Part shown: positions 1-64,000 of the stretch, in pieces | Layout of the letters: each line of letters opens with the position of its first letter | How positions within the stretch are numbered: the first letter of the stretch is position 1 | Origin: Brevibacterium sp. S22 | GTDB lineage: Bacteria; Actinomycetota; Actinomycetes; Actinomycetales; Brevibacteriaceae | Reading direction: 5' to 3' | Length of the DNA stretch: 64,000 nucleotides | Assembly: GCF_004745485.1 (NCBI RefSeq) | Contig: NZ_RHFG01000009.1 | Location: 1 to 64,000 of the forward strand | Made by a program: the position numbers and the translations under genes | The notes under the pieces: model-generated | What the model was told of the DNA's origin: nothing | Seen by the model: the letters and a program-made list of their open reading frames with translations, nothing else | The model's database searches: none

Positions 1-67
1 ACCCGTGATCGAAGAGTTCGACCGCGGCTTGGGCTTGCTCGTCGGTGATCAGACAGTTGTGACGCAT
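1..67 (-). CDS. Putative transposase subunit, N-terminal fragment
   Basis: A minus-strand reading frame starts with ATG at 67-65 and runs off the left edge after 22 codons, so only the N-terminus is visible. It contains DEQAQAAVELF, which resembles the first helix of the helix-turn-helix OrfA proteins of IS3-type elements. A purine-rich ribosome site (GAAGGGA) lies 7 bases upstream but falls inside a strong hairpin. The element context supports a transposase, but 22 residues are too few for a firm family assignment. Confidence 0.4.
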   Translation of the reverse strand, partial: MRHNCLITDEQAQAAVELFDHG

Positions 68-127
68 GGAGTGGTCCCTTCAAGTTGTCCTGTGTTAATC
101 ACAGTCCAACTTTCGGGGACCACTCCA
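67..127 (-). promoter_or_regulatory. Terminal hairpin masking the transposase ribosome site
   Basis: Arms 67-78 (TGGAGTGGTCCC) and 116-127 (GGGACCACTCCA) are perfectly complementary. An inner pair, AAGTTG 82-87 with CAACTT 107-112, extends the stem. The Shine-Dalgarno-like GAAGGGA and the first base of the start codon lie in or beside the stem. In IS10 and IS50 similar structures block translation of transcripts that read in from outside the element; the same role here is inference. Confidence 0.5.
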
Positions 128-160
128 GCGCAAGGTTGCTGAGCCCCCGTCAGGTAGCAA
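128..160. repeat. Right half of the 56-bp palindromic repeat, interrupted
   Basis: The sequence from GCGC through AAGGTTGCTGAG to CCGTCAGGTAG matches the right half of the repeats at 5144, 6968, 14077, 17877 and 39099, with one C replacing G in the outer arm. The matching left arm is absent and replaced by the insertion sequence end. The breakpoint coincides with the central GCGC loop. Confidence 0.8.
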
Positions 161-205
161 GGAAAGGGGCTGTCGTGATCGGGTGACGTGGCGCATACTG
201 GACTC

Positions 206-1051
206 ATGCCGGAGCTGCCCGAGGTCGATGCTCTCGTCGCCGACCTGCGTCCGCGGATCGTCGGCGACTTCGTCGAACGGGCCATGGTCGCCGAGCTGAG
301 CATCCTCAAGACCGTCGATCCGCCTCTCGACGCGCTTGCGGGGCTCGAGATCACTGGTGTCATGCGCAGAGGAAAGGCCCTCGTCGTCGAGTTCGACGGC
401 CTCTTTCTTGTCTGCCGATTCGCTCGGGCAGGGTGGCTGGTCTGGCACGACGAGGTGCCCGGCGGACCGGTGAAGATGGGCAAGGGTCCCTTGGGTCTGC
501 GCGTGCGGTTGGCCTCCGGGGCAGGCTTCGACCTCACCGAGGCGGGGACGAAGAAGAACGCCTCGGTGGCCCTGGTCCGCGACCTCGCCGAGGTGCCCGT
601 GCTCGCACAGCTCGGACCGGATGCGCTCAGCCTCGACGCCGAGGGGTTCGCCGGAATCCTCAGATCGACAAAAGCACACATCAAAACCGTCTTCGAAGAT
701 CAGACACTGATCGCCGGAATCGGCAACGCCTTCTCCGACGAGATCCTCCACGCTGCCAGACTCTCACCGTTCGCCCCAGCCGGACGCGTCGACGCCGCAA
801 CGCTGCACACCGCCGTGCATCAGGTCCTTGGACTGGCACGCGAATCGCTCATCGGTCTCCCCGCGGCGAAGATCAAGACTGCGAAGAAGTGTCTGCTGCG
901 CGTCCACGGACGCACCGGTCAGCCATGTCCCGTGTGCGGTGCAACAGTCGCCGAAGTGTCTTTCGCCGACAAATCCCTGAACTACTGTCCCGGCTGCCAG
1001 ACCGGAGGGAAGCGGCTGAGCGACCGGCGCATGGACCGCTTGCTCAAGTGA
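206..1051 (+). CDS. Fpg/Nei family DNA glycosylase
   Basis: 281-residue bifunctional base-excision repair glycosylase/AP lyase that would remove oxidised bases from DNA. The start at 206 is chosen because the protein then begins MPELPEV: in this family the N-terminal proline exposed after Met removal is the catalytic nucleophile and the following Glu is catalytic. The C-terminus carries a zinc finger with two CxxC pairs (CPVC and CPGC), typical of Fpg and Nei. Six in-frame codons upstream of 206 would bury the catalytic proline and are rejected. The gene stands alone, 45 bases downstream of the half palindrome and convergent with a TetR gene. Whether it prefers 8-oxoguanine (Fpg) or oxidised pyrimidines (Nei) cannot be told from sequence alone. 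Confidence 0.9.
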   Translation: MPELPEVDALVADLRPRIVGDFVERAMVAELSILKTVDPPLDALAGLEITGVMRRGKALVVEFDGLFLVCRFARAGWLVWHDEVPGGPVKMGKGPLGLRVRLASGAGFDLTEAGTKKNASVALVRDLAEVPVLAQLGPDALSLDAEGFAGILRSTKAHIKTVFEDQTLIAGIGNAFSDEILHAARLSPFAPAGRVDAATLHTAVHQVLGLARESLIGLPAAKIKTAKKCLLRVHGRTGQPCPVCGATVAEVSFADKSLNYCPGCQTGGKRLSDRRMDRLLK

Positions 1052-1129
1052 CGCCTGACTGCCGACCCGGACGGCACCACCGCCCCGGAGGCGACCACCG
1101 CCCGGGCCCGCACCAGGCTCTCCGCTCTG

Positions 1130-1810
1130 TCACACCGGGCGGAGGCGGAACTGATGGTCGGCGATGCCATGGGCGCGCAGGGCCACCTCGGCGATGGCGG
1201 TGAGGAACTCATCCCGTGACGACCGCTCATCGGCGGGAGTGTGGATGCGCTGAACGAGCGCCTCGGTGATTCCGCCGACGAGGATGATGCTCGTGAGATC
1301 ATTCGAGTCCGTCCGTGCAGTGAGGCCGTAAGCGTGGTCGAGTTCGTCGAAGGCTCCCTGCACCGCGGCGGCCAGCAGACGCATCGTCTGATGGCGCCGA
1401 TCTTCGAGCGAGTCACAGATGCCGACGGCTTCGATCTCGAGGACGCGGGCCTTGCGTTCGTCATCGAGCATCGGGGACAGGGCCGCGCCGACGATCTGCC
1501 TGGCGGCCTCGGTCAGTGTGGCCCTCGAGCGGATCTTCGTTTCGTCGAGGGCTGTGGTGATCTCCTCGTTGAGTTCGATGTAGAGGTCTTCGAGGAGGCT
1601 CTCCTGAGTCGAGAAGAGCTCATAGAAGGACCGGCTGGAGACACCCGACTCCTGGCACAGGGCCTGCACCGAGGTCCTGCGGAACCCGATCGTCCCGTAG
1701 AGGTTCAGCGCCGCGTCGAGCAGCCGTGCACGACGTGCCGAATCTCGCTCCGCCCGAAGCGTGCCGTGCCAGCGACGTGGGGGAGTGGGTTGGGACGGAG
1801 CAGAATTCAT
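1130..1810 (-). CDS. TetR family transcriptional regulator
   Basis: 226-residue TetR-type repressor. An N-terminal helix-turn-helix (roughly residues 25-70, with LDAALNLYGTIGFRRTSV and a SRSFYELF recognition region) is followed by a variable all-helical ligand domain. The ATG at 1810 is preferred; an extended frame to 1879 would run through the operator and the divergent gene's start. It is transcribed divergently from the flavin monooxygenase at 1859, and a 22-bp palindrome lies between the two starts, so it probably represses both itself and the monooxygenase-SDR operon. The ligand is unknown but is likely a substrate of that monooxygenase. Confidence 0.88.
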   Translation of the reverse strand: MNSAPSQPTPPRRWHGTLRAERDSARRARLLDAALNLYGTIGFRRTSVQALCQESGVSSRSFYELFSTQESLLEDLYIELNEEITTALDETKIRSRATLTEAARQIVGAALSPMLDDERKARVLEIEAVGICDSLEDRRHQTMRLLAAAVQGAFDELDHAYGLTARTDSNDLTSIILVGGITEALVQRIHTPADERSSRDEFLTAIAEVALRAHGIADHQFRLRPV

Positions 1811-1821
1811 CTTCCCATTAT

Positions 1822-1843
1822 AGTGAAAATTCCAATTTTCACT
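1822..1843. promoter_or_regulatory. Palindromic operator between tetR and the monooxygenase
   Basis: Perfect 10-bp arms AGTGAAAATT and AATTTTCACT surround a central CC. The site is AT-rich against a GC-rich background and lies 11 bases upstream of the tetR ATG and 15 bases upstream of the monooxygenase ATG. Size and place match a TetR operator controlling both divergent genes. Confidence 0.8.
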
Positions 1844-1858
1844 GGCATACTCGGTGAC

Positions 1859-3223
1859 ATGGCTTACATGATTCGACAAGGTCGTCGCGCCCCGGCCCCC
1901 ACCGCACCGACCAGCCCGGACCCCTCACTGCCGAAGGTCTGCATCATCGGGGCAGGGTCCTCGGGCATTGCCGCCGCGAAGACCCTCTACACCTCGGCCA
2001 TCCCATTCGACTGCTTCGAAAAAGGCAGCGAAATCGGAGGCACGTGGCTCTTCGACAACCCCAACGGGCAGAGCGCCTGCTATGAGACCCTGCAGATCAA
2101 CACCTCGTGCCCGCGCATGGCCTTCTCTGACTTCCCGATGCCCGAGCACTATCCGCACTATGCTCGCCACGATCAGGTCTTCGACTATTTCCGTGACTAC
2201 GTCGACCACTTCGGATTCGGTCACACGATCACGTTCAACACCGAGGTCACCGATGTTCGCCGAGGCGACCGTGGCGGTTGGGATGTCGACATCGAGTCCA
2301 CGGCTGGTTCCGAAACCCGTCACTACGACGCCGTGATGGTCGCCAACGGCCACCACTGGGATGCCCGGTGGCCCGAGCCTGCCTACCCGGGGGAATTCGA
2401 CGGCGAACAGATCCACGCCCACGACTATCGCAGCGGTGACCAGCTCGACGGACGTGATGTGGTCGTCGTCGGTGCCGGCAACTCGGCCATGGACATCGCT
2501 GTCGAAGGCTCGCGCCGGGCCCGCAGCGTCAACCTCTCGATCAGGCGTGGCCAATGGGTGATGAAGAAGACTGTCTTCGGGAGGGCCGCGGACCAGGTCG
2601 TCCTGCCCGGATGGGCCCCGTGGTGGATGACCTCGGCCAGGCTGCGCCTCGGCGCGATCCTCTCTGGCGGATTGAAGAAGTACGGACTGCCGGTGCCCGG
2701 CCACGCTCCCGGTCAGTCCCACCCCGTGCAATCGGACGACATCCGGGATCGCCTCAGGGCGGGTGCCGTCACGGCACGACCCGGGATCGAACGCCTCGAG
2801 CGGGACCGTGTCGTCTTCACCGATGGAACTGCGGTCCAGGCCGATCTCATCGTCTGGGCCACCGGCTACCGAGTCTCGTTTCCGTTCCTGTCATCGGACG
2901 TTGTCGACGTCGAGAACAACGATCTGCCGCTGTGGAAGCGGATGGTCCATCCCGACCGGCCGGGCCTGTTCTTCATCGGACTCCTCCAGCCGGTGGGGGC
3001 CGTCATGCCGCTGTCCGAGATCCAGGCGAAGCTGGTGGCGAAGATCCTCACCGGAGCCTGCGAGCTGCCGAGCCGCCGGGACATGGTCGAACAGATGGCC
3101 CGTGACGATCGCCGGAACAAGAAACAGTTCTACGACTCGCCGCGGCACACGATGGAGGTCGACTTCGACCACTACCTGTGGGAAGTCGAACGGGAGATGA
3201 AGAAGGGAGCGGTCGCCGCATGA
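1859..3223 (+). CDS. Flavin-containing monooxygenase (FMO/Baeyer-Villiger type)
   Basis: 454-residue FAD/NADPH monooxygenase predicted to insert one oxygen atom into a ketone, amine or sulfide. An N-terminal FAD-binding Rossmann motif GAGSSGIAA, the fingerprint FDGEQIHAHDY (FxGxxxHxxxY of FMOs and Baeyer-Villiger enzymes), and a second dinucleotide motif VVVGAGNSAMD for NADPH are visible in the expected order. I chose the ATG at 1859 because it follows the operator directly; the frame is open further upstream but there overlaps the tetR gene on the other strand. The stop overlaps the next gene's start (ATGA), so it is translationally coupled to an SDR. A ketone/alcohol pair (SDR plus Baeyer-Villiger oxidation) is a plausible pathway; the substrate is not identifiable. 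Confidence 0.87.
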   Translation: MAYMIRQGRRAPAPTAPTSPDPSLPKVCIIGAGSSGIAAAKTLYTSAIPFDCFEKGSEIGGTWLFDNPNGQSACYETLQINTSCPRMAFSDFPMPEHYPHYARHDQVFDYFRDYVDHFGFGHTITFNTEVTDVRRGDRGGWDVDIESTAGSETRHYDAVMVANGHHWDARWPEPAYPGEFDGEQIHAHDYRSGDQLDGRDVVVVGAGNSAMDIAVEGSRRARSVNLSIRRGQWVMKKTVFGRAADQVVLPGWAPWWMTSARLRLGAILSGGLKKYGLPVPGHAPGQSHPVQSDDIRDRLRAGAVTARPGIERLERDRVVFTDGTAVQADLIVWATGYRVSFPFLSSDVVDVENNDLPLWKRMVHPDRPGLFFIGLLQPVGAVMPLSEIQAKLVAKILTGACELPSRRDMVEQMARDDRRNKKQFYDSPRHTMEVDFDHYLWEVEREMKKGAVAA

Positions 3224-4083
3224 AGCGCTCCGGCACCACCCGCGACAAGGTCGTAGCCGTCACCGGTGGGGCACGCGGAATCGGCAAGGCGATCGCCGCC
3301 CGTTTCACCGCTGTCGGAGCCCGCGTTGCCATCGGTGATCGCGACCTCGCAGAGGCCGAAGACACTGCTGCGGAACTGGGAGTGCATGCCTTCGCCCTCG
3401 ACGTCACGGACCCAGTCTCCTTCGCCGGCTTTCTCCGCGCCGTCCGCAGCGAACTCGGCCCCATCGATGTCCTCGTCAACAACGCCGGCATCATGTGGGT
3501 CGGCGCCTTCGACGAGGAGCCGGAGTCAGCCGTTCGCGCTCAAGTCGAGGTCAACCTCCTCGGCGTGATCAACGGCATCAGGGCCGCAGCGCCTGCCATG
3601 CGCGGGGCCGGGCGCGGTCACCTCATCACGGTCGCCTCGGCGGCATCGATTCTGCCCACTCCGGGGGAGGCGACGTACGCGGCGACCAAGCATGGGGTGC
3701 TCGGCTACCTCAAAGCAGCGAGAGCCGAGATGCGCGGATCCGGGGTGTGCTTCACCGTCGTCATGCCGGCTGTCGTGGATACTGTTCTGGCCGCGGGGAC
3801 AGGCACCGGTGCGGGTCCGCTGCTGCATCCCGACGATGTCGCGGCCGCCGTCGTCTCCGCTGTGATCAGGCCCCGCTTCGAGATCACCGTTCCCGGCTTC
3901 ATCGGCCCGGTCGCCCGACTGGCCGGCCTCTTGCCGCAGACAGTCAGGGACCGTGTCTTCGGAGCCATCGTGCCTGATCAGGTTGCGCAGATGCGGGCCG
4001 ATGCCCGCGTCGGCTATGAAAAGGCGGCGTTCACGACCTCCCGCGCGGGGCAGGGGCATGGTCGGGCCGCCTCGGCGGAATAG
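3220..4083 (+). CDS. Short-chain dehydrogenase/reductase
   Basis: 287-residue SDR that would oxidise or reduce an alcohol/carbonyl with NAD(P)H. It shows the cofactor motif TGGARGIG near the N-terminus, the NNAG motif, and the catalytic Ser...YxxxK (VASAAS, then YAATK). The ATG at 3220 overlaps the TGA of the monooxygenase, so the two form an operon. A C-terminal extension after the catalytic core, with the hydrophobic stretch VPGFIGPVARLAGLLP, resembles SDRs of lipid or steroid metabolism. It probably supplies or removes the ketone handled by the monooxygenase; that link is inference from gene order. Confidence 0.88.
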   Translation: MKRSGTTRDKVVAVTGGARGIGKAIAARFTAVGARVAIGDRDLAEAEDTAAELGVHAFALDVTDPVSFAGFLRAVRSELGPIDVLVNNAGIMWVGAFDEEPESAVRAQVEVNLLGVINGIRAAAPAMRGAGRGHLITVASAASILPTPGEATYAATKHGVLGYLKAARAEMRGSGVCFTVVMPAVVDTVLAAGTGTGAGPLLHPDDVAAAVVSAVIRPRFEITVPGFIGPVARLAGLLPQTVRDRVFGAIVPDQVAQMRADARVGYEKAAFTTSRAGQGHGRAASAE

Positions 4084-4154
4084 TCCTGCATTCCGTTCCG
4101 TTGTGCGAAAGTGTGGCCCGTACGTGGCCGATCACTCGACGAATGGAGCAGAAC

Positions 4155-5120
4155 TTGACGTCACAGAAACAGATCCCCGGCACCGACCTGAGCATCTTCC
4201 CGATCAACCTGGGTACGAACACATTCGGATGGACCGCCGACGAGGCGCAGTCCCACGCTGTCCTCGACGCCTTCGTCGCAGCCGGCGGGAACTTCCTCGA
4301 CACCGCTGAATCCTATCCGGCTTGGGTGCCCGGCAACACGGGGCGCGAATCGGAGACCATCATCGGCACGTGGTTGGCCGCCCGCGGCAACCGCGACGAC
4401 GTGGTCATCGCCACCAAGGTCGGCGATCACCCCGACCACAAGACGCAGAATCCCGACTACATCCGCAGGGCGATCGACGATTCGCTGAAGCGTCTGCAGA
4501 CCGATTACGTCGACCTCTACTATGCCCACCGCGACGATGAGGTGACCCCCATCCCCGAGGTGGCCCGAGTCTTCGATGAGATCGTGCGTTCCGGTAAGGC
4601 CAACTACGTCGCGGTGTCGAACTATTCGCAGGCCCGGCTGAGCGAATGGCTGGCCGTTGCCGAGACCGAAGGGCTGGCCAAACCTGTGGCCATCCAACCG
4701 CAGTACAGCCTCGTGGCCCGTCACGACTTCGAAACCGAGCTGAAGCCAGTGGCCGAGCGGCACAATCTGGCCGTATTCTCCTACTTCAGCCTCGCCGCCG
4801 GATTCCTCACTGGAAAATATCGCACCGAGGCGGACCTCGAAGGTGCCGATCGCGGCGGAATGGTGCAGGGCTACTTCGGCTCGGCCGGGTTGAGAGTCGT
4901 CGACGACCTCGTCGCGATCGCCAAGTCGCACGACGTGGCACCGGCGACGGTGGCGCTGGCCTGGCTGCTGGCCAAGGGGGTGACGGCCCCGATCGCCTCG
5001 GCGCGGGAGCCGCGACAGCTCGACGCGCTCATGGCGGCACCTTCACTGGAGCTCAGCGCCGATGAGATCGACCGACTAGACCGTTCCTCTGCCCCGTTCG
5101 TGGAGGAAGATCCCTCCTGA
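4155..5120 (+). CDS. Aldo/keto reductase
   Basis: 321-residue NADPH-dependent oxidoreductase of the aldo/keto reductase superfamily (YajO/Tas-like branch). The barrel begins with LGTNTFGW, the catalytic Asp-Tyr region is FLDTAESYP, the catalytic Lys is in VIATKVG, and the His in YYAHRDD completes the tetrad. A TTG at 4155 has GGAG 6 bases upstream and gives a natural N-terminus (MTSQKQIPGTDL); an ATG at 4143 lies inside that ribosome site and is the alternative. The gene ends 24 bases before a palindromic repeat and is convergent with the GMC oxidoreductase. Substrate unknown. Confidence 0.85.
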   Translation: MTSQKQIPGTDLSIFPINLGTNTFGWTADEAQSHAVLDAFVAAGGNFLDTAESYPAWVPGNTGRESETIIGTWLAARGNRDDVVIATKVGDHPDHKTQNPDYIRRAIDDSLKRLQTDYVDLYYAHRDDEVTPIPEVARVFDEIVRSGKANYVAVSNYSQARLSEWLAVAETEGLAKPVAIQPQYSLVARHDFETELKPVAERHNLAVFSYFSLAAGFLTGKYRTEADLEGADRGGMVQGYFGSAGLRVVDDLVAIAKSHDVAPATVALAWLLAKGVTAPIASAREPRQLDALMAAPSLELSADEIDRLDRSSAPFVEEDPS

Positions 5121-5143
5121 GGATTCCTCCCGCACCCCCAGAA

Positions 5144-5199
5144 CTACCTGACGGCGGCTCAGCAACTTGGCGCGAGGTTGCTGAGCCGCCGTCACGTAG
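5144..5199. repeat. 56-bp palindromic repeat, copy 2
   Basis: A long hairpin between two convergent genes, 24 bases after the aldo/keto reductase stop and 11 bases before the GMC oxidoreductase stop. Left arm CTACCTGACGGCGGCTCAGC pairs with GCTGAGCCGCCGTCACGTAG apart from one mismatch. The loop holds the conserved GCGC. It may act as a two-way terminator or 3'-end stabiliser. Confidence 0.92.
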
Positions 5200-5209
5200 C
5201 AATAGGGGG

Positions 5210-6841
5210 TCAGGGGGCGGTGATCCCCTCGGCCGGTGAGCCGACGAGGGATGCCGCGGCGCGCTCGGCGATCATGATCGTCGGCGCGTTCGTGTTGCCT
5301 GTGGGCACTTGCGGCATGATCGAGGCATCGGCGATGCGCAACCCGCTCAACCCGTGGACTGCGAAGGTGCTCGGGTCGACGACGGCGCTCTCGTCCCGGC
5401 CCATCCGGCACGTGCCGACCTGGTGGTGGTAGGTGACGACAGATCCACGGACATACTCCTCGAGGTCCTCGTCGGCCACCTCGGGGCCGGGGAAGATCTC
5501 GGTCGGTGTCCACGGTGCCAGGGCCTCGGCGCGGCCGATCTCACGGCACTGCCTCACCGAGGCGACGAGCGCGTCGACGTCGGCCCGTTCAGAGAGCACC
5601 TGCGGATCGACGAGAGGCGGATCCTGCGGATTCGGTCCGCTCAGACGCACCTCGCCGCGACTCTCGGGACGCACGAGTCCGCCCTGGAGGGTGAACGCGC
5701 CACCCGGGCCGGGCCCGATCTGCGCCGCCGGCTGCGAGTCCTGGGCATACATCGGCACGGAGAAGAACAGCGGCTGAGTGTCAGGCACGGGCAGCTCGGG
5801 CTTCGACTTCCAGAACAGATGCACCTCGGCAGGCGCGACCTCACCCATCGGCACCTCGGTCTCACCGGTGGCGAAGACAACAGGGGAGAGCCAATGGTCC
5901 TGGAGGTTCTTGCCGACCCCGGGCAGATCAAGGACGGGGTCAATTTCGACCTCGCGCAGCTCCTCGGCGGGTCCGATCCCTGAACGGAGCAGGAGCTCGG
6001 GGGAAGCGAGCGCACCCGAGGTGAGGACCACCTCGGCGCCGGTGAGGGTGCCCACCCGACCGCGGAAGTCGACCTCGAGCCCGGTCACCTGCTTGGCCTC
6101 GTCGATGAGGAGGCGGCGGGCGTGTGTCGAGGTGAGGATCGTGAGATTCCCATCGCCGAGGCGGGGCTTGAGGTATGCCCGCCACGTGTTCAGCCGTTTG
6201 CCGTCACGAACGTTGAGCTGGATCTTCGCCACACCTTCGACACTGCCGGAATTGTAGTCGGGGTTGAGCGGCAGCCCAGCCTGCTGCGCGGCTTCGAGCA
6301 TGTCGTTCTGGAGAGGGTTCCGCTCGTAGTCGATGCGCACGTCCATGGGACCGTCGGCGCCGCGGGTCTCGGTGATCTCGCCGTCGAAGCTCTCGATGGC
6401 CCGGAATACGGGGGAGACCTCGTCCCAGGACCAGCCGGGGCAGCCGGCGGCGACCCACTGTTCGTAGTCCCAAGCGTCGCCGCGGACCCAGATGACGGCG
6501 TTGAGTGCGTTGGAGCCGCCGAGGACCTTGCCTCGGGGCAGGTGGATTCTCCGATTCATCGCGCCGGTCTGCGGGGTCGTGTAATAGTCCCAGTCCTGGT
6601 CGGAGTGCCAGATGAGGCCGAGGTTGTTGAGGTGGTCGATGTTCGGGTTCGTCTCGTCCCCACCGGCTTCGACGAGGCAGACCTTCTTGCCGGCGTCGAG
6701 GAGGCGGCGGGTGATCACGCAGCCGGCGGAACCGGCGCCGACGACGATGTAGTCGAAGTGCTCGGACGGCAGTGCGGTCGGGAAGTTTTCGGGATGGTCG
6801 CTGATGGTGGCGGCGACGGTGCCGTTCTCGGTGGAAGTCAT
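5210..6841 (-). CDS. GMC family oxidoreductase (choline dehydrogenase-like)
   Basis: 543-residue FAD-dependent alcohol oxidoreductase of the glucose-methanol-choline family, the usual length for choline dehydrogenase-like members. It has the N-terminal FAD motif VVGAGSAGC, the GMC signature region PRGKVLGGSNALN, and a C-terminal catalytic block with YHHQVGTCRMG (active-site His) followed by NAPTIMIAERAA. It is transcribed leftwards, downstream of the amine oxidase on the same strand but separated from it by a palindromic repeat, so co-transcription is doubtful. It would oxidise a primary alcohol; choline is possible, but no betaine aldehyde dehydrogenase or BetI is adjacent. Confidence 0.88.
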   Translation of the reverse strand: MTSTENGTVAATISDHPENFPTALPSEHFDYIVVGAGSAGCVITRRLLDAGKKVCLVEAGGDETNPNIDHLNNLGLIWHSDQDWDYYTTPQTGAMNRRIHLPRGKVLGGSNALNAVIWVRGDAWDYEQWVAAGCPGWSWDEVSPVFRAIESFDGEITETRGADGPMDVRIDYERNPLQNDMLEAAQQAGLPLNPDYNSGSVEGVAKIQLNVRDGKRLNTWRAYLKPRLGDGNLTILTSTHARRLLIDEAKQVTGLEVDFRGRVGTLTGAEVVLTSGALASPELLLRSGIGPAEELREVEIDPVLDLPGVGKNLQDHWLSPVVFATGETEVPMGEVAPAEVHLFWKSKPELPVPDTQPLFFSVPMYAQDSQPAAQIGPGPGGAFTLQGGLVRPESRGEVRLSGPNPQDPPLVDPQVLSERADVDALVASVRQCREIGRAEALAPWTPTEIFPGPEVADEDLEEYVRGSVVTYHHQVGTCRMGRDESAVVDPSTFAVHGLSGLRIADASIMPQVPTGNTNAPTIMIAERAAASLVGSPAEGITAP

Positions 6842-6967
6842 TCCGTCAGGCTAGTGACCCAGATCACCGAGGCGGAAGTGGTCGGACGAGAATCCGCGCG
6901 CTTCGCCAAGTCCGGACGCCCGGGTGCGCACGGATCGTCAATCCGACCCCGATCTGTCCGCTCCCTG

Positions 6968-7023
6968 CTACCTGACGGCGGCTCTGCAACCTGGCGCCAG
7001 GTTGCGAAGCCGCCGTCAGGTAG
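6968..7023. repeat. 56-bp palindromic repeat, copy 3
   Basis: Hairpin lying 10 bases beyond the stop codon of the amine oxidase (minus strand) and upstream of the GMC gene. Pairing extends two bases each side (TGC/GCA). The centre ACCTGGCGCCAGGT is a perfect palindrome. This is the only full copy between genes of the same orientation. Confidence 0.92.
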
Positions 7024-7032
7024 CAATTTGGG

Positions 7033-8976
7033 CTAGTCGTCGCAGCAGTGGCCGCCGGATTCCGGTGCCGGGACGTCGAGGACGGGGGAGCGGTCGAAGA
7101 AGCCCTCGGGTCGCAGTTTGAATCCGACGGTGTCGACGGGCATGATCGGCCAATCCTCGACCCGCGGGAAGTGCGTGAGGCCGAAGCTGTGCCAGAGCAC
7201 GATGTCCTCACCGTCGACGCTGCGATCGGCCGCCGTCCATGCAGGCAGTCCGGCGCCGCCGGAGTGCTGGTTCGGGAAATCCCCGGTCGGATAGCGCTCG
7301 TCCTCGCGATACTGCGACACCCACAGCGCCTTCGACGCGAACGTCGCCCGCCGATGGATCGACGAGTCCTCGGCCGCGAGCAGCGTGGGCAGTCCCGTCG
7401 GGTGGAGCTTGTAGCCGACCGGTTCGCCGAGGCGGTTGGTCGAGTCCGGATTCGTCACCACCCAGGTCCGTGCCTTCGACTGATCCGCATCACGCTGAGC
7501 GGCCAGCTCGGTCGGCAGCACCGTCCTTGAGCGGGAGAAAGCATTGCCGCGCGGGTTGCTCTCCGAGACCGGCAGCCGTACGACGTCCTCCTCCTCGACC
7601 CGGCACCGACCGCCGTCGAGGGCGAAATCGAGACGGGCCCCGAAGAGGTGCTGGTGGAACGGGGCGCCGAGGCCCGGAGCGATCTCCGAGGCGAAGTCGG
7701 TCGACCCGTTCGGCAGCGCCGAGGTGAAGACTACACCGGTCGCCTTCGCCTCGAACTCGATCGTGCCGTCGAGGTAGAGGTACCAGTAGAAGCCGTAGTC
7801 ATAGTTGCCGACCGTGGTGAAGAACGAGACGACGAAGCGGCGATTGCGCCTTGTGTAGGCCACCCCCGACCACAGGTCGGAGTGCTTGGCCAGGATCGAG
7901 GCGTCCTCCTCGTGCATGCAGATGCCGTTCTTGATCTGCCGGGGCTCGCCGAGGTTGTTGACCACCCAGGGGGAGAGATATGTGATGTCGCCGAGGCAGT
8001 CACACCCGAGCTCGAGCGAGTTCGCCCACTGCCCGACGAGGTATTCCCCGGTGTCGAAGTAGTTCTGCCACGACCGTACCGGGGAGGGGTCACCGTAGGG
8101 CACGACCATCTCTGCGATCGCCGCCCGGTCGAGGATTCTGCGGCGGCGCTCGCCGTCATCGAAGGCGATGTTGTGGAGCACGAGGCCCTCACGCATATCG
8201 AAGCCGACGTCGAGCGACCATTTCTCCCATTCGATGTGGTTGCCGTCGGTGAGGCTGAAGCTCGGGCCCTCGGGCTGGGTGATCTCGATCGGCTTCTGCG
8301 TGGTGCGCACCGGTCCCGTCAGCTCCGGGTCGGTGTAGTTGCCGTGTTCGGTCGGCACCGGCACGTCCTCGAGGTCGAGGATCTGATCGACCGTGCGGTT
8401 GGTGACGTCGACGTAGGCGACGAGACCGTCGATCGGGTGGGCCCAGGCCGAATCGGTCTCGTGCTGCTGGTGGAAGGCGAGCCCGCGCAGGATCCGGCGC
8501 CCCGATTCCTCGGGATACTCGAAGACTCCGGCCGACAGAGGTGCGACCCGGACCTCCTCGACGGGCAGCCCACGGCGCTTGAGGATCTCCTGCCACGTCG
8601 GATCGGCGGCGAGCACTGCCTCGACGATCTCGAACTCCTCCTCCATGACGGGGAACTCGCCGTCGAGGGTGGAGTCCACCTCGGTGACGGAATCGACGGT
8701 GCCGCGGGTGACCGAGACGACGATGTCGAGCGCCGTGCCGGCGGTCTTGTCGAGAACGAGAGCGCGGAACCGACGGTCGACGGCGTCCGCGGAACGCTCG
8801 GTCCTGCGGACGGGATCGAGCAGGCCGAGGTAGGCCATCCGGGCGGTGTCGGGGAAGTGGCCGGCCTCGCGCAGGGCCGCGGTGACGGCTGTGATCTCGG
8901 CTTCCGAGGCCAGCGTGAAGGGCGTGATCGTCGTGGGAGTCTCGGCAGTATCGACCGTGGGCGTGTGACAGGACAT
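7033..8976 (-). CDS. Copper-containing primary amine oxidase
   Basis: 647-residue copper/topaquinone amine oxidase that converts a primary amine plus oxygen to aldehyde, ammonia and hydrogen peroxide. The cofactor motif NYDYGFYWY is present; the first Tyr (about residue 392) is the expected topaquinone precursor. A downstream HQH in [12 protein letters not shown] provides copper ligands. Length matches Arthrobacter phenylethylamine and histamine oxidases. The ATG at 8976 has AAAGGTG just upstream; an in-frame TTG at 8991 is less likely. There is no signal peptide, so a cytoplasmic enzyme is expected. Nearby FeaR-like regulator, permease and aldehyde dehydrogenase genes support a role in aromatic amine (tyramine/phenylethylamine) catabolism. 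Confidence 0.93.
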
Positions 8977-9162
8977 GGTGCACCTTTGCAACGGAGTCTG
9001 TGATTCGGTTCACTTTAAACGCTACACTCGTAGAAAATAAAGTCAAGGGGTCATCGACGGACTTCGCGCCCCGCGAAGGTGCGATTTGCGACAATCAAGG
9101 CAACCCTGACACCGACCCTGACGCCGACAAAAACACAGACACCGACAGTGACCGGAGGAGCC

Positions 9163-9768
9163 ATGCCCAAGATCGTCGATCACGACCAGCGTCGCCGCGA
9201 CCTCGTGCTGGCGACTCGCCGGATCATCGTGCGACAGGGGCTCTCGGGGGCGACCATGCGCGATATTGCCGCCGAGGCGGGATTCGCCAATGGTGTCATC
9301 AAGACCTACTTCGGCGCGAAGTCCGATCTGCTCGCCGCGACCTACCTCGACGTGTTCGAGGCGACGAACCGCCGGGTGGAGACCTCCACCGTCGGTCTGC
9401 GCGGGATGGCGGCCCTGCGGGCCTTCGTCGGTGAGGTCCTGCCGGTCACCGAGGACACCCATGAGGAGGCGAGAGTGGTGCTGTCTTACCTCGCCGAGGT
9501 GGCTCAGAATCCCGATCATGCGCGCACGACCGCGGTGACCCTGGAGCTGTGGGAAGGGTGGATCGTCGCGTGGATGAGCGAGGCACGTGAGGACGGCACC
9601 CTCCGCACCGAAGTCGATATGGCCCGGGAGGCCGACGTCCTGCTCACGTATCTGCTCGGTGCGCAGACGATGGCGATCGTCGGCGGCCGGCGCTTCGACT
9701 TCGCCGGATTCCGTGCGCAGCTCGACTACGGACTCGGGCGGCTGGAGGCCGGAGCATCGAGTGCATGA
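9163..9768 (+). CDS. TetR family transcriptional regulator
   Basis: 201-residue TetR-type regulator divergent from the amine oxidase. The N-terminal helix-turn-helix contains GATMRDIAAEAGFANGV and the recognition stretch KTYFGAKSDLL. The start at 9163 has a GGAGGA ribosome site 5 bases upstream; the region before it consists of short CCGAC-type direct repeats rather than convincing protein. It likely controls the amine oxidase at 8976 and possibly the flanking genes. A short palindrome, ACCGAATGGTCGGT, just downstream of the gene may be one of its sites. Confidence 0.88.
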   Translation: MPKIVDHDQRRRDLVLATRRIIVRQGLSGATMRDIAAEAGFANGVIKTYFGAKSDLLAATYLDVFEATNRRVETSTVGLRGMAALRAFVGEVLPVTEDTHEEARVVLSYLAEVAQNPDHARTTAVTLELWEGWIVAWMSEAREDGTLRTEVDMAREADVLLTYLLGAQTMAIVGGRRFDFAGFRAQLDYGLGRLEAGASSA

Positions 9769-9800
9769 ACCTGAAGCAACGCGCCATGCCAGGGTAAGGA

Positions 9801-9814
9801 GACCGAATGGTCGG
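9801..9814. promoter_or_regulatory. Small palindrome upstream of the AraC gene
   Basis: Arms ACCGA and TCGGT are separated by four bases, and a similar partial site (GACCGCTCGGT) follows about 30 bases later. The position between a TetR gene and an AraC gene suggests regulator binding; there is no direct support. Confidence 0.35.
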
Positions 9815-9919
9815 TAAATCCTCAGTTGGTCGTGACTGACCGCTCGGTTGGGGATAGAGTGGCCGCACGGTGATCGTCGGCGCAGGGGTCGACGGTCAAG
9901 GGAATCGCTAAGGACGTTC

Positions 9920-10867
9920 ATGTTGCTTGAAGGGACCGCCTCGGACTTCGACGGCTGGCAGAGCCTGGTCTCGGACTCCTTCGTTCCGCTCGACACCGAA
10001 CCCCAGCGTCGAGGCGGCTTCACCGGACGCATCAGCGCCCGCGACTACGACGCGGTCGTGATGTCGCACATCAGAGCCGATCCGCACGCGGTGCTGCGCA
10101 CGCCGGGGCTCATCTCCCGCAGTGATGCTGTGCATGCCGGTGACGACTACTTCAAGGTCTCCCTCCAGCTCGAGGGTCACGGGATGCTCATCCAGGACGG
10201 TCGCGAGATGGCGCTCGCCCCGGGGTCGCTGGCCATCTACGACACCTCGCGGCCGTACACACTCAGCTTCGACTCCGACTTCTCCTCCTATGTGATGATG
10301 TTCCCGCGCTCGCGGGTGACGATGCCCGTCGACATCGTCAGTCAACTCACCGCCACGCCCATCGGTGCCGACCACCGCCTCGGCGCCGTGGCTGCTCAGG
10401 TCATCTCGCAGGCGGGGGCGATGCTGCCGACGCTCAGCCGATCGGTCGGAGTGCGGCTGGCCGGCAATGTCGTCGACCTGCTCACCACCGTCATGGCCGA
10501 CGAACTCTGCGGCTCGGGTGTGCCGGAGGAGAAGCAGGTCCTGCGCGCCGAGATCATCGACCACATCGAATCGAACCTCGCTGATCCGCAGCTCTCACCT
10601 TCGACCATCGCGGCCGCCCACTTCATGTCGGTGCGCACCCTCCACCAGGTGTTCGAAGGCTCGGGGGAGTCGGTGTCCGGGGAGATCCGCCGCCGTCGGG
10701 TCGAGAGATGCCGCCAGGACCTCGCCGACCCGCTGCAGAAGCAGGTGCCCGTGGCCGCCATCGGCGCCCGTTGGGGACTCGGCGACCCGGCGCACTTCTC
10801 GCGCCTCTTCCGCAGCGTCGCTGGGCAGCCGCCTGCCGGATTCCGCCGGAGCGCCCTGCGCGACTGA
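9920..10867 (+). CDS. AraC family regulator, FeaR-like
   Basis: 315-residue activator with an N-terminal AraC-binding-type beta-barrel domain (about residues 20-200, including APGSLAIYDTSRPYTL) and a C-terminal AraC double helix-turn-helix (about residues 210-310, ending with GDPAHFSRLFRSVAGQPP). This architecture is shared with FeaR, the regulator of amine oxidase (tynA) and phenylacetaldehyde dehydrogenase (feaB) genes in enterobacteria. The ATG at 9920 has AAGGA upstream. It sits between the amine oxidase and the permease-aldehyde dehydrogenase pair, so it probably activates this block in response to an amine or its aldehyde. The ligand is inferred. Confidence 0.88.
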   Translation: MLLEGTASDFDGWQSLVSDSFVPLDTEPQRRGGFTGRISARDYDAVVMSHIRADPHAVLRTPGLISRSDAVHAGDDYFKVSLQLEGHGMLIQDGREMALAPGSLAIYDTSRPYTLSFDSDFSSYVMMFPRSRVTMPVDIVSQLTATPIGADHRLGAVAAQVISQAGAMLPTLSRSVGVRLAGNVVDLLTTVMADELCGSGVPEEKQVLRAEIIDHIESNLADPQLSPSTIAAAHFMSVRTLHQVFEGSGESVSGEIRRRRVERCRQDLADPLQKQVPVAAIGARWGLGDPAHFSRLFRSVAGQPPAGFRRSALRD

Positions 10868-10990
10868 GGGTGGTCCGCCGCGGGCGCGAGCAGCCGGCTG
10901 AATGAGGCGCGTGGACGGTCACCTGCGCCGATCGTCAAGAACTCCGCCTGCAAAGCCAAGACTCTGCACCTCTCGGTGATCCAGACTGGC

Positions 10991-11006
10991 AACAGTCATC
11001 ACTGTT
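10991..11006. promoter_or_regulatory. Inverted repeat just upstream of the permease start
   Basis: AACAGT and ACTGTT flank the four bases CATC. The repeat overlaps the leader immediately 5' of the permease ribosome site, a position where a regulator could block transcription or translation. Confidence 0.35.
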
Positions 11007-11017
11007 AGGTGGATCAC

Positions 11018-12550
11018 ATGAGCATTCTCAGTTCGGATTCGACCAATGGGGGTCGGAATCCCCGGGGCAAAGAGGCTCCGGCAACGACAGAACCCTCCAC
11101 GCATCCGGTCACTGCCGGTCTCGATTCCCGGCGGATCGGAGTGCCCGCGCTCGTCTTCATGATCATCGCCGCCTCGGCGCCGTTGACGGTCGTCGCCGGC
11201 GGAGTGCCGAGCAACTTCGCCGTCACCTCGCTGACGGGAATTCCACTCTCCTTCGTCGTCCTCGGCATCGTCCTCATCCTCTTCGCCATCGGCTATGCCG
11301 CGATGAGCAGGCACGTGCACAACGCCGGCGCCTTCTTCGCCTACATCTCCAAAGGGTTGGGCAAACCCGCGGGGATGGGCGCGGCCCTGACCGCGCTGGT
11401 GGCCTACAACGCGATGCAGATCGGCATCGCTGGGATGTTCGGCTTCGTCTTCTCCTCGTTCCTCGAAACCCTCACTGGGATCTCCCTGAGCTGGTGGGTC
11501 TGCGCTCTCATCGGCTGGGTCATTGTCGGCGTCATGGGCGTGTGCCGCGTCGACTTCTCCGCGAAGGTGCTCGGCATCGTCGTCGGTGCCGAATTCCTCG
11601 TCGTCATCGTCTTCGACCTCATCGGGATCGTCCACAGTCCCGAAGGCGTCACGGCCGATGGACTCATGGTCGATCAGCTCTTCGCCCCCGGCGTGGGTGC
11701 CGCACTCGCATTCTCGATCGCCGCGTTCATGGGGTTCGAATCCGGCGCCATCTACAACGAGGAGGTCAAGGATCCCCGGCGCACGGCGCGCCGGGCCACC
11801 GTCATCGCGGTGAGCATCATCGCCGTCTTCTACGCGATCTCCGCGTGGGCGATGGTCGTCGGTGAAGGGGCTTCGAACGTCATCGGTCGGTCTCAGGAGT
11901 TCGGTCCCGACCTCATGTTCGTCTTCCTCGGCGAGCACGCGCCCGTGTGGTTCGTCGACCTCGCCAATCTCCTCTTCCTCACCTCGCTCATCGCCGCACT
12001 CGTGGCCTTCCATAACATTGTCGCTCGCTACTTCTTCGCGCTCGGCCGCGACCGGGTCCTGCCCTCCGTGCTGGCGCGGACCTCGAAGCGGACCGGTGCA
12101 CCGGTCGCCGGATCGCTCACTCAGTCGGGGCTCGCGCTCGTCGTCATCCTCGTCTTCGCCGCGGTCGGCTCCGGCAGCGACGACCCGCTGTTCCCCGTCG
12201 TCACGCTCTTCACCTGGCTGACGAACATGGGCGCCTTCGGCCTCGTCCTCCTCATGGCGCTGACCGCTCTCGCCGTCATCGGGTTCCTCCGCACCAAGGC
12301 GGGCGAGTATTCGCTGTGGACACGTGCGATCGCCCCCGGCCTCTCGGCGATCGGGCTGTTCGCACTGTTCGTCTCCATCGTCCTCAACTTCAACGTCCTC
12401 ATCGGGCTCGACGGCATCAGCGTGCTGTCCTGGGTGCTGCCCGCAATCGTGCTCGTCCCGGGCCTCATCGGCACGATCTGGGCGATCATGCTGCGCTCGT
12501 CGAGATCGCAGCTCTATGCAGGAATCGGATCCGGTGGTTCCCTGGGATGA
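11018..12550 (+). CDS. APC family amino acid/amine permease
   Basis: 510-residue polytopic membrane protein of the amino acid-polyamine-organocation superfamily with about 12-14 hydrophobic helices. The first helix region (GVPALVFMIIAASAPLTVVAG) and the GFESGAIYNEEVKDPRRTARRA loop after the fifth to sixth helices are typical of APC transporters. I prefer the ATG at 11018 (AGGTGG 5 bases upstream) to the GTG at 11009. It is followed 81 bases later by an aldehyde dehydrogenase on the same strand and preceded by an FeaR-like regulator. The likely job is uptake of the amine or amino acid that the amine oxidase consumes. Confidence 0.87.
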   Translation: MSILSSDSTNGGRNPRGKEAPATTEPSTHPVTAGLDSRRIGVPALVFMIIAASAPLTVVAGGVPSNFAVTSLTGIPLSFVVLGIVLILFAIGYAAMSRHVHNAGAFFAYISKGLGKPAGMGAALTALVAYNAMQIGIAGMFGFVFSSFLETLTGISLSWWVCALIGWVIVGVMGVCRVDFSAKVLGIVVGAEFLVVIVFDLIGIVHSPEGVTADGLMVDQLFAPGVGAALAFSIAAFMGFESGAIYNEEVKDPRRTARRATVIAVSIIAVFYAISAWAMVVGEGASNVIGRSQEFGPDLMFVFLGEHAPVWFVDLANLLFLTSLIAALVAFHNIVARYFFALGRDRVLPSVLARTSKRTGAPVAGSLTQSGLALVVILVFAAVGSGSDDPLFPVVTLFTWLTNMGAFGLVLLMALTALAVIGFLRTKAGEYSLWTRAIAPGLSAIGLFALFVSIVLNFNVLIGLDGISVLSWVLPAIVLVPGLIGTIWAIMLRSSRSQLYAGIGSGGSLG

Positions 12551-12631
12551 GAACCCGCACTGATACCCGAACCGATCCGCGATGAGAACCCACCGACCCC
12601 ACAGTTCAGTCACCACCAGAGAAGGAGCATC

Positions 12632-14062
12632 ATGACCACCGACGCCACCACCACCGACCTGTCGACCACCGCGGGCCTCCTGTCCGCGATCGAGGATCCC
12701 GCGGGGCGCGAGATCCTCGATCCCGCTACCGGCGGGGTAGTCGGTCGCACCCGTGAAGGCGGTACTGCCGACATCGACTCAGCGGTCGCCTCGGCGAGGG
12801 AGGCCCAGGCTTCATGGGCTGCCCGCCCGATCGCCGAACGCAGCGACCTGCTGAACAAGGCCGCCGATGCTGTCGATGCCTCGGCCGAGGCGCTAGCCGA
12901 ACTGCTCTCCCGCGAGCATGGCAAACCGCTCAACGGGCCGAACGCCCGGTTCGAGGTCGGAGCCTGCTCGGCATGGCTGCGCGCGAACGCCGCCTTCGAG
13001 CTCGAGCCCGAAGTCGTTGTCGACGACGGAGAGACCCATGCCGAACTCCACTACCGTCCGGTCGGCGTCGTCGGGGCCGTCGGCCCCTGGAACTGGCCGA
13101 TGATGATCTCTGTGTGGCAGTTCGCCCCGTCTCTGAAGATGGGCAACACCGTCGTCCTCAAGCCCTCGGAATACACTCCGCTGTCGGTGCAGGCGCTCGT
13201 CGTCGTCATCAACCAGGTGCTCCCGGCCGACGTGCTGACCGTCGTGCCCGGCGACGGCTCTGTCGGTGCCGCGCTGACCAGCCACGACGGTGTCGACAAG
13301 ATCATGTTCACCGGTTCGACGAAGACCGGTCAGGCGATCATGCGCACCGCCGCGGACAAGCTCGCCCGAATTACCCTCGAACTCGGCGGCAACGACGCCG
13401 GCATCGTCCTCGAGGACGCCGACCCCAAGGCGATCGCCGGCGACCTGTTCTGGGGCGCGTTCATCAACACCGGCCAGACGTGCGCGGCGATGAAGCGCCT
13501 CTACGTCCCCGAATCCCTCTACGACCAGGTGTGCGAAGCCCTCGTCGAGGTGGCCGGGCAGTCCCCGATGGGCGTCGGACTCGAGGAGGAGAACGTTCTC
13601 GGACCGCTGCAGAACAAGCAGCAGTACGACATCGTCGCCCGCCTCGTCGAGGCAGCCAAGGATTCAGGCGCCCGCGTACTCATGGGAGGCGACCCGGCCG
13701 CCGGCCAGCCAGGCTACTTCTACCCGACGACGCTCATCGCCGATATCGACAACGACAATCCGCTCGTTGCCGAGGAGCAGTTCGGTCCGGCCCTGCCGAT
13801 CATTAAGTACACCGACCTCGAGCAGGCGATCGAATGGGCCAATGAACTCGAGGTGGGACTCGGCTCCTCGGTGTGGGGCACCGACCTCGACGCCTGCCGA
13901 AACGTCGCTGCCCGCCTTGAAGCGGGAACGACGTGGATCAACAAGCACGGGGCCGTCGACCCGCGGGTGCCCTTCGGCGGAGTGAAGAAGTCCGGCTTCG
14001 GCCTTGAGTTCGGGGTCGAGGGACTCAAACACGTGAGCGTGCCCCACGTGATCAGCTGGTAA
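12632..14062 (+). CDS. NAD(P)-dependent aldehyde dehydrogenase
   Basis: 476-residue aldehyde dehydrogenase. Visible landmarks are the cofactor/fold motif GAVGPWNWP, the general base Glu in LELGGND, and the nucleophilic Cys in NTGQTCAAMKRL. A GAAGGAG ribosome site precedes the ATG. It follows the permease and is the natural partner of the amine oxidase, oxidising the aldehyde (for example phenylacetaldehyde or 4-hydroxyphenylacetaldehyde) to the acid. The gene ends 15 bases before a palindromic repeat. The actual aldehyde is inferred from context. Confidence 0.92.
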   Translation: MTTDATTTDLSTTAGLLSAIEDPAGREILDPATGGVVGRTREGGTADIDSAVASAREAQASWAARPIAERSDLLNKAADAVDASAEALAELLSREHGKPLNGPNARFEVGACSAWLRANAAFELEPEVVVDDGETHAELHYRPVGVVGAVGPWNWPMMISVWQFAPSLKMGNTVVLKPSEYTPLSVQALVVVINQVLPADVLTVVPGDGSVGAALTSHDGVDKIMFTGSTKTGQAIMRTAADKLARITLELGGNDAGIVLEDADPKAIAGDLFWGAFINTGQTCAAMKRLYVPESLYDQVCEALVEVAGQSPMGVGLEEENVLGPLQNKQQYDIVARLVEAAKDSGARVLMGGDPAAGQPGYFYPTTLIADIDNDNPLVAEEQFGPALPIIKYTDLEQAIEWANELEVGLGSSVWGTDLDACRNVAARLEAGTTWINKHGAVDPRVPFGGVKKSGFGLEFGVEGLKHVSVPHVISW

Positions 14063-14076
14063 CCCTCCCCAAATTA

Positions 14077-14132
14077 CTACCTGACGGCGGCTCTGCAACC
14101 TGGCGCCAAGTTGCAGAGCCGCCGTCAGGTAG
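14077..14132. repeat. 56-bp palindromic repeat, copy 4 (contains a gene's stop codon)
   Basis: Hairpin between the convergent aldehyde dehydrogenase and TetR genes. Inner arms read GCTCTGCAAC and GTTGCAGAGC, perfectly paired, whereas copies 2 and 6 use GCTCAGCAAC/GTTGCTGAGC. Its right end encodes the last two codons and the TGA stop of the TetR gene at 14125. Confidence 0.92.
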
Positions 14133-14736
14133 CAGGGGCGAGAATCGCCTGAATCGCCGGGGCCACGATGGCCACGATCTCCTCGGCGTCGGCCTCTGCC
14201 AGCGTGGGAACCCCGATGACGTCACGGCCGGTGATGAGTCCGACGAGCATCGATGATGCCAGAGCGGCCCGAACTTCGGCATCCGCCTCGGCGCGTTCGC
14301 GTGCTCCGACAAGAAGGCGGGACTGTGTGAAGTCGGCGAGCTGAGCGCGCGCACTCTCGTTGACGATCGCCCCTCGCAGCATCGCCAACAGCGGCTGGGC
14401 CTCCTCGGGTTCGGACTCCCACGCAGCCAAAAACGCCCTGACCACGCGCTCGCCGAGGTGCTCCCTGGGTCCCCGAAAAGCCGTGTCGAACCGCTCGAGC
14501 GCCGAAGCCGGGACTGCCATCACGGCAGCGAAGAGCTCCTCCTTGTTCCGGAAGAACTGCATCACCTGGGAGGGGTCGACCCCGGCATCCGCGGCGACGC
14601 TGCGGATGGTCGTGGCGGTGAAACCCTTGACCGCGAACTGCGCACGAGCAGCAGATAGAACGGCCTCACGGGTGCTTCCGCTCCCGGGCCGTCGGCCGCG
14701 CTTGGCCCTCGAGGTGGATGAATCAGACTCACTCAT
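14125..14736 (-). CDS. TetR family transcriptional regulator
   Basis: 203-residue TetR-type repressor with N-terminal helix-turn-helix (LSAARAQFAVKGFTATTIRS, then DPSQVMQFF as recognition helix) and a C-terminal domain of the common TetR_C type. The first residues are basic and Ser-rich (SRAKRGRRPGSG). Its final Ala-Thr and stop codon lie inside a palindromic repeat. It is divergent from the CocE/NonD hydrolase at 14860, with a clean 16-bp palindrome between them, so it most likely represses that hydrolase and itself. Confidence 0.88.
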   Translation of the reverse strand: MSESDSSTSRAKRGRRPGSGSTREAVLSAARAQFAVKGFTATTIRSVAADAGVDPSQVMQFFRNKEELFAAVMAVPASALERFDTAFRGPREHLGERVVRAFLAAWESEPEEAQPLLAMLRGAIVNESARAQLADFTQSRLLVGARERAEADAEVRAALASSMLVGLITGRDVIGVPTLAEADAEEIVAIVAPAIQAILAPAT

Positions 14737-14766
14737 GCCCCCAGTCTAGTGTGCCCAGAAACACAT

Positions 14767-14782
14767 CTCAACACTTGTTGAG
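14767..14782. promoter_or_regulatory. Palindromic operator between tetR and the CocE-type hydrolase
   Basis: CTCAACA and TGTTGAG form perfect arms around a central CT, 31 bases upstream of the tetR ATG and 78 bases upstream of the hydrolase ATG. The size fits a TetR dimer site. Confidence 0.7.
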
Positions 14783-14859
14783 TTTCGACGACGCCGAGCG
14801 TAGGCTGACTGCGAAGCACGGAACAATCCGTGGATTCGACGAAACTCGAGGAGCCTGTC

Positions 14860-16596
14860 ATGACCGATGACCGGAAGACCTATATCCCCTCCGCCCCGCT
14901 GCCGGAAGCGCGCACCGGAGTCCTCACCCCGTATGACCCCGGCACTCGCGTGCTCGAAGCCGGGTTCCGGATCGCACCGCAGTTCCGTGAGCTGCCCGTC
15001 GACATCGTCTTCGAGAAGGACACCCCGGTGACGCTGCGCGACGGCACCACCGTCCACGTCGACATCTTCCGTCCCGCGGATGCCGAGGAGGTCCCCGCCA
15101 TCGTCGCCTGGAGTCCCTATGGGAAGGCTCAGGGCACCTCGGCGAGCGTGATGGGCGTGTTCGGACTCGTCGGACTCGACAACGGCATCGTCTCCGGACT
15201 CGAGAAGTTCGAAGGACCCGATCCCGCCTACTGGTGCGCCCACGGCTACGCCATCGTCAATCCCGATATCCGCGGCGTCGTCGACTCCGACGGCGACAGC
15301 GTCCTCTGGGATCGCCAGGAGGGCCGCGACTGCGCCGACGTCATCGAATGGGTGGCCGAGCAGGAGTGGTGCACCGGCAAGATCGGAATGTCCGGGACCT
15401 CGTACCTCGCCGTCTCACAGTGGTTCACCGCCGCCGAGGCGCCCGCGCACCTGGCCGCGATCAACCCCTGGGAGGGTGTCTCGGACGTCTACCGCGACGT
15501 CGTCATGCGCGGCGGCATGCCCGACACCGGCTTCGCCCGGCAGCTGCAGGAAGGCAGCTTCTTCGGCCGGAATCGGAAGGAAGACATCCTCGCCGAGGTG
15601 GATGCGCACCCGCTCATGGACGAACTGTGGGAGGACAAGATCCCCGACTTCGCGTCGATCACCGTGCCCGCCTACGTCGTGGCCAGCTACTCGAACACCC
15701 TCCACACTGCCGGGACCTTCCGCGGCTGGCGGCGCATCGCCTCGGAGGAGAAGTGGCTGCGCATCCACAACAGCCAGGAATGGCCCGACTACTACGACGA
15801 GGCCAACGTCGAGGACCTGCGCCGCTTCTTCGACCACTACCTCCTCGGCGTCGACAACGACTGGCCAGAGACCCCGCGCGTGCGGTATTCGACGCTCGAC
15901 CTCGAGGGCGGGGACCGCACACACATCCCCGCCACCGAATTCCCACCGGCCGCCTCGGTGAGCACGAAGTTCTACCTCGAGGCGAACTCCAGGACCCTGA
16001 TGACACAGGCTCCCGAGACCGGCGCCGAGGCGGTCTACGACGTCGACGCCAACCCCGATGCGGTGTCCTTCATCGCGAACTTCGATAACGAGACCACACT
16101 CGTCGGCTACCCGAAGGCCCACCTGTGGGTGGAGGCTCGGGGAGCTGCGGACATGGACCTCTTCGTCCTCGTCCAGAAGCTCGACTCCCAGGGCACACCC
16201 CTGCAGGCCTTCACCGTGCCCAATCACAACGCGCGCATTCACGACGTCACCGACCACGGTGCGACGATCCTGCGCTACAAGGGCTCCGACGGCAGGCTCC
16301 GGGTGTCGATGCGCCACCTCGACGAGGCATTGACCACCGAGGATGTGCCCGCACACACCTTCGACCGCGTCGAAAAACTGGGCCCCGGCGAGGTCGTCGA
16401 GATCGACATCGACCTGTTGCCGATCGGGCTGACCCTCCACCGCGGCGAGCAGCTGCGCTTCGTCGTCAGCTCACGCAATCTGCTCGGCACGATGATGCCG
16501 GGCATCCGCGAATACGTCGGAGACAACGCCGGAACTCACGTCATCCACACCGGTGGCGAGTATGCGTCCTACCTCCAGCTGCCGGTGCTCGGCTGA
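14860..16596 (+). CDS. CocE/NonD family hydrolase (X-Pro dipeptidyl-peptidase-like)
   Basis: 578-residue serine hydrolase of the S15/CocE group: an alpha/beta-hydrolase core followed by a C-terminal jelly-roll domain. The nucleophile motif is GMSGTSYLA, and the oxyanion-forming region AIVAWSPYGKAQG lies earlier, as expected. Family members hydrolyse esters (cocaine esterase), acylated antibiotics or X-Pro peptides. The ATG at 14860 has GAGGAG 7 bases upstream and gives the start MTDDRKTY. No signal peptide is visible, so it is probably cytoplasmic. It is followed by an aldo/keto reductase in the same direction and is probably repressed by the divergent TetR. Confidence 0.87.
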   Translation: MTDDRKTYIPSAPLPEARTGVLTPYDPGTRVLEAGFRIAPQFRELPVDIVFEKDTPVTLRDGTTVHVDIFRPADAEEVPAIVAWSPYGKAQGTSASVMGVFGLVGLDNGIVSGLEKFEGPDPAYWCAHGYAIVNPDIRGVVDSDGDSVLWDRQEGRDCADVIEWVAEQEWCTGKIGMSGTSYLAVSQWFTAAEAPAHLAAINPWEGVSDVYRDVVMRGGMPDTGFARQLQEGSFFGRNRKEDILAEVDAHPLMDELWEDKIPDFASITVPAYVVASYSNTLHTAGTFRGWRRIASEEKWLRIHNSQEWPDYYDEANVEDLRRFFDHYLLGVDNDWPETPRVRYSTLDLEGGDRTHIPATEFPPAASVSTKFYLEANSRTLMTQAPETGAEAVYDVDANPDAVSFIANFDNETTLVGYPKAHLWVEARGAADMDLFVLVQKLDSQGTPLQAFTVPNHNARIHDVTDHGATILRYKGSDGRLRVSMRHLDEALTTEDVPAHTFDRVEKLGPGEVVEIDIDLLPIGLTLHRGEQLRFVVSSRNLLGTMMPGIREYVGDNAGTHVIHTGGEYASYLQLPVLG

Positions 16597-16649
16597 CCGG
16601 CAGTCCCTTCCCCACCTGACGACACACCTCCACCGATCTAGGAGAACCC

Positions 16650-17873
16650 ATGTCACTCAATGATGCCGAAACCGCCCGCACGGCCGCCGAACTGCAGGAG
16701 AACTTCGACCGTTCGAGGCTGACCCTTGCCGAGGCGGCCACCGACCTTGCCGTCACCGAGGGCCAGCTGCGGGCACTGCTTCGCGCCGAGGGCGTCGACC
16801 CGGCTGCGGTCTGGCAGCTGCGCGACTACCTCGAACAGGCTGTCATCGATGCCGGGGTCGAACCCGCCCCGTTCACCATCCTCACCGAGGACAACCGCCG
16901 CCTCGCCCGCGGATGGTTCACACTTCGCGAGGCACCGCGGCACGACTTCGGCGATCGTGCTGCTTCCGGGGCCGCACCGCAACCCGGTGGTCAGACACAG
17001 CTGGGGTCACGCAGCGTGGCCCGCATCGGCTACGGCGCGATGCAGCTCGAACGACTCCGCGAAGACCGGCCCACGGGGGTCTCGCTGCTGCGTCGGGCCC
17101 TCGAGCTCGGCATCGATCACATCGACACCGCGCAGTTCTATGGCAATGGTCTGTCCAATGAACTCATCCGGGAGGCGCTCTCGCCCTCCGACGATGTCGC
17201 GATCGTCAGCAAGGTCGGAGCGGCCCCGGACCCGGAGGGCCCCTTCCCGATGCGCGCGGCGCAGCGGCCCGAGGAGCTGCGTGCCGAGGTCGAGGCAAAC
17301 CTGCGCACCCTCGGAGTCGAGCAGTTGGCCGTGGTCAATCTGCGCCGCATGGATACCGGGGTGACGATCCCCCTGCCTGAGGACCAGGTGGTGAGCATCG
17401 AGGATCAGCTCGCGGAGATGGTTGCGATGCGCGACGAAGGGCTTATCGGCGGGATCGGGATGAGCAACACGACCATCGACGGGCTGCGGACGGCGCTGCC
17501 GGCGGGAATCGACTGTGTGCAGAACTCCTACAGCCTCATCGCACGCGACGACGATGACATGCTCGATCTCTGCATCGCCGAAGGCATTGCCTGGGTGCCG
17601 TTCTTCCCGCTCGGCAGCGGTTTCGAAGGCCTGCCGAAGGTCACCGACGAGGAAGCTGTTACCCGGACCGCCGGCGAACTCGGCGTCACCGCCTCACAGG
17701 TCGGTCTGGCCTGGTTGCTCCACCGGGCCCCGAATGTTCTTCTCATTCCCGGCACGGCATCGATCGGCCACCTCGAGGAGAACACGGCCGTCGGCGACAT
17801 CGAGTTCAGCCGAGATCAGCTGGCCGCCCTGGACGCGATCCCCACCCGCGAACCCGGCACAATCCGCCCCTGA
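16650..17873 (+). CDS. DUF2316 domain fused to an aldo/keto reductase
   Basis: 407-residue two-domain protein. Residues 1 to about 105 resemble the small DUF2316 family: a helix-turn-helix-like segment (LTLAEAATDLAVTEGQLRALL), then VWQLRDYLEQAVIDAG, then a WFTLREAP end. After a Gly/Pro/Gln-rich linker, residues about 125-407 form an aldo/keto reductase with IGYGAMQLERL, the catalytic IDTAQFYGNG region and the cofactor end LLIPGTASIGHLEEN. An AGGAGA ribosome site precedes the ATG. DUF2316 is usually a stand-alone protein, so the fusion suggests that it senses or partners the reductase. It is co-directional with the CocE-type hydrolase (53 bases apart) and ends 4 bases before a palindromic repeat. 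Confidence 0.8.
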   Translation: MSLNDAETARTAAELQENFDRSRLTLAEAATDLAVTEGQLRALLRAEGVDPAAVWQLRDYLEQAVIDAGVEPAPFTILTEDNRRLARGWFTLREAPRHDFGDRAASGAAPQPGGQTQLGSRSVARIGYGAMQLERLREDRPTGVSLLRRALELGIDHIDTAQFYGNGLSNELIREALSPSDDVAIVSKVGAAPDPEGPFPMRAAQRPEELRAEVEANLRTLGVEQLAVVNLRRMDTGVTIPLPEDQVVSIEDQLAEMVAMRDEGLIGGIGMSNTTIDGLRTALPAGIDCVQNSYSLIARDDDDMLDLCIAEGIAWVPFFPLGSGFEGLPKVTDEEAVTRTAGELGVTASQVGLAWLLHRAPNVLLIPGTASIGHLEENTAVGDIEFSRDQLAALDAIPTREPGTIRP

Positions 17874-17876
17874 TTG

Positions 17877-17932
17877 CTACCTGACGGCGGCCCAGATACC
17901 TCGCGCTGGGTATCTGGGCCGCCGTCAGGTAG
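17877..17932. repeat. 56-bp palindromic repeat, copy 5 (compensatory variant)
   Basis: Outer arms are identical to the other copies, but the inner arm reads GCCCAGATACC on the left and GGTATCTGGGC on the right. Several base pairs therefore changed on both sides while pairing was kept. It starts 4 bases after the reductase stop and contains the TGA stop of the LysR gene (17925-17927). Confidence 0.92.
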
Positions 17933-18821
17933 TAATTGCGGAGGGGAGGACCTCGCGGACGATGTCTATGACGCGGACCAGGGCCTCCGACGGGTTGTTC
18001 CGGCGCCACCCGAGCGCGAGTGTGAAGGCATCGTCACCCTCGTCCAGCCGCACATAGCTGACCCCGTCGATGCGGATGTGCTCGGAGGGCGCCACCACGA
18101 CGGACATGCCGACCTGCGCGCCCACCAGGGCCAGCAGGCTGTAGGGGTCAGGTGCCTCCTGGACGATGCGGGGGAGGAAGCCGGCCTCGTCGGCCAGTCG
18201 CATCATCACCTCCCTTACTTGTGATCCATGAGACGGGGCATAGGAGATGAATGGCTGTCCGGCGAGTTCGGTCATGCTCACCGCCTCCCGGTCGGCCATC
18301 GGATGATCCGAAGGCACCGCAAGCATGACCCGCTCCTGCCGGATGACGTGAACGTCGACGCTGGCCGGTGCGGGCGGGCTGACGATGGCGAGATCCATCT
18401 CCCCGTCCCGCAGCGCGATCGCGGCCTCCCCGCAGTACATCTGCGGTCGCAGGTCGAGGCTGATGCCCGGATGCCGCTGCCCGACCTCCCTGGCCAGCCG
18501 GGAGAGGATCGCATAGCCACTCGTGCCGCCGAAGCCGATGCGGACCCGACCCGCGAGTCCCTGCTGGGCGGCGCGGGCGATGCGCCTGGCACCGTCGACC
18601 TGTGTCCCGATTGCCGCGGCCGGCTCAAGGAGCGCCTCACCAGCCGGTGTCAGACGCACCCGCCTCGTCGTTCGCTCGAAGAGTTCGACGTCAAGGTCGC
18701 GCTCGAGCGCCCGGATGATCTGACTCAGTGCCGGCTGGGCGATGTGCAGCCGCTCTGCCGCGCGCCCGAAATGCAGCTCCTCGGCGACGGCGAGGAATGC
18801 CGTGACCTGCCTGAACTCCAT
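17925..18821 (-). CDS. LysR family transcriptional regulator
   Basis: 298-residue LysR-type regulator. The N-terminal winged helix-turn-helix (FRQVTAFLAVAEELHFGRAA, then QPALSQIIRALERDLDVELF) is followed by a periplasmic-binding-protein-like effector domain. The ATG at 18821 has an AGG ribosome site; an upstream ATG at 18836 would add five residues. Its stop codon is provided by the palindromic repeat. It is divergent from the acyl-CoA dehydrogenase at 18947, with a clear inverted repeat between them, and probably regulates it. Confidence 0.88.
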   Translation of the reverse strand: MEFRQVTAFLAVAEELHFGRAAERLHIAQPALSQIIRALERDLDVELFERTTRRVRLTPAGEALLEPAAAIGTQVDGARRIARAAQQGLAGRVRIGFGGTSGYAILSRLAREVGQRHPGISLDLRPQMYCGEAAIALRDGEMDLAIVSPPAPASVDVHVIRQERVMLAVPSDHPMADREAVSMTELAGQPFISYAPSHGSQVREVMMRLADEAGFLPRIVQEAPDPYSLLALVGAQVGMSVVVAPSEHIRIDGVSYVRLDEGDDAFTLALGWRRNNPSEALVRVIDIVREVLPSAITT

Positions 18822-18850
18822 GTCTGACCTCGCCATTCACAATTGATAAA

Positions 18851-18876
18851 AATATTGACTCAATAGATGCAATATT
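18851..18876. promoter_or_regulatory. LysR-type binding site
   Basis: AATATTG (18851-18857) and CAATATT (18870-18876) form perfect arms with 12 bases between, in an AT-rich patch. The T-N11-A geometry and the place between divergent lysR and acyl-CoA dehydrogenase genes fit a LysR recognition box. Confidence 0.72.
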
Positions 18877-18946
18877 ACCTCTTGGACTCTGTGTAATTCT
18901 GGTGGCACTGTGGAGAGCGACCCCGATCAGCCTCCGAGGAGACACC

Positions 18947-20140
18947 TTGACTGCCACCGCCCCAGCCCCCACAACCACCGCCGATCCCTCGGACCTCCTC
19001 GACCTTGCGGGTCTCTTCACCGAGACCGAACTCGAACTGCGTGACCGGGTCAGGGCCTTCGTCGACGAACGGATCCGCCCGAACATCGCTGACTGGTACG
19101 AGAACGCGGTCTTCCCGACCGAGATCGTGCCCGAGATGGGCGCCCAGGGTCTGCTCGGCATGCACCTGAAAGGCTACGGCTGCCCGGGTCGCTCCGCCGT
19201 CGAATACGGTCTCGCTGCCCTCGAACTCGAGGCCGGTGATTCCGGACTGCGGACCTTCGTGTCCGTGCAGGGGTCGCTGGCGATGTCGGCCATCCACAAG
19301 TTCGGCTCCGAGGAGCAGAAGAACCGGTACCTGCCCGGAATGGCCGCCGGCGAGATCATCGGCTGCTTCGGACTGACCGAACCCACCGCGGGCTCCGACC
19401 CCGCCTCGATGGCGACGACCGCGAGCCGCAACGCTGACGGAACTTGGACCCTCAACGGCGCTAAGCGCTGGATCGGTCTGGCCTCGATCGCGCAGATCGC
19501 TGTCATCTGGGCCGCCACCGAGGGCGGCATCCGCGGATTCCTCGTCCCCACCGCCACCGAGGGGTTCACCGCCACCCCGATCGGACAGAAGCTCTCGATG
19601 CGCGCCTCCATCCAGTGCGACATCACCCTCGACGAGGTGGCCCTCCCGGCCGACGCCATCCTTCTGGAAGCGAAGGGACTGAAGGGGCCGTTCTCCTGCC
19701 TCAACGAGGCCCGCTACGGGATCATGTGGGGTGCGATGGGCGCGGCCCGCGACTCCTTCGAGGTGGCACTCGACTACGCCCAGAACCGTCTGCAGTTCGA
19801 CAAGCCGCTCACCGCGTACCAGATCACGCAGGAGAAGCTCGTGAACATGGCCCTCGAGATCCAGAAGGGCATCCTGCTCTCGATCCAGACCGGGCGGCTC
19901 AAGGATGCGGGCACGCTCGATCCCGTGCAGATCTCGGTCGGCAAGCTCAATAACTGCCGGGAGGCCATTCAGATCTGCCGCGACGCCCGAGCGATGCTCG
20001 GCGGCAACGGCATCACCCTCGAATACTCACCGCTGCGGCATGCGAACAACCTCGAATCCGTGCGCACCTACGAAGGCACCGACGAGGTCCACACCCTCAT
20101 CCTCGGCCGCCACATCACGGGCCAGCAGGCCTTCCGGTAA
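18947..20140 (+). CDS. Acyl-CoA dehydrogenase (glutaryl-CoA dehydrogenase-like)
   Basis: 397-residue FAD-dependent acyl-CoA dehydrogenase. It has the signature CFGLTEPTAGSDPASM, the substrate-binding central barrel, and a C-terminal catalytic segment YEGTDEVHTLILGRHITG whose Glu is the catalytic base position in glutaryl-CoA dehydrogenase-like enzymes. The TTG at 18947 with GAGGAG 6 bases upstream fits best (MTATAPAPTT); an upstream in-frame start at 18902 would overlap the promoter region. It is divergent from LysR and likely controlled by it. The similarity to glutaryl-CoA dehydrogenases (FLVPTATEGFTATPI region, DWY..AVFP near the N-terminus) suggests a short dicarboxylic or branched acyl-CoA substrate. 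Confidence 0.88.
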   Translation: MTATAPAPTTTADPSDLLDLAGLFTETELELRDRVRAFVDERIRPNIADWYENAVFPTEIVPEMGAQGLLGMHLKGYGCPGRSAVEYGLAALELEAGDSGLRTFVSVQGSLAMSAIHKFGSEEQKNRYLPGMAAGEIIGCFGLTEPTAGSDPASMATTASRNADGTWTLNGAKRWIGLASIAQIAVIWAATEGGIRGFLVPTATEGFTATPIGQKLSMRASIQCDITLDEVALPADAILLEAKGLKGPFSCLNEARYGIMWGAMGAARDSFEVALDYAQNRLQFDKPLTAYQITQEKLVNMALEIQKGILLSIQTGRLKDAGTLDPVQISVGKLNNCREAIQICRDARAMLGGNGITLEYSPLRHANNLESVRTYEGTDEVHTLILGRHITGQQAFR

Positions 20141-20147
20141 GAAGCGC

Positions 20148-21221
20148 TCAGACGAGCCGACGTCCGCCGACAACTACCTCGGCGGGCGAGCTCAACACCG
20201 AAAGATCGGCGAGCGGATCACCGTCGACGACGATGAGATCGGCACGTGCTCCCTCGACGATCCGACCTCGGTCGCCCAACCTGAACGTTTCCGCGGCCGC
20301 CGAGGTTGCCGCGCGGATCGCCTCGGCGGGGCTCATGCCGGCCTGAACCAGATAGTCGAGTTCGGCGTGCAGTGAGGGACCATGGTGCACGGGTGCGAAC
20401 GGAGTCTCGTTCGCATCGGTGCCGGCAATGACCGTCACCCCACCGTCGAGCAGGGCGCGGACATTGCCGACCGCCAGCTCCATCGCGGCATCGGCATGCT
20501 CGCCGAGGCGGGCGTCGGCGATCGCGCGCATCATCACCAAGGTGGGGGAGACGATGGTGCCCGTCTCCACGATCCTCGCGACTGTCGCCTCCGGCAGCGG
20601 CCGATCGAAGGGGATGTGGGTGAGGACGTCGACCCCCGCGTCGAGGCCGCGATCGAAGGACGCGGCCGTCACCGCGTGAGCGACGGTGAGCAGGCCCCGC
20701 TTCCGGGCCCCGTCGACGATGGCCCGCAACGTAGGAATGTCGAGCGCGGGTGTCTCCGTCGCGTCGGGGTCCTCGATGATGATCTTGATGAGATCGACTC
20801 CGTTGTCAGTGCGCCAGTCGAGGAACCGTTCGGCATCCGCGGGGCCGGTGACACCGGATTCGGCGGGGAATCCCATCATCTGGATCTGAGTGCTGCCCGG
20901 CGCCGAGGCGGCCGATCCAGCGCTGAGGATGTTCGGCAGCTCGGCGTCGGTTCGAAGACCTGCAACCAGCGAATCCGGATGGGTCCCGAGGTCGACGACC
21001 GTCGTCAGCCCCGACCGCACGGCGTCAACTAATCGCGAACGCTCGCCGAGGTGGACGTGAGTGTCGATGAGACCCGGAAGCACGGTGGCCGCCGAGGACG
21101 GATCCGGGTCCGCGGCCGGGCGGATCGCGGTGATCGTGTCGTCGAATTCGACATCGACCGGCTCGCCGGCAGAGGCAGGGGACTCGGGGTCAAAGATGTG
21201 GACATTGCACAGAACAGTCAT
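20148..21221 (-). CDS. Amidohydrolase family protein
   Basis: 357-residue metal-dependent hydrolase of the imidazolonepropionase/prolidase-like amidohydrolases. Metal ligands appear as HVH in LPGLIDTHVHLGE near residue 50; further ligands are in TVAHAVTA and the TDANETP motif near residue 270. The C-terminal beta-sandwich (ADLIVVDGDPLADL) is typical. It lies convergent to the acyl-CoA dehydrogenase, with only 7 bases between stops and no palindromic repeat there. Substrate unknown; related enzymes act on cyclic amides or dipeptides. Confidence 0.85.
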   Translation of the reverse strand: MTVLCNVHIFDPESPASAGEPVDVEFDDTITAIRPAADPDPSSAATVLPGLIDTHVHLGERSRLVDAVRSGLTTVVDLGTHPDSLVAGLRTDAELPNILSAGSAASAPGSTQIQMMGFPAESGVTGPADAERFLDWRTDNGVDLIKIIIEDPDATETPALDIPTLRAIVDGARKRGLLTVAHAVTAASFDRGLDAGVDVLTHIPFDRPLPEATVARIVETGTIVSPTLVMMRAIADARLGEHADAAMELAVGNVRALLDGGVTVIAGTDANETPFAPVHHGPSLHAELDYLVQAGMSPAEAIRAATSAAAETFRLGDRGRIVEGARADLIVVDGDPLADLSVLSSPAEVVVGGRRLV

Positions 21222-21261
21222 AGCGTCACGATACCCACCGCGACTGCGAATAGACCGATGA

Positions 21262-22161
21262 TCAGGACAGCGATTCCGGGAATCCGACCCCCGTCAGCTC
21301 CTCCGATACCTCCCACAGCCGACGCGCGACGTCCTGATCGAGCGAGGCCGGAGTCCGGCTGGCGAAGATGGGTTCGCCGCGGGTCTCGAACGCTCTGCCC
21401 GGACCCAGGTAGGAATTGCCCGGCACGTCGGCCACGGCGGCGTTGAGCGTCGGTGCGGCACCAGCCGTGTCTCGCTGCGCGACCAGTCGCGTGAACGCTC
21501 TGCTCAGCCCCCGCCGCAGCGGCGAACCCTCACTGGAGCGGAAGAGATTCGTCGCCGCCAGACCCGGATGAGCCGCAGCTGCGATCGCTGGAGAACCTGC
21601 TTCCGTCAGCCGTCGTTCGAGCTCAGTGGTGAACAGCAGGTTCGCGAGCTTCGACTGCCCATAGGCGGTCATCGCCCGATACCGACGGCGTTGCCAGTTG
21701 AGGTCGGAGAAGTCGATGACGCCCTGCTTGTGGGCGAGCGAGGAGACCGTGACCACCCGAGAACGGATCTGCGGCAGGAGGAGGTTCGTCAACGCGAAAT
21801 GGCCGAGGTGGTTGGTCCCGAATTGGGACTCGAAACCGTCGACGGTGTAGCCCAGGGGCGGGATCATGATGCCCGCATTGTTGATGAGAACGTCGATCGG
21901 ACCATCGAGACCCGAGGCGAAGGTCCGCACCGAGGCCAGATCGGCGAGGTCGAGCTCCCGGACCTCGACCGACCCGCGCATAGCCTTCGCGGCCGCCTCA
22001 CCCTTCTCCCGATTGCGCACCGCGAGGACGACATGGGCCCCATGAGCAGCGAGAGCTCCGGCGCTCACCCGCCCCAGTCCGCTGTTGGCGCCGGTGACGA
22101 CGAAGGTCTGTCCGTCGAGACGAGGGAACCCGTGCTCGAGATCCGCAGCGATAGGCAGCAT
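21262..22161 (-). CDS. Short-chain dehydrogenase (retinol dehydrogenase/WWOX-like)
   Basis: 299-residue SDR with the NADP-binding TGANSGLG near residue 20, NNAGIMIPP in the middle and the catalytic YGQSK. The length, the C-terminal tail and the conserved GFESQFGTNHLGHFALTNLL block place it with retinol dehydrogenase/WW-domain oxidoreductase-like SDRs common in Actinobacteria. The ATG at 22161 is chosen because the conserved fold begins directly after it; a much longer upstream frame overlaps the ABC transporter gene. It is divergent from the ABC transporter (50 bases between starts). Substrate unknown. Confidence 0.87.
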   Translation of the reverse strand: MLPIAADLEHGFPRLDGQTFVVTGANSGLGRVSAGALAAHGAHVVLAVRNREKGEAAAKAMRGSVEVRELDLADLASVRTFASGLDGPIDVLINNAGIMIPPLGYTVDGFESQFGTNHLGHFALTNLLLPQIRSRVVTVSSLAHKQGVIDFSDLNWQRRRYRAMTAYGQSKLANLLFTTELERRLTEAGSPAIAAAAHPGLAATNLFRSSEGSPLRRGLSRAFTRLVAQRDTAGAAPTLNAAVADVPGNSYLGPGRAFETRGEPIFASRTPASLDQDVARRLWEVSEELTGVGFPESLS

Positions 22162-22210
22162 AGTGGGCAGTGTAGTCCCCGAGAATGCCGGTGATGTTAG
22201 GGTGTCCTTC

Positions 22211-23920
22211 GTGCCGACCATTCCTTCGTCAGGTTCAGAACTCCTGCGCAGAGCCGCTCGTCGGCGCCTCTCTCTTCTCATTCCGGGTGCCATCACGCTG
22301 TCGATGTGGCAGGTCTGCGAAGCGCTCGTGCCCGTGGCCATCGGCATCGTCGTCGACCGCGCGATCATCCCGCTGTCGTGGCCGATGCTCATCGTCTCGA
22401 TCATCGGCGTCGGCCTCCTGTTCACCGTGCTCAGCCTCGGCTACCGATTCGGCGCCCGCTTCTGCAACGCCGCCCGCGAACACGAAGCGCACGCACTGCG
22501 CGTCGAGATCACCCATGCCGCACTCACCTCGGCGAACCTTCCAGCCGACCGTGCCTCGGGCGAGGTGCTCTCGATCGCCTCGGCCGATGCCGACACCGCA
22601 GCCATGTCCTTCCAACAGGCCGGACGAGGCATCGCCTCGGTGCTGGGCATGCTCACCGCCGCCGTCTTCCTCCTCGTCGCCGACCCGGTCACCGGACTCG
22701 TCGTCCTCGTGGCGGTTCCGATCGGGCTGATTATCGTCGCCCTGCCCAGCCGGTCGGTCTCGGCCAAGGCCGGCGCCCAGCTCGAGGCCGTCGCCCGTGC
22801 CGGACGATCAGCCTCCGACCTGATGCACGGTCTGCGCGTGATCAAGGCGATGGGCGGCGAACCCTGGGCCGTCCGCCGGTACCGGACCACCTCCGACGAG
22901 GCGGCCACCGCCGGCATCGCCACCGGAGAGCGCACCGGGCGCCTCGCCGGACTCGGGGCACTCGTGATGTCCATCGTCCTCGCCGCGGTCCTCATCGTCG
23001 CAGGCCTGCGCCTCATCGAGGGTCAGATGAGCGTGGGAGCCCTCATCGGCATCCTCGGGATGACAGCATTCCTCACCGAACCGATGCGAGCCCTTGCCGA
23101 CATCGTCGGACAGTTCGCCCAATCCCACGGTGCCGCCTCACGGATCTCCACCCTGCTTCACGACATCGACACCGCAGACACCACAGCCACCGCAGACACC
23201 CCCTCGGCGACGGACCTTACGGACCGCGCGACCCCACCGAACGTCACCCTCGACGACTCAGGTCTGTCCGTCGGAAACTGGGACACCGGGGCCGACCGCT
23301 GTGTCGACTTCACCACCGCTTTCGGGGGACTGACCTGCATCGTCACCGAACAGGCCGATCCCGCGGCGAACCTCCTCGGCGCCCTCGGCGGCCACGCCCG
23401 CAGCACGGGACCCGACCGGATGATCGTCTCCCCGCACACCGTGGACCTCTTCGAAGGAACCATCCGGTCGAACATCACGATGATCGTCGGCACCACCGAC
23501 CACCCCGTCACCGATGACGTGCTCACCGCATCGGGCACCGACGAACTCCTCGGCCTCGTCGACGGCGGCCTCGACCACCGGATCCAGGAACTCGGCGGCA
23601 ACCTCTCCGGCGGGCAGCGCCAACGCGTGGCGCTGGCCCGCGCCCTCGACGCCGACCCTGCCGTCCTCGTCCTCCACGAACCCACGACCGCCGTCGACGC
23701 CGTCACCGAGGCGCGCATCGCCGACGGTGTGACCCGGCTGCGACGTAGCACCGAGGCGACCGCCACCCTCATCCTCACGAGCTCACCGGCCTTCCTCGCC
23801 GGCGCCGACACCGTCGTGTTCGTGCCAGCGACCGGGCCCGTGCTCATCGGCAGCCACCATGAGCTGCTCGCCGCCGCGGACGGCACGGCCGAGGCCTACC
23901 GACAGGCGGTGACGAGATGA
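22211..23920 (+). CDS. ABC exporter subunit with a degenerate ATPase domain
   Basis: About 569-residue half-transporter: six membrane helices (residues about 25-320), then a nucleotide-binding domain. The ATPase half is unusual. The region where Walker A should be (about residues 375-390, CIVTEQADPAANLLGAL) has no GxxGxGK[S/T]; the Q-loop glutamine is missing (VSPHTVDLFEGT); Walker B reads VLVLHEPTT with His for Asp; and the H-loop histidine is absent (LILTSSPA). The signature LSGGQRQR near residue 464 is perfect. GTG 22211 or GTG 22202 could be the start. The stop overlaps the next gene's start (ATGA). It is the signature-donating partner of a heterodimeric exporter with the next gene; cargo unknown. 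Confidence 0.87.
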   Translation: MPTIPSSGSELLRRAARRRLSLLIPGAITLSMWQVCEALVPVAIGIVVDRAIIPLSWPMLIVSIIGVGLLFTVLSLGYRFGARFCNAAREHEAHALRVEITHAALTSANLPADRASGEVLSIASADADTAAMSFQQAGRGIASVLGMLTAAVFLLVADPVTGLVVLVAVPIGLIIVALPSRSVSAKAGAQLEAVARAGRSASDLMHGLRVIKAMGGEPWAVRRYRTTSDEAATAGIATGERTGRLAGLGALVMSIVLAAVLIVAGLRLIEGQMSVGALIGILGMTAFLTEPMRALADIVGQFAQSHGAASRISTLLHDIDTADTTATADTPSATDLTDRATPPNVTLDDSGLSVGNWDTGADRCVDFTTAFGGLTCIVTEQADPAANLLGALGGHARSTGPDRMIVSPHTVDLFEGTIRSNITMIVGTTDHPVTDDVLTASGTDELLGLVDGGLDHRIQELGGNLSGGQRQRVALARALDADPAVLVLHEPTTAVDAVTEARIADGVTRLRRSTEATATLILTSSPAFLAGADTVVFVPATGPVLIGSHHELLAAADGTAEAYRQAVTR

Positions 23921-25716
23921 CGCCGCCGACCTCACACACCACCCTGACGATCGCCTCACGCCGTCGATCCTTTACCCACCTCGCCCCACTTCTGCGCGCG
24001 AGAGCCGGATGGGTCGTCCTCCTCGTCATCGCCGGACTTGCCAACGCCGGAGCCGGACTCGTCGGGCCCTGGGCGATCGGTCGCCTCGTCGACGAGCTGC
24101 CCGCCGGAGCCGGTGAGGACGTCGTCTGGTTCTGCGCGATCGCCGTGGCCGTCGCCGGAATCGTCATGGCCCTGGGCACCTGGATCGGTGCGTGGGCGCT
24201 CGCCCACATCGCCATGCCGGTCGTCGCCGAACTGCGCACCGAGGTCGTCGACGCCGCGATGTCGCTCGAATCCCAACGGATCGAATCGACGGGCACCGGC
24301 GACCTCGTCTCCCGCGTCGCCGACGACTCCCGCAAGATCAGCGAGGCCGCCGCCCAGGTGCTGCCGCTCGTCGTCGAATCCCTCCTCGTCGTCATCGTCT
24401 CCGCCGCCGGACTGGTGGCGATCGACTGGCGACTCGGCCTCGTCGGCCTCGTCGCCCTGCCGATGTACTGGCTCACCCTGCGCTGGTATCTGCCCAGATC
24501 AGAACCCATCTACAAGGAAGAGCGCGCCGCATTCGGTCGTCGCGCCGGCCGTCTCCTCGGCGGACTCACCGGAGCACAGACCCTGCGCGCCTACCGCGCC
24601 GAGGACGGGGAGATGACCCGCATCGACTCCGCCTCGGGAGAGGCCCGCGACCTCTCGATCCACGTGTTCCGGTTCCTCACCCGCGCCTTCAGCCGCAACA
24701 ACCGCGCCGAGGCGGTCGTCCTCTCCCTGCTGCTCATCGCCGGGTTCGCCCTCGTCTTCTTCGGCGAGTCCACCGCCGGAGCCGTGACCACCGCCGCACT
24801 CGTCTACCACCGCCTGTTCAACCCCATCGGCGCGCTCGTCGGACTCTTCGACCAGGTCCAGTCGGCGGGTGCCTCGCTGACCCGCATGGTCGGCGTCATC
24901 GACGAAGCAACAACCTCGCCGAGGCGGTCGCAGGCTGACGTCGACAACGACGTGACCGCGGCGCCTGCCCTCGTGATCGACGACGTCTGGTTCACCTACG
25001 ACGAGGATCCGGAATCGGAGAATCATGTGCTCACCGGCGTCGACCTGCGCATCGAACCGGGTGAGGTCGTCGCCGTCGTCGGCACCACCGGGGCCGGGAA
25101 GTCGACGCTGGCCCGCATCGCCGCGGGACTCTCGGCCCCGAGCAGGGGCCGGGCGGCACTGGCGAACGGTGGGACCGCCTCGGCGGGGAAAGACCTGACC
25201 ACCCTGCCGGAATCCGTGCTCCGCGAACACATCGCCATGGTCGCCCAGGAGGTCCACACCTTCGTCGGGACCCTGCGGGAGAACATCGCCCTGCCTGTCG
25301 ACGAGGCCTCCGACGACGCGATTCTCGCGGCTCTCGACACCGTCGGCGCCGACTGGGCACAGTCTCTGCCGCAGGGTCTCGACACCGTGATCGGCGACGG
25401 CGGACAGCGGCTGAGCCCCGTCCAGGAACAGACGATCGCCCTGGCGAGACTGGTGCTCGCAGACCCCGACTTCGCGATCCTCGACGAAGCCACCGCCGAG
25501 GCGGGTTCGGCCGGCGCACATGTCCTCGAAGGCTCGGCACGGTCAGCTCTGGCCGGTCGCGGAGCGCTTGTCGTCGCTCACCGTCTCAGCCAGGCCGAGA
25601 CCGCCGACCGGGTGCTCGTCATGGATCACGGCCGGGTCATCGAAGCCGGCACACATGCCGAACTCGTCGCCGCCGGCGGACGCTACGCGCAGCTGTGGGA
25701 GGCGTGGTCGGCATAA
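23917..25716 (+). CDS. ABC exporter subunit with active Walker motifs
   Basis: 599-residue half-transporter: six membrane helices in the first 320 residues, then an ATPase domain. Walker A is intact (GTTGAGKST, residues about 388-396), Q-loop Gln is present (MVAQEVHTF), Walker B is FAILDEAT (about 521) and the H-loop is VAHRLS (about 555). The signature is degenerate, LSPVQEQ in place of LSGGQ, and the D-loop is altered. This is the exact complement of the losses in the preceding gene, so the heterodimer should have one working ATP site (this subunit's Walker motifs with the partner's LSGGQ) and one dead site. It overlaps the preceding gene by four bases and is translationally coupled. It exports an unknown lipid, peptide or drug. 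Confidence 0.9.
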   Translation: MTPPTSHTTLTIASRRRSFTHLAPLLRARAGWVVLLVIAGLANAGAGLVGPWAIGRLVDELPAGAGEDVVWFCAIAVAVAGIVMALGTWIGAWALAHIAMPVVAELRTEVVDAAMSLESQRIESTGTGDLVSRVADDSRKISEAAAQVLPLVVESLLVVIVSAAGLVAIDWRLGLVGLVALPMYWLTLRWYLPRSEPIYKEERAAFGRRAGRLLGGLTGAQTLRAYRAEDGEMTRIDSASGEARDLSIHVFRFLTRAFSRNNRAEAVVLSLLLIAGFALVFFGESTAGAVTTAALVYHRLFNPIGALVGLFDQVQSAGASLTRMVGVIDEATTSPRRSQADVDNDVTAAPALVIDDVWFTYDEDPESENHVLTGVDLRIEPGEVVAVVGTTGAGKSTLARIAAGLSAPSRGRAALANGGTASAGKDLTTLPESVLREHIAMVAQEVHTFVGTLRENIALPVDEASDDAILAALDTVGADWAQSLPQGLDTVIGDGGQRLSPVQEQTIALARLVLADPDFAILDEATAEAGSAGAHVLEGSARSALAGRGALVVAHRLSQAETADRVLVMDHGRVIEAGTHAELVAAGGRYAQLWEAWSA

Positions 25717-25744
25717 GCCGGCAACCCGGGCTTCTGCCCGGCCC

Positions 25745-27112
25745 TCAGCTGAGACCGAGGACCGTCGTCGCGATCGTGAAGTAGATGATGAGGCCCGTGG
25801 CATCGCAGAACGTGGAGATGAACGGGTTGGAGAACACCGCCGGATCCGCGCCGACCTTCTTCGCGATGATCGGCATCAGTCCGCCCACCGTCGCGGCCAT
25901 GATGCACACCGACAGCAGGGTCAGTCCGATGACCAGACCGATGGCCCAGCCGTAGACGAGTCCGGCGATGATGAAGCCCAATGCGCCGAGCACGGAACCG
26001 AGCACCCCGCCCACGCGCAGCTCTCTCCAGATGACTCGTCCGAGATCGCGGACGCGCACCTCGCCGACGGCCAAGGCGCGGGTGACGGTCGTGGCGGCTT
26101 GGTTGCCGGTATTGCCGCCCGTGCCGGTGAGCAGCGGAATGAAGAGCGCGAGGACGACGACCTGATCGAGGCGGTCCTCATAGACTTCGAGGACCTGGAC
26201 GGTGAGGATGGCGGAGACGGCAAGGACGAGCAGCCAGATGATGCGGCTCTTGACCAGACGCATGATCGTCGAGGACAGGTAGGAGCGGTCCAGCGGTTCC
26301 GTACCGGATCCGCGGGCGAGGTCCTCCGCGTCCTCCTCGTCGACGATGTCGAGGACGTCGTCCATGGTCAGGATGCCGACGAGGCGCTCCTCCTGATCGG
26401 TCACCGGCATCGCGATGAGACGGTGGGAGAGGAACTCACGCGCTGCTTCCTCACGGTCCGTCAGCGCATGGGTGCTCAGCGAATCACGGACCATATCCTC
26501 GATGATCGTGTCCGCATCGGCGGCGAGGAGATTGCGCAGCGACACCACGCCCCGCAGCACCCGGCCGGGGCCGACCACGGGCAGGAGGTAGACGGTCTCG
26601 GGGCCGTCGATGCGGGCCCGCACGACCTCCATCGCCTCGGCGGCGGTCCAATCCTCGTGCAGACCGAGCACCTCGGGAGACATGTACCGACCGATCGCGG
26701 ACTTCGGATACCCGAGGACCGCCGAGGTCATCGCCCGCTCTTGGACAGTCAGCCCCTTCATCAGGCGGCTGGCCACACTCGCGGGCAGTTCGCCGAAGAG
26801 CTCGGCGCGATCATCGGGGTCGAGCCCCTCGACGATGTCGGCGACCTCGGGCTCACGGAGGTTGCCGATGAGCTCGGCCTGGTAGGCCGGCGGCAGGTCC
26901 TCGAAGACATCGAGCGCCTCGGCCTTCGTCAGCACTCTGAAGAGCATCGCCGACTGCAGCGGAGTCGAGGTGTGGACGAGCCGGGCGATTTCGGCACGCG
27001 GCACCTGCCGGGCCAGATGAGCGATCTCGTCAAGAGTATAGGGATCGATTCTGCCGGTGAGCGCGGATTCGAGTCGATCGGCCGCCTCAGTGCCCTCTGT
27101 CGTATCGGCCAC
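25745..27112 (-). CDS. mgtE: Magnesium transporter MgtE
   Basis: 455-residue Mg2+ channel/transporter. Cytosolic N-domain (repeated helical hairpins such as AEIARLVHTSTP and ADIVEGLDPDDRAELF) is followed by paired CBS domains (about residues 130-250, MSPEVLGLHEDWTAAEA and IAMPVTDQEERLVGILTMDDV) and five membrane helices with the pore motif LLTGTGGNTGNQAATT. Start is GTG at 27112 with a GA-rich ribosome site. Length matches the family. It is convergent with the ABC exporter. I looked for an M-box-like leader in the 137 bases upstream and saw no convincing one. Confidence 0.93.
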   Translation of the reverse strand: MADTTEGTEAADRLESALTGRIDPYTLDEIAHLARQVPRAEIARLVHTSTPLQSAMLFRVLTKAEALDVFEDLPPAYQAELIGNLREPEVADIVEGLDPDDRAELFGELPASVASRLMKGLTVQERAMTSAVLGYPKSAIGRYMSPEVLGLHEDWTAAEAMEVVRARIDGPETVYLLPVVGPGRVLRGVVSLRNLLAADADTIIEDMVRDSLSTHALTDREEAAREFLSHRLIAMPVTDQEERLVGILTMDDVLDIVDEEDAEDLARGSGTEPLDRSYLSSTIMRLVKSRIIWLLVLAVSAILTVQVLEVYEDRLDQVVVLALFIPLLTGTGGNTGNQAATTVTRALAVGEVRVRDLGRVIWRELRVGGVLGSVLGALGFIIAGLVYGWAIGLVIGLTLLSVCIMAATVGGLMPIIAKKVGADPAVFSNPFISTFCDATGLIIYFTIATTVLGLS

Positions 27113-27249
27113 GCCTGCCCCCTCACCTCGAACGGAAAACTACCGCAGTCAAGCCTAGGCCATAAGCGAGGTGGAAACGGCCCCGCCCCGAAGCACAGAG
27201 TCGCGACATTTCGGGCAGCACCGAATCGACACGGTCCTACGATGGACGT

Positions 27250-27960
27250 ATGACGAGGAGATTTCCGGAGTCCGCACCGAACATCGCCGCCTTGGCATCG
27301 GCCATCGCCGACCCAACGCGCGTGATGATCTGTGCCAGCCTCCTCGACGGTCGTGCCTGGACGCTCACCGAACTCTCCCGCGCTCTGTCCATTCCGATGT
27401 CCTCACTGTCCGAACACGCCAGCATCCTCATCGACCATGGTGTCCTCACACAGCGACGGGCAGGCCGGCACCGCTATGTTCAGATCGCCTCGACCGACAT
27501 CGCTGACTGGTTGGAACATACGGGAGCTCTGGCCGACGGGGCGATGACCGCGGCACCGACGATGACGGCGAAGACCCGCAATCGGCAGCTGATCGACGCT
27601 CGCACCTGCTACAGACACATCGCAGGCAGGTTCGGCACCCAGCTCTTCTCGGCTCTGACTCAGCGAGAATGGATCGATGAGTCGATGAACATCACCGATT
27701 CCGGGCGGGCCGGTCTCGCCGAAGCTTTCGGACTCGACGCGGAACCACAGGCCTCGTCGGCACGCCCCCTGGTGCGACGATGCCTCGACTGGACGGAACG
27801 TCGCTCCCACCTCGGCGGCCAACTCGGAGACGACATCTGCCGCACGTTCTTCGACCGCGGATGGATCCAGCGACGTCCGCACTCTCGAGCACTGACGATC
27901 ACCCCGGACGGGCGCGACCGCCTCGACTGGGTGCTCACTGCTTACAGCGATCACCTCTGA
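27250..27960 (+). CDS. ArsR-like winged-helix regulator
   Basis: 236-residue DNA-binding protein. The N-terminal winged helix (residues about 10-85, ALASAIADPTRVMICASLL and LSIPMSSLSEHASILIDHG) matches ArsR/SmtB-type regulators. The second half (after residue 110) has a further winged-helix-like ending, RPHSRALTITPDGRDRL. No CxxC metal-binding pair is visible in the recognition helix, so it probably senses something other than a metal. It lies 18 bases upstream of the PEP mutase/isocitrate lyase-like gene, likely in one operon that it regulates. Confidence 0.8.
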   Translation: MTRRFPESAPNIAALASAIADPTRVMICASLLDGRAWTLTELSRALSIPMSSLSEHASILIDHGVLTQRRAGRHRYVQIASTDIADWLEHTGALADGAMTAAPTMTAKTRNRQLIDARTCYRHIAGRFGTQLFSALTQREWIDESMNITDSGRAGLAEAFGLDAEPQASSARPLVRRCLDWTERRSHLGGQLGDDICRTFFDRGWIQRRPHSRALTITPDGRDRLDWVLTAYSDHL

Positions 27961-27978
27961 GAACACTGGAGACCGACA

Positions 27979-28794
27979 ATGACCGCACCCACCGATACCG
28001 CGACAGCCTTCCGCGAGCTGCACGTCCCCGGCGACCCATTCATCCTGCCGTGCGCCTGGGACGTGGCTAGTGCACAGCTCTTCGCCGAGGCGGGGCACCG
28101 AGCCGTCGGTACCACGAGCCTGGGCATCGCCGCTGCCATCGGTGCCGCCGATGAGGACCGTGACACCCTGACCGCAACCGCAGACCTTGCCGCAGCGCTT
28201 CGCACGGCGCTGCCGGACCTGCCGCTGACCTGTGACTTCGAAGACGGCTATGGAGACGGTCCCGAATCCGTCGTCGACGCCGTACGCGAGGCATTCGCCG
28301 CGGACGCCGCGGTCGGACTCACTGTCGACGGCATCAACATCCAAGATTCGAGAAGGGGGCGGATGGGCGAACCTGCGGTCCTGACAGCGAAGGTGAAGGC
28401 GATGAAGGAAGCCTTCCCCGCACTGTTCGTCAACGCACGAATCGACACGTTCTGGATCGGCCGGAACGACCTCGGCGATGTCATCGAACGCATCGACGCC
28501 TACACCGCCGCGGGTGCCGATGGCATCTTCGTCCCCGGAGACCTCGACCTCACGACGACCCAGACGATCACCGCTCACAGCAGGGTTCCGGTGAATGTGC
28601 TTGCCAGTGCGCGGTACGCGCGGTCCAGCCTCGCAGAGGCGGGAGTCGGCCGGATCAGCAGCGGATCACTGCTCTATCGTGCGGCGATGTCAGGGGCGAT
28701 GGGCTCTTTGCAGATGCTTGCCGACGACCGCCCGGCCGAGACGGCGAATGTGCTGCCGTACCAGGCTTTCGCCGAACTCAACCGCGTCCGCTGA
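27979..28794 (+). CDS. Isocitrate lyase/PEP mutase family enzyme
   Basis: 271-residue TIM-barrel protein of the phosphoenolpyruvate mutase/isocitrate lyase superfamily. The start region PFILPCAWDVASAQLFAEAGHRA, the metal-binding CDFEDGYGD, and GINIQDS (ED in many relatives) are recognisable. Members include methylisocitrate lyase, oxaloacetate decarboxylase and carboxyphosphonoenolpyruvate mutase; I cannot choose among them, but the absence of the KKCGH-type catalytic loop argues against a true isocitrate lyase. Follows the ArsR-like regulator by 18 bases. Its end overlaps the end of the universal stress gene on the other strand by 17 bases. Confidence 0.82.
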   Translation: MTAPTDTATAFRELHVPGDPFILPCAWDVASAQLFAEAGHRAVGTTSLGIAAAIGAADEDRDTLTATADLAAALRTALPDLPLTCDFEDGYGDGPESVVDAVREAFAADAAVGLTVDGINIQDSRRGRMGEPAVLTAKVKAMKEAFPALFVNARIDTFWIGRNDLGDVIERIDAYTAAGADGIFVPGDLDLTTTQTITAHSRVPVNVLASARYARSSLAEAGVGRISSGSLLYRAAMSGAMGSLQMLADDRPAETANVLPYQAFAELNRVR

Positions 28795-29155
28795 CGGAAG
28801 CGTCCATGTGAACGGTGAGCACGGGTACGGGGGAGCGCAGGATGAGCCGCTGCGCGACCGACCCGAGGATCATCTTGCCCACGCGTGACCGGGCACGGAC
28901 CCCGAGGACGAGGCGGTCGACCTCTGCATGAGCATTGAGTTCGTCGATGACGGCGGTGACGGGGTCACGATCCCCGCGCCCGGAACGGTTGATGACGGTG
29001 ACCGCGAGTCCGGAGGGGATCTCCTCCTCGGTGAAATCATGGAGGGTGAGGTTGATGAGCAGCAGACCGGTGTTGAGGTTCTGCGCCTCGGCGACGGCCG
29101 ATTCGAGTGCATGGCGGCCTTCGGGACTGTCGGTGACGGCGACGGCGACTGACAT
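28778..29155 (-). CDS. Universal stress protein (UspA family)
   Basis: 125-residue single-domain Usp with N-terminal VAVAVTDSPEGRHAL and a C-terminal nucleotide-loop region LVLGVRARSRVGKMILGSVAQRL that resembles the G2xG9xG[ST] ATP-binding motif of UspA proteins. It lies 9 bases downstream of the sugar transporter on the same strand and is probably co-transcribed with it. It overlaps the 3' end of the PEP mutase-like gene by 17 bases in convergent orientation. Confidence 0.85.
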   Translation of the reverse strand: MSVAVAVTDSPEGRHALESAVAEAQNLNTGLLLINLTLHDFTEEEIPSGLAVTVINRSGRGDRDPVTAVIDELNAHAEVDRLVLGVRARSRVGKMILGSVAQRLILRSPVPVLTVHMDASVSGRG

Positions 29156-29164
29156 GACGGCTCC

Positions 29165-30610
29165 TTATCTGCGTCCGTACTCGGCCTTGAACTCGCGTTC
29201 GAACTGCGCGAGGTCCTTGTCCTTGGTCTCCGGCAGCATGAGTGCCAGGAAGATGAAGGCGAGCACGGCGATGCCGGCGAACATGCCGAACGTCGCCGTC
29301 ATGCCCATGGCCTCGATGAGCGGTGGGAAGAACTGCGCGACGATGGCGTTCATGATCCAGAGCACGAACACGCAGATGCCCATTGCGAAGCTGCGGATCT
29401 TCATCGGGAAGATCTCGGAGAGCATCAGCCATGTCAGCGGGCCGACAGTTCCCTGCATGGAGAAGACGAAGAGGACGAGGAAGACCAGCACCGTCCACGC
29501 CTGTGCCGGACCGGGCGGGACGATGACCGCAGCCAGGGCGATGAGGGTGTGGAAGAACGCGATGAGGGCGTAGCCGGTGAGGAACATGACCCGGCGCGGC
29601 AGCTTGTTGAGCAGGTACATGCCCAAGCTGATGCCGGCGAGGGAGAACACGCCGTTGGCGATATTGCCGATGATCGCGACACCGGAATCGAGTCCGGCGG
29701 ACGTGAGCAGCTGAGTCCCGTAGTACATGACCGAGTTGATGCCGGTCAGCTGCTGGAAGAACCCGAGACCGGCGCCGATGATGACCAAGCGCAGCACCCA
29801 TCGGGTGCCGAGGTCGGAAAGACCGCCCGTGGCTTCCTTCGCATCCTCGGCGGCGAGATGGGTGACCTCTTCGATCTCGGCTTCCGCACGTTCGGGGGAC
29901 CGGACTTGTTTGAGGACGGTCAGAGCCTCCTCATTGCGTCCCTGCGAGATCAGCCAGCGCGGACTCTCGGGTTGGAAGACCATACCCACGAGCAGCGCGA
30001 CTGCAGGCACCAGGGCGACGAGCAGCATCCACCGCCAGATCGAATCGACGTGGCCGAAGAAGTTGAAGATCACGGCGTTGATGATGAAGGCAGCGAGCTG
30101 ACCGCCGACGATCATCAGCTCATTGCGGGTGACGAAGCTGCCCCGCTTCTCCGAAGGGGCGATCTCACCGAGGTAGACGGGTACGGTCGCCGAGGCGCCG
30201 CCGACGGCGAGGCCGAGGACGAACCGAGCACCGATGAGGAACTCCGCTCCTGGAGCGAGCACGCAGCCGAGAGTGCCGAGGATGAAGACTCCGGCCAGGA
30301 GCAGGATCGTCTTCCGGCGTCCCCAGGCATCGGCGACACGACCGCCGAAGACCGCACCGAAGGCGGCCCCGACCATGAGAGAGGCGACGACGAGGCCTTC
30401 GCTCAGCGCGCTCAGTCCGAAGTCCTCGCTCAGAGGCTCGAGAGCACCATTGACGACACCGGTGTCGTAGCCGAAGAGCAGACCGCCGAAGGTAGCGACA
30501 GTGGCGATGACGCCGAGTCGGTGGACCGGACGGCCCGATCCCATGTGCGGCAGATCGAACTTCGCATTCGGGGCGGACGTCGACTGGCGACGCGGATATC
30601 CGGTTGACAT
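29165..30610 (-). CDS. Sugar porter family MFS transporter
   Basis: 481-residue proton-coupled sugar symporter with 12 predicted helices. Family signatures are present: GGLLFGYDTGVVNGAL in helix 1, the loop motif GRVADAWGRRKTILL between helices 2 and 3, PESPRWLISQGR after helix 6 and LPETKDKDLAQFE at the end of helix 12. The ATG at 30610 has GAGAGGAG upstream; a longer N-terminus from 30628 is unlikely. The C-terminus ends near the universal stress gene, with which it is likely co-transcribed. Substrate is probably a hexose, pentose or inositol. Confidence 0.92.
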   Translation of the reverse strand: MSTGYPRRQSTSAPNAKFDLPHMGSGRPVHRLGVIATVATFGGLLFGYDTGVVNGALEPLSEDFGLSALSEGLVVASLMVGAAFGAVFGGRVADAWGRRKTILLLAGVFILGTLGCVLAPGAEFLIGARFVLGLAVGGASATVPVYLGEIAPSEKRGSFVTRNELMIVGGQLAAFIINAVIFNFFGHVDSIWRWMLLVALVPAVALLVGMVFQPESPRWLISQGRNEEALTVLKQVRSPERAEAEIEEVTHLAAEDAKEATGGLSDLGTRWVLRLVIIGAGLGFFQQLTGINSVMYYGTQLLTSAGLDSGVAIIGNIANGVFSLAGISLGMYLLNKLPRRVMFLTGYALIAFFHTLIALAAVIVPPGPAQAWTVLVFLVLFVFSMQGTVGPLTWLMLSEIFPMKIRSFAMGICVFVLWIMNAIVAQFFPPLIEAMGMTATFGMFAGIAVLAFIFLALMLPETKDKDLAQFEREFKAEYGRR

Positions 30611-30677
30611 GGACAACTCCTCTCCCATCCAGTCTTAGCACATGGGAGCCGACTGCAATCGGAGGGGGAGGCGGAAG

Positions 30678-31178
30678 TCAGTCCTCTTCGAAGGAGTCGT
30701 CGATGACTTCGGGCATCCCGTCGATGACCGAGACCTCTTCGGTCCCGTCATCGGCGAGGGCATCGACGTTGAGGTCGTCCCCGTCGAGCTCAGCGACCTC
30801 GAAATCATCATCGCCTTCGGAGACCATCTCGTCACCGACGCGATTTCCCTGTTCTGCGGCGGGTGACTGATCGGTGTTGAACTCGTCAGAGAGGTCAGGA
30901 GCTTCGTTCTCATCCTCCCAGCCTGCGTCGTCGACGAGAACATCGTCGGCGCCCTCGACGCCTGTGCCTTCTGGCCCCTCGGCGCCGGGCTCGACGGGGC
31001 CGTCTGCGGGTTCGTCTTCATCGATGCCGGAGTCGACACCGACCTGTTCGGCTTCGGCCTCTGCGGCAGCGAGCTCGGGATCGTCGAGTTCGTCGCCCGT
31101 CGGCTCGTCGAGATCGGGATCGTCGAGGATGGGGTCCTCTTCCGGCCGGTCGGCTGCGTCCGAATCGAATTCGTTCAT
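30678..31178 (-). CDS. Highly acidic protein of unknown function
   Basis: 166-residue protein dominated by Asp and Glu (for example DPILDDPDLDEPTGDELDD and EEVSVIDGMPEVIDDSFEED) with almost no Lys or Arg. It has no signal peptide, membrane helix or known domain that I recognise, and is probably largely disordered. The ATG at 31178 has a strong GAAGGAG ribosome site, and the reading frame further upstream overlaps the patatin gene on the same strand, so that extension is rejected. I do not assign a function. Confidence 0.72.
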   Translation of the reverse strand: MNEFDSDAADRPEEDPILDDPDLDEPTGDELDDPELAAAEAEAEQVGVDSGIDEDEPADGPVEPGAEGPEGTGVEGADDVLVDDAGWEDENEAPDLSDEFNTDQSPAAEQGNRVGDEMVSEGDDDFEVAELDGDDLNVDALADDGTEEVSVIDGMPEVIDDSFEED

Positions 31179-31255
31179 GATCTCTCCTTCGCTCGTGGTC
31201 GGTCTCGGGCCCTCATTCTTACACGTGGAACGGTCGCAGGCTATGGGGTGCGGGG

Positions 31256-32239
31256 TCACTTCCGATCGAAACGCTCCTTCCACCGTTCCCAGTCCCACTG
31301 AGCCAGAAACTTCTTCCCGGCCGCCCGGCCCGAGGAGATGAGATCGAGCTTGTCGGCAGCCGTGAGGGCGAAGTTCGTGCTGCTGTGTCCGGTGGTGTCG
31401 ACGAACACCGTCCGTTCGGTGACCGAGGGGTCGTCGATGTGCCGACGGTCGTGGGCGTTGAGCATCGTCGTCAGCAGGGACTTCGCGTATTGGAAGGTTG
31501 TCGCATTGGGCCGCCATTCGGCGGCGGCCGTGTGCCGGGCCGAGAGCATGACGCCGAACGTCGGCCAGCGTGCCGGTTTCGCATCCTTGCGGTCGAAGAC
31601 GTCGACAGGAAAGTTCGAGAGCAGTCCGCCGTCGGCACCGAGCACGGAGTCGCCGCCGGCCACGTTCGACCTGGCGGGCAGACTGCGCGGGCGGAAGAAG
31701 AAAGGGCTGGCGGCCGAGGCGCACACCGCCTCGGCGACGGACTGGCTGTCCGCATCGACGCCGAGGGCGTCCTCGTAGTCCCAGGGCAGGCGGAGCATAC
31801 GTCCGCGGGAGACGTCGGAGACGATGACGACGAGCCGATACGATCGCTGCCTCGGGATCGCACTGCCCGGGTCATCGAGTTTCAGATCACCCCATGTGCG
31901 CACCCCCTGATCGGCCAGCGCCGAAGCAAGGAAATCGTGGAGCGCATCACCGACATACATGCCTTTGTGCAGCAGCAGTCCCTGCACTCTCCCCAGCCAG
32001 GGGATGAGGCGGAACGCGGGGGAGAGGTCCTCGAATTCGCCGAAGTCCTGCTCGAGGACCTTCTGCCGCAGGTTCGGTGCTGAGATCCCCGCCGCAGCCA
32101 GAGAACCGACGATCGCCCCGGCCGAGGTTCCGGCGATGCGATGGAAGTCGTAGCCGCCGTCGGCGAGAGCCTCGAGCGCCCCGACGAGGCCGGGCAGCTT
32201 CGTCCCACCGCCTTCGAGGACGAGATCCGTCATCGCCAT
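31256..32239 (-). CDS. Patatin-like phospholipase
   Basis: 327-residue lipid acyl hydrolase with a Ser-Asp dyad. The oxyanion region LVLEGGGTKLPGLVGAL is at the N-terminus, the nucleophile motif GTSAG near residue 40, and the catalytic Asp motif GADGGLLSNFP near residue 190. The ATG at 32239 has GGAGGAGG about 5 bases upstream. It lies downstream of an SDR on the same strand with an 85-base gap that holds a GC hairpin. Cytoplasmic, no signal peptide. Confidence 0.88.
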   Translation of the reverse strand: MAMTDLVLEGGGTKLPGLVGALEALADGGYDFHRIAGTSAGAIVGSLAAAGISAPNLRQKVLEQDFGEFEDLSPAFRLIPWLGRVQGLLLHKGMYVGDALHDFLASALADQGVRTWGDLKLDDPGSAIPRQRSYRLVVIVSDVSRGRMLRLPWDYEDALGVDADSQSVAEAVCASAASPFFFRPRSLPARSNVAGGDSVLGADGGLLSNFPVDVFDRKDAKPARWPTFGVMLSARHTAAAEWRPNATTFQYAKSLLTTMLNAHDRRHIDDPSVTERTVFVDTTGHSSTNFALTAADKLDLISSGRAAGKKFLAQWDWERWKERFDRK

Positions 32240-32290
32240 GTCAGCCTCCTCCGCGCAGTCCCACTGATTCCATTGTGGACCCGCGCCGAG

Positions 32291-32325
32291 GCTGCGGCCG
32301 GGCAAGACCTGCCCGGCGTGCGGCC
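32291..32325 (-). terminator. GC-rich hairpin after the SDR gene
   Basis: CCGGGCA (32298-32304) and TGCCCGG (32310-32316) form the core of a stem that extends outward with mismatches and begins at the SDR stop codon. There is no T-run, so termination efficiency is uncertain. Confidence 0.45.
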
Positions 32326-33194
32326 TAGTGGCGCGCGACGGCTACCGGAACGTCTCCTGCCGGGGACCTGCGCTTCCGGTCCTGGCCTGTCCGACCGGTG
32401 AAGTGATCCATCGTCTGGTTGACGCCGAGGAAGTCCATGATCTTGTCGAAGGCACGGGTCGGCAACAGGCGGACGCCCGGGACCAGACGGACGAGCGAGG
32501 GCATAACCAGCTGCTCGCGGCCGGACTCGACGGCGTCGAGGACACGGGTCGTCACATCGTTCTCTTCGAGGATCGGGAGCAGTCGAGGGAATTTCGTCTG
32601 CACCCCCTTGAACATGCCGGTGTTGATGTAGAAGGGGCACACGGCCAACGTGTTGACCCGGCTGCCGTCGGCGCGCAGCTCTCCGCGCAGGGACTCTGTG
32701 AAGCCGACGGCCGCCCATTTGCTCGCCGAGTAGTCGGTCTGTCGAGCGACCCCGGTCAGGGCGGCGGCGCTGGCGATGGTGACCACCGAGCCGCGGTCGC
32801 GTTCGATCATTCCGGGCAGAAATGCTTTTGTCGTCCAGTACAGGGCGAAGGTGTTGACGTCGTAGACCCGTCGCACCGCCGCCTCATCGACTTCGAGGAG
32901 CTTCTTTCCAGTGACGATGCCGGCACAGTTGATGAGGACGTCGATCGGTCCTGTCTGCTCGGCCGTGGCGGCGACTTGGTCGGCATCGCCGACATTGAGG
33001 GCGAAGGCTCGGGCGGCCGTCCCCGCAGCCTCGACCTCGGCGCGCACTGCCTCCCCGGAGTCTGCCGAGAGATCCCAGATGATGATCTCGGCAGCACCTC
33101 GGGCTGCCGCGTCCAGGGCCATGAGCCTGCCGATTCCGCTTCCGGCTCCGGTGATCAGCACCTTGGCGCCGGCGATTTCGGTTCCACGTTTCAT
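32325..33194 (-). CDS. Short-chain dehydrogenase/reductase
   Basis: 289-residue classical SDR with the NAD(P) motif TGAGSGIG near residue 15, NCAG (in place of NNAG) and the catalytic YSASK near residue 155. The C-terminal part carries FPRLLPILEENDVTTRVLDAVESG, RLVPGVRLLPTRAFDKIMDFLG, typical of the SDR subgroup found near lipid genes in Actinobacteria. It lies upstream of patatin on the same strand. Substrate unknown. Confidence 0.87.
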   Translation of the reverse strand: MKRGTEIAGAKVLITGAGSGIGRLMALDAAARGAAEIIIWDLSADSGEAVRAEVEAAGTAARAFALNVGDADQVAATAEQTGPIDVLINCAGIVTGKKLLEVDEAAVRRVYDVNTFALYWTTKAFLPGMIERDRGSVVTIASAAALTGVARQTDYSASKWAAVGFTESLRGELRADGSRVNTLAVCPFYINTGMFKGVQTKFPRLLPILEENDVTTRVLDAVESGREQLVMPSLVRLVPGVRLLPTRAFDKIMDFLGVNQTMDHFTGRTGQDRKRRSPAGDVPVAVARH

Positions 33195-33340
33195 TCGTAC
33201 GCATCCTTGCAGTCGAGTGTCTTTCGGCTTCCGGGTGCGATCGCCGGCCTGCGGCGACCCACCAGATGTTACTCAACAGTACATCAGTGTGTTGTGGGTC
33301 ACCGCAAGGGGCGGTGGGCGGAATCTCTCAGAGCGGACGG

Positions 33341-35290
33341 TCAGCTCTCTGCGACACCTTTCTGAATGAGGTCCATCACCGAGGAGTCCGCGAGGGTCGT
33401 CACATCGCCGACCTCGCGCTTTTCGGCGACGTCCTTGAGCAGTCGGCGCATGATCTTGCCCGATCGGGTCTTCGGCAGGTCGGGCACGATCATGATCGAG
33501 CGTGGAGTCGCGATCGCTCCGATCGCGGAGCGGACATGGTTTCGCAGTTCGGCCACGACGTCGTCGCCGCCGTCTTCCGCGCTCTCGCGGAGGATGACGA
33601 AGGCCTCGATCGCCTGTCCCGTCATCTCGTCGCTCGCCCCGACCACGGCCGCCTCGGCGACCTTCGGATGAGCGACGAGGGCGGACTCGATCTCCGCGGT
33701 CGACATCCGGTGTCCGGAGACGTTGAGGACGTCGTCGACGCGGCCGAGGACCCAGAAATCACCGTCGCGGTCGATCTTCGCCCCGTCCCCTGCGAAGTAC
33801 ACCTCCGGATACTGTGACCAGTAGGTCTTCTTGAACCGCTCCTCATCGCCCCACAGGGTGCGCAGCATCGACGGCCACGGTTCCTTGATGACCAGGTAGC
33901 CGCCGTTTCCGGGCTCGACCGAGTTGCCTTCGTCGTCGAAGACGTCCGCGACGACTCCCGGCAGTGGGCGCATCGCCGCTCCCGGTTTCGTCTCGGTCAC
34001 GCCCGGCAGAGGGCTGATGAGGATGCTGCCGTTCTCCGTCTGCCACCAGGTGTCGACGACGGGGCAGCGGTCCCCGCCGATGTGCTCGCGGTACCACATC
34101 CACGCTTCGGGGTTGATCGGCTCTCCGACGCTGCCGAGCAGACGCAGACTGGTCAGGTCGAACTCCGCGGGGATGTCGCGGCCCCATTTCATGAACGATC
34201 GGATGGCGGTGGGCGCGCAGTAGAGGATGGAGACCTTGTACTTTTCCACGATCTCCCACCAGCGACCCCGGTGCGGGGTGTCGGGAGTGCCTTCGTAGAG
34301 CACTGAGGTGGCCCCATTGGCCAGCGGGCCGTAGACGATATAGGAGTGCCCGGTCACCCAGCCGATGTCCGCGGCCGTCCAATAGACGTCCGTCTCGGGT
34401 TTGATGTCGAAGACCGCCCAATGCGTGAACGAGGTTCCGACGAGGTAGCCGCCCGTGGTGTGCATGATGCCCTTGGGTTTGCCGGTCGTGCCCGAGGAAT
34501 ACATGATGTAGAGCGGATGCTCGGAATCGAAGGCCTCCGGAGTGTGGGTCTCCGACTGCCGATCGACGACGTCGTGCCACCACAGATCACGGTCGTCATT
34601 CCAGGCCACGTCTTGGCCGGTGCGGCGGACGACGAGAACGTTGCGCACCTCGGGGCAGTCCTCCATCGCCTCGTCGACGACGGATTTCAGACCGGAGGGT
34701 TTGCCCTTGCGATAGCCGCCGTCGGCGGTGATGACGAACTCGACTCCGCAGTCTTTGACGCGGTCGGCGATCGCCGAGGCGGAGAAGCCGCCGAAGATGA
34801 CGGTGTGCGGGGCGCCGAGGCGGGCGCAGGCGAGCATGGCGAACACCGTCTCGGGGATCATGGGCATGTAGATCGCGACCCGGTCGCCTGTTTTGACTCC
34901 GAGTTCGGTGAGCGCATTCGCAGCCTTCGAGACCTCGCGCAGAAGGTCGGAGTACGTGATGGTGCGGGTGTCGCCGGACTCGCCTTCGAAGTAGTAGGCG
35001 ACGCGATCGCCGAGGCCGTTCTCGACATGACGGTCGACGCAGTTGTAGGCGGCATTGAGCTTGCCTCCCACAAACCATTTGGCAAAGGGCTTCTCCGACC
35101 AGTCGAGAACGGTGTCGAAGGGAGTGTCCCAGGTGATGCGCTGCGCCTGTTCTGCCCAGTAGCCGAGGCGGTCGGCCGCGGCTTTGTCGTACTCATCGGC
35201 TTTCGCATTGGCATTGGCGGCGAAGTCCGCTGGGGGTGGGAAAGCCCTGTCTTCGTGGCTGAGTTCCTGAATCGTCGGATTGTTCGTCAT
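33341..35290 (-). CDS. acs: Acetyl-CoA synthetase (AMP-forming)
   Basis: 649-residue enzyme making acetyl-CoA from acetate, ATP and CoA. The A3 motif YSSGTTGKPKG, the acetate-pocket region VYWTADIGWVTGHSY-like block (here YWTAADIGWVTGHSY), the hinge DVLNVSGHRMSTAE and the C-terminal regulatory lysine context TRSGKIMRR are all present. That Lys is the known acetylation site in Acs enzymes. The ATG at 35290 has AAAGGAGA upstream; a longer frame runs into the tRNA cluster and is rejected. It stands alone, downstream of a tRNA operon terminator. Confidence 0.96.
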   Translation of the reverse strand: MTNNPTIQELSHEDRAFPPPADFAANANAKADEYDKAAADRLGYWAEQAQRITWDTPFDTVLDWSEKPFAKWFVGGKLNAAYNCVDRHVENGLGDRVAYYFEGESGDTRTITYSDLLREVSKAANALTELGVKTGDRVAIYMPMIPETVFAMLACARLGAPHTVIFGGFSASAIADRVKDCGVEFVITADGGYRKGKPSGLKSVVDEAMEDCPEVRNVLVVRRTGQDVAWNDDRDLWWHDVVDRQSETHTPEAFDSEHPLYIMYSSGTTGKPKGIMHTTGGYLVGTSFTHWAVFDIKPETDVYWTAADIGWVTGHSYIVYGPLANGATSVLYEGTPDTPHRGRWWEIVEKYKVSILYCAPTAIRSFMKWGRDIPAEFDLTSLRLLGSVGEPINPEAWMWYREHIGGDRCPVVDTWWQTENGSILISPLPGVTETKPGAAMRPLPGVVADVFDDEGNSVEPGNGGYLVIKEPWPSMLRTLWGDEERFKKTYWSQYPEVYFAGDGAKIDRDGDFWVLGRVDDVLNVSGHRMSTAEIESALVAHPKVAEAAVVGASDEMTGQAIEAFVILRESAEDGGDDVVAELRNHVRSAIGAIATPRSIMIVPDLPKTRSGKIMRRLLKDVAEKREVGDVTTLADSSVMDLIQKGVAES

Positions 35291-35398
35291 CGTGCTCTCC
35301 TTTCGCCCTGCACCACTACGACGTGGGCGGGCCATCGAACTCATCTTCAACCTACTCCAGATGTTTCGGATTTCAAGAGGTGCGGATGGAGATGCGAA

Positions 35399-35438
35399 GA
35401 AGCCCCGCCTCCCAGTTCTCACTGGGAAGCGGGGCTTC
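35399..35438 (-). terminator. Intrinsic terminator of the tRNA cluster
   Basis: Strong stem with outer arms GAAGCCCCGC and GCGGGGCTTC and an inner paired segment (CCCAGT/ACTGGG) directly downstream of tRNA-Phe on the minus strand. The run after the stem is short (TTC), but the position marks the end of the tRNA transcript. Confidence 0.72.
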
Positions 35439-35445
35439 CGTGTTG

Positions 35446-35518
35446 TGGCTCCGACCGGCGTCGATCCGGTGACCTTTCGATTTTCAGTCGAACGCTCTAC
35501 CAACTGAGCTACAGAGCC
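35446..35518 (-). tRNA. tRNA-Phe (anticodon GAA)
   Basis: 73-nucleotide cloverleaf on the minus strand. Acceptor GGCTCTG pairs with CGGAGCC, D-arm AGCTCAGTTGGTAGAGC, anticodon loop CTGAAAA, and T-arm GGTTCGA-type variant GGATCGACGCC. No encoded CCA. It is third in the Glu-Asp-Phe cluster. Confidence 0.95.
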
Positions 35519-35588
35519 TGGCCGCCGACATACTCACAAGTATGCCGAGAGAAACAAAGGCTCTTCCGAAGAAGAGCCTTATGCTCCG

Positions 35589-35662
35589 CGACCCTGACGG
35601 GACTCGAACCCGCGACCTCCGCCGTGACAGGGCGGCGCGCTAACCAACTGCGCCACAGGGCC
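35589..35662 (-). tRNA. tRNA-Asp (anticodon GTC)
   Basis: 74-nucleotide cloverleaf on the minus strand. Acceptor GGCCCTG pairs with CAGGGTC (one G-U), anticodon loop CTGTCAC, T-loop GTTCGAGTC, discriminator G as expected for Asp. No encoded CCA. It is the middle gene of the cluster. Confidence 0.96.
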
Positions 35663-35699
35663 TTGCTGTTGTGATGCTGGACCTTTCGATCCTACACCG

Positions 35700-35772
<73 letters not shown>

Positions 35773-35939
35773 CCAGGTTGTCCTCGGATTCCCCGTGGGC
35801 AACGACGTTAAGCTTATCCCACCCGATTCGGGGAATGCAAAACGAAAAGCAGTGTCCTCCGTCACAAGGCAGGTGTGGTGATTTTCGAGGTTTCGGAGGG
35901 CCGCCTCGGTGAGGGGATCGGGGTCGCTAGAGTGGAGGC

Positions 35940-36287
35940 ATGGAGGCCCTGAGTGATGACGAGTTCGATGCGATCCTCGGTGAAGCCCTGGACCTGCTGC
36001 CCGATGGGGTGACTGAACAGCTGGACAACGTCGCCCTGTTCGTCGAGGACCGACCGGAGGACGGTGACCGGCACCTGCTCGGCCTCTATGAGGGCACGCC
36101 GATCGGGGAGCGGGGGATCGCCGGGTTCGAGATGCCCGACAACATCTTCATCTACCGCGACAACCTCATCGACTTCGCCGAGGACAGGGACCACCTGCGC
36201 GAAGAGATCGTCATCACCATCGTCCACGAGATCGCGCACTTCTACGGGCTCGATGATGACCGACTCCACGAACTCGGCTGGGGCTGA
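35940..36287 (+). CDS. Minimal zincin metallopeptidase-like protein
   Basis: 115-residue protein with the zinc protease motif HEIAHFYG (HExxH) at about residue 97, followed by DDDRLHELGWG that supplies a third acidic or His ligand. The N-terminus (LSDDEFDAILGEALDLLP) and the central LGLYEGTPIGERG block match the small zincin family widespread in Actinobacteria. It has no signal peptide. Peptidase activity is predicted by motif only; its substrate is unknown. Confidence 0.85.
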   Translation: MEALSDDEFDAILGEALDLLPDGVTEQLDNVALFVEDRPEDGDRHLLGLYEGTPIGERGIAGFEMPDNIFIYRDNLIDFAEDRDHLREEIVITIVHEIAHFYGLDDDRLHELGWG

Positions 36288-36494
36288 ACGCCCGCAGCAG
36301 AGGGGGTCATCGCCTTTGCCGACGGGTCATCTGGGGTCACGAGAATTGGCGCCCGCAAGCCCACTTCGCCTATTGTGGATGGGTACCTATCAGCACCGAT
36401 ACAACATTCCGTCCGTATCGACGTGGAGACACGGAGTCGTGATCACTGCGCCTCCTGGCCCCGTCGACCTGCGGGCAGGAGGCACTACCCCCTT

Positions 36495-36995
36495 ATGACA
36501 GTTGCATCCAAGACTTCCAGTGCGGCGACCCCGGCCGTGCGCGTGCTCAACCTGGCAGGCATCGACTACAGCCTGCGCAGCTTCGAACACGATCCCGCCA
36601 TCCGCCGCTATGGTTCGGAGGCCGCCGACAAGCTCGGCGTCAGCTCCGACCAGGTGTTCAAAACCCTGATGATCCAGGTGGACGGGGCACCCGTGACCGC
36701 GCTCGTCCCGGTCTCCGGCCAGCTCGACCTCAAGGCACTGGCCTCGGCGCGCGGAGCGAAGAAGGCCCAGCTGTCCGGTGTCGCCGAGACCGAACGCCGG
36801 ACCGGCTACCCCGTCGGAGGAGTCTCCCCGTTCGGGCAGCGCCATGCCGTTCCCGTCGTCGTCGACCGCACCGCGCTCGACCACTCCGCCGTGTTCGTCT
36901 CGGCCGGCCGTCGCGGTCTTGAGATCGAGATCCGCCCCGAGGATCTCGTCATGCTCACGAACGCACAGGTCGCGAAGATCGCCGCGCTCGACTGA
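36495..36995 (+). CDS. ybaK: Cys-tRNA(Pro) deacylase, YbaK family
   Basis: 166-residue trans-editing enzyme that hydrolyses Cys mischarged on tRNA-Pro. The fold shows FEHDPAIRRYGSEAADKLGV, then the catalytic-Lys region QVFKTLMIQVDG, and GYPVGGVSPFG near residue 110, all YbaK hallmarks. The ATG at 36495 gives the normal length; a frame reaching 36375 is an unlikely extension. The best GGAGG is about 15 bases upstream, which is long. Confidence 0.92.
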   Translation: MTVASKTSSAATPAVRVLNLAGIDYSLRSFEHDPAIRRYGSEAADKLGVSSDQVFKTLMIQVDGAPVTALVPVSGQLDLKALASARGAKKAQLSGVAETERRTGYPVGGVSPFGQRHAVPVVVDRTALDHSAVFVSAGRRGLEIEIRPEDLVMLTNAQVAKIAALD

Positions 36996-37031
36996 TTCGC
37001 GATTCCGTGATCTGAGGCCCGATCTCCGGAC

Positions 37032-37643
37032 TCATACCCACTCGACCTCACCGACCTCGGGCTCTGCCTGACCGGCGGTGAGGTCGGCGTACATCGCTAC
37101 GGCGTCGGCCACCTCGGCGAGGGGAACCAGGACATCGAGTCCCACGTCACCACCGTAGTCGGCCCGTGTCGTCCACCCCCGGTTCCCGGCCGCCCGCTCC
37201 AAGGCGTTGGCCTGGGCGTAGTCGATGTGCGCGGACACCGGGACGCGCTCACGGCGGGTGACGATCCGCGCCTCATCGACCGCCGCCGAGGTGGCCTGAC
37301 CGTAAGCGCGCACGAGCCCGCCGGCCCCCAGCAGGGTGCCGCCGAAATACCGGGTGACGACGGCGACGACGAAGGTCAGGTCATGGCCGGTGACGACATC
37401 GAGGATCGGGGCGCCCGCTGTGCCGGCCGGTTCCCCGTCGTCGCTGAAGCGCTGAGTGCGCGAATCCACATCGATGACGAAGGCCGAACAGTGGTGGCGG
37501 GCCTTCGGATGCTCGGTCCGGGCGGCGGCGATGACGGCACGGGCCTCAGCCTCATCTGCGGCCGGGGAGAGGCGGGTGAGGAAGCGGGATCTCCTGATCT
37601 CGATCTCCGCCTCGACGGGGCTGGCGATTGTCCGGTACGACAT
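37032..37643 (-). CDS. YigZ/IMPACT family protein
   Basis: 203-residue protein. The conserved N-terminal fold has EIEIRRSRFLTRL, HPKARHHCSAFV and the signature SDDGEPAGTAGAPIL, then TRYFGGTLLGAGGLVRAYG, all diagnostic of the YigZ/IMPACT family (UPF0029). Members are thought to bind RNA or ribosome-associated factors, with a ferredoxin-like C-terminal domain. The ATG at 37643 gives MSYRTIASP; an ATG three codons earlier is also possible. Convergent with ybaK. Confidence 0.9.
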   Translation of the reverse strand: MSYRTIASPVEAEIEIRRSRFLTRLSPAADEAEARAVIAAARTEHPKARHHCSAFVIDVDSRTQRFSDDGEPAGTAGAPILDVVTGHDLTFVVAVVTRYFGGTLLGAGGLVRAYGQATSAAVDEARIVTRRERVPVSAHIDYAQANALERAAGNRGWTTRADYGGDVGLDVLVPLAEVADAVAMYADLTAGQAEPEVGEVEWV

Positions 37644-37731
37644 GCTCGTCACTGTAGTCGAATGTGTTCTACGATGAGCCCACGGGCGCGGATTCCGCGC
37701 TCATCCCCGGTACTTCAGTGAAAGGGTGACA

Positions 37732-39096
37732 ATGGTGCACCAGCCAGACGACGTCGACCTCGCAGCACTCAAGGAAGAATCCGCCCGAGCCCGTGAACTC
37801 GACCGCGCACACGTCTTCCATTCGTGGTCAGCACAGCGACTCATCGACCCGCCGACCGTTGCCCGTGCTCAGGGTTCGACGGTCATCGACGGTGAGGGAC
37901 GGGAGTTCCTCGACTTCTCCTCGCAGCTGGTGAACACGAACATCGGCCACCAGCATCCGACCGTGGTTGCCGCGATCAAGGATCAGGCCGATGTGCTGTG
38001 CACGATCAGCCCGGCCACCGTCAACGCAGCCCGCTCCGAGGCGGCACGCCTCATCACCGATCGGACCCCGGAGGGCCTGAACAGGGTGTTCTTCACCAAC
38101 GGCGGCGCGGATGCCAATGAGCACGCCATCCGCATGGCCCGTCTGCACACGGGGCGGACGAAGGTGCTGTCGCGCTACCGGTCTTACCACGGCGGAACTC
38201 AGACGGCCGTCAACGTCACCGGTGACCCGCGCCGGTGGGAGAACGAGACCGGGGAGTCAGGCGTCGTCCATTTCTTCGGACCCTTCCTCTACCGCTCGGA
38301 GTTCCACGCGACCACCGAGGCCGAAGAGACCGAGCGGGCGCTGCAGCACCTGCGTCGGACCATCGAGCTGGAGGGGCCGGCGACGATCGCCGCGATCATC
38401 CTCGAATCCATTCCCGGCACCGCCGGAATCATGATGCCCAGTCCCGAATACATGCAGGCGGTGCGGGCGCTGTGCGATGAGCACGGCATCGTGTTCATCG
38501 CCGACGAGGTGATGGCCGGGTTCGGTCGGTCGGGCCGCTGGTTCGCCTTCGAGCACTTCGATATCGTCCCCGACCTCATCACCTTCGCCAAGGGCGTGAA
38601 CTCCGGCTACGTGCCTCTGGGCGGAGTCGTCATCAACGACGCGATCTTCGAGACCTTCGCCGAACGCGTCTACCCCGGCGGGCTGACCTACTCCGGTCAT
38701 CCTCTGGCGTGTGCGGCCGCGGTCGCGACGATCAACGCAATGGCCGATGAGGGCATGGTCGAACACGCAGCCCATATCGGGGAGACGATCATCGGTCCCC
38801 GGCTGCGGCAGATCGCGGAGAACTCGAAGCATGTCGGCGAGGTCCGCGGCACCGGAGCATTCTGGGCGATCGAACTCGTCTGGGACAAGGAGTCCAGGGA
38901 GCCGCTGGCCCCCTACGGCGGAGGCTCACCCGAGGTCGCCTCGGTGGTGGCAGCGCTGAAGGAACACGGCGTCATCCCGTTCAACAACTATCACCGTCTG
39001 CACGTGGTCCCGCCAATCAACATCAGCGAAGAGGACCTCGAACGCGGCCTCGGAGTCTTCGAGAAGGTCCTCACCGACCTCGACTTCCCCCACTAG
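37732..39096 (+). CDS. Class III aminotransferase
   Basis: 454-residue PLP-dependent aminotransferase of the ornithine/omega-amino acid class. The PLP Lys is in ITFAKGVNSGYVPLGG, the Asp contact in VFIADEVMAGFGRSG, and the phosphate site in FFTNGGADANEHAIRM. The ATG at 37732 has AAAGGGTG upstream. Taurine-pyruvate and beta-alanine-pyruvate aminotransferases are the closest types that I recognise, so it probably transfers an amino group from an omega-amine to pyruvate. It ends 3 bases before a palindromic repeat and faces an amidohydrolase. Confidence 0.9.
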   Translation: MVHQPDDVDLAALKEESARARELDRAHVFHSWSAQRLIDPPTVARAQGSTVIDGEGREFLDFSSQLVNTNIGHQHPTVVAAIKDQADVLCTISPATVNAARSEAARLITDRTPEGLNRVFFTNGGADANEHAIRMARLHTGRTKVLSRYRSYHGGTQTAVNVTGDPRRWENETGESGVVHFFGPFLYRSEFHATTEAEETERALQHLRRTIELEGPATIAAIILESIPGTAGIMMPSPEYMQAVRALCDEHGIVFIADEVMAGFGRSGRWFAFEHFDIVPDLITFAKGVNSGYVPLGGVVINDAIFETFAERVYPGGLTYSGHPLACAAAVATINAMADEGMVEHAAHIGETIIGPRLRQIAENSKHVGEVRGTGAFWAIELVWDKESREPLAPYGGGSPEVASVVAALKEHGVIPFNNYHRLHVVPPINISEEDLERGLGVFEKVLTDLDFPH

Positions 39097-39098
39097 AA

Positions 39099-39154
39099 CT
39101 ACCCGACGGGGGCTCAGCAACCTGGCGCAAGGTTGCTGAGCCGCCGTCAGGTAG
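39099..39154. repeat. 56-bp palindromic repeat, copy 6
   Basis: Hairpin between the stops of the convergent aminotransferase and amidohydrolase (3 and 5 bases away). The left outer arm has two changes (CTACCCGACGGGGGC) relative to the consensus while the right arm is canonical, so this copy has uncompensated mismatches. The inner arms GCTCAGCAACC/GGTTGCTGAGC pair perfectly. Confidence 0.9.
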
Positions 39155-39158
39155 TAAT

Positions 39159-40790
39159 TTAGGGGGTTTGGTGGGTGTAATTGCCGCCTAGGACTGTTGC
39201 GCGGACGGGGATCTGTGCGATCTCGTCGGGGGCGACGTCGCCCGGGTGAGTCTCCAAGGCGACGAAGTCGGCGAGCTTGCCGCGCGACAGGGTGCCCTTG
39301 TCCGCCCCTTGCCCCGAGGCCTTCGCCGCCTCGACCGTGTAGGCCGCAATCGCCTCGTCGACGCTCAAGCACTCGTCGGCCGAGCCCATGATGTCCCCGT
39401 CACGGGTCCTGCGGGTGACATACGCTTCGATTCCGCGCAGAACATTGCCGTCGGCGCACGGCCGATCCGAGCTGCCGGCCATCGGCACACCCGCGTCGAC
39501 GAACGATTTCGCACGATAGATCAGGTGCCGGCGGTCCGCCCCGAGCGAGGCATTCATCCCGTCGCCGATGCCGTCGGCGAATGCCGCCTGCGGGGTGACG
39601 ACGATCCCGTGCTCGGCCAGCGTCGCCAGATGCTCGTCATGGACCAACCCGGCATGCTCGATCCGGTTGGGCACCGCACGCCTGCCGTACTTCTTCTGCG
39701 CCTCGACGATATTGGCGACCGCCGCATCCACAGCGGCGTCACCGATGGCATGCACCGCCAAGGACCAGCCCGAGGCGTAGGTGTCGAGGATCTGCTGCCG
39801 CAGCACCTCGGCGTCGTCCTGCAGATAGCCCGGATGGTCCTTGCCGGCATAGTTCTCCCGCAGCGCCGCAGTCTCGCCGGACAGAGCCCCGTCCATGAAG
39901 AACTTCACGGGCCCGATCGAAATGAGATCATCGCCGAGGCCGGTGCGCAGCCCTGCATCGAGACCGATGCCGAAGCCGTCGGCGGAGTTCGCCGCGATCG
40001 GGTGCAGCCCGTCGGCCTGCGGCATGAGCTGAGCCCGAGCCCGCAGCTTGCCCTCTTCCCGAGCCCGCAGATAGGCACTGATCTCGATGGGGGAGTGACC
40101 GATCCAGCCATAGGCGATTCCGCATTCGCCGAAGGACGTGATGCCTTCCTTCGCGTAGTAGGCCGTCGCCAGATCGAGGGCGTCGACGACGGTGTCCAGC
40201 GAATACGGGCGGATGAGATCCTGCACCAATGTCTGCGCCGTCTCTTCGATCAGCCCTGTGGGATGACCGGCTGCATCGCGCACGACCTTGCCTCCGACCG
40301 GCTCCTCGAAACCAGGTTCCAAGATCCCGGCCCGGCGCATCGCCTCGGTGTTGACGATCGCGGCATGGCCGGACGTCTGCCGCATGAACAGCGGCCGGTC
40401 ACCGGTGATCTCGTCGAGGCGCGCCAGCTCCGGATATTTCCCGTCATAGTCACGGTGGGCATAGCCGGTGGCTTCGATCCATTCCCCGGCCGGTGTCGTC
40501 GCCGCGGCCTGCTCCACGGCCGCGTACACATCCGGCAGGCCCCCGGGCAGAGCCGTGACATCGACGGAGGCCAGGGTGAGACCGAACCAGGCGGTGTGGC
40601 AGTGGACGTCGTTGAATCCCGGCAGCACCGTCGCCCCGCCCAAGGACTCGACCCGGTCGGCGCTGATGCCGTCGAGCTCCTCGTCGAAGCCGATGATCCG
40701 GTTGCCCCAGACCCCGATCTTCTTCACCCGCGGGCGCGTCGGGTCGAGAGTGTGTGCGTCGAGGTCGGTGAAGATCGCGTCGATTCTCAT
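39159..40790 (-). CDS. YtcJ-like amidohydrolase
   Basis: 543-residue metal-dependent hydrolase of the amidohydrolase 3 family. Features are the HxH motif in PGFNDVHCHTAWFG near residue 60, later histidines in LAVHAIGDAAVDAA and RIEHAGLVHDEHL, and the C-terminal ADFVALETHPGDV block. There is no signal peptide. Family members hydrolyse N-acyl or formyl compounds; the substrate is unknown. It is followed (in the direction of transcription) by the palindromic repeat and lies 42 bases downstream of the ThDP enzyme gene on the same strand, possibly co-transcribed with it. Confidence 0.87.
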   Translation of the reverse strand: MRIDAIFTDLDAHTLDPTRPRVKKIGVWGNRIIGFDEELDGISADRVESLGGATVLPGFNDVHCHTAWFGLTLASVDVTALPGGLPDVYAAVEQAAATTPAGEWIEATGYAHRDYDGKYPELARLDEITGDRPLFMRQTSGHAAIVNTEAMRRAGILEPGFEEPVGGKVVRDAAGHPTGLIEETAQTLVQDLIRPYSLDTVVDALDLATAYYAKEGITSFGECGIAYGWIGHSPIEISAYLRAREEGKLRARAQLMPQADGLHPIAANSADGFGIGLDAGLRTGLGDDLISIGPVKFFMDGALSGETAALRENYAGKDHPGYLQDDAEVLRQQILDTYASGWSLAVHAIGDAAVDAAVANIVEAQKKYGRRAVPNRIEHAGLVHDEHLATLAEHGIVVTPQAAFADGIGDGMNASLGADRRHLIYRAKSFVDAGVPMAGSSDRPCADGNVLRGIEAYVTRRTRDGDIMGSADECLSVDEAIAAYTVEAAKASGQGADKGTLSRGKLADFVALETHPGDVAPDEIAQIPVRATVLGGNYTHQTP

Positions 40791-40832
40791 GCAGCCACCT
40801 TAGTCAGATTCGAAAGACGTCCGCTCCGACGT

Positions 40833-42554
40833 TCACGGCAGGCGCGCTCCGCGAACCGTCGGGTCCGTGATGCAGTGGACCAGCGAGAGTCCCTTGTGTC
40901 CCAACGCCCGTTCGAAGGCGTCGCGGAAGTCCTCGGTGGCCTCGACGCGGATGCCGAGTCCGCCGAAGGCCGTGGCCATGGCTGCGAAATCCGGGTTCTG
41001 CAGCGCAGTGGCCGTGGCCCGGCCCGGATATTCGCGGTCCTGATGGCCGCGGATCGTGCCGTAGACCGAATTGTCGTTGAGCACCACAGTGATGTCGGCA
41101 CCGTATTGGACAGCCGTTGCCATCTCCTGCCCGTTCATCAGGAAGTCCCCGTCACCGGCGATGCAGAACACGGACCGTTCCGGGTGGACGAGTGAGGCGG
41201 CGACCGCGGCGGGCAGCCCGAATCCCATCGATCCGTTGCGCGGTCCCAGCGCCGAGGGGAACCCGTGCGTGGGCAGGAACCGCGTCGCCCAGCCGGAGAA
41301 GTTCCCCGCTCCGTAGGTGACGATCGCGTCCTGTGGCAACAGCTCCTGCACGTGGACGAATGCTTCGTCCATATCGACATACCCCGCCGAGGTGGCCGCC
41401 CCTGACTCTGCCACCTGCGGTTGCCGCCACGCCTCAAGCTCGGACCTGGCCTCGGCCACCCAGTCCGGCAGCGCAACGGCATCCCCGGCGGCCTCGGACA
41501 GGGCATCGCCGAGTGGCGGTTCGTCGATCGATCCGTCGGAGGACACCGAATAGGTGCGGGTGCCCTCCTCGGTGAACAGGGACTGGGCGAACCGGGACAC
41601 CGAGGTGACGATGTGCTGGTCGAGGCGACCGAAGTGGCCGTGCGCATCGGCATCGGGGCCGATGACGACGGTGCGCTGGTCGACCCCGTTGGTGAACCCG
41701 TCGGTGGCCACATCGGTGCGGACACAGCCGAGATAGATGTGCAGGTCCGCCTCGGCGAGGGTGCGCTTGGCCACGGGGGCGGGACCGTAACCTAAGATGC
41801 CGAGGAAGTTCGGGCTGTCGTGGTCGATGCCGTCATAGGCGCGGAAGGTGCCGAGCACGCCGAGGCCGCGGTCGCGTGACCACTGGGCGATGCGTCGCGA
41901 TGTCGACTGGGACCAGTCCTCCCCGCCGATGATGAGCACCGGACGGTCGGCGGCGGCGATGCGGGCCCGCAGCTCCGTGACGTCCCCGGCGTACGGTGCT
42001 GCCGAACCGCGCACCCGCGGGGGAAGGACCGTCCCTGAACTGCGCTGGGCGAGGACCTCTTCGGGCAGGCCGACGATGACGGGACCGGGCCGACCGGCCA
42101 CGGCGGTGTGCATGGCGTCGACGACCACCTCGGCGGCCTTGTCGGGATCGTCGAGGACGAGCACCTTCTTCGCGGTCGAGGAGAACCAGCCCTCGAGATC
42201 GAATTCCTGGAAGGCCTCCCGACCGCGATGATCGGTGGGGATGAGACCGACGAAGACGACGAGTGGGGTCGCATCCTGGAAGGCGGTGTGGACGCCGACC
42301 TTGACGTTCGCCGCCCCCGGGCCGCGGGTGACCATGGCGATTCCCGGCACTCCGGTCATCCGCCCCTCGGCGACGGCCATATACGCGGCCCCGCCCTCTT
42401 GGCGGCAGACGATCGGGGTGATGTCCGAATCGCGGAGACCGTCGATGACGTCGAGATACGACTCGCCGGGCACCAGATAGGTGCGAGTGACTCCGTGTGC
42501 TTCGAGTTCCTCGACGATGAGATGACCTGCAGAGAGAGACGCGGAGGTGTCCAT
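40833..42554 (-). CDS. Thiamine diphosphate-dependent enzyme (acetolactate synthase-like)
   Basis: 573-residue three-domain ThDP enzyme. The N-terminal domain has the catalytic Glu in RQEGGAAYMAVAEG, the middle domain binds nucleotide (VLIIGGEDWSQ), and the C-terminal domain has the ThDP/Mg motif GDGDFLMNGQEMATAVQYG...NDNSVYG (GDG...N). It resembles IlvB-type decarboxylases, but no small regulatory subunit gene is adjacent, so acetolactate synthesis is not assured; decarboxylation of another 2-oxo acid is possible. Divergent from the large PLP decarboxylase and in the same direction as the amidohydrolase downstream. Confidence 0.87.
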   Translation of the reverse strand: MDTSASLSAGHLIVEELEAHGVTRTYLVPGESYLDVIDGLRDSDITPIVCRQEGGAAYMAVAEGRMTGVPGIAMVTRGPGAANVKVGVHTAFQDATPLVVFVGLIPTDHRGREAFQEFDLEGWFSSTAKKVLVLDDPDKAAEVVVDAMHTAVAGRPGPVIVGLPEEVLAQRSSGTVLPPRVRGSAAPYAGDVTELRARIAAADRPVLIIGGEDWSQSTSRRIAQWSRDRGLGVLGTFRAYDGIDHDSPNFLGILGYGPAPVAKRTLAEADLHIYLGCVRTDVATDGFTNGVDQRTVVIGPDADAHGHFGRLDQHIVTSVSRFAQSLFTEEGTRTYSVSSDGSIDEPPLGDALSEAAGDAVALPDWVAEARSELEAWRQPQVAESGAATSAGYVDMDEAFVHVQELLPQDAIVTYGAGNFSGWATRFLPTHGFPSALGPRNGSMGFGLPAAVAASLVHPERSVFCIAGDGDFLMNGQEMATAVQYGADITVVLNDNSVYGTIRGHQDREYPGRATATALQNPDFAAMATAFGGLGIRVEATEDFRDAFERALGHKGLSLVHCITDPTVRGARLP

Positions 42555-42689
42555 ATCCCATGCTTATCATCATTTTGCCTCCCGTGGTTGTCTCAAGTGC
42601 CCACCACCTCGCCCATTCGAATCTGTGAGGTCGTATGATCGTGCAACAACGGAATCAGTACGGTCCGCCGACTGAGCCCGTGAGCAGGA

Positions 42690-42716
42690 AATCCTCACCG
42701 GAACGGGGTGAGGATT
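42690..42716 (+). promoter_or_regulatory. Hairpin in the leader of the PLP decarboxylase gene
   Basis: AATCCTCACC and GGTGAGGATT are perfectly complementary around the loop GGAACG, 30 bases upstream of the ATG and just before the GGAGG ribosome site. Such a leader stem could modulate translation or act in attenuation. I do not recognise a known riboswitch class. Confidence 0.5.
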
Positions 42717-42746
42717 GAGTGAGATTGACAGCCAGGAGGCTCTCGC

Positions 42747-45569
42747 ATGACCGGAATCGACTCCCACCAGGCAGCGGCGCAGGAGTTCGAGGCCGCCGAC
42801 CTCGGTGGCGGCCGCAGGCACGGTCGCGCCGGAGCCCCGTCGACGCCGCGCAAGGCGCAGCTCGAACGGGACCCGGGAATGCCGGCGAGCACCTGGCGGC
42901 TGCGCTCGGATGCGTGGGAGTACCTGAAGTTCGCGATCAAACGTCTGGCCGTCAGCGGCGGGGACTTCTCGATGATCGCCGAAGACGGCGAGGTGTGGCG
43001 GTCGCTGCGTTCGCTGAAGACGATCGAACTCTATTGGGCCGGATTCGGTCAGCGCTATGTCGAGGAGATCACCGATCTGCTCTCGAACGGCGAATTCGAC
43101 CGGGCGCATGACATGATCACCCGTGCGGTCAACCGGCTGCGCGGCACCACCGTGCCCGACACCGGTGAAGACGACCTCACCGAGGATGAGCGCGCCGAGC
43201 TCAAGGACCGCCAGGACACCCGTTCCCGCTTCGAGGTCCTCATCGTCGATGAGACCACCGAAGGCGGCCGCGACGAGCTGCACACGGACCTGCTCAAACT
43301 CCGCAACGCCTCCGACCAGTTCATCTACGACTACGTCATCGTGCCCACCGCCGACGATGCCGTCGCTGCGGCCCTGACGAACCCGAACCTGCTCGCCTGC
43401 GTCATCCGCCCCGGATTCACCGACCACACCCGCGAGGTGCTCAGCCGTGACCTGCGCGACTCCATCGAGTTCGCGCACACCTCGACGCAGGAATCGCCGA
43501 CGGCGCCGATGAGCCCGCTCAATTCGGTGCGACGGGTGCTGCGGCTGGCCGACACTCTGGCGGACCTGCGCCCGGAGCTCGACCTCTACCTCATGGCCGG
43601 TGCGCATATCGAAAGCCTCGCCGGGGCACTGACGCACCGGTTCCGTCGTGTCTTCCGCCGCGAGGACCAGTTCGAACTCCACCTGTCCCTGCTGCGCCGT
43701 GCCCAGCACCTCTACGATACTCCGTTCTTCGACGCGATCCGAGAGCATGCCCGCCGACCGGCCGGTGTCTTCCATGCCCTGCCGGTCTCCCGCGGCGGTT
43801 CCGTCGTCGGGTCGAAGTGGATCGGCGACTTCGTCGACTTCTACGGACTCAATCTGCTGCTGGCCGAATCCAGTGCCACCTCCGGTGAACTCGATTCCCT
43901 TCTCGCTCCGGTGCATACGCTGAAGAAGGCGCAGGCGCTGGCCGCGCGCGCCTATGGTGCCAAGCGCACGTACTTCGTCACGAACGGCACGTCGACGGCG
44001 AACAAGATCGTCCATCAGGCCGTCGTCTCACCCGAAGAAGTCGTCATGGTCGACCGCAACTGCCACAAGTCGCACCACCATGCGCTCATGCTCACCGGCG
44101 CCCGCACCGCCTACCTCGAGGCGTACCCGCTCAACGACGTCGCCTTCTACGGGGCGGTGCCGCTGAACCGGATCAAGCAGCTGCTGCTCAACTACCGGGC
44201 CGCCGGCCGCCTCGACGAGGTGCGGATGATCACCCTGACCAACTGCACGTTCGACGGCATCGTCTACGACCCATACACGGTCATGTCCGAATGCCTGGCG
44301 ATCAAACCCGATCTCGTCTTCCTCTGGGACGAAGCCTGGTTCGCCTTCGCCCGGTTCCACCCGGTCACCCGCAAGCGCACCGCCATGGTCGCTGCTGAGA
44401 CCCTTGAGGAGAACCTGTCCACCAACGCCCATGCCGCGGCGTACCGGGAACAGCAGAAGCGCCTGTTCGACCCCGAGACCGGTGCCCCCGCCCCCGATTC
44501 GGTGTGGCTGGAAGAGGATCTGCTGCCGCCGCCGGATGCGACGATCCGCGTGTACGCAACCCAGTCGACGCATAAGACGCTGACCGCGCTGCGCCAGGGT
44601 TCGATGATCCACGTCTACGATCAGGAGTTCTCCTCCGGCGCCGAGGAGGCCTTCCACGAGGCGTATATGACGCACACCTCGACCTCGCCGAATTATCAGA
44701 TCCTCGCGTCCCTCGACCTCGGCCGCAGGCAGGTGGAGATGGAGGGCTTCGCACTCGTGCAGAAGCAGCTCGACCTGGCGATGAGCCTGTCTTCGGCGAT
44801 CGCCCGGCACCCGCTGCTGAAGAAGACGTTCAAGGTGCTCACGGCCGCCGACCTCATTCCGGAGGAGTACCGGGTCACCGAGCGGACGATGCCGCTGCGC
44901 GATGGCCTGTCGACGATGTGGGACGCCTGGGTCCGCGACGAATTCGTCGTCGACCCCAGCCGCATCACCGTCGAGATCTCGGGCACGGGCGTCGACGGAG
45001 ATACGTTCAAGCACGAGCACCTCATGGACCGCTACGGCATCCAGGTGAACAAGACGAGCCGGAACACGGTGCTGTTCATGACGAACATCGGCACCTCACG
45101 ATCGGCCGTCGCCTACCTCATCGAGGTGTTGGTCAAACTGGCGGGGAAGTTCAATGACCCGCATGAGCTCCAGGAACAGGATGCGCTGACCGAGCCTGCC
45201 GCGGTGATGCCTCCGCTGCCGGACTTCTCAGCCTTCGCCCCCGACTACGCCGCCGAGGTGCCGGCCGAGGATCCGTCGAAGCAGCTGCCCGACGGCGATC
45301 TGCGCACCGCCTACTACGCAGGTCTGCGCCGGCAGAACATCGAGCATGTGCTCCCGCATGAGCTGCGGCGCCGCGTCGAGAACGGGGAAGTGCCGGTCTC
45401 GGCCGGATTCGTCACCCCGTACCCGCCCGGGTTCCCGGTGCTCGTGCCCGGTCAGGTCATCACCGCCGAGGTGCTCGACTTCATGTCGGCGCTCGACACC
45501 CGTGAGATCCACGGCTTCGACCCGCGGCAGGGCTACCGCGTCATTCTCAAAGACGTCCTGGAGCACTGA
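42747..45569 (+). CDS. Orn/Lys/Arg decarboxylase-like PLP enzyme
   Basis: 940-residue fold-type I PLP enzyme of the ornithine/lysine/arginine decarboxylase superfamily, longer than the typical 710-760 of inducible bacterial enzymes. The N-terminal 300 residues are a wing/linker region with no clear response-regulator fold. The catalytic domain has the entry motif TNGTSTANKIVHQAVV, a His in DRNCHKSHHHALML, the Asp in FLWDEAWFAF, and the PLP Lys in QSTHKTLTALRQGS (S-x-H-K). The C-terminal domain contains GGMIH-like MSALDTREIHGFDPRQGY. A GGAGG ribosome site precedes the ATG. It is followed after 11 bases by a proline racemase homologue, so the two form an operon. The substrate amino acid is not determined by sequence; arginine, lysine or ornithine is expected. 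Confidence 0.87.
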   Translation: MTGIDSHQAAAQEFEAADLGGGRRHGRAGAPSTPRKAQLERDPGMPASTWRLRSDAWEYLKFAIKRLAVSGGDFSMIAEDGEVWRSLRSLKTIELYWAGFGQRYVEEITDLLSNGEFDRAHDMITRAVNRLRGTTVPDTGEDDLTEDERAELKDRQDTRSRFEVLIVDETTEGGRDELHTDLLKLRNASDQFIYDYVIVPTADDAVAAALTNPNLLACVIRPGFTDHTREVLSRDLRDSIEFAHTSTQESPTAPMSPLNSVRRVLRLADTLADLRPELDLYLMAGAHIESLAGALTHRFRRVFRREDQFELHLSLLRRAQHLYDTPFFDAIREHARRPAGVFHALPVSRGGSVVGSKWIGDFVDFYGLNLLLAESSATSGELDSLLAPVHTLKKAQALAARAYGAKRTYFVTNGTSTANKIVHQAVVSPEEVVMVDRNCHKSHHHALMLTGARTAYLEAYPLNDVAFYGAVPLNRIKQLLLNYRAAGRLDEVRMITLTNCTFDGIVYDPYTVMSECLAIKPDLVFLWDEAWFAFARFHPVTRKRTAMVAAETLEENLSTNAHAAAYREQQKRLFDPETGAPAPDSVWLEEDLLPPPDATIRVYATQSTHKTLTALRQGSMIHVYDQEFSSGAEEAFHEAYMTHTSTSPNYQILASLDLGRRQVEMEGFALVQKQLDLAMSLSSAIARHPLLKKTFKVLTAADLIPEEYRVTERTMPLRDGLSTMWDAWVRDEFVVDPSRITVEISGTGVDGDTFKHEHLMDRYGIQVNKTSRNTVLFMTNIGTSRSAVAYLIEVLVKLAGKFNDPHELQEQDALTEPAAVMPPLPDFSAFAPDYAAEVPAEDPSKQLPDGDLRTAYYAGLRRQNIEHVLPHELRRRVENGEVPVSAGFVTPYPPGFPVLVPGQVITAEVLDFMSALDTREIHGFDPRQGYRVILKDVLEH

Positions 45570-45580
45570 GCGGATCGGCA

Positions 45581-46609
45581 ATGCGGACCAACCGTCTCAT
45601 CCAGACCGTCGAGGCCCACACCGAGGGGCTGCCTGTCCGCGTCGTCACCGGGGGAGTGGGAGCCTTCCCCGGTGAGACTATGGCCGAGCGGCGGGAATGG
45701 TTCATCGAGAATTCCGATGACCTGCGCACGTTCCTCATGTGCGAACCGCGTGGCCACGGATGGCTGTCGGGTGCGATCCTGCAGCCGCCGACTCGCCCCG
45801 ATGCCGACTGGGGTGTGCTGTTCATCGAGGTCACCGGGGTGCTGCCGATGTGCGGTGCCGGCACGATCGCGGTGGTCACGGTCCTCGTCGAGACGGGAAT
45901 GGTGCCCGTTGTAGAACCGGTGACGACGGTGCGATTGGACGCCCCGATCGGGCTCATCACCGCCGAGGTAGTCGTCCGTGACGGTCGCGCCGAGGCGGTG
46001 ACCATCGTCAACGTCGCCTCCTACGCCCACGCCCTCGACCAGACCGTCGAGGTGCCCGGGCGAGGGACGATCGCCTGCGACATCGGCTTCGGCGGAAACT
46101 TCTACGCCTTCGTCTCCGCCGCCGAGGTGGGCATTCCGTTCGAGCGGGATCGTGGCGATGAGTTCATCGCCGCCGGCCGCGAGATCATGGCTGCTGTCAA
46201 CGAGCAGCTGTCGCCGGTGCATCCGGAGACCGGCTACAGCGGCTGCGAGCACGTCGTATTCCTCGCGCCGGAGCCGGGCGTGGACGGGGCCGCGGAAGCG
46301 GACGGACTCGCACCGGACGCCCGCCACGTCCTCATCAACCACCCGGGCTGGCTCGACCGTTCACCAGGAGGCACCGGCACGAGCGCACTCATGGCCGTCC
46401 GGCATGCCCGCGGACATTTGGGACTGAACACGGATTTCGTCATCGAATGCTTCATCGGCACTTCGTTCACCGGCCGCCTCATCGAGGAGACCACCGTCGG
46501 CGAGCACGCGGCGGTGGTGCCGACGATCACCGGCAGCGCCTGGCTGACGGCGACCTCGCAGTTCATGCTCGACCCCAGCGACCCGTTCCCGGCCGGGTTC
46601 ACGCTCTGA
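45581..46609 (+). CDS. Proline racemase family protein with a Gly at the second catalytic site
   Basis: 342-residue homologue of proline racemase/4-hydroxyproline epimerase. The first catalytic Cys is present (LPMCGAGT, Cys91), although the usual following His is Ala. The second catalytic site, DRSPCGTG in racemases and DRSPTGTG in trans-3-hydroxyproline dehydratases, is DRSPGGTG here (Gly263). A two-base racemase mechanism is therefore unlikely; a one-base dehydratase or epimerase-like lyase is more plausible. It sits 11 bases after the PLP decarboxylase, probably in one operon, so an amino acid or derivative linked to that enzyme is the likely substrate. Exact activity unknown. Confidence 0.82.
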   Translation: MRTNRLIQTVEAHTEGLPVRVVTGGVGAFPGETMAERREWFIENSDDLRTFLMCEPRGHGWLSGAILQPPTRPDADWGVLFIEVTGVLPMCGAGTIAVVTVLVETGMVPVVEPVTTVRLDAPIGLITAEVVVRDGRAEAVTIVNVASYAHALDQTVEVPGRGTIACDIGFGGNFYAFVSAAEVGIPFERDRGDEFIAAGREIMAAVNEQLSPVHPETGYSGCEHVVFLAPEPGVDGAAEADGLAPDARHVLINHPGWLDRSPGGTGTSALMAVRHARGHLGLNTDFVIECFIGTSFTGRLIEETTVGEHAAVVPTITGSAWLTATSQFMLDPSDPFPAGFTL

Positions 46610-46657
46610 GGTCGGGCCGCCTCGGCGACTGCTGAGGCTGTTGCCGAGCGAAAGAGA

Positions 46658-47149
46658 TCAATCGGGCCGGACACGTGACAACAGCGCAGGAAACTGTGTG
46701 ACGAAGCGTCGCTGCCACGGCGTCTCGACGGCCTTCGGGCTGTAACGGTCACGGACGAAGGAAACGGCGTCGTCGGCGGGAACTCCGTCGACGACGGCGA
46801 GGCACGCGAGGGCAGTGCCCGTTCGCCCGCGACCGCCGCTGCAGGCCACACCCACCCGTGAGGATTCGGCGCGCGACCACAGTCCGAGCAGTGCGAGGGC
46901 AGCATCACGATGGTCGGTCGGCAGCCGAAAGTCGGGCCATTCCACCCATCGGGACTCCCGTGCGGACTGAGGCCCCTCGATCGTGTCCGCAAATTGCCGA
47001 CGCGACCCGAGCAGAATGAGCTCAACGTCCGCCGCGCTCGAGTCCAGCTGGTCCGTAGGATCGACACGGCCTCCGCACAGAGAACGTCCTCGCACCAGCC
47101 TCCCGGAAGGCAGTGCGAGGACGTTCTCTGTGCGGTCCCATGAGCTCAT
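46658..47149 (-). CDS. Protein-tyrosine phosphatase-like (Cx5R) protein
   Basis: 163-residue protein with the phosphatase P-loop ACSGGRGRTG (CX5R) at about residue 105 and a possible general-acid Asp in WPDFRLP upstream. The overall fold fits dual-specificity/tyrosine phosphatases. There is no secretion signal. It is convergent with the proline racemase homologue and upstream (in transcription) of none of the ABC genes, so its partner is unknown. The compact size and G-rich P-loop could also mean an inactive or phosphoinositide-type member. Confidence 0.8.
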   Translation of the reverse strand: MSSWDRTENVLALPSGRLVRGRSLCGGRVDPTDQLDSSAADVELILLGSRRQFADTIEGPQSARESRWVEWPDFRLPTDHRDAALALLGLWSRAESSRVGVACSGGRGRTGTALACLAVVDGVPADDAVSFVRDRYSPKAVETPWQRRFVTQFPALLSRVRPD

Positions 47150-47188
47150 GTGAGAAGCCTAGGCGATGCCGCCTCGGCGAACCGGCGA

Positions 47189-47977
47189 CTACCCCAGCTG
47201 GCCGGGGTGGAGGACGCGGGAGAGGAAGTCCTTCGTTCGCTGCTCCCGGGGATTGCCGATGACGTCCCTGGCCGGACCCTCCTCGACGACGACTCCGCCG
47301 TCCATGAAGACCACGCGGTCGGCGACCTGCCGGGCGAACTCCATTTCGTGGGTGACCACGACCATCGTCATCCCCGCCTCGGCGAGGTTGCGCATGACCT
47401 GGAGGACATCACCGACGGTCTCGGGATCGAGCGCCGAAGTGGGCTCGTCGAAGAGCATGACATCGGGGTCCATGCTGAGCGCCCGGGCGATCGCCACCCT
47501 CTGCTGCTGACCGCCCGAGAGCGAGCCGGGCTTGGCCTCCATCTTCTCGGACAGTCCGACCTTTGCGAGGTTCGCCTCGGCGACTTTGTCCGCCTCGGAC
47601 CGTGACCGGCCGAGCACCTTCGTCTGCGCCACCGTGAGATTCTCACGCACGGTGAGGTGGCCGAAGAGGTTGAAGGACTGGAACACCATGCCGATGCGGA
47701 TGCGGGCGGCGTCGATGTCGAGATCGAGGTCGGTCATGTCCATTCCGTCGACGACGATCGATCCGCCCGACGGGGTCTCGAGGACGTTGATGCACCGGAG
47801 CATCGTCGACTTTCCCGAGCCCGAGGGGCCGATGACGCAGACGACCTCGCCCTTGTCGACGTCGAGGCTGATATCGGTGAGCACCTGATTGGACCCGAAG
47901 CTCTTCTGCAGATTCCTGATCGAGATGAGCGGTGATCCGGTCGCCGTCGCCGAGGCGGTTGCTGAACTTGTCATCAT
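47189..47977 (-). CDS. Polar amino acid ABC transporter, ATP-binding protein
   Basis: 262-residue ATPase of the glutamine/glutamate uptake (PAAT) family. Walker [11 protein letters not shown]-loop [13 protein letters not shown], signature [15 protein letters not shown], Walker [15 protein letters not shown] and H-loop [10 protein letters not shown] are all intact. The ATG at 47977 has AGGAG upstream and overlaps the permease stop by four bases, so translation is coupled. It forms a transporter with the permease and binding protein that lie upstream in transcription. Confidence 0.95.
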
Positions 47978-48849
47978 TTCACTCCTGAGTCTGCGGAACC
48001 GTACTTCTTCTCAAGGACCCGTGACAGATACGACAGCGGAATCGTGATGATGAGATAGCACAGGGCGATGACGATGAAGGGCGTGAGGTTCGCGGAGTTG
48101 ACGATCTCGGCACGACCCAGCGCAGCGAGCTCACGTCCGTCGACGGAGGAGCCGAGGATATAGGCCAGCGAGGAGTCCTTGGTCAGCAGAATGAGTTCGT
48201 TGGTCAGCGGCGGAAGGATGATCCGCATCGCCTGCGGCAGAACAATCGTGAACATCGCGCGGGACGACGACATGCCGAGCGAACGGGCCGCCTCGACCTG
48301 GCCTTTGGGCACGGCCTGGATGCCGGCGCGGATGGTCTCGGCCATATAGGCGGAGGAGACGAGCGCGAGGGCGATCATGATGACCACGAGCTGGGGAAGG
48401 ATGAAGCCGGGGAACGCCACCGGCAGGCCGAAGCCCATGACGAGGAAGACGACGAGGGCAGGCAGTCCGCGGAAGAACTCGATGTAGACGAAGGCGATCC
48501 ACCGGTAGACGCCCACCGAGGACAGTCGCATGAGTGCGAGCACGATGGCGATGGCCAGTCCCAGCACGAAGCCGAGGCCGGTGAAGACGACGGTGTTCTT
48601 CAGCGCCTTGGTGATGACGTCGGGGAGCATACCCGCGGCGATGTCGACGCGACCGAACGTGTCGATGAGTGTGGGCCAATCGGCCACGACCGCGATGACG
48701 ACGGCGATGACGACGAGGATGCCGTATTGGATCCCGCGTGAGATCTTCGCCTTCTGGCGTTTGCTCATCTTCGCTTTGGGGGTGGCAGTGGCGACGGGGA
48801 TGCCGGTGCCGTTCCGGCCCCCGTCGCCAGTCGCATGAGGTGATGACAT
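47974..48849 (-). CDS. Polar amino acid ABC transporter, permease
   Basis: 291-residue integral membrane permease of the His/Glu/Gln/Arg/opine family. About five to six hydrophobic helices follow a basic Gly-rich cytoplasmic start ([15 protein letters not shown]). The EAA-type loop is [20 protein letters not shown], followed by [23 protein letters not shown], which identifies the family. Overlaps the ATPase gene by four bases; the binding protein gene is upstream with a strong hairpin between. Confidence 0.94.
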
Positions 48850-48930
48850 GGGTGGTGTCCTTTTGACGCGGTGGCAGTTGTGACCGCCGAATACAGTGTG
48901 TGTCAGTGAGAATCGTGTTCAGCCGAACGA

Positions 48931-48966
48931 GCGGCCGGCCGCGGTCTGTGTGCCGCGACCGGCCGC
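48931..48966 (-). promoter_or_regulatory. Intercistronic hairpin between binding protein and permease
   Basis: GCGGCCGG-CGCGG on one side pairs with CCGCG-CCGGCCGC on the other, around an 8-base loop. The place, just after the binding protein stop, is typical of ABC uptake operons, where such stems reduce expression of the membrane genes relative to the binding protein. Confidence 0.65.
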
Positions 48967-48980
48967 CCCTTCAGCGGTGA

Positions 48981-49778
48981 TCACTTGGGTGCGTCGCCGA
49001 ACCACTTCTCGTAGATCTTGTCGTACTCTCCGTTGTCCTTGATCTCCTTGACGGTGTCGTCGACGGCCGTCTTCATCTCCTCGTTGTCCTTCTTCATACC
49101 GATGCCGTAGTGCTCGCCGGTGTCGATGTCGAAGCCGACGGTGAAGCCGTCATTGTTCGCCGCATAGTCGTAGAGGACGCCGTTGTCGTTGATGACGGCG
49201 TCGGCCTGACCGTTCTTCAGTGCTTCGAGCGAAAGCGGAAGGTCCTCATAGGTGATGATCTCGGCGTCCTTGAAATTTTCGTTCGCATAGTCGAGACCGG
49301 TGGTGCCGGCCTGCGCGGCGACTTTGAAGTCCTTGAGCCCTGCTTCGTCGTCTGCGGTCTTATCCTCCTTTGTCAGGATGGCCTGGTTCGCTGGGAAGTA
49401 CGACTCGGAGAAGTCGATGGCTTCCTCGCGCTCGGGCGTGATCGTCATGGCCGCGGCCGCCACATCGCATTGGTTCTGGTTGAAGGCTGCGCCGGTGGTG
49501 ATGGTTTCGAACGGCGTGTTGACGATCTCCTGCTCGACGCCGAGGTGCTTCGCCACGGCATCGACGATGTCGACGTCGAAGCCGACGACCTCGCCGTCCT
49601 TCTCGAACTGGAAGGGCTGATACGACAGATGGGTGCAGGTGGTCAGTTTGCCGTCCTCGACCAGAGGGACCCCACCTTCGGCGGTTGCTGCGGGTTCGGA
49701 ATCTCCTCCGCCGCTGCAGGCAGACAGGGCGAGCAAGGCGCCGGCGGCCAGAACGGCCAGGCTCGAGCGTCGTTTCAT
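48981..49778 (-). CDS. Amino acid ABC transporter, substrate-binding lipoprotein
   Basis: 265-residue extracellular solute-binding protein family 3. The signal peptide has the lipobox LSAC with Cys21 as the lipid-modified residue. The mature protein has YQPFQFEKDGEVVGFDVDIVDAVAKHL and EREEAIDFSESYF, both typical of the glutamine/glutamate-type receptors. The ATG at 49778 with GGAGG 4 bases upstream is chosen over another ATG three bases earlier. First gene of the transporter operon. Likely ligand is glutamine, glutamate or a related polar amino acid. Confidence 0.95.
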   Translation of the reverse strand: MKRRSSLAVLAAGALLALSACSGGGDSEPAATAEGGVPLVEDGKLTTCTHLSYQPFQFEKDGEVVGFDVDIVDAVAKHLGVEQEIVNTPFETITTGAAFNQNQCDVAAAAMTITPEREEAIDFSESYFPANQAILTKEDKTADDEAGLKDFKVAAQAGTTGLDYANENFKDAEIITYEDLPLSLEALKNGQADAVINDNGVLYDYAANNDGFTVGFDIDTGEHYGIGMKKDNEEMKTAVDDTVKEIKDNGEYDKIYEKWFGDAPK

Positions 49779-49990
49779 CATTCCTCCATTGAGTCGGTGA
49801 CGGTGGTCGTCACGCACACGGTCTGCATGACATCGTTGTCTGAGCAGTCTCTGTGAGGGATCTTACCGTGAACTGGATCACACTCAGGGCGAATCGATGA
49901 TCGCCTGGGAGGTTGTGACGAAATCGTAGCTTTACCTCCGTGGGAGGACTGCCGGCCGAGCCCTATGAGCGGGATCCGAGCGGAGACGAC

Positions 49991-50028
49991 GAAGGACCCG
50001 ATCATCTGACACGATGATCGGGCCCTTC
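49991..50028 (-). terminator. Hairpin terminator of the MHS transporter gene
   Basis: GATGATCGGGCCCTTC-type arms of 16 bases (one mismatch) surround a six-base loop about 16 bases after the transporter stop (50045) on the minus strand. The stem is followed by GTCGTC rather than a T-run; its strength and position still mark a likely terminator. Confidence 0.65.
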
Positions 50029-50044
50029 GCCGATGAGATGAGCT

Positions 50045-51499
50045 TCAGCTCAGCTGGTCCTCCATATCGAGGTCAGAGGTGTCCTTGGCCAGCCACAGGG
50101 CGATGATGGTGACGATCGCCGCTGCGATGATGTAGAGACCGCAGTAGAAGATCGACCCTCCTTCGGCCTGCCACAGAGCGACCATGGCGAACGGCGCGGG
50201 GCCCGCGCCGATGACGCTGGACATGTTGTATGAGATCGCCGAGCCGGTGTAGCGGACATTGGCGGGGAAGAGCTCCGGCAGGTACGCGGCCATCGGTCCG
50301 AAGGTCAGCCCCATGAGGATGAAGCCGACGATGAGGCCGACGACGACTCCCGGGGTGCCGGCGTTGAACAGGGCATTGACGACGAGCCCGTAGGCGGCGA
50401 TGAGCACGGTCACGCCCAGGAGCATCTTCCGGCGTCCCAGCTTCTCGGCCAAGGGGCCGGAGACGATGGTGAAGATGCCGAAGAACACGACTCCGATGAT
50501 GAGGTAGGTGAGGAATTCGTTCTTCGTGTACCCCAGCCCGGCGACGAAGCCTGCGGGATCGAAGTTCTTCCCCTCCGCCTCGGCGGCCGCCTGAGCCTGT
50601 TCGGGGCTGGACGGTGATGTGCCGTAGGTGAGGGTGAACGCGGTCATGAAGTAGAAGATCACGTAGGTCGCGAGCATGATGAGCGTGCCGAGGATGAGCG
50701 GCTTCCAGCTCGTGGCGAACACACGCCCGAGTGGGGCCTTCGAGATCTGCTGCTTCTGCGCAACGAGTTGGAACGCCGGGGTCTCCATGAGTGACATGCG
50801 GACGTAGAGGCCGACTGCCACGAGCAGGGCCGAGAGCAGGAACGGGATGCGCCAGCCCCAGGCGAGGAAGGCCTCGGGGGAGGTCCAAGTGCCGAGGGCG
50901 ACGAAGAGCAGGTTGGCGATGATGAAGCCGACCGGGGCGCCGAGCTGCGGGAACGTGCCCCAGATGGCGCGCTTGCCCGGAGGGGCGTTCTCTGTTGCCA
51001 GCAGGGCGGCACCGGACCATTCGCCGCCGAGTCCGACTCCTTGGCAGAAGCGCAGGAGGACGAGGAACAGCGGGGCGAGGACGACCCAGCCCGGGGTGCT
51101 TGCGGTGGGGAGGAGACCGATGAGGAAGGTGCCGATGCCCATGATGAGCAGGGAGGCGATGAGCGTCTTCTTCCGGCCGATGCGGTCACCGAAGTGACCG
51201 AAGATGATCGAGCCCAGAGGGCGAGCGACGAAGGCGACTCCGAAGATCGCAAACGAGCTCAGCAGCTGCGTCGTCGATGTCTGGTTGGGGAAGAAGAGGG
51301 CCGGAAAGACCAGCGACGAGGCGGTCGCGTACGCGTAGAAGTCGAAGAATTCGATCGTGGTGCCGACCATCGAGGCGGTCAGGACCTTGCCGCGGGTGTT
51401 GTTCTTCCTGGTCGCTGCGATGGCGTCGGAGTCGATGCCGGTGTCGGCTCCGCTGTCCGGTGAGGGGGTCGGATTCCCCGGTTGTGTTTCGGTGGACAT
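50045..51499 (-). CDS. MHS family MFS transporter
   Basis: 484-residue 12-helix transporter of the metabolite:proton symporter subfamily (proline/betaine, alpha-ketoglutarate, shikimate types). Helix 1 has the family start VGTTIEFFDFYAYATASSLVF, the loop after helix 2 has GHFGDRIGRKKTL, and GVGLGGEWSGAALLATENAPPGKR follows; these are strong MHS signatures. The ATG at 51499 is preferred because the protein aligns from there (MSTETQPGNP). A cyclophilin-type lipoprotein gene lies upstream, separated by a terminator. Confidence 0.92.
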   Translation of the reverse strand: MSTETQPGNPTPSPDSGADTGIDSDAIAATRKNNTRGKVLTASMVGTTIEFFDFYAYATASSLVFPALFFPNQTSTTQLLSSFAIFGVAFVARPLGSIIFGHFGDRIGRKKTLIASLLIMGIGTFLIGLLPTASTPGWVVLAPLFLVLLRFCQGVGLGGEWSGAALLATENAPPGKRAIWGTFPQLGAPVGFIIANLLFVALGTWTSPEAFLAWGWRIPFLLSALLVAVGLYVRMSLMETPAFQLVAQKQQISKAPLGRVFATSWKPLILGTLIMLATYVIFYFMTAFTLTYGTSPSSPEQAQAAAEAEGKNFDPAGFVAGLGYTKNEFLTYLIIGVVFFGIFTIVSGPLAEKLGRRKMLLGVTVLIAAYGLVVNALFNAGTPGVVVGLIVGFILMGLTFGPMAAYLPELFPANVRYTGSAISYNMSSVIGAGPAPFAMVALWQAEGGSIFYCGLYIIAAAIVTIIALWLAKDTSDLDMEDQLS

Positions 51500-51567
51500 G
51501 ATGTCGTTGTGCTCCGCTGTTTTGTGAGTGCAGGCACGGGCGGGTGGTGCTCGTGTCAATGGAAAAG

Positions 51568-51601
51568 GCCGTCGATGCTGTGTTGGCACAGCATCGACGG
51601 C
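51568..51601 (-). terminator. Intrinsic terminator of the cyclophilin gene
   Basis: Perfect 15-base stem (GCCGTCGATGCTGTG with CACAGCATCGACGGC) and four-base loop. On the minus strand it is followed by CTTTTCC, giving a short T-run. It lies between the cyclophilin stop at 51682 and the transporter start at 51499. Confidence 0.82.
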
Positions 51602-51681
51602 AACGGCTAGACACTACGCCCGTCTCAGAATAGGCGCGGAACGCGTCTCAGAAGTTGAGATCGTTTGGAAGTCCGAGTATC

Positions 51682-52431
51682 TCAGTCCGCGGATACCTCG
51701 GTGATGGTGACCTTCTGATTCGGTGCTCCATCACCGGCGCCGGAGTCCGTGCCCTTGGCTGCGATGTCGGCGACGGTCTTCGTGCTGTCCTCGTCGAGGG
51801 AGCCGAAGACGGTGTAGTCCGGGGGCAGCGAACTGTCGTCGTAGACGACGAAGAACTGGGAGCCGTTGGTGTCGGGGCCCGAGTTGGCCATGGCCAGGGT
51901 GCCGGCCGGGTAGGTCTCGGAGCCGTCGAGCTCATCGGCGAACGAATAGCCGGGACCGCCTGAGCCGGTGCCGCTGGGGTCTCCGCACTGGAGGACGAAG
52001 ATGCCCTCGGTGGTCAGGCGGTGGCAGTCGGTGTCATCGAAGTACTTCTGCTTCGCCAGTGACAGGAAACTGTTGACGGTGCAGGGAGCGCCGTCGGCGT
52101 CGAGGGTGACGGCCAGGTCGCCGGCGTTCGTTCCGATGGTGGCCTCGAATTCGCCATCGGCCTCCGGCTTCTCTGCGGGGGCGTCGACGTCCTCGGCGCC
52201 GGACTGCGAGTCAGCGGGGTAGGAGCAGGTGCCGGCCGCGGCTTCGTTGGAGGCGTTCGAACCGTCGCCGGAGCCACCCTCGGAATCAGACGACCCGCAG
52301 CCGGTCAGCAGCAGCAGCGCGAGGACCGCGAAGGCGGCCAGGGCCAGCAGTGCGGCTGATTTCGGACGCCGGGTCAGGTCGTCAGAGTGGCGGGTCAGGG
52401 CATGAGAGCGGCTCTGCGCGGGATGATCCAT
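51682..52431 (-). CDS. Peptidyl-prolyl cis-trans isomerase, cyclophilin-type lipoprotein
   Basis: 249-residue cyclophilin with a long N-terminal region, a membrane segment LLALAAFAVLALLLLTGC and a lipobox LTGC (Cys45), so it is probably an exported lipoprotein. After a Ser/Gly/Asp-rich linker the cyclophilin fold is recognised by VNSFLSLAKQKYFDDTDCHRL, GTLAMANSGPDTNGSQFFVVY and TVFGSLDEDS. Proline isomerases in this place help fold secreted proteins. The start ATG at 52431 leaves a basic cytoplasmic leader. Confidence 0.9.
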   Translation of the reverse strand: MDHPAQSRSHALTRHSDDLTRRPKSAALLALAAFAVLALLLLTGCGSSDSEGGSGDGSNASNEAAAGTCSYPADSQSGAEDVDAPAEKPEADGEFEATIGTNAGDLAVTLDADGAPCTVNSFLSLAKQKYFDDTDCHRLTTEGIFVLQCGDPSGTGSGGPGYSFADELDGSETYPAGTLAMANSGPDTNGSQFFVVYDDSSLPPDYTVFGSLDEDSTKTVADIAAKGTDSGAGDGAPNQKVTITEVSAD

Positions 52432-52755
52432 GGCTTCATCGTATCGGCATGCCGCTGCGGGTCACTTTCGGACACTTTCCGCGCCGAGCGCTCCGCCCCA
52501 ACATAGGTCACAGACGGACATCTCTGCGCTCGGAAAGTATCCGATAGTGACCCATAGTTTCGAGGCGAGCATCCGTTTGCGACCACAATGTCCCGGAGTG
52601 GCCCCTGAGCCCCGGCCGAACGCGCGGCTGCCGTCGATTTGACCGAGACAACGGCTGAGTGCCGACACGCCGGTTGCGAGCCGACACACCTGCGCGGGCA
52701 GCGTGGTCTCGGCGCGCAACCGAAGTCTCGGCGGAGGCTTCTGCTGGCTACAGGC
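52432..52755. other. 324-base gene-free stretch with a large imperfect inverted repeat
   Basis: Between the starts/ends of the cyclophilin and MFS genes I see no coding sequence. It contains arms at 52459-52490 and 52522-52553 (GGGTCACT-TCGGA-ACTTTCCG pairing with CGGAAAGT-TCCGA-AGTGACCC) with a few mismatches, about 31 bases apart. This could be a mobile MITE-like element or a structured transcript; no match to the 56-bp family. Confidence 0.6.
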
Positions 52756-53973
52756 TCAGGTCTCGACGGTCGACCGGGTGCTCGGGTCGGAGGAGCCGCC
52801 TCGGCGCAGGAAGATCGCGACGGAGATGACGATGAGGCCTGCCAGGCAGAGGCCGACGCCGACCCAGGCGGGTGCACGGTAGCCCAGTCCCGCGGTGATG
52901 ACGATGCCGCCGAGCCACGCACCCAGGGCATTGGCGAGGTTGAAGGCGGCGTGGTTCATGGCCGCGGACAGGCTCGGGGCGTCATGCGATTCGCGGAACA
53001 GACGCATCTGCAGGGCCGTGGTGATCATCGACCCGGAGATGCCGATGAGGAAGAGGGCGATGATCGCGATCGCCGCGATCTGAGTGAAGGCGCCGAAGGC
53101 GGCCAGCACGAGGGCGGAGAGGATCATGCCTCCGGTGGCCGAGCGTTCGATCGACTTGTCGACGAGCGGACCGGCGATGAGCGAGCCGGCGGTCATGCCG
53201 AGTCCGTAGACGGCGAGCACCCAGGGGATCGCGACCTCGGGGACGCCGGCGACGTCGGTCATGGTCGGGGTGATGTAGGTGTAGACGGCGAACATTCCGC
53301 CGAAGCCCACGGACCCGGCCACGAGCGTGAGGATGATCTGCACACGTCCGAGCGCCTTGATCTCCCCGCGCGCCGAGGGCACCTCACCAGCGCCGACACT
53401 CACGCGCGGCACGGCGATGGCGACCATGATGACGGTGAGCACACCGAGGGCGGCGACGAGCGCGTAGGCGCTGCGCCACCCGAACATATTGCCCAGTGCC
53501 GCGGCGAAGGGGACGCCGAAGATGTTCGCGATCGTCAGGCCCAGCATCACCCGCGACATTGCACGCCCACGTCGGTTGACGGGCACGAGGGAGGCGGCGA
53601 CGACGGCTCCGATGCCCAGGTAGGCTCCGTGCGGCAGACCGGAGACGAAGCGTGCGATGTTGAACAGTCCGGCAGTCGGGGCGAGCATCGAAGCGAGGTT
53701 GCCCAGAGCGAAGAGCCCCATCATGCACAGGAGCAGCAGCTTGCGATCCATGTGGGCTGCGATGGTCGTGATCAGTGGTGCGCCGACGACGACGCCGATC
53801 GCGTAGAACGACACCGCATGCCCGGCCTGCGGGACGGTGATGCCCAGTTCCTCGGCGATCATGGGCAGAAGACCCATCGTCGCGAACTCGGTCACGCCGA
53901 TGGCGAACGCACCGATCGCCAGGGCGAAGACGGCGAATTTATAGACTCCGCGGGAGACCGGGGCGTCACTCAT
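52756..53973 (-). CDS. DHA1 family MFS efflux transporter (AraJ-like)
   Basis: 405-residue 12-helix transporter of the drug:H+ antiporter-1 group, related to AraJ/Cmx. It has the helix 1 region AIGAFAIGVTEFATMGLLPMIA, the loop motif ITTIAAHMDRKLLL after helix 2, and GLPHGAYLGIGAVVAASL near helix 4. The ATG at 53973 has AAGGAG upstream. It probably exports a sugar or small toxic compound. The neighbours do not indicate a substrate. Confidence 0.88.
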   Translation of the reverse strand: MSDAPVSRGVYKFAVFALAIGAFAIGVTEFATMGLLPMIAEELGITVPQAGHAVSFYAIGVVVGAPLITTIAAHMDRKLLLLCMMGLFALGNLASMLAPTAGLFNIARFVSGLPHGAYLGIGAVVAASLVPVNRRGRAMSRVMLGLTIANIFGVPFAAALGNMFGWRSAYALVAALGVLTVIMVAIAVPRVSVGAGEVPSARGEIKALGRVQIILTLVAGSVGFGGMFAVYTYITPTMTDVAGVPEVAIPWVLAVYGLGMTAGSLIAGPLVDKSIERSATGGMILSALVLAAFGAFTQIAAIAIIALFLIGISGSMITTALQMRLFRESHDAPSLSAAMNHAAFNLANALGAWLGGIVITAGLGYRAPAWVGVGLCLAGLIVISVAIFLRRGGSSDPSTRSTVET

Positions 53974-54143
53974 AGGGCTCCTTCAGGGCAAGCAGGATCG
54001 GGCAGGCAACCGCACCAGCCTATGGCCCATCGCGGCTCCTCGGAAGTGCAGAGGGACGCAATGTGACGATTCGAACAGCCGTGGTCGGCCGCTTCCACAA
54101 GGGCTGACCCTCGCCGAGGCGGCCCACCGGAGGGCTGGAATGC

Positions 54144-55436
54144 TCAGTCGGCGCTGCCCTCGGCATCCGCCTCGGCCAAGGCCTGGGATGCGACGGAGAA
54201 GGCGGTGTTCGCGCTCGGCACCGAGCAGTAGATCGCCGATTGGAGGAGGACCTCTTTGATCTCGTCGCGGGTGAGTCCGTTGCGCAGCGCCGCCTTGACG
54301 TGCATCGCGAGCTCGGCCTCGTGGCCGCCGGCGATCATGGCAGTCAGTGTGATGGCCGAACGCATCCGCCTCTCAAGGCCCGGTCGCGTCCAGATCTCTC
54401 CCCACGCGTAGCGGGTGATGAGGTCTTGGAAGTCGCTCGTGAAGTCATCGACCTTCGCGTTCGCGCGGTCGACATGGGCGTCGGAGAGCACCTGTCGCCG
54501 CACGCTCATTCCGGCCTCCCGCACCTCGTCTCGGGTGGCGTCTCGCGGGCCGGAAGCGGTCGGAAGATCGGTTGCGACATCAGCAGAGGCGGCACCGCCG
54601 CCGAGTCCCTTTCCGTGCAGGAAGTCAGCGAGCAGGCCCGCGGTCACGACCGGAGCCTCGGCCGGAACGAGATGGGCGGCGCCGTCGATGACTTCGAGGA
54701 GTGCACCGGGAACCTCATTGGCGATCTCGGCGAGCTTCGTCGCCGGAGTCGGCTGGTCCTGGGAACCGGCGACGGCCAGCAGCGGCCGCGAGATCTCGGA
54801 CAGGCGTTCGCGGGCATCGAAGTCGGCCAGGGCATAGCAGAGCGCGGCAAAGGAGAACCGGTCGGCATCTTGCAGCGAGTGCAGCAGCGCGGCCGAGGTT
54901 TCCGGCTCGCGGTCCATGAACCCTTCTCCGAACCAGCGCTGTGCCGAACCGATGACCTGTGTCGGGGTGCCCGAGGTCGCCACGGTCTGTGCACGTTCTT
55001 CCCAGGCCGCGGCTTCACCGATCTTCGCACCGGTGCAGAACACGGCGATGCGGCCGAAGCGGTCCCCGTGGTCCAGCGCCAGCTGCAGGGCCGTGGCGCC
55101 GCCGATCGAATCGCCGGCGAGGTCGACGGGGGCCCCGGGGGCGGCCACATCGGGAAGGACCCGATCCACGGTGGCCAGGACCGCCTCGGCGAGGTCGGAC
55201 ATCGTCAGCCGCGGGGCCACCTCGGTGCCGGTGGGCACCTCGATCGGCGCCGAACGGCCGTGACCGGGCAGGTCGATGCCGATGACCGTCGTCTCCGGGC
55301 TGAGGGCGGAGAACTCGGTGGCGGCCTGCTTCCACAGGGCGGTCACGGAGGTGCCCAGCGAGGGCAGGACGACGAGCACCCGGGCGTCGGTCGCCGGAGC
55401 GGCGGGTGCGGCAAGGACGGATGCGGTGAGGTCCAT
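54144..55436 (-). CDS. pcaL: Fused 3-oxoadipate enol-lactonase/4-carboxymuconolactone decarboxylase
   Basis: 430-residue bifunctional enzyme. Residues 1 to about 270 form an alpha/beta-hydrolase (PcaD) with the nucleophile in AGDSIGGATA (Ser110). Residues about 300-430 form the decarboxylase PcaC (RRQVLSDAHVDRA, then GEIWTRPGLERRMRSAITLT). The fusion is the PcaL type known from Actinobacteria. It converts 4-carboxymuconolactone to 3-oxoadipate enol-lactone and then to 3-oxoadipate. The ATG at 55436 starts the native N-terminus MDLTASVLAA. Last gene of the protocatechuate operon, 25 bases after pcaB. Confidence 0.94.
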   Translation of the reverse strand: MDLTASVLAAPAAPATDARVLVVLPSLGTSVTALWKQAATEFSALSPETTVIGIDLPGHGRSAPIEVPTGTEVAPRLTMSDLAEAVLATVDRVLPDVAAPGAPVDLAGDSIGGATALQLALDHGDRFGRIAVFCTGAKIGEAAAWEERAQTVATSGTPTQVIGSAQRWFGEGFMDREPETSAALLHSLQDADRFSFAALCYALADFDARERLSEISRPLLAVAGSQDQPTPATKLAEIANEVPGALLEVIDGAAHLVPAEAPVVTAGLLADFLHGKGLGGGAASADVATDLPTASGPRDATRDEVREAGMSVRRQVLSDAHVDRANAKVDDFTSDFQDLITRYAWGEIWTRPGLERRMRSAITLTAMIAGGHEAELAMHVKAALRNGLTRDEIKEVLLQSAIYCSVPSANTAFSVASQALAEADAEGSAD

Positions 55437-55461
55437 GGATGTCACTCTCTTCGGTCGGGTC

Positions 55462-56832
55462 TCAGTCGAAGGACGGCAGGTCGATCTCCTGCGGTCCGGA
55501 ATTGTCGATGGTTGCCAGAATGGTCCGGCGGATGTCCTCGGCCTCACCGAGGTAGGACTCGGGGGTGAAGAAATCCTCGATGCCGTCGTCATCGCTGATC
55601 TCCGCACGCAGTGCGGCTACGGGGTCGGAGCCGGGGGCGATGATGGCTGCGCGGGTGTCCTTGTCCAGTCGGTCACCGAAGACGATCCCGAGTTTCTCGC
55701 CGAAGATCCCGGGGGAGGCGGCGTCGAGGTTCGTGCGCATGGCATCGGCGTTGACCTGCAGGCCCGCGATCATCTCGTCGAGGATGATCAGCGAGGAGAT
55801 CGCCAGGGTCATGAGCTCGGACAGGGCCGGCCATTCGGCGTGCCAGGCACCGTCGGAGCGTTCTTCGACGGCTTCGGCGGCGGTCGTGGTCAGCGTGGAC
55901 AGCGCTCCGGGGACGCGCATTCCGTTGCGATGGAGCAGCACCGCCGAGGTGGGGTTCGATTTGTGCGGCATCGTCGAGGATCCGCCGGTCGAGGCCAGGG
56001 ACAGCTCGCCGATCTCGGGACGGACGCCGATGAGGACGTCGCGGGCGATGGAGGCCCCGACAGTGGTGCATTGGGCGAGGTGTGAGCCCCAGGACATGAT
56101 GCGGACGCGATCGGTGTGCCAGGGGACGGGGATCTGCGTCAGCGCCGCGTCGGGGCCGACCATCTGGACATTGAATTCGCGCAGCAGCGAGTCGGTGGAG
56201 TCGCCGGCGAACCAGCGGATGGCTGCACGCGTGCCGGCGGCCCCGCCGACCTGCACATAGTCGACATAGGGCGCTTGGCCCTGGACTTCATTGACCTCGG
56301 CGGCCCAGGCGGCGACCTTGAGCCCGAACGTCGTCGGCAGCGCCGGTTGGGTCAGCGTCCGGGCCAGGCACAGGGTCTGGGCATGAGCGTCGGAGAGTTC
56401 GACGAGGGAGGCGCCGATGACCTCGAGGCGCGCCTGCATCTGCCTCACGACGCGGGAGACGAGCAGACCGACCGCCGTGTCGATGACGTCCTGGCTGGTC
56501 AGCCCGCGGTGCAGGCATCGTGAGGCTTCGGGGGAGAGCCGGGAGCGGACGAGGGCGAGGAACGGGATGAGCGGGTTGCCCCCGGCTTCGGCCTCCTCGC
56601 CGAGAGTCTGCAGCTGGGTGTGATCGTCCGTGAGCGTGCGGATCGTGGCATCGATGGCGGCGGCCACCTCGGCGCGGGTCTCCGCGGACACCAACCCCAC
56701 CCGGCCCTGTGCGACGATCCACGCGGTCTCGACCTGGCCGATCGCGGTGATGAACGCGGCGTCGTCGATGGCTTCGGACCCGCGCAGATCGCCGGGGGCG
56801 AAGAGGAACCGGGTGTGGGCGGTGTCGGTCAT
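55462..56832 (-). CDS. pcaB: 3-carboxy-cis,cis-muconate cycloisomerase
   Basis: 456-residue member of the fumarase/aspartase superfamily. The signature GGSSTMPHKSNPTSAVLL is present, and RGLTSQDVIDTAVGLL and GGAAGTR support the PcaB assignment. The enzyme cyclises 3-carboxymuconate to 4-carboxymuconolactone. Located between pcaG (5 bases) and pcaL, within the protocatechuate operon. Confidence 0.94.
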   Translation of the reverse strand: MTDTAHTRFLFAPGDLRGSEAIDDAAFITAIGQVETAWIVAQGRVGLVSAETRAEVAAAIDATIRTLTDDHTQLQTLGEEAEAGGNPLIPFLALVRSRLSPEASRCLHRGLTSQDVIDTAVGLLVSRVVRQMQARLEVIGASLVELSDAHAQTLCLARTLTQPALPTTFGLKVAAWAAEVNEVQGQAPYVDYVQVGGAAGTRAAIRWFAGDSTDSLLREFNVQMVGPDAALTQIPVPWHTDRVRIMSWGSHLAQCTTVGASIARDVLIGVRPEIGELSLASTGGSSTMPHKSNPTSAVLLHRNGMRVPGALSTLTTTAAEAVEERSDGAWHAEWPALSELMTLAISSLIILDEMIAGLQVNADAMRTNLDAASPGIFGEKLGIVFGDRLDKDTRAAIIAPGSDPVAALRAEISDDDGIEDFFTPESYLGEAEDIRRTILATIDNSGPQEIDLPSFD

Positions 56833-56837
56833 GTCTC

Positions 56838-57422
56838 TCAGTCCTCGTGGCTGGGGAAACGGAGGAAGGGTGTTTCCTCCTCACCCTGCAACCGTATGTC
56901 GAAGTGCAGCGATCCGTCAGCCCCTCGAGTCGCGACGAGGCGGGCGCGCTCGTCTTCATCGAGCGAGGACAGGAGCGGGTCGGCGGCCAGCGCCTCGGTG
57001 TCCTCGGGCAGGTAGATGCGGGTGAAGAGGCGGTTGAGCAGCCCGCGGGCGAAGATGACGAGGCTGATGAATGGGGCCTTGCCTGCCTCGGTGGGGCCGG
57101 GGTTGACCGTCGAGAAGCTGAACTCGCCTTCGGGGTCGACGGCTGCGCGGCCGAATCCGGTGAAGGTGAAGCCGTTGCGGAGCAGCGAACCCGTCTTCCG
57201 GGGAACCTCGCCGTTCTCATCGGGCTGCCAGATCTCGAGGATCGCATCGGGGACGCGCTCGCCCGCCCCGTCATAGACGGTTCCGGTCAGCTGCACCGCC
57301 CGCGCCGAACCGGGCGGCACGAGCTCATTGTCGTGCTCGTAGGGCATTGCGTAGCCGTAGAAGGGTCCGACGGTCTGCCCCGGCGTGGGGGTGAGGTCGG
57401 TGGTCGGGGTGGTCTCAGTCAT
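56838..57422 (-). CDS. pcaG: Protocatechuate 3,4-dioxygenase alpha subunit
   Basis: 194-residue intradiol dioxygenase alpha chain. It has the TPGQTVGPFYGYAMPY start, VQLTGTVYDGAGERVPDAILEIWQPDENG and GKAPFISLVIFARGLL, matching PcaG. Alpha chains lack the full iron ligand set, which is in PcaH. The ATG at 57422 overlaps the end of pcaH by 8 bases, so the two subunits are translationally coupled. Together they cleave protocatechuate to 3-carboxy-cis,cis-muconate. Confidence 0.94.
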   Translation of the reverse strand: MTETTPTTDLTPTPGQTVGPFYGYAMPYEHDNELVPPGSARAVQLTGTVYDGAGERVPDAILEIWQPDENGEVPRKTGSLLRNGFTFTGFGRAAVDPEGEFSFSTVNPGPTEAGKAPFISLVIFARGLLNRLFTRIYLPEDTEALAADPLLSSLDEDERARLVATRGADGSLHFDIRLQGEEETPFLRFPSHED

Positions 57423-58275
57423 CGTCCTCTTCTTCCATCCAGGTCCGGTTGGCTCCGGTGAGCACGATGTCCCAGTTATAGCCCATGAGGAATTCGTGTT
57501 CGGTGATGTTGTGGTCATAGGTGGCCACCAGCCGGTCGCGCGCTTTCTGGTCGGTGATCGACTGGTAGATCGGGTCGAGAGCGAAGAGCGGATCGCCGGG
57601 GAAGTACATCTGCGTGATCATCCGCTGTGTGAACTCGGATCCGAAGAGCGAGAAGTGGATATGGGCCGGTCGCCATGCGTTGTGGTGGTTCTTCCACGGG
57701 TAGGGGCCCGGCTTGATCGTCGTGAATGAGTAGGACCCGTCGTCGCCGGTCAGGGTACGGCCGACACCGGTGAAGTTCGGGTCGATCGGGGCCGGGTGCT
57801 GGTCGCGTTTGTGGATATAGCGTCCTGCCGAGTTCGCCTGCCAGATCTCGACGAGCTGGCCCCGCACGGGACGACCTTCACCGTCGAGGACCCGGCCGGT
57901 GACGCGGATGCGCTCGCCGATGGGTTCGCCGTCGGCCTGGATGGTCAGATCGGATTCGAGGGTGCCGATGTCCCGGTGCCCGAAGGCGGGGGAGAAGAGC
58001 TCGATCGTCTCTGGGTCGGTGTGGCGCGGATCCTTCGTCGGGTGCCGCAGGATCGAGGACCGGTAGGGCCGGTAGTCCAGGCGCGGCTGGGTCTCGGGCT
58101 TCTTGCCGCCGGCGACGTCCTGCTTGTACTGCGTTTCGATGCTCTCGATCTCCGCCGACAGCGTCGCCTGTGACTCGGCTGCGTCGTCGGGGCCCTTCAC
58201 GGGCTGATCGATGACGGTCGGGGAGGTGAATGCCTCGGCGGACTCGTCAACGTCCGAGTTCTGCTGTGGACTCAT
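57415..58275 (-). CDS. pcaH: Protocatechuate 3,4-dioxygenase beta subunit
   Basis: 286-residue catalytic beta chain with a long N-terminal region. Fe(III) ligands are seen as the Tyr in KPGPYPWKNHHNAWRPAHIH and the two His of HIH in RPAHIHFSLFG; a second Tyr (GRYIHKRDQHP or nearby) lies upstream. The core RVTGRVLDGEGRPVRGQLVEIWQ is the intradiol signature. It forms the holoenzyme with PcaG. Located upstream of pcaG (overlapping) and 55 bases downstream of pobA. Confidence 0.95.
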   Translation of the reverse strand: MSPQQNSDVDESAEAFTSPTVIDQPVKGPDDAAESQATLSAEIESIETQYKQDVAGGKKPETQPRLDYRPYRSSILRHPTKDPRHTDPETIELFSPAFGHRDIGTLESDLTIQADGEPIGERIRVTGRVLDGEGRPVRGQLVEIWQANSAGRYIHKRDQHPAPIDPNFTGVGRTLTGDDGSYSFTTIKPGPYPWKNHHNAWRPAHIHFSLFGSEFTQRMITQMYFPGDPLFALDPIYQSITDQKARDRLVATYDHNITEHEFLMGYNWDIVLTGANRTWMEEEDDD

Positions 58276-58330
58276 CGTCGAACCTTTCTCTCTTCGGTGC
58301 TCATGTTCGTGGGGAGGGTGGGGGAGCGGC

Positions 58331-59515
58331 TCAGCCGTGGGGCCAGCCGGTGTAGCACTCGGCCAGGTAGCGGCGACCGTGGTCGGATTCGAGGATGGAC
58401 CGCAGTTCGCCGAGGCTGCGCTTCGTTTCGAAGGCGTCCTGAGTCGGGTCGGTGTGGAGCATCCGTGTCATCTGGTACGAGAAGTTCTGGGCCTTCCATA
58501 CACGCTTGGTCGCGGTCTGCGAATACCCGGCGAGCGCCTCGGCGTCGGAGTCCTTGAACGCCGTGATGAGAGCGGGGGCGAGCACGGCGACATCGGCGAA
58601 GGCGAGGTTGAGGCCTTTTGCGCCGGTCGGTGGGACCGTGTGGGCGCTGTCGCCGGCGAGGAACATCGACCCGTGCTGCATCGGCTCGGTTACGGCCGAA
58701 CGGAACGGCAGCACGGTCTTGTCGAAAATCGGACCGGTCTTGAGTTCGAAGCCGTCGGGGCCTGCGACGCGGGCCTGGAGCTCGGTCCAGATCCGGTCAT
58801 CGGACCAGTCGGCCACATCGGCGTCGGGGGAGGCCTGGAAGTACATGCGCTGGACGTTCGCGCTGCGTTGGGAGATGAGGGCGAAGCCGCGTTCGGAGCG
58901 GGAGTAGATGAGGACCTCGTGGCTGGGCGGGGCTTCGCAGAGGATGCCGAACCAGGCGAACGGATATTCGTGGAAGAAGCGCTGCCGGGTGCCGTCGGGA
59001 ATCATCGAGCGGCAGGGGCCGCGCGAGCCGTCGGCCCCGACGACGTAGCGGGCGCTGATGCGCAGCTCTTCACCGTCGGCAGAGGTGGCGGTGACCCAGG
59101 GGGCCTCGGTTTCGATATCGCCGAGGCGGGTGTCCGTGACCGAGTAGTAGGTGGGGCGGCCCGTGCGTTCACGGGCGGCGGCGAGGTCGACGAAGATCTC
59201 GTTCTGGGGGTAGAGCCACACGGATTCGCCGACGAGTTCGGGGAAGTCGAAGTGGTTCGAGGCGCCGTTGACTCGAATGTCGATGCCGTCGTGGCGGTGA
59301 CCGTCGATGTGGACGCGGGATTCGACGCCTGCAGCTTCGAGCATGCGCACCGATCCTGCTTCGAGGATTCCGGCGCGGTGTGTGTGGGCGATGTCGTCGC
59401 GGCTGCGGTTGTCGATGACGACGGATTCGATGCCTGCATTGTGCAGCAGGTGCGCGAGCATGAGTCCCGCGGGTCCGGCTCCGACGATCGCCACGTCTGT
59501 CTTCAGTTGTGCCAC
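58331..59515 (-). CDS. pobA: 4-hydroxybenzoate 3-monooxygenase
   Basis: 394-residue FAD/NAD(P)H aromatic hydroxylase converting 4-hydroxybenzoate to protocatechuate. It has the FAD motif VGAGPAGLMLAHLL at the N-terminus, the DG motif region YVVGADGSRGPCR, and GDSAHTVPPTGAKGLNLAFADV near residue 285, all PobA hallmarks. The GTG at 59515 with GGAGG 5 bases upstream is the likely start. Length equals the Pseudomonas enzyme. First gene of the pob-pca operon. Confidence 0.95.
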   Translation of the reverse strand: MAQLKTDVAIVGAGPAGLMLAHLLHNAGIESVVIDNRSRDDIAHTHRAGILEAGSVRMLEAAGVESRVHIDGHRHDGIDIRVNGASNHFDFPELVGESVWLYPQNEIFVDLAAARERTGRPTYYSVTDTRLGDIETEAPWVTATSADGEELRISARYVVGADGSRGPCRSMIPDGTRQRFFHEYPFAWFGILCEAPPSHEVLIYSRSERGFALISQRSANVQRMYFQASPDADVADWSDDRIWTELQARVAGPDGFELKTGPIFDKTVLPFRSAVTEPMQHGSMFLAGDSAHTVPPTGAKGLNLAFADVAVLAPALITAFKDSDAEALAGYSQTATKRVWKAQNFSYQMTRMLHTDPTQDAFETKRSLGELRSILESDHGRRYLAECYTGWPHG

Positions 59516-59674
59516 CTTGGCCTCCTTGCCGTATCTCGTCTCATCAGTGTGCGCCCAGTCACTGAGCCGAAGCGATGGCATTCTCAATGAATAAGAAGTC
59601 GGGCCGAGGGTGGGTGGAGTCCGGCGGCGCGGCTCACCGTGCGAACTCCGTTCAAAGTTACTTTTCGATAACAG

Positions 59675-59688
59675 ATCACAGAAGTGAT
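59675..59688. promoter_or_regulatory. Palindrome between divergent pobA and the SipW-type operon
   Basis: ATCAC and GTGAT surround AGAA in an AT-rich stretch of the 275-base divergent region. A second, looser inverted repeat (TTACTTT at 59658 and AAAGTAA at 59705) brackets it. These are candidate operators for either operon; no regulator gene is next to them. Confidence 0.4.
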
Positions 59689-59790
59689 GGAAAAAAGTTC
59701 TTCGAAAGTAATTCTTCAGTCATCATGAAATCATCCCCCAACACTCTTCAACGTGATCGGTGCTCATGCACCCCTGGATAAGGAGTCTCC

Positions 59791-60393
59791 GTGACCGCTT
59801 CCAAGACCCGCTCCCGCAAGTTCAAAGCCATTCTCGCCGGCGGCATCGTCCTCGGTGTCGGCGCGGCAGTGACCCTCGCTGCCTGGACCGACGACGAATG
59901 GGCCGAAGGTGTCTTCGGCGCCGGTTCGTTCAACGTGGAGGGCAGCACCGACGGCTCGAGCTTCACTGATCACGAGAGCGCAGACGGAGCGGCCTCACTG
60001 GACTTCCAGGTCGGCGCGGACAACCTGTCTCCCGGTGACACCGCCGCTGCTCCCTTCGTTCTCCGCCTTGATGACGCGACGAGCTACGACGCTACGGTGG
60101 CGCTCACCTCGGCGGCGGGGTCAGGCGACAACACGGGCGCACTGAGCTACGAGATCGTTCAGGTCGCCTCGGCGGGAGACTGCTCGGCCACCGCCACGGG
60201 TACTTCGATCGTTGACGCCGGCACCGCGCTGAACTCGACGGGCGGCGCTGCGGACTTCGACCTCACCGCGGGTTCGGGCAGCACTGCGGGAGCTCCGGTG
60301 ACGCTGTGCTTCAAGGTCACCGCGGGTGATGATCTCGAGCAGGGTCAGAACACCATGGCGCAGTGGCAGTTCACCGCAACCTCGGCCGAATGA
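59791..60393 (+). CDS. SipW-type signal peptide protein (TasA/camelysin-like), 1
   Basis: 200-residue secreted protein. The N-terminus is RKFKAILAGGIVLGVGAA, ending in AAWTDDEWAEG, the hallmark of substrates of SipW-type signal peptidases. The mature chain is rich in Ala, Gly, Ser, Thr and Asp with few charges and no Lys after the signal, and ends NTMAQWQFTATSAE; beta-rich fibre-type domains (TasA-like) have this look. GTG start with AAGGAG upstream. First gene of a four-gene operon with a second similar protein and the signal peptidase. Fibre or matrix function is inferred. Confidence 0.83.
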   Translation: MTASKTRSRKFKAILAGGIVLGVGAAVTLAAWTDDEWAEGVFGAGSFNVEGSTDGSSFTDHESADGAASLDFQVGADNLSPGDTAAAPFVLRLDDATSYDATVALTSAAGSGDNTGALSYEIVQVASAGDCSATATGTSIVDAGTALNSTGGAADFDLTAGSGSTAGAPVTLCFKVTAGDDLEQGQNTMAQWQFTATSAE

Positions 60394-60410
60394 CGACGCT
60401 GAACTGATCG

Positions 60411-61109
60411 ATGCACCTTTCCTCGTTGCGGCTGCGGAATCTCTTCTCAGGCGGGCGGGCACCGTCGAGTGACCGCCCGCTGAGTCGACGGCAGATGCGA
60501 CAGCGGCGTCGGCTGCGCAATCGACGTATCAAAGCGATTCTCGCCGGTGGGCTGGTTTTCGGTGTGGGCGCGACGGCGACGGTCGCGGCGTGGACGGATA
60601 CGGAAGAGGCCTCCGGCTCGTTCGAAGCCGGGAGGTTCAATATCGAACTGTCTGTCGACGGGTCGGACTGGACGAACACCAGCACGATGACCTTCGACGC
60701 AGGCAGCATGTATCCGGGGCAGAAGGTCTATGCCCCGGTGTTCGTCCGGACTACGTCGACCACGTCGATCGGCGGCGAGGTCACCGTGTCGGGCGGCGGA
60801 ATACAGAATCCGAACGCCTTTGCCTCTGCGCTCACCTATCGAGCTGTGGCGCGGACTTCGTCCGGTACCGGGTGTGATGCGAACAGTTTCCCCGGTCCGG
60901 GCACCGTCATCTTCGGTGAGGACGGCGGGGTCGCCCTGAGCAGCAGACCGACTGCGGCGGCAAGTCAGGAACTTGAGTCTGCGGGTGCTGCCGTTCAGGC
61001 CTACTGCTTCGAGGTGACGCTGCCGACGAACGCGCCGAACGAGGCTCAGGGACTGTCGACGTCTCACACCTGGACCTTCACCGCCGAATCCACGACTCCA
61101 GGATCGTGA
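60411..61109 (+). CDS. SipW-type signal peptide protein, 2
   Basis: 232-residue secreted protein with a long, very basic N-terminus (RRQMRQRRRLRNRRIKAIL), then AGGLVFGVGATATVAAWTDTEEASGSFEAG, again the SipW signal pattern. The mature portion has two Cys (GCDANSFP and YCFEVTLP) and ends with SHTWTFTAESTTPGS, similar in layout to the first protein, so the two are paralogues. It follows the first gene by 17 bases and precedes the signal peptidase by 3. The basic start may aid targeting. Confidence 0.82.
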   Translation: MHLSSLRLRNLFSGGRAPSSDRPLSRRQMRQRRRLRNRRIKAILAGGLVFGVGATATVAAWTDTEEASGSFEAGRFNIELSVDGSDWTNTSTMTFDAGSMYPGQKVYAPVFVRTTSTTSIGGEVTVSGGGIQNPNAFASALTYRAVARTSSGTGCDANSFPGPGTVIFGEDGGVALSSRPTAAASQELESAGAAVQAYCFEVTLPTNAPNEAQGLSTSHTWTFTAESTTPGS

Positions 61110-61112
61110 ACG

Positions 61113-62495
61113 ATGAGCCGTAGTTCATCGAACGGGTCGGGCATCGGTGCCTGGCTGGGTGCTGCCCTGCTCAATGTGCTCGCCGTTCTCGGCGTGGTGT
61201 GCATCGTCCTCGTCATCCTCGGTGTGGTCTTCAATGTCTCAATCATGATGTTCAAGACCGGATCGATGAGTCCGACGATTCCGGCGGGTTCGGCCGCTCT
61301 CGTTCGGGAGATCCCTGCCGAGGACATGAAGGTCGGCGACATCGTCACCGTCGACCGCGGAGACAAGGTTCTGCCGGTGACGCACCGCGTCATCGACATC
61401 CAAACGACCGACCCTTCCACCGGTGCCGTGACCTTCGACATGAAGGGTGACGCGAACGCGGAGAAGGACCCCGATCCTTACACCACGGAAACGGTGCGGA
61501 AGGTGATGTTCTCTGTCCCTGGAATCGCGCCGATCCTCCAGCAGTGGCGCAACCCGTTCCTGCTCGGCGGCATCACGATCGCGGCGAGCCTCCTCGTCGT
61601 GTGGGCGTTCTGGCCGCGCCGCGGCGATGATCTGGACGAGAGTGACGAGTCATCGGCAAACGCCGCACGTACCGAGGTTGATCGATTGCGAACTGCTGCG
61701 CGCTCGCCCAAGCATGCCGTGGCGGCTCCGATCATCGCCGCTATGTTGCTCGGCGGAGGAGTCGCAGGAGAAGATCTCGGAGTCGACACGACTGCCAGTG
61801 GAGGCGCGGGAGCTGCCTCGAACCAGTCCTCGTCGGAGGTTCACGGTCAGTATCTGCGTTTGAGGGCGTTCGGCGACGATAAAAGGATGCTCGGTCTCAG
61901 CCCGGGAGCATCGGCGAATTGGACCGTCGATGTGTGGGTCGAGGACGCTGATCCCGGCACGGTCGACCTCGAGATCGGTGCGGGGCAGGTGACTGAGCCG
62001 CTCGCCTCGGCGCTGGTCGTCGATGTGCGCAGCTGTGATCGGACCGCGATCGACGAAGGCTGTCCAGCGGGTTCACACAGCTTGCTGAGCGGGATGCCCT
62101 TGACCGACTTGGGGCGTGCGCCGGACGGAAACAGAGTCCTCGAAGAAATGCCGAGTGAAGACGAACGGCGCATCGATGTCACCGTCTCGCTGCTGCCCGA
62201 CGCCGATGTGAAGAAGGTCAACGGGCAAACGAGCAGTGTCCGGATCACCGCGCTGGGCCAGGGCGAGGAGCTCTCTGTGGGCCCAGGTGACCCTGGGCCA
62301 GGCGATCCGGGTGAAGCCGACGCCGGCTCCAACGGATCAGGCTCAGATGATCCTGGTGCGGAAGGGCCTGGCGGGTCGGGAGAACTGCCGTGGACCGGCA
62401 TCGACGGATGGCAGTGGTTCCTGCTGGCCGCGTTCGTGCTCATCGTTGTGGGATCGGCCGTGGTCTCGAGGACGCGGAGGGCGCGACAGTCATGA
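61113..62495 (+). CDS. ER-type (SipW-like) signal peptidase fused to an LPXTG-anchored ectodomain
   Basis: 460-residue protein. TM1 (about residues 16-46) precedes the peptidase core: nucleophile Ser51 in TGSMSPTIPAG, and His91 in VTHRVIDI in place of the Lys of bacterial SPase I, as in SipW/Sec11 enzymes; KGDANAEKD (about 111-119) supplies acidic residues. TM2 is about 149-168. A second part follows: an acidic/basic cytosolic linker, a third hydrophobic segment (about 203-220), an ectodomain (about 221-424) with two Cys, a Gly/Pro/Asp-rich linker, then LPWTG (425-429), a helix and the basic tail RTRRARQS, a sortase sorting signal. SipW enzymes are normally about 190 residues. It probably processes the flanking cargo proteins and attaches its own ectodomain to the wall. 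Confidence 0.82.
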   Translation: MSRSSSNGSGIGAWLGAALLNVLAVLGVVCIVLVILGVVFNVSIMMFKTGSMSPTIPAGSAALVREIPAEDMKVGDIVTVDRGDKVLPVTHRVIDIQTTDPSTGAVTFDMKGDANAEKDPDPYTTETVRKVMFSVPGIAPILQQWRNPFLLGGITIAASLLVVWAFWPRRGDDLDESDESSANAARTEVDRLRTAARSPKHAVAAPIIAAMLLGGGVAGEDLGVDTTASGGAGAASNQSSSEVHGQYLRLRAFGDDKRMLGLSPGASANWTVDVWVEDADPGTVDLEIGAGQVTEPLASALVVDVRSCDRTAIDEGCPAGSHSLLSGMPLTDLGRAPDGNRVLEEMPSEDERRIDVTVSLLPDADVKKVNGQTSSVRITALGQGEELSVGPGDPGPGDPGEADAGSNGSGSDDPGAEGPGGSGELPWTGIDGWQWFLLAAFVLIVVGSAVVSRTRRARQS

Positions 62496-62992
62496 CTCAT
62501 ATCTTCGTGTGGAAGCGAATCCGCGTCCTGCTCGCCATAGTCGCACTGTTGGCGCTCGTCCTCGTGCCTTCGGTGGTCAACGGGACCCTCGCCGGGTGGA
62601 ACGATGACAAATCGAGTACCGGGGAGTTCACCGCCGGGTCGCTCAATATCAGCAATCTGACATGTACGGACAACAGCGGTCTGCTCGGGCTCGGCGGGGA
62701 CCAGCTGAAACTGGATTGGACAAAGCCTGCGAACTCCGGGTCCACGCAGCTCCAATACACTGTCACAGTGGTAAGGACGCCATTGATCGGTTCGGCCGAG
62801 ACGACAACTCACATCACCGAGAGCACCACTTACACATATACCGACAAGCGTCTGACACTGGTTTCTCTGCCGCGGTACTCATTGACGGTCCAAGCGAACC
62901 CTGTAGGTGGTTGGACCGGGGCCGCCCAAACCGTGAACGGGCGCGGGGCGAATCTGCTGGGTATCGGATTGGTTCTGCGCTGCAGATCGTGA
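62492..62992 (+). CDS. SipW-type signal peptide protein, 3
   Basis: 166-residue secreted protein starting at ATG 62492, which overlaps the signal peptidase stop (ATGA). The signal is WKRIRVLLAIVALLALVL, with LAGWNDDKSSTGEFTAG around the cleavage region. The mature part has Thr-rich beta-type sequence (VTVVRTPLIG, TESTTYTYTD) and two Cys (LTCTDN and LRCRS). It is less similar to proteins 1 and 2 than they are to each other, and lacks an LPXTG motif, so it may be a minor fibre subunit or tip. Confidence 0.8.
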   Translation: MTHIFVWKRIRVLLAIVALLALVLVPSVVNGTLAGWNDDKSSTGEFTAGSLNISNLTCTDNSGLLGLGGDQLKLDWTKPANSGSTQLQYTVTVVRTPLIGSAETTTHITESTTYTYTDKRLTLVSLPRYSLTVQANPVGGWTGAAQTVNGRGANLLGIGLVLRCRS

Positions 62993-63011
62993 TGGTCGGC
63001 AGGGGATGAAA

Positions 63012-63048
63012 GGCGAAGACGCCGGCGGATTTCGCCGGCGTCCTCGCC
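63012..63048. terminator. Bidirectional terminator between convergent genes
   Basis: GACGCCGGCG and CGCCGGCGTC pair around a GATTT loop, extended by GGCGA/TCGCC. The genes on both sides end here (62992 on plus, 63089 on minus). Confidence 0.75.
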
Positions 63049-63088
63049 CTTACTGCCGGTCAGACTGGCTTAGTGGCGGCGCCACACC

Positions 63089-63925
63089 TCACGGAGCCGG
63101 ATTGATCACCCGTCCCCAGGTGGACTTGTTGCCCCAGACGTTCTGGCGCAGGCCCTCGAGCTGAAGAATCTGCGAGTGGTCGACGAACAGGTTGCATTCG
63201 TTTCCGTAGTTCTTGATGTACCACTCGAAGACCGGTCCGTCGGCGGCTTCGAACATGACGTTCTCCAGCCCCAGCCCGTTGATGATCGAGGCGGCCGCGG
63301 CGGTGTTCCACTCATCCACGTTCTCCGTGATGCCTTCGGACTCGATCATGATGATCGAAGCTCCGGCATCCAGGGCTCGCCTGCCGCGGTCGACGAGGTC
63401 GCCGATGTCCTTCGCGGACTCCGCTGCCAGCTCGGCCTCACCGGAGTCTCCGCCGGAACCGATCTGGATGCCCAGCTCGGGCTTCGCCTTGAGCCCGGCC
63501 TTGACGACCTTCTCCACCAGGCGCTCGAGCCCCGAGGTCGGCAGCATGATGAACCCGGTCGAGATTTCGATGACGTCGAAGCCGACCTCCTTGGCCTCCT
63601 TGAGGTACTGGTCGACCGCGTCGTCTCCGTAGCGCAGGACCGTTTCGATCCAGCCGCCCGACGACACGTACGCGTCGTTCTCGTGGGCGATGTCGCTCAT
63701 CGCCTTGACCTGCTCGGGAGGCACGAGCGAGAAGGACCCACCCGCCCACTTGATGCCGTCGACCCATTGCCCGGCGACGTCGAAGACGTCCTGGAGGTGA
63801 CGGGTGCCGAAGGTCGAATAGTACGGTGCGCGGATCTCGGTCATCCCGATGGTGCGGGGCTTGGCCGGGCGGTAGGCGCGGGGGACGAAGTTCATGGACA
63901 CATCGAAATCGATGGCGTTCGACAT
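63089..63925 (-). CDS. Phosphosulfolactate synthase-like protein (ComA family)
   Basis: 278-residue TIM-barrel protein matching the ComA family: KPRTIGMTEIRAPYYSTFG at the start, DVAGQWVDGIKWAGGSFSL, VIEISTGFIMLP and IMIESEGITENV, MFEAADGPVFEWYIKNYG. In archaea and Bacillus the enzyme adds sulfite to phosphoenolpyruvate to form phosphosulfolactate. No coenzyme M or sulfolactate genes are visible in the window, so the physiological role is open. The ATG at 63925 has GAAAGGAAAG upstream. Convergent with the SipW operon, separated by a terminator. Confidence 0.87.
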   Translation of the reverse strand: MSNAIDFDVSMNFVPRAYRPAKPRTIGMTEIRAPYYSTFGTRHLQDVFDVAGQWVDGIKWAGGSFSLVPPEQVKAMSDIAHENDAYVSSGGWIETVLRYGDDAVDQYLKEAKEVGFDVIEISTGFIMLPTSGLERLVEKVVKAGLKAKPELGIQIGSGGDSGEAELAAESAKDIGDLVDRGRRALDAGASIIMIESEGITENVDEWNTAAAASIINGLGLENVMFEAADGPVFEWYIKNYGNECNLFVDHSQILQLEGLRQNVWGNKSTWGRVINPAP

Positions 63926-63944
63926 GGTCTTTCCTTTCTTCGAA

Positions 63945-64000
63945 TGCCGACGATTCGTCGGCGAGGGTGCCGACATCGCGTCGGCAGGGGTGCCGGGATC
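63945..64000. repeat. Tandem 23-bp repeats with hairpins upstream of the ComA-like gene
   Basis: Two full 23-base units (63945-63967 and 63968-63990) and a third that runs off the window share TGCCGAC...GTCGGC...GGG. Each unit has a small hairpin (GCCGACGA/TCGTCGGC in the first). They sit just upstream of the gene start, so they may be an operator array; they may continue beyond the window. Confidence 0.6.

Follow-up and report, generated by a model that had tools for sequence, protein, structure and literature searches.

The window analysed here is a stretch of 64,000 nucleotides from contig NZ_RHFG01000009.1 of Brevibacterium sp. S22, whose genome of 4.5 Mb is distributed over 72 contigs. 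It contains four closely packed genes, named A to D in the following, which are listed together with their features in Table 1. The gaps A-B, B-C, and C-D comprise 17, 3, and -4 bases; the ATG of D overlaps the stop codon of C. The start codon of A is a GTG, located downstream of an AGGAG site, which is kept in most Brevibacterium relatives. A first-pass annotation of this DNA had described three proteins with SipW-type signals grouped tightly around a dedicated peptidase; its coordinates and spacings are correct. An upstream alignment of relatives, in which a shared regulatory motif was sought, contained nothing that stands out beyond the ribosome-binding site. A scan of the locus for promoters and terminators detected no promoter; the single terminator-like site lies on the opposite strand and is within chance.

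Table 1. Positions of genes and features of the operon within the 64,000-nucleotide window
Feature	Position	Strand	Remarks
Gene A, 200 aa	59791-60393	+	SipW-type substrate, predicted TasA-like fibre subunit
Predicted mature N-terminal donor strand of A, residues 31-44	59881-59922	+	Begins Ala-Trp; largely low-confidence in monomer model
Gene B, 232 aa	60411-61109	+	Second SipW-type substrate, same family as A
Gene C, 460 aa	61113-62495	+	SipW-type signal peptidase fused to wall-sorted module ANC
Peptidase module of C, residues 24-172	61182-61628	+	Ser51 (61263), His91 (61383), 2 membrane segments
Internal hydrophobic segment of C, about residues 202-222	61716-61778	+	Equivalent to N-terminal Sec signal of free ANC proteins
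ANC ectodomain of C, residues 237-392	61821-62288	+	Predicted beta-sandwich, AlphaFold2 pLDDT 83
Wall-sorting signal of C	62385-62492	+	LPWTG (425-429), hydrophobic stretch, basic tail RTRRAR
Gene D, 166 aa	62492-62992	+	SipW-type signal and donor-like strand, Ig/fn3-like domain, TapA-like layout

The nearest named relatives of C are found in Brevibacterium species, among them B. oceani with 80% identity over C, and full-length homologues of C occur in about half of the sampled genomes of the same genus. Because the same four-gene block was found again in other Brevibacterium species, the operon is more than a chance arrangement. In B. celere (L051:7396-7980) and in a Brevibacterium metagenome bin (L053:7381-7965), D is inverted and convergent with C. 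Beside the operon lies an aromatic catabolism cluster (56838-59587, minus strand) encoding two dioxygenase-like proteins and a flavin monooxygenase-like protein; the monooxygenase gene is near the operon in several relatives, too.

Export signals and the dedicated peptidase

The SipW-type signal model TIGR04088, which has a cut-off of 19 bits, matches A with 35.7 bits and B with 36.4 bits, whereas D reaches only 14.8 bits. Among relatives, it is matched by 50 of 54 A/B proteins and, at E 0.1, by 8 of 28 D proteins. Of the three SipW-type signals proposed by the first-pass annotation, those of A and B thus lie above the cut-off of the model; that of D lies below it and is supported by a profile match to A/B, which is described further below. 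The peptidase module of C is matched over residues 24-139 by TIGR02228, the model of SipW/ER-type (archaeal-type) signal peptidases, with 63.7 bits (cut-off 51.85). Ser51 and His91 are invariant in 20 relatives and constitute a Ser-His pair instead of the Ser-Lys pair of ordinary signal peptidase I. The second TIGR02228 match of the genome is an ordinary signal peptidase I with a Lys-Arg motif and was discarded. Since A and B exceed the cut-off of TIGR04088 and C that of TIGR02228, the pairing of signal and peptidase is, as judged by these profile matches, already catalogued by NCBI models. Note that the two models describe signal and enzyme only; the ANC module, protein D, and the operon lie outside them.

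The residue equivalent to P2' of TasA is a tryptophan in 54 of 54 A/B relatives and a tryptophan or phenylalanine in 28 of 28 D relatives. In TasA, P2' is a phenylalanine, and LepB of E. coli cleaves substrates with an aromatic P2' residue poorly; much of the TasA cleavage block has been ascribed to the tryptophan at P2 (PMC10269814). The aromatic P2' residues of A, B, and D, taken together with the poor cutting of such substrates by LepB, support the need for a dedicated enzyme. Processing of A, B, and D by the peptidase C is well supported and is the best-supported step of the mechanism proposed below.

Predicted fibre subunits and protein D

A and B belong to the same family (E 1.1e-23 for B in a phmmer search with A). 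The AlphaFold2 model of A (pLDDT 84.9) contains a confident beta-domain, which covers most of residues 45-200, and residues 21-40 are unstructured in this monomer model. A Foldseek comparison of the model with solved structures gave the TasA fibre 8aur as best match (E 2.9e-5), which was the only one below E 0.001; it was followed by donor-strand pilins, and an archaeal thread filament was also near the top. In a second-look structural alignment, the Z-values were 7.4 for the TasA fibre, 7.3 for an archaeal bundling pilus, and 7.2-8.5 for FimH/FmlH lectin domains. As these lectin domains are level with TasA, the fold match of A alone is not decisive.

The N-terminus adds a further line of evidence. 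In the TasA fibre, F29, I32, and F39 are the hydrophobic residues of the donor strand (PMC9674648). An ungapped alignment places W32, F42, and G45 of A on F29, F39, and G42 of TasA, and these positions are conserved in A/B proteins (Trp 54/54, Phe 46/54, Gly 48/54). Beyond this spacing, sequence homology of A/B to TasA is not significant: The TasA/camelysin models PF12389 and NF046066 did not match A and matched B with E 0.055, short of the cut-off; among the A/B relatives, 8 of 54 gave weak matches (best E 0.012). This is why a membership of A/B in the TasA family by sequence was dropped and the proteins are labelled TasA-like here. When the profiles of A/B, ANC, and D were compared with the sequences of the PDB, only chance-level matches resulted, such as fluorescent proteins and antibody chains. 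The predicted fold and the strand spacing make it probable that A and B form a TasA-like surface fibre by donor-strand assembly. The earlier proposal of a TasA/SipW-like operon in an actinobacterium is in agreement with these findings, as the predicted fold of A matches the TasA fibre best and the spacing of the donor strand in A, B, and D is that of TasA.

Two cysteines of A, C131 (60181-60183) and C173 (60307-60309), are nearly invariant in A/B proteins. They may form a disulphide, which would stabilise the subunit; the TasA sequence used for comparison contains no cysteine.

Protein D had been regarded as a third cargo protein like A and B, a view which did not hold. The profiles of A/B and D match over 43 columns only (prob 96.6, E 4.8e-10), and these correspond to the signal and the first mature residues, that is, the N-terminal strand; nothing else is common to both. 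At the donor-strand spacing of TasA, D carries W36, F46, and G49. The rest of D shows a weak, sub-threshold resemblance to fn3/Ig domains (fn3 E 0.012). In TapA, an N-terminal strand similar to that of TasA is found on an already complete Ig fold (PMC10151520). On the profile level, the layout of D resembles that of TapA, as a related strand is joined to another domain, which is putatively Ig/fn3-like.

The wall-sorted module of C

Protein C consists of two modules. The C-terminal one, ANC, combines a hydrophobic segment and a predicted beta-sandwich with a linker rich in Pro and Gly and with a wall-sorting signal. In Agrococcus casei and several genomes of Microbacterium, ANC is encoded by a free gene and has a Sec-type signal of its own; in most cases, this gene shares 4 bases with the end of the peptidase gene. 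A signal-peptide cut site is recognisable in most of the free ANC proteins; the C protein of the window has no obvious one. In genome G088 and some others, ANC has another place in the operon, the gene order being A-B-ANC-D-peptidase. Of the 24 fused enzymes in a tree comprising 50 peptidases, 21 constitute one strongly supported group (100/99); the other three, of Leucobacter, G095, and Nesterenkonia, are placed outside it, and well-supported branches force at least two label changes. The first-pass annotation had stated that the peptidase brings its own LPXTG tether. The sorting signal is indeed present, but it terminates a separate sortase-substrate module, which is a free gene in relatives.

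Across the order (297 genomes), an A/B gene is present within 6 kb of 40 of the 47 ANC domains. Of the 45 genomes with ANC, 40 contain A/B proteins, which in the whole set are present in 63 of 297 (Fisher P 1e-27, odds ratio 80, without correction for kinship). At loci of Rhodococcus, Gordonia, and Lolliginicoccus that carry A/B and the peptidase, ANC was not detected. As ANC occurs free, fused, and relocated in relatives and co-occurs with A/B, the operon of the window is, judging from these gene arrangements, one version of a five-part system consisting of A, B, the peptidase, ANC, and D. Two Brevibacterium genomes (L043, L044) possess A, B, the peptidase, and D and lack ANC; their peptidases are placed with the ANC-less ones in the tree.

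The predicted fold of ANC comes closest to the N3 domains found in staphylococcal adhesins (FnBPA, Z 10.1); the TasA fibre is matched with Z 8.4 and E 5.4e-4. ANC thus resembles these adhesin domains more than TasA and may itself be an adhesin. Diphtheria-toxin structures in the same list (6-9% identity) were disregarded, because such matches are common for beta-sandwiches. A homology of ANC to A/B was dropped as evidence, because the profile match is weak (prob 30, E 5e-4). The SpaH/EbpB pilin model gave a weak match in six ANC members.

The LPXTG_anchor model TIGR01167 scored C with 16.6 bits in the genome search (cut-off 15.9) and with 11.4 bits in the protein scan. The LxxTG motif is invariant among 29 ANC relatives, and in many other Brevibacterium species the same protein carries LPRTG instead of LPWTG. 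As stated in the first-pass annotation, there is no sortase gene in the window: The genome contains a single match to the sortase family PF04203, which lies on another contig beside a trpG/pabA-type gene. Fifteen other proteins of this genome (G000; C14, C24, C63, and others) end in LPRTG; C is the only protein found with LPWTG in this one-sortase genome. The general sortase is the natural candidate for joining ANC to peptidoglycan at LPWTG, so that its absence from the window is no obstacle. Signal and sortase together support the sorting of ANC to the wall. Two roles fit such a protein, namely the base of a fibre or an independent adhesin; the fusion and the co-occurrence with A/B would favour the base.

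Proposed fibre, competing explanations and related systems

With a probability of roughly 0.55, we expect that A and B form a TasA-like donor-strand fibre, that D is its TapA-like starter or cap, and that the fibre is held on the wall via ANC. According to this model, A, B, and D would be exported by the Sec pathway, which is supported by their signals, and the SipW-type peptidase of C would cut before an Ala-Trp or Gly-Trp pair. The precedents of TasA and E. coli LepB suggest that an ordinary signal peptidase should cut these sites poorly. Each A or B subunit would then insert its freed N-terminal strand into the open groove of the next one, thus building up the fibre, as suggested by the fold and the strand spacing. 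As the same strand sits on an Ig-like domain of its own in D, this protein would start or cap the chain, like TapA of B. subtilis. The beta-domain of ANC would be joined to peptidoglycan by sortase at LPWTG, and it is likely the base holding the fibre on the cell. Due to the fusion, processing enzyme and base are part of one translation product. Of this model, the order of the genes, the signals, the catalytic residues, the fusion, and the existence of a sortase can be read from the sequence; the folds are predictions, and polymerisation, capping, and anchoring are inferred. A more specific version, which we put forward tentatively and somewhat below even odds, is a donor-strand fibre covalently linked to peptidoglycan, in which the single polypeptide of peptidase and base couples processing, fibre start, and anchoring at one membrane site. 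If this covalent link between fibre and wall is real, the operon would belong to a branch of the TasA kind that is linked by sortase and distributed among actinobacteria.

The most serious competitor accepts the TasA-like fibre of A and B but regards ANC as an independent wall adhesin, which merely shares operon and message, the fibre being held otherwise, as in Bacillus. The ligand-binding function of the N3 domains that ANC resembles most, and the Rhodococcus, Gordonia, and Lolliginicoccus loci without a detected ANC, are what one would expect in this case. On the other hand, ANC is almost never found without A/B, its fusion to the peptidase characterises one clade with strong support and is found in a few more lineages, and the TasA fibre is among its significant fold matches; we therefore rate an independent adhesin as unlikely, though deserving serious attention. 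Doubts may also concern the fibre itself: A and B might be adhesins or enzymes that are secreted to the surface or the matrix as monomers, require cutting in the SipW manner, and do not polymerise. The lack of TasA homology past the N-terminus and the lectin-like domains equalling TasA in the second-look alignment would agree with monomers. The conserved donor-strand spacing, the low confidence of the N-terminus in the monomer model, and the donor-strand pilins among the other leading Foldseek matches argue against them and render this explanation quite improbable.

Finally, the operon could encode a covalent, sortase-assembled pilus. SipA, a signal-peptidase-like protein, is an accessory of Streptococcus pili, and the peptidase of C could have a comparable role; the joint occurrence of sorting signal and signal peptidase, as well as the weak SpaH/EbpB matches of ANC, point in this direction. 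However, A and B are devoid of C-terminal sorting signals, the only sortase found is encoded outside the locus, and the peptidase retains its invariant serine and histidine. Such a pilus is thus very hard to reconcile with the data, and we give it hardly any weight.

The preferred reading, a wall-held TasA-like fibre, can be compared with several characterised systems. For archaeal bundling pili and thread filaments, we know of no involvement of a wall-sorting signal. Both (7ueg, 7pnb) are donor-strand-complemented fibres, and both are among the structural matches of A. The tapA-sipW-tasA operon of B. subtilis (PMC9674648, PMC10151520) likewise contains a dedicated SipW-type peptidase together with its substrates; the TasA fibre is the best fold match of A and has an equal N-terminal donor-strand spacing, and TapA, with a related strand on an Ig-like domain, may have a counterpart in D, whose domain match is sub-threshold. 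In contrast to B. subtilis, the operon studied here encodes two A-type subunits, whose beta-domains lack significant sequence homology to TasA, and its peptidase is fused to a sortase-substrate module, which is absent in Bacillus. The sipW-tasA-calY-capP locus of B. cereus resembles it in having two TasA-like subunits and a wall-associated helper, but has been described as sortase-independent, CapP being held at the wall by a disordered C-domain, whereas the wall partner found here has a sorting signal (PMC13082335). The sipW-bsaABCRSD operon of C. perfringens also combines a SipW peptidase with a secreted polymer-forming matrix protein and accessory secreted proteins; it differs by a two-component system in the operon and by a neighbouring sortase that did not matter when tested, whereas in Brevibacterium a sortase substrate is part of the operon (PMC7395162).

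The attachment of TasA-type fibres to cells is poorly understood (PMC9674648, PMC13082335, PMC7395162): In B. subtilis, TapA is only thought to anchor them (PMC9674648), and the systems of B. cereus and C. perfringens were described or tested as sortase-independent (PMC13082335, PMC7395162). The conserved fusion points to a candidate for the wall anchor and links it with the processing enzyme, so that fibre attachment can be tested directly in Brevibacterium. The full-text literature searched, which covered few subscription papers, contained no description of SipW/TasA-like operons of actinobacteria, and in the searchable literature we found no description of a peptidase fused to a wall-sorted module or partnered by a sortase substrate. 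The system would be of clear interest if wall attachment were shown.

Additional genes of this kind were observed in two relatives. B. aurantiacum XU54 (L086) contains a second SipW locus, which is highly divergent and has an A/B pair of its own; ANC was not detected there. In Nesterenkonia alba (L082), two SipW-type peptidases, one of them fused to ANC, are encoded back to back and surrounded by at least seven A/B-like substrates.

Follow-up and report, generated by a model that had tools for sequence, protein, structure and literature searches.

A SipW-type signal peptidase and a candidate TasA-like wall anchor encoded in one reading frame in Brevibacterium and other Micrococcales

The window, a 64,000-nt stretch of Brevibacterium sp. 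S22 DNA, contains on its forward strand an operon in which one open reading frame (61113-62495, +, 460 aa) encodes a SipW-type signal peptidase, a TasA-like ectodomain and an LPWTG sorting signal. As the earlier note had claimed, this is a single frame without an internal stop; its ATG start lies 3 nt past the stop of the preceding gene. The two genes directly upstream (59791-60393 and 60411-61109, both +, 17 nt apart) encode TasA-like proteins with SipW-dependent-type signal peptides, which are likely substrates of the peptidase. They scored 35.7 and 36.4 bits, respectively, against TIGR04088 (cut-off 19 bits), and in a genome-wide profile search they were the only proteins above that cut-off. 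Substrate-like ORFs were present at nearly every locus encoding the ectodomain. Downstream, the start of a gene for a third small exported protein (62492-62992, +), with a SipW-type signal below the cut-off, overlaps the stop of the fusion (ATGA); this protein showed a weak fibronectin-III match, evolves fast and was found at most Brevibacterium loci. By eye, the region at 55462-59587 (−) resembles a cluster for aromatic-acid (protocatechuate/4-hydroxybenzoate) degradation unrelated to the fusion, and the downstream neighbour at 63089-63976 (−) resembles a phosphosulfolactate synthase-type protein.

Residues 1-170 matched the S26B signal peptidase I profile TIGR02228 with 63.7 bits against a curated cut-off of 51.85, bearing out the earlier assignment of this part to a SipW/Sec11-like peptidase. 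The proposed catalytic residues Ser51 (GSMSPT, 61263-61265) and His91 (VTHR, 61383-61385) were found at the positions claimed and were invariant, together with Asp113 and Asp119 (GDAN..KDP, 61449-61469), in an alignment of 27 homologues. The pair is of the Ser-His kind characteristic of SipW and ER-type enzymes and not Ser-Lys, and the two aspartates probably correspond to the acidic residues characteristic of SipW/Sec11 enzymes. The equivalog cut-off of NF046067, which defines SipW in the Bacillus sense, was not reached by the fusion (43.6 versus 190 bits). Two membrane spans were recognised, TM1 at about residues 14-40 (61152-61232; helix 11-40 in the AF2 model) and TM2 at about residues 147-166 (61551-61610; AF2 helix 148-166), the latter being followed by PRR and marked by a conserved WAFWPR. 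The domain, the catalytic pair and the two spans are common to Sec11/SipW-type peptidases (S26B, TIGR02228), from which the Brevibacterium fusion differs by about 260 additional residues comprising an internal signal, the ectodomain and the sorting tail.

The additional part begins with an acidic linker, predicted to be cytosolic and variable in length among homologues (61623-61700), and continues with a signal-sequence-like segment, RSPKHAVAAPIIAAMLLGGGVA (about residues 197-218, 61701-61766), that has a possible cleavage box, GVA↓G. A spacer separates this segment from the ectodomain (residues 238-390, 61824-62282), an Ig/jelly-roll-like beta sandwich that is joined by a Gly/Pro/Asp-rich stalk (62283-62384; pLDDT < 50) to the LPWTG motif (residues 425-429, 62385-62399) and then to a hydrophobic span and a basic tail (RTRRARQS; 62406-62492). 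The charge pattern fits a topology in which the N-terminus would be inside, the catalytic domain outside, the linker inside, the ectodomain outside and the tail inside.

To place the ectodomain, we combined structure prediction with profile comparison. Foldseek with the full-length model returned mixed-domain alignments with poor superposition, and the ectodomain was therefore modelled alone, which yielded a confident beta sandwich (pLDDT 90.5, pTM 0.86); its Cys308 and Cys317 are invariant among homologues. Against the PDB, the TasA fibre structure 8aur was the second-best match (E 6e-4), with a query TM-score of 0.52 that was the highest among the matches listed. Fibrinogen-binding MSCRAMM domains and the basal pilin EbpB also appeared, so that the modelled fold alone is not specific, falling in a broad beta-sandwich class that takes in adhesins and basal pilins. 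These matches would be expected if the ectodomain were an unrelated wall protein of the adhesin kind, with no tie to its neighbours beyond a common operon, a reading we consider improbable, since profile comparison and intermediate sequences tie the ectodomain to the SipW substrates and since it adjoins the peptidase and substrates at nearly all loci. Compared directly, the ectodomain and substrate profiles gave a score of 33.4 (E 7e-5, probability 64%); block shuffling, repeated 200 times, produced no score above 24.3, and reversing one of the two sides gave 12-14. A narrow, phylum-wide ectodomain profile matched only in Micrococcales, and a broader one reached distant SipW-type substrates in other orders; at four loci (L148, L149, L150 and L155) the ectodomain and substrate profiles each matched the same stretch of a single ORF. 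No match to Pfam PF12389 (TasA-like/camelysin) was found in the fusion, and no significant relative came up when the ectodomain profile was searched against PDB sequences. We take the ectodomain to be a divergent TasA-like domain homologous to the SipW substrates, the similarity being weak in direct comparison and bridged by intermediates.

The C-terminal sorting signal noticed earlier, LPWTG followed by a hydrophobic helix and a basic tail, was upheld by comparison, as LP[WRP]TG was present in all 27 aligned homologues. The tail scored 16.6 bits against TIGR01167 in the genome search (cut-off 15.9) and 11.4 bits, below the cut-off, in a single-protein scan. LPXTG or LAXTG with a hydrophobic span and a basic tail ended 35 of 38 ectodomain proteins, fused or separate, and none of the 162 substrate ORFs carried a convincing sorting tail, eight motif matches among them having no hydrophobic span behind the motif. 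The ectodomain protein is by these features the only member of the loci predicted to be sortase-tagged. One sortase was detected in the genome, of class E (G000:C25:249665-250060, L107), and the fusion, with its motif, hydrophobic span and basic tail, has the sequence pattern of a sortase substrate. Class E sortases are usually linked with LAXTG signals. The other sorting signals of this genome (L111-L127) are almost all LPRTG, as are those of many orthologues of the fusion, set against a lone class E sortase; in family f11, related fusions have LARTG in its place.

The earlier note had proposed a database search for the same architecture, and this search succeeded: of 57 Brevibacterium genomes searched, 24 had a full-length fusion, that of the window among them. 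Sorting of the loci into fused and split forms with the ectodomain and peptidase profiles placed fused forms outside the genus in Microbacterium and in families f6, f11, f13 and f19; the fusion extends to no fewer than four Micrococcales families besides that of Brevibacterium. Named relatives were Brevibacterium species and some Microbacterium, and ectodomain profile matches occurred in many Micrococcales genomes. A sequencing or assembly error merging two genes, an idea to which the existence of a two-gene form in relatives lends some colour, was ruled out as vanishingly improbable, the same fusion occurring in 24 separate Brevibacterium genomes and again in other families. When two pairs of species were compared, variation was greatest at third codon positions in every segment, the linker and stalk included, and the linker varied from 17 to 57 aa among homologues with the reading frame preserved.

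Two arrangements of the separate genes were found. The peptidase came first at 12 loci, and at 10 of these an ATG or GTG start overlapped the peptidase stop by 4 nt (ATGA or GTGA) and was followed by a signal peptide. In Microbacterium resistens (L039), the second gene starts inside the peptidase stop with a 4-nt overlap and encodes a protein in which a classical signal peptide (APALA↓ATT) accompanies the same ectodomain and an LPPTG motif. The ectodomain came first in family f13 and at one weaker locus (L090). At six f13 loci (L078, L079, L081, L082, L084 and L106), the gene for the wall-tagged ectodomain lies before that of the peptidase at a distance of about 500 nt. A tree of the peptidases required at least four changes between the fused and split states, and a single clade of fused forms was rejected (AU p 5e-62), from which we conclude that fusion or fission has recurred. 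A single frameshift could fuse overlapping frames one base apart, and this would account for the repeated changes. The same ease of fusion, together with the interleaving of both states on the tree, is what would be expected from neutral tinkering, in which the two products always separate and act like those of the two-gene form, with co-translation as their sole functional link. We regard this as possible but doubtful; the fused homologues within the genus are 44-82% identical to the window protein, so that the form has been retained down to 44% identity, and it recurs in several families.

Whether the two halves part company depends on the internal segment. The hydrophobic segment that the earlier note placed near residue 203 and read as an internal signal sequence was present between the domains in all fused proteins as a stretch of 12-23 residues, mostly preceded by basic residues (RSPKHA in the window). 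The two-gene loci support this reading, as the segment is the counterpart of the cleavable Sec signal peptide on the stand-alone ectodomain gene. Neither TIGR04088 nor a SipW-type signal motif was found anywhere in the fusion, the internal segment included, and the signal is Sec-like, which makes a housekeeping signal peptidase the likelier cutter; two other signal peptidases are encoded elsewhere in the genome. Separate initiation of the second half from a start codon within the frame was considered and rejected: in-frame ATG, GTG and TTG codons exist, but no position with an RBS-like motif was common to the homologues, and a TTG codon in the window's linker with GAGG 8 nt upstream had no counterpart among them.

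An AxA box followed the signal in all nine split genes and in 14 of the 15 fused proteins outside Brevibacterium, an enrichment that is modest because these regions are alanine-rich and the expected values correspondingly high. Within Brevibacterium the box was found in 14 of 24 proteins versus about 19 expected from shuffled c-regions, and a single group of similar sequences accounted for most of the deficit. Its retention outside the genus and its absence from 10 of 24 proteins within it suggested that release of the ectodomain is likely the ancestral state, the halves probably separating outside Brevibacterium, and left release uncertain for the window's own protein. The missing boxes, and a segment start (RSP[KR]HA.ALP) conserved unusually well for a signal peptide, would suit an uncleaved signal anchor in Brevibacterium, in which case a single chain would persist and the sortase would attach a membrane-bound peptidase to the wall and so confine processing to the base of the fibre. 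We hold this to be somewhat unlikely: the hydrophobic stretch in Brevibacterium is short (13-17 residues) and more like that of a signal peptide, the window sequence still offers GVA↓G, and the relatives and the two-gene form point to release as the ancestral condition. Rather unlikely, too, is the further proposal that the Brevibacterium peptidase, its internal signal no longer being cut, is covalently tethered to the wall by sortase through a copy of its substrates' fold and so forms a fixed membrane-to-wall station that would both trim and launch the subunits.

Taken together, we favour as moderately probable a combined reading in which the window ORF represents a natural fusion, in frame, of two genes that normally overlap within a Micrococcales SipW/TasA-type fibre module, with the peptidase and the wall anchor made as one polyprotein. 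The N-terminal half would be an active SipW-type peptidase that trims the TasA-like proteins encoded at 59791-60393 and 60411-61109, and perhaps that at 62492-62992, and the C-terminal half, a TasA-like sandwich with a sorting signal, would be the wall-anchored member of the module. Translation would yield peptidase and anchor in equal amounts (1:1) at a single site in the membrane, and what was once the anchor's signal peptide would, from its internal position, lead the second half out of the cell. A housekeeping signal peptidase would probably cut at this signal, the single class E sortase would join the ectodomain to the wall, and the trimmed subunits would then assemble on the anchor, which by analogy with the role proposed for TapA in Bacillus would most likely act as their base or starter. 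Counting against this reading, the module also occurs with a peptidase and no ectodomain, in two Brevibacterium loci (L025 and L026) and one of Salinibacterium (L042). At L025 and L026, the gene after the peptidase resembles that of the third small exported protein.

The earlier note had also held that a signal peptidase that is itself wall-linked, or that releases its own tail for anchoring, is not a standard arrangement, and comparison with known systems supported this view. FbcH of Bradyrhizobium is a cytochrome b/c1 precursor with an internal signal sequence at which signal peptidase cuts to give two mature proteins; it shares with the fusion the internal-signal polyprotein design and differs in that its parts are unrelated proteins, whereas one half of the Brevibacterium protein is itself a signal peptidase. 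In the tapA-sipW-tasA operon of B. subtilis, a SipW-type peptidase likewise stands beside TasA-like substrates and an accessory gene overlaps the peptidase gene, tapA overlapping sipW, with TapA proposed to anchor the TasA fibres and to start their formation (PMC10151520, PMC9674648). The TasA-like accessory protein of Brevibacterium differs in being encoded downstream, equipped with a sortase signal and a Sec-type instead of a SipW-type signal, and fused to the peptidase. The likeness of TapA to the ectodomain is proposed at the level of function only. The sipW-calY genes of Bacillus cereus and sipW-bsaA of Clostridium perfringens also combine a dedicated SipW with at least one TasA-like or secreted fibre protein but, unlike those of Brevibacterium, show no fusion. 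BsaA of C. perfringens has no LPXTG, its polymers are mostly extracellular and a nearby sortase is not needed (PMC7395162), indicating that a SipW-dependent fibre can form without a sortase. We found no description of the fusion architecture in the open-access literature, most subscription papers lying outside this coverage, and nothing useful there on FbcH-type precedents or on SipW in actinobacteria.

The genomes compared show a SipW/TasA-like module whose sortase-tagged, TasA-like candidate anchor is repeatedly found in one chain with the peptidase. Modules of the SipW/TasA type that have their own peptidase prove to be widespread in Micrococcales, and the fusion represents a bacterial polyprotein that recurs and whose second signal sequence lies within the chain. 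The module thereby gains a candidate wall anchor in the form of a sortase-tagged relative of the fibre subunits. The attachment of TasA-like fibres is only partly understood in Bacillus, and in these bacteria the candidate anchor can be recognised by its sorting tag.
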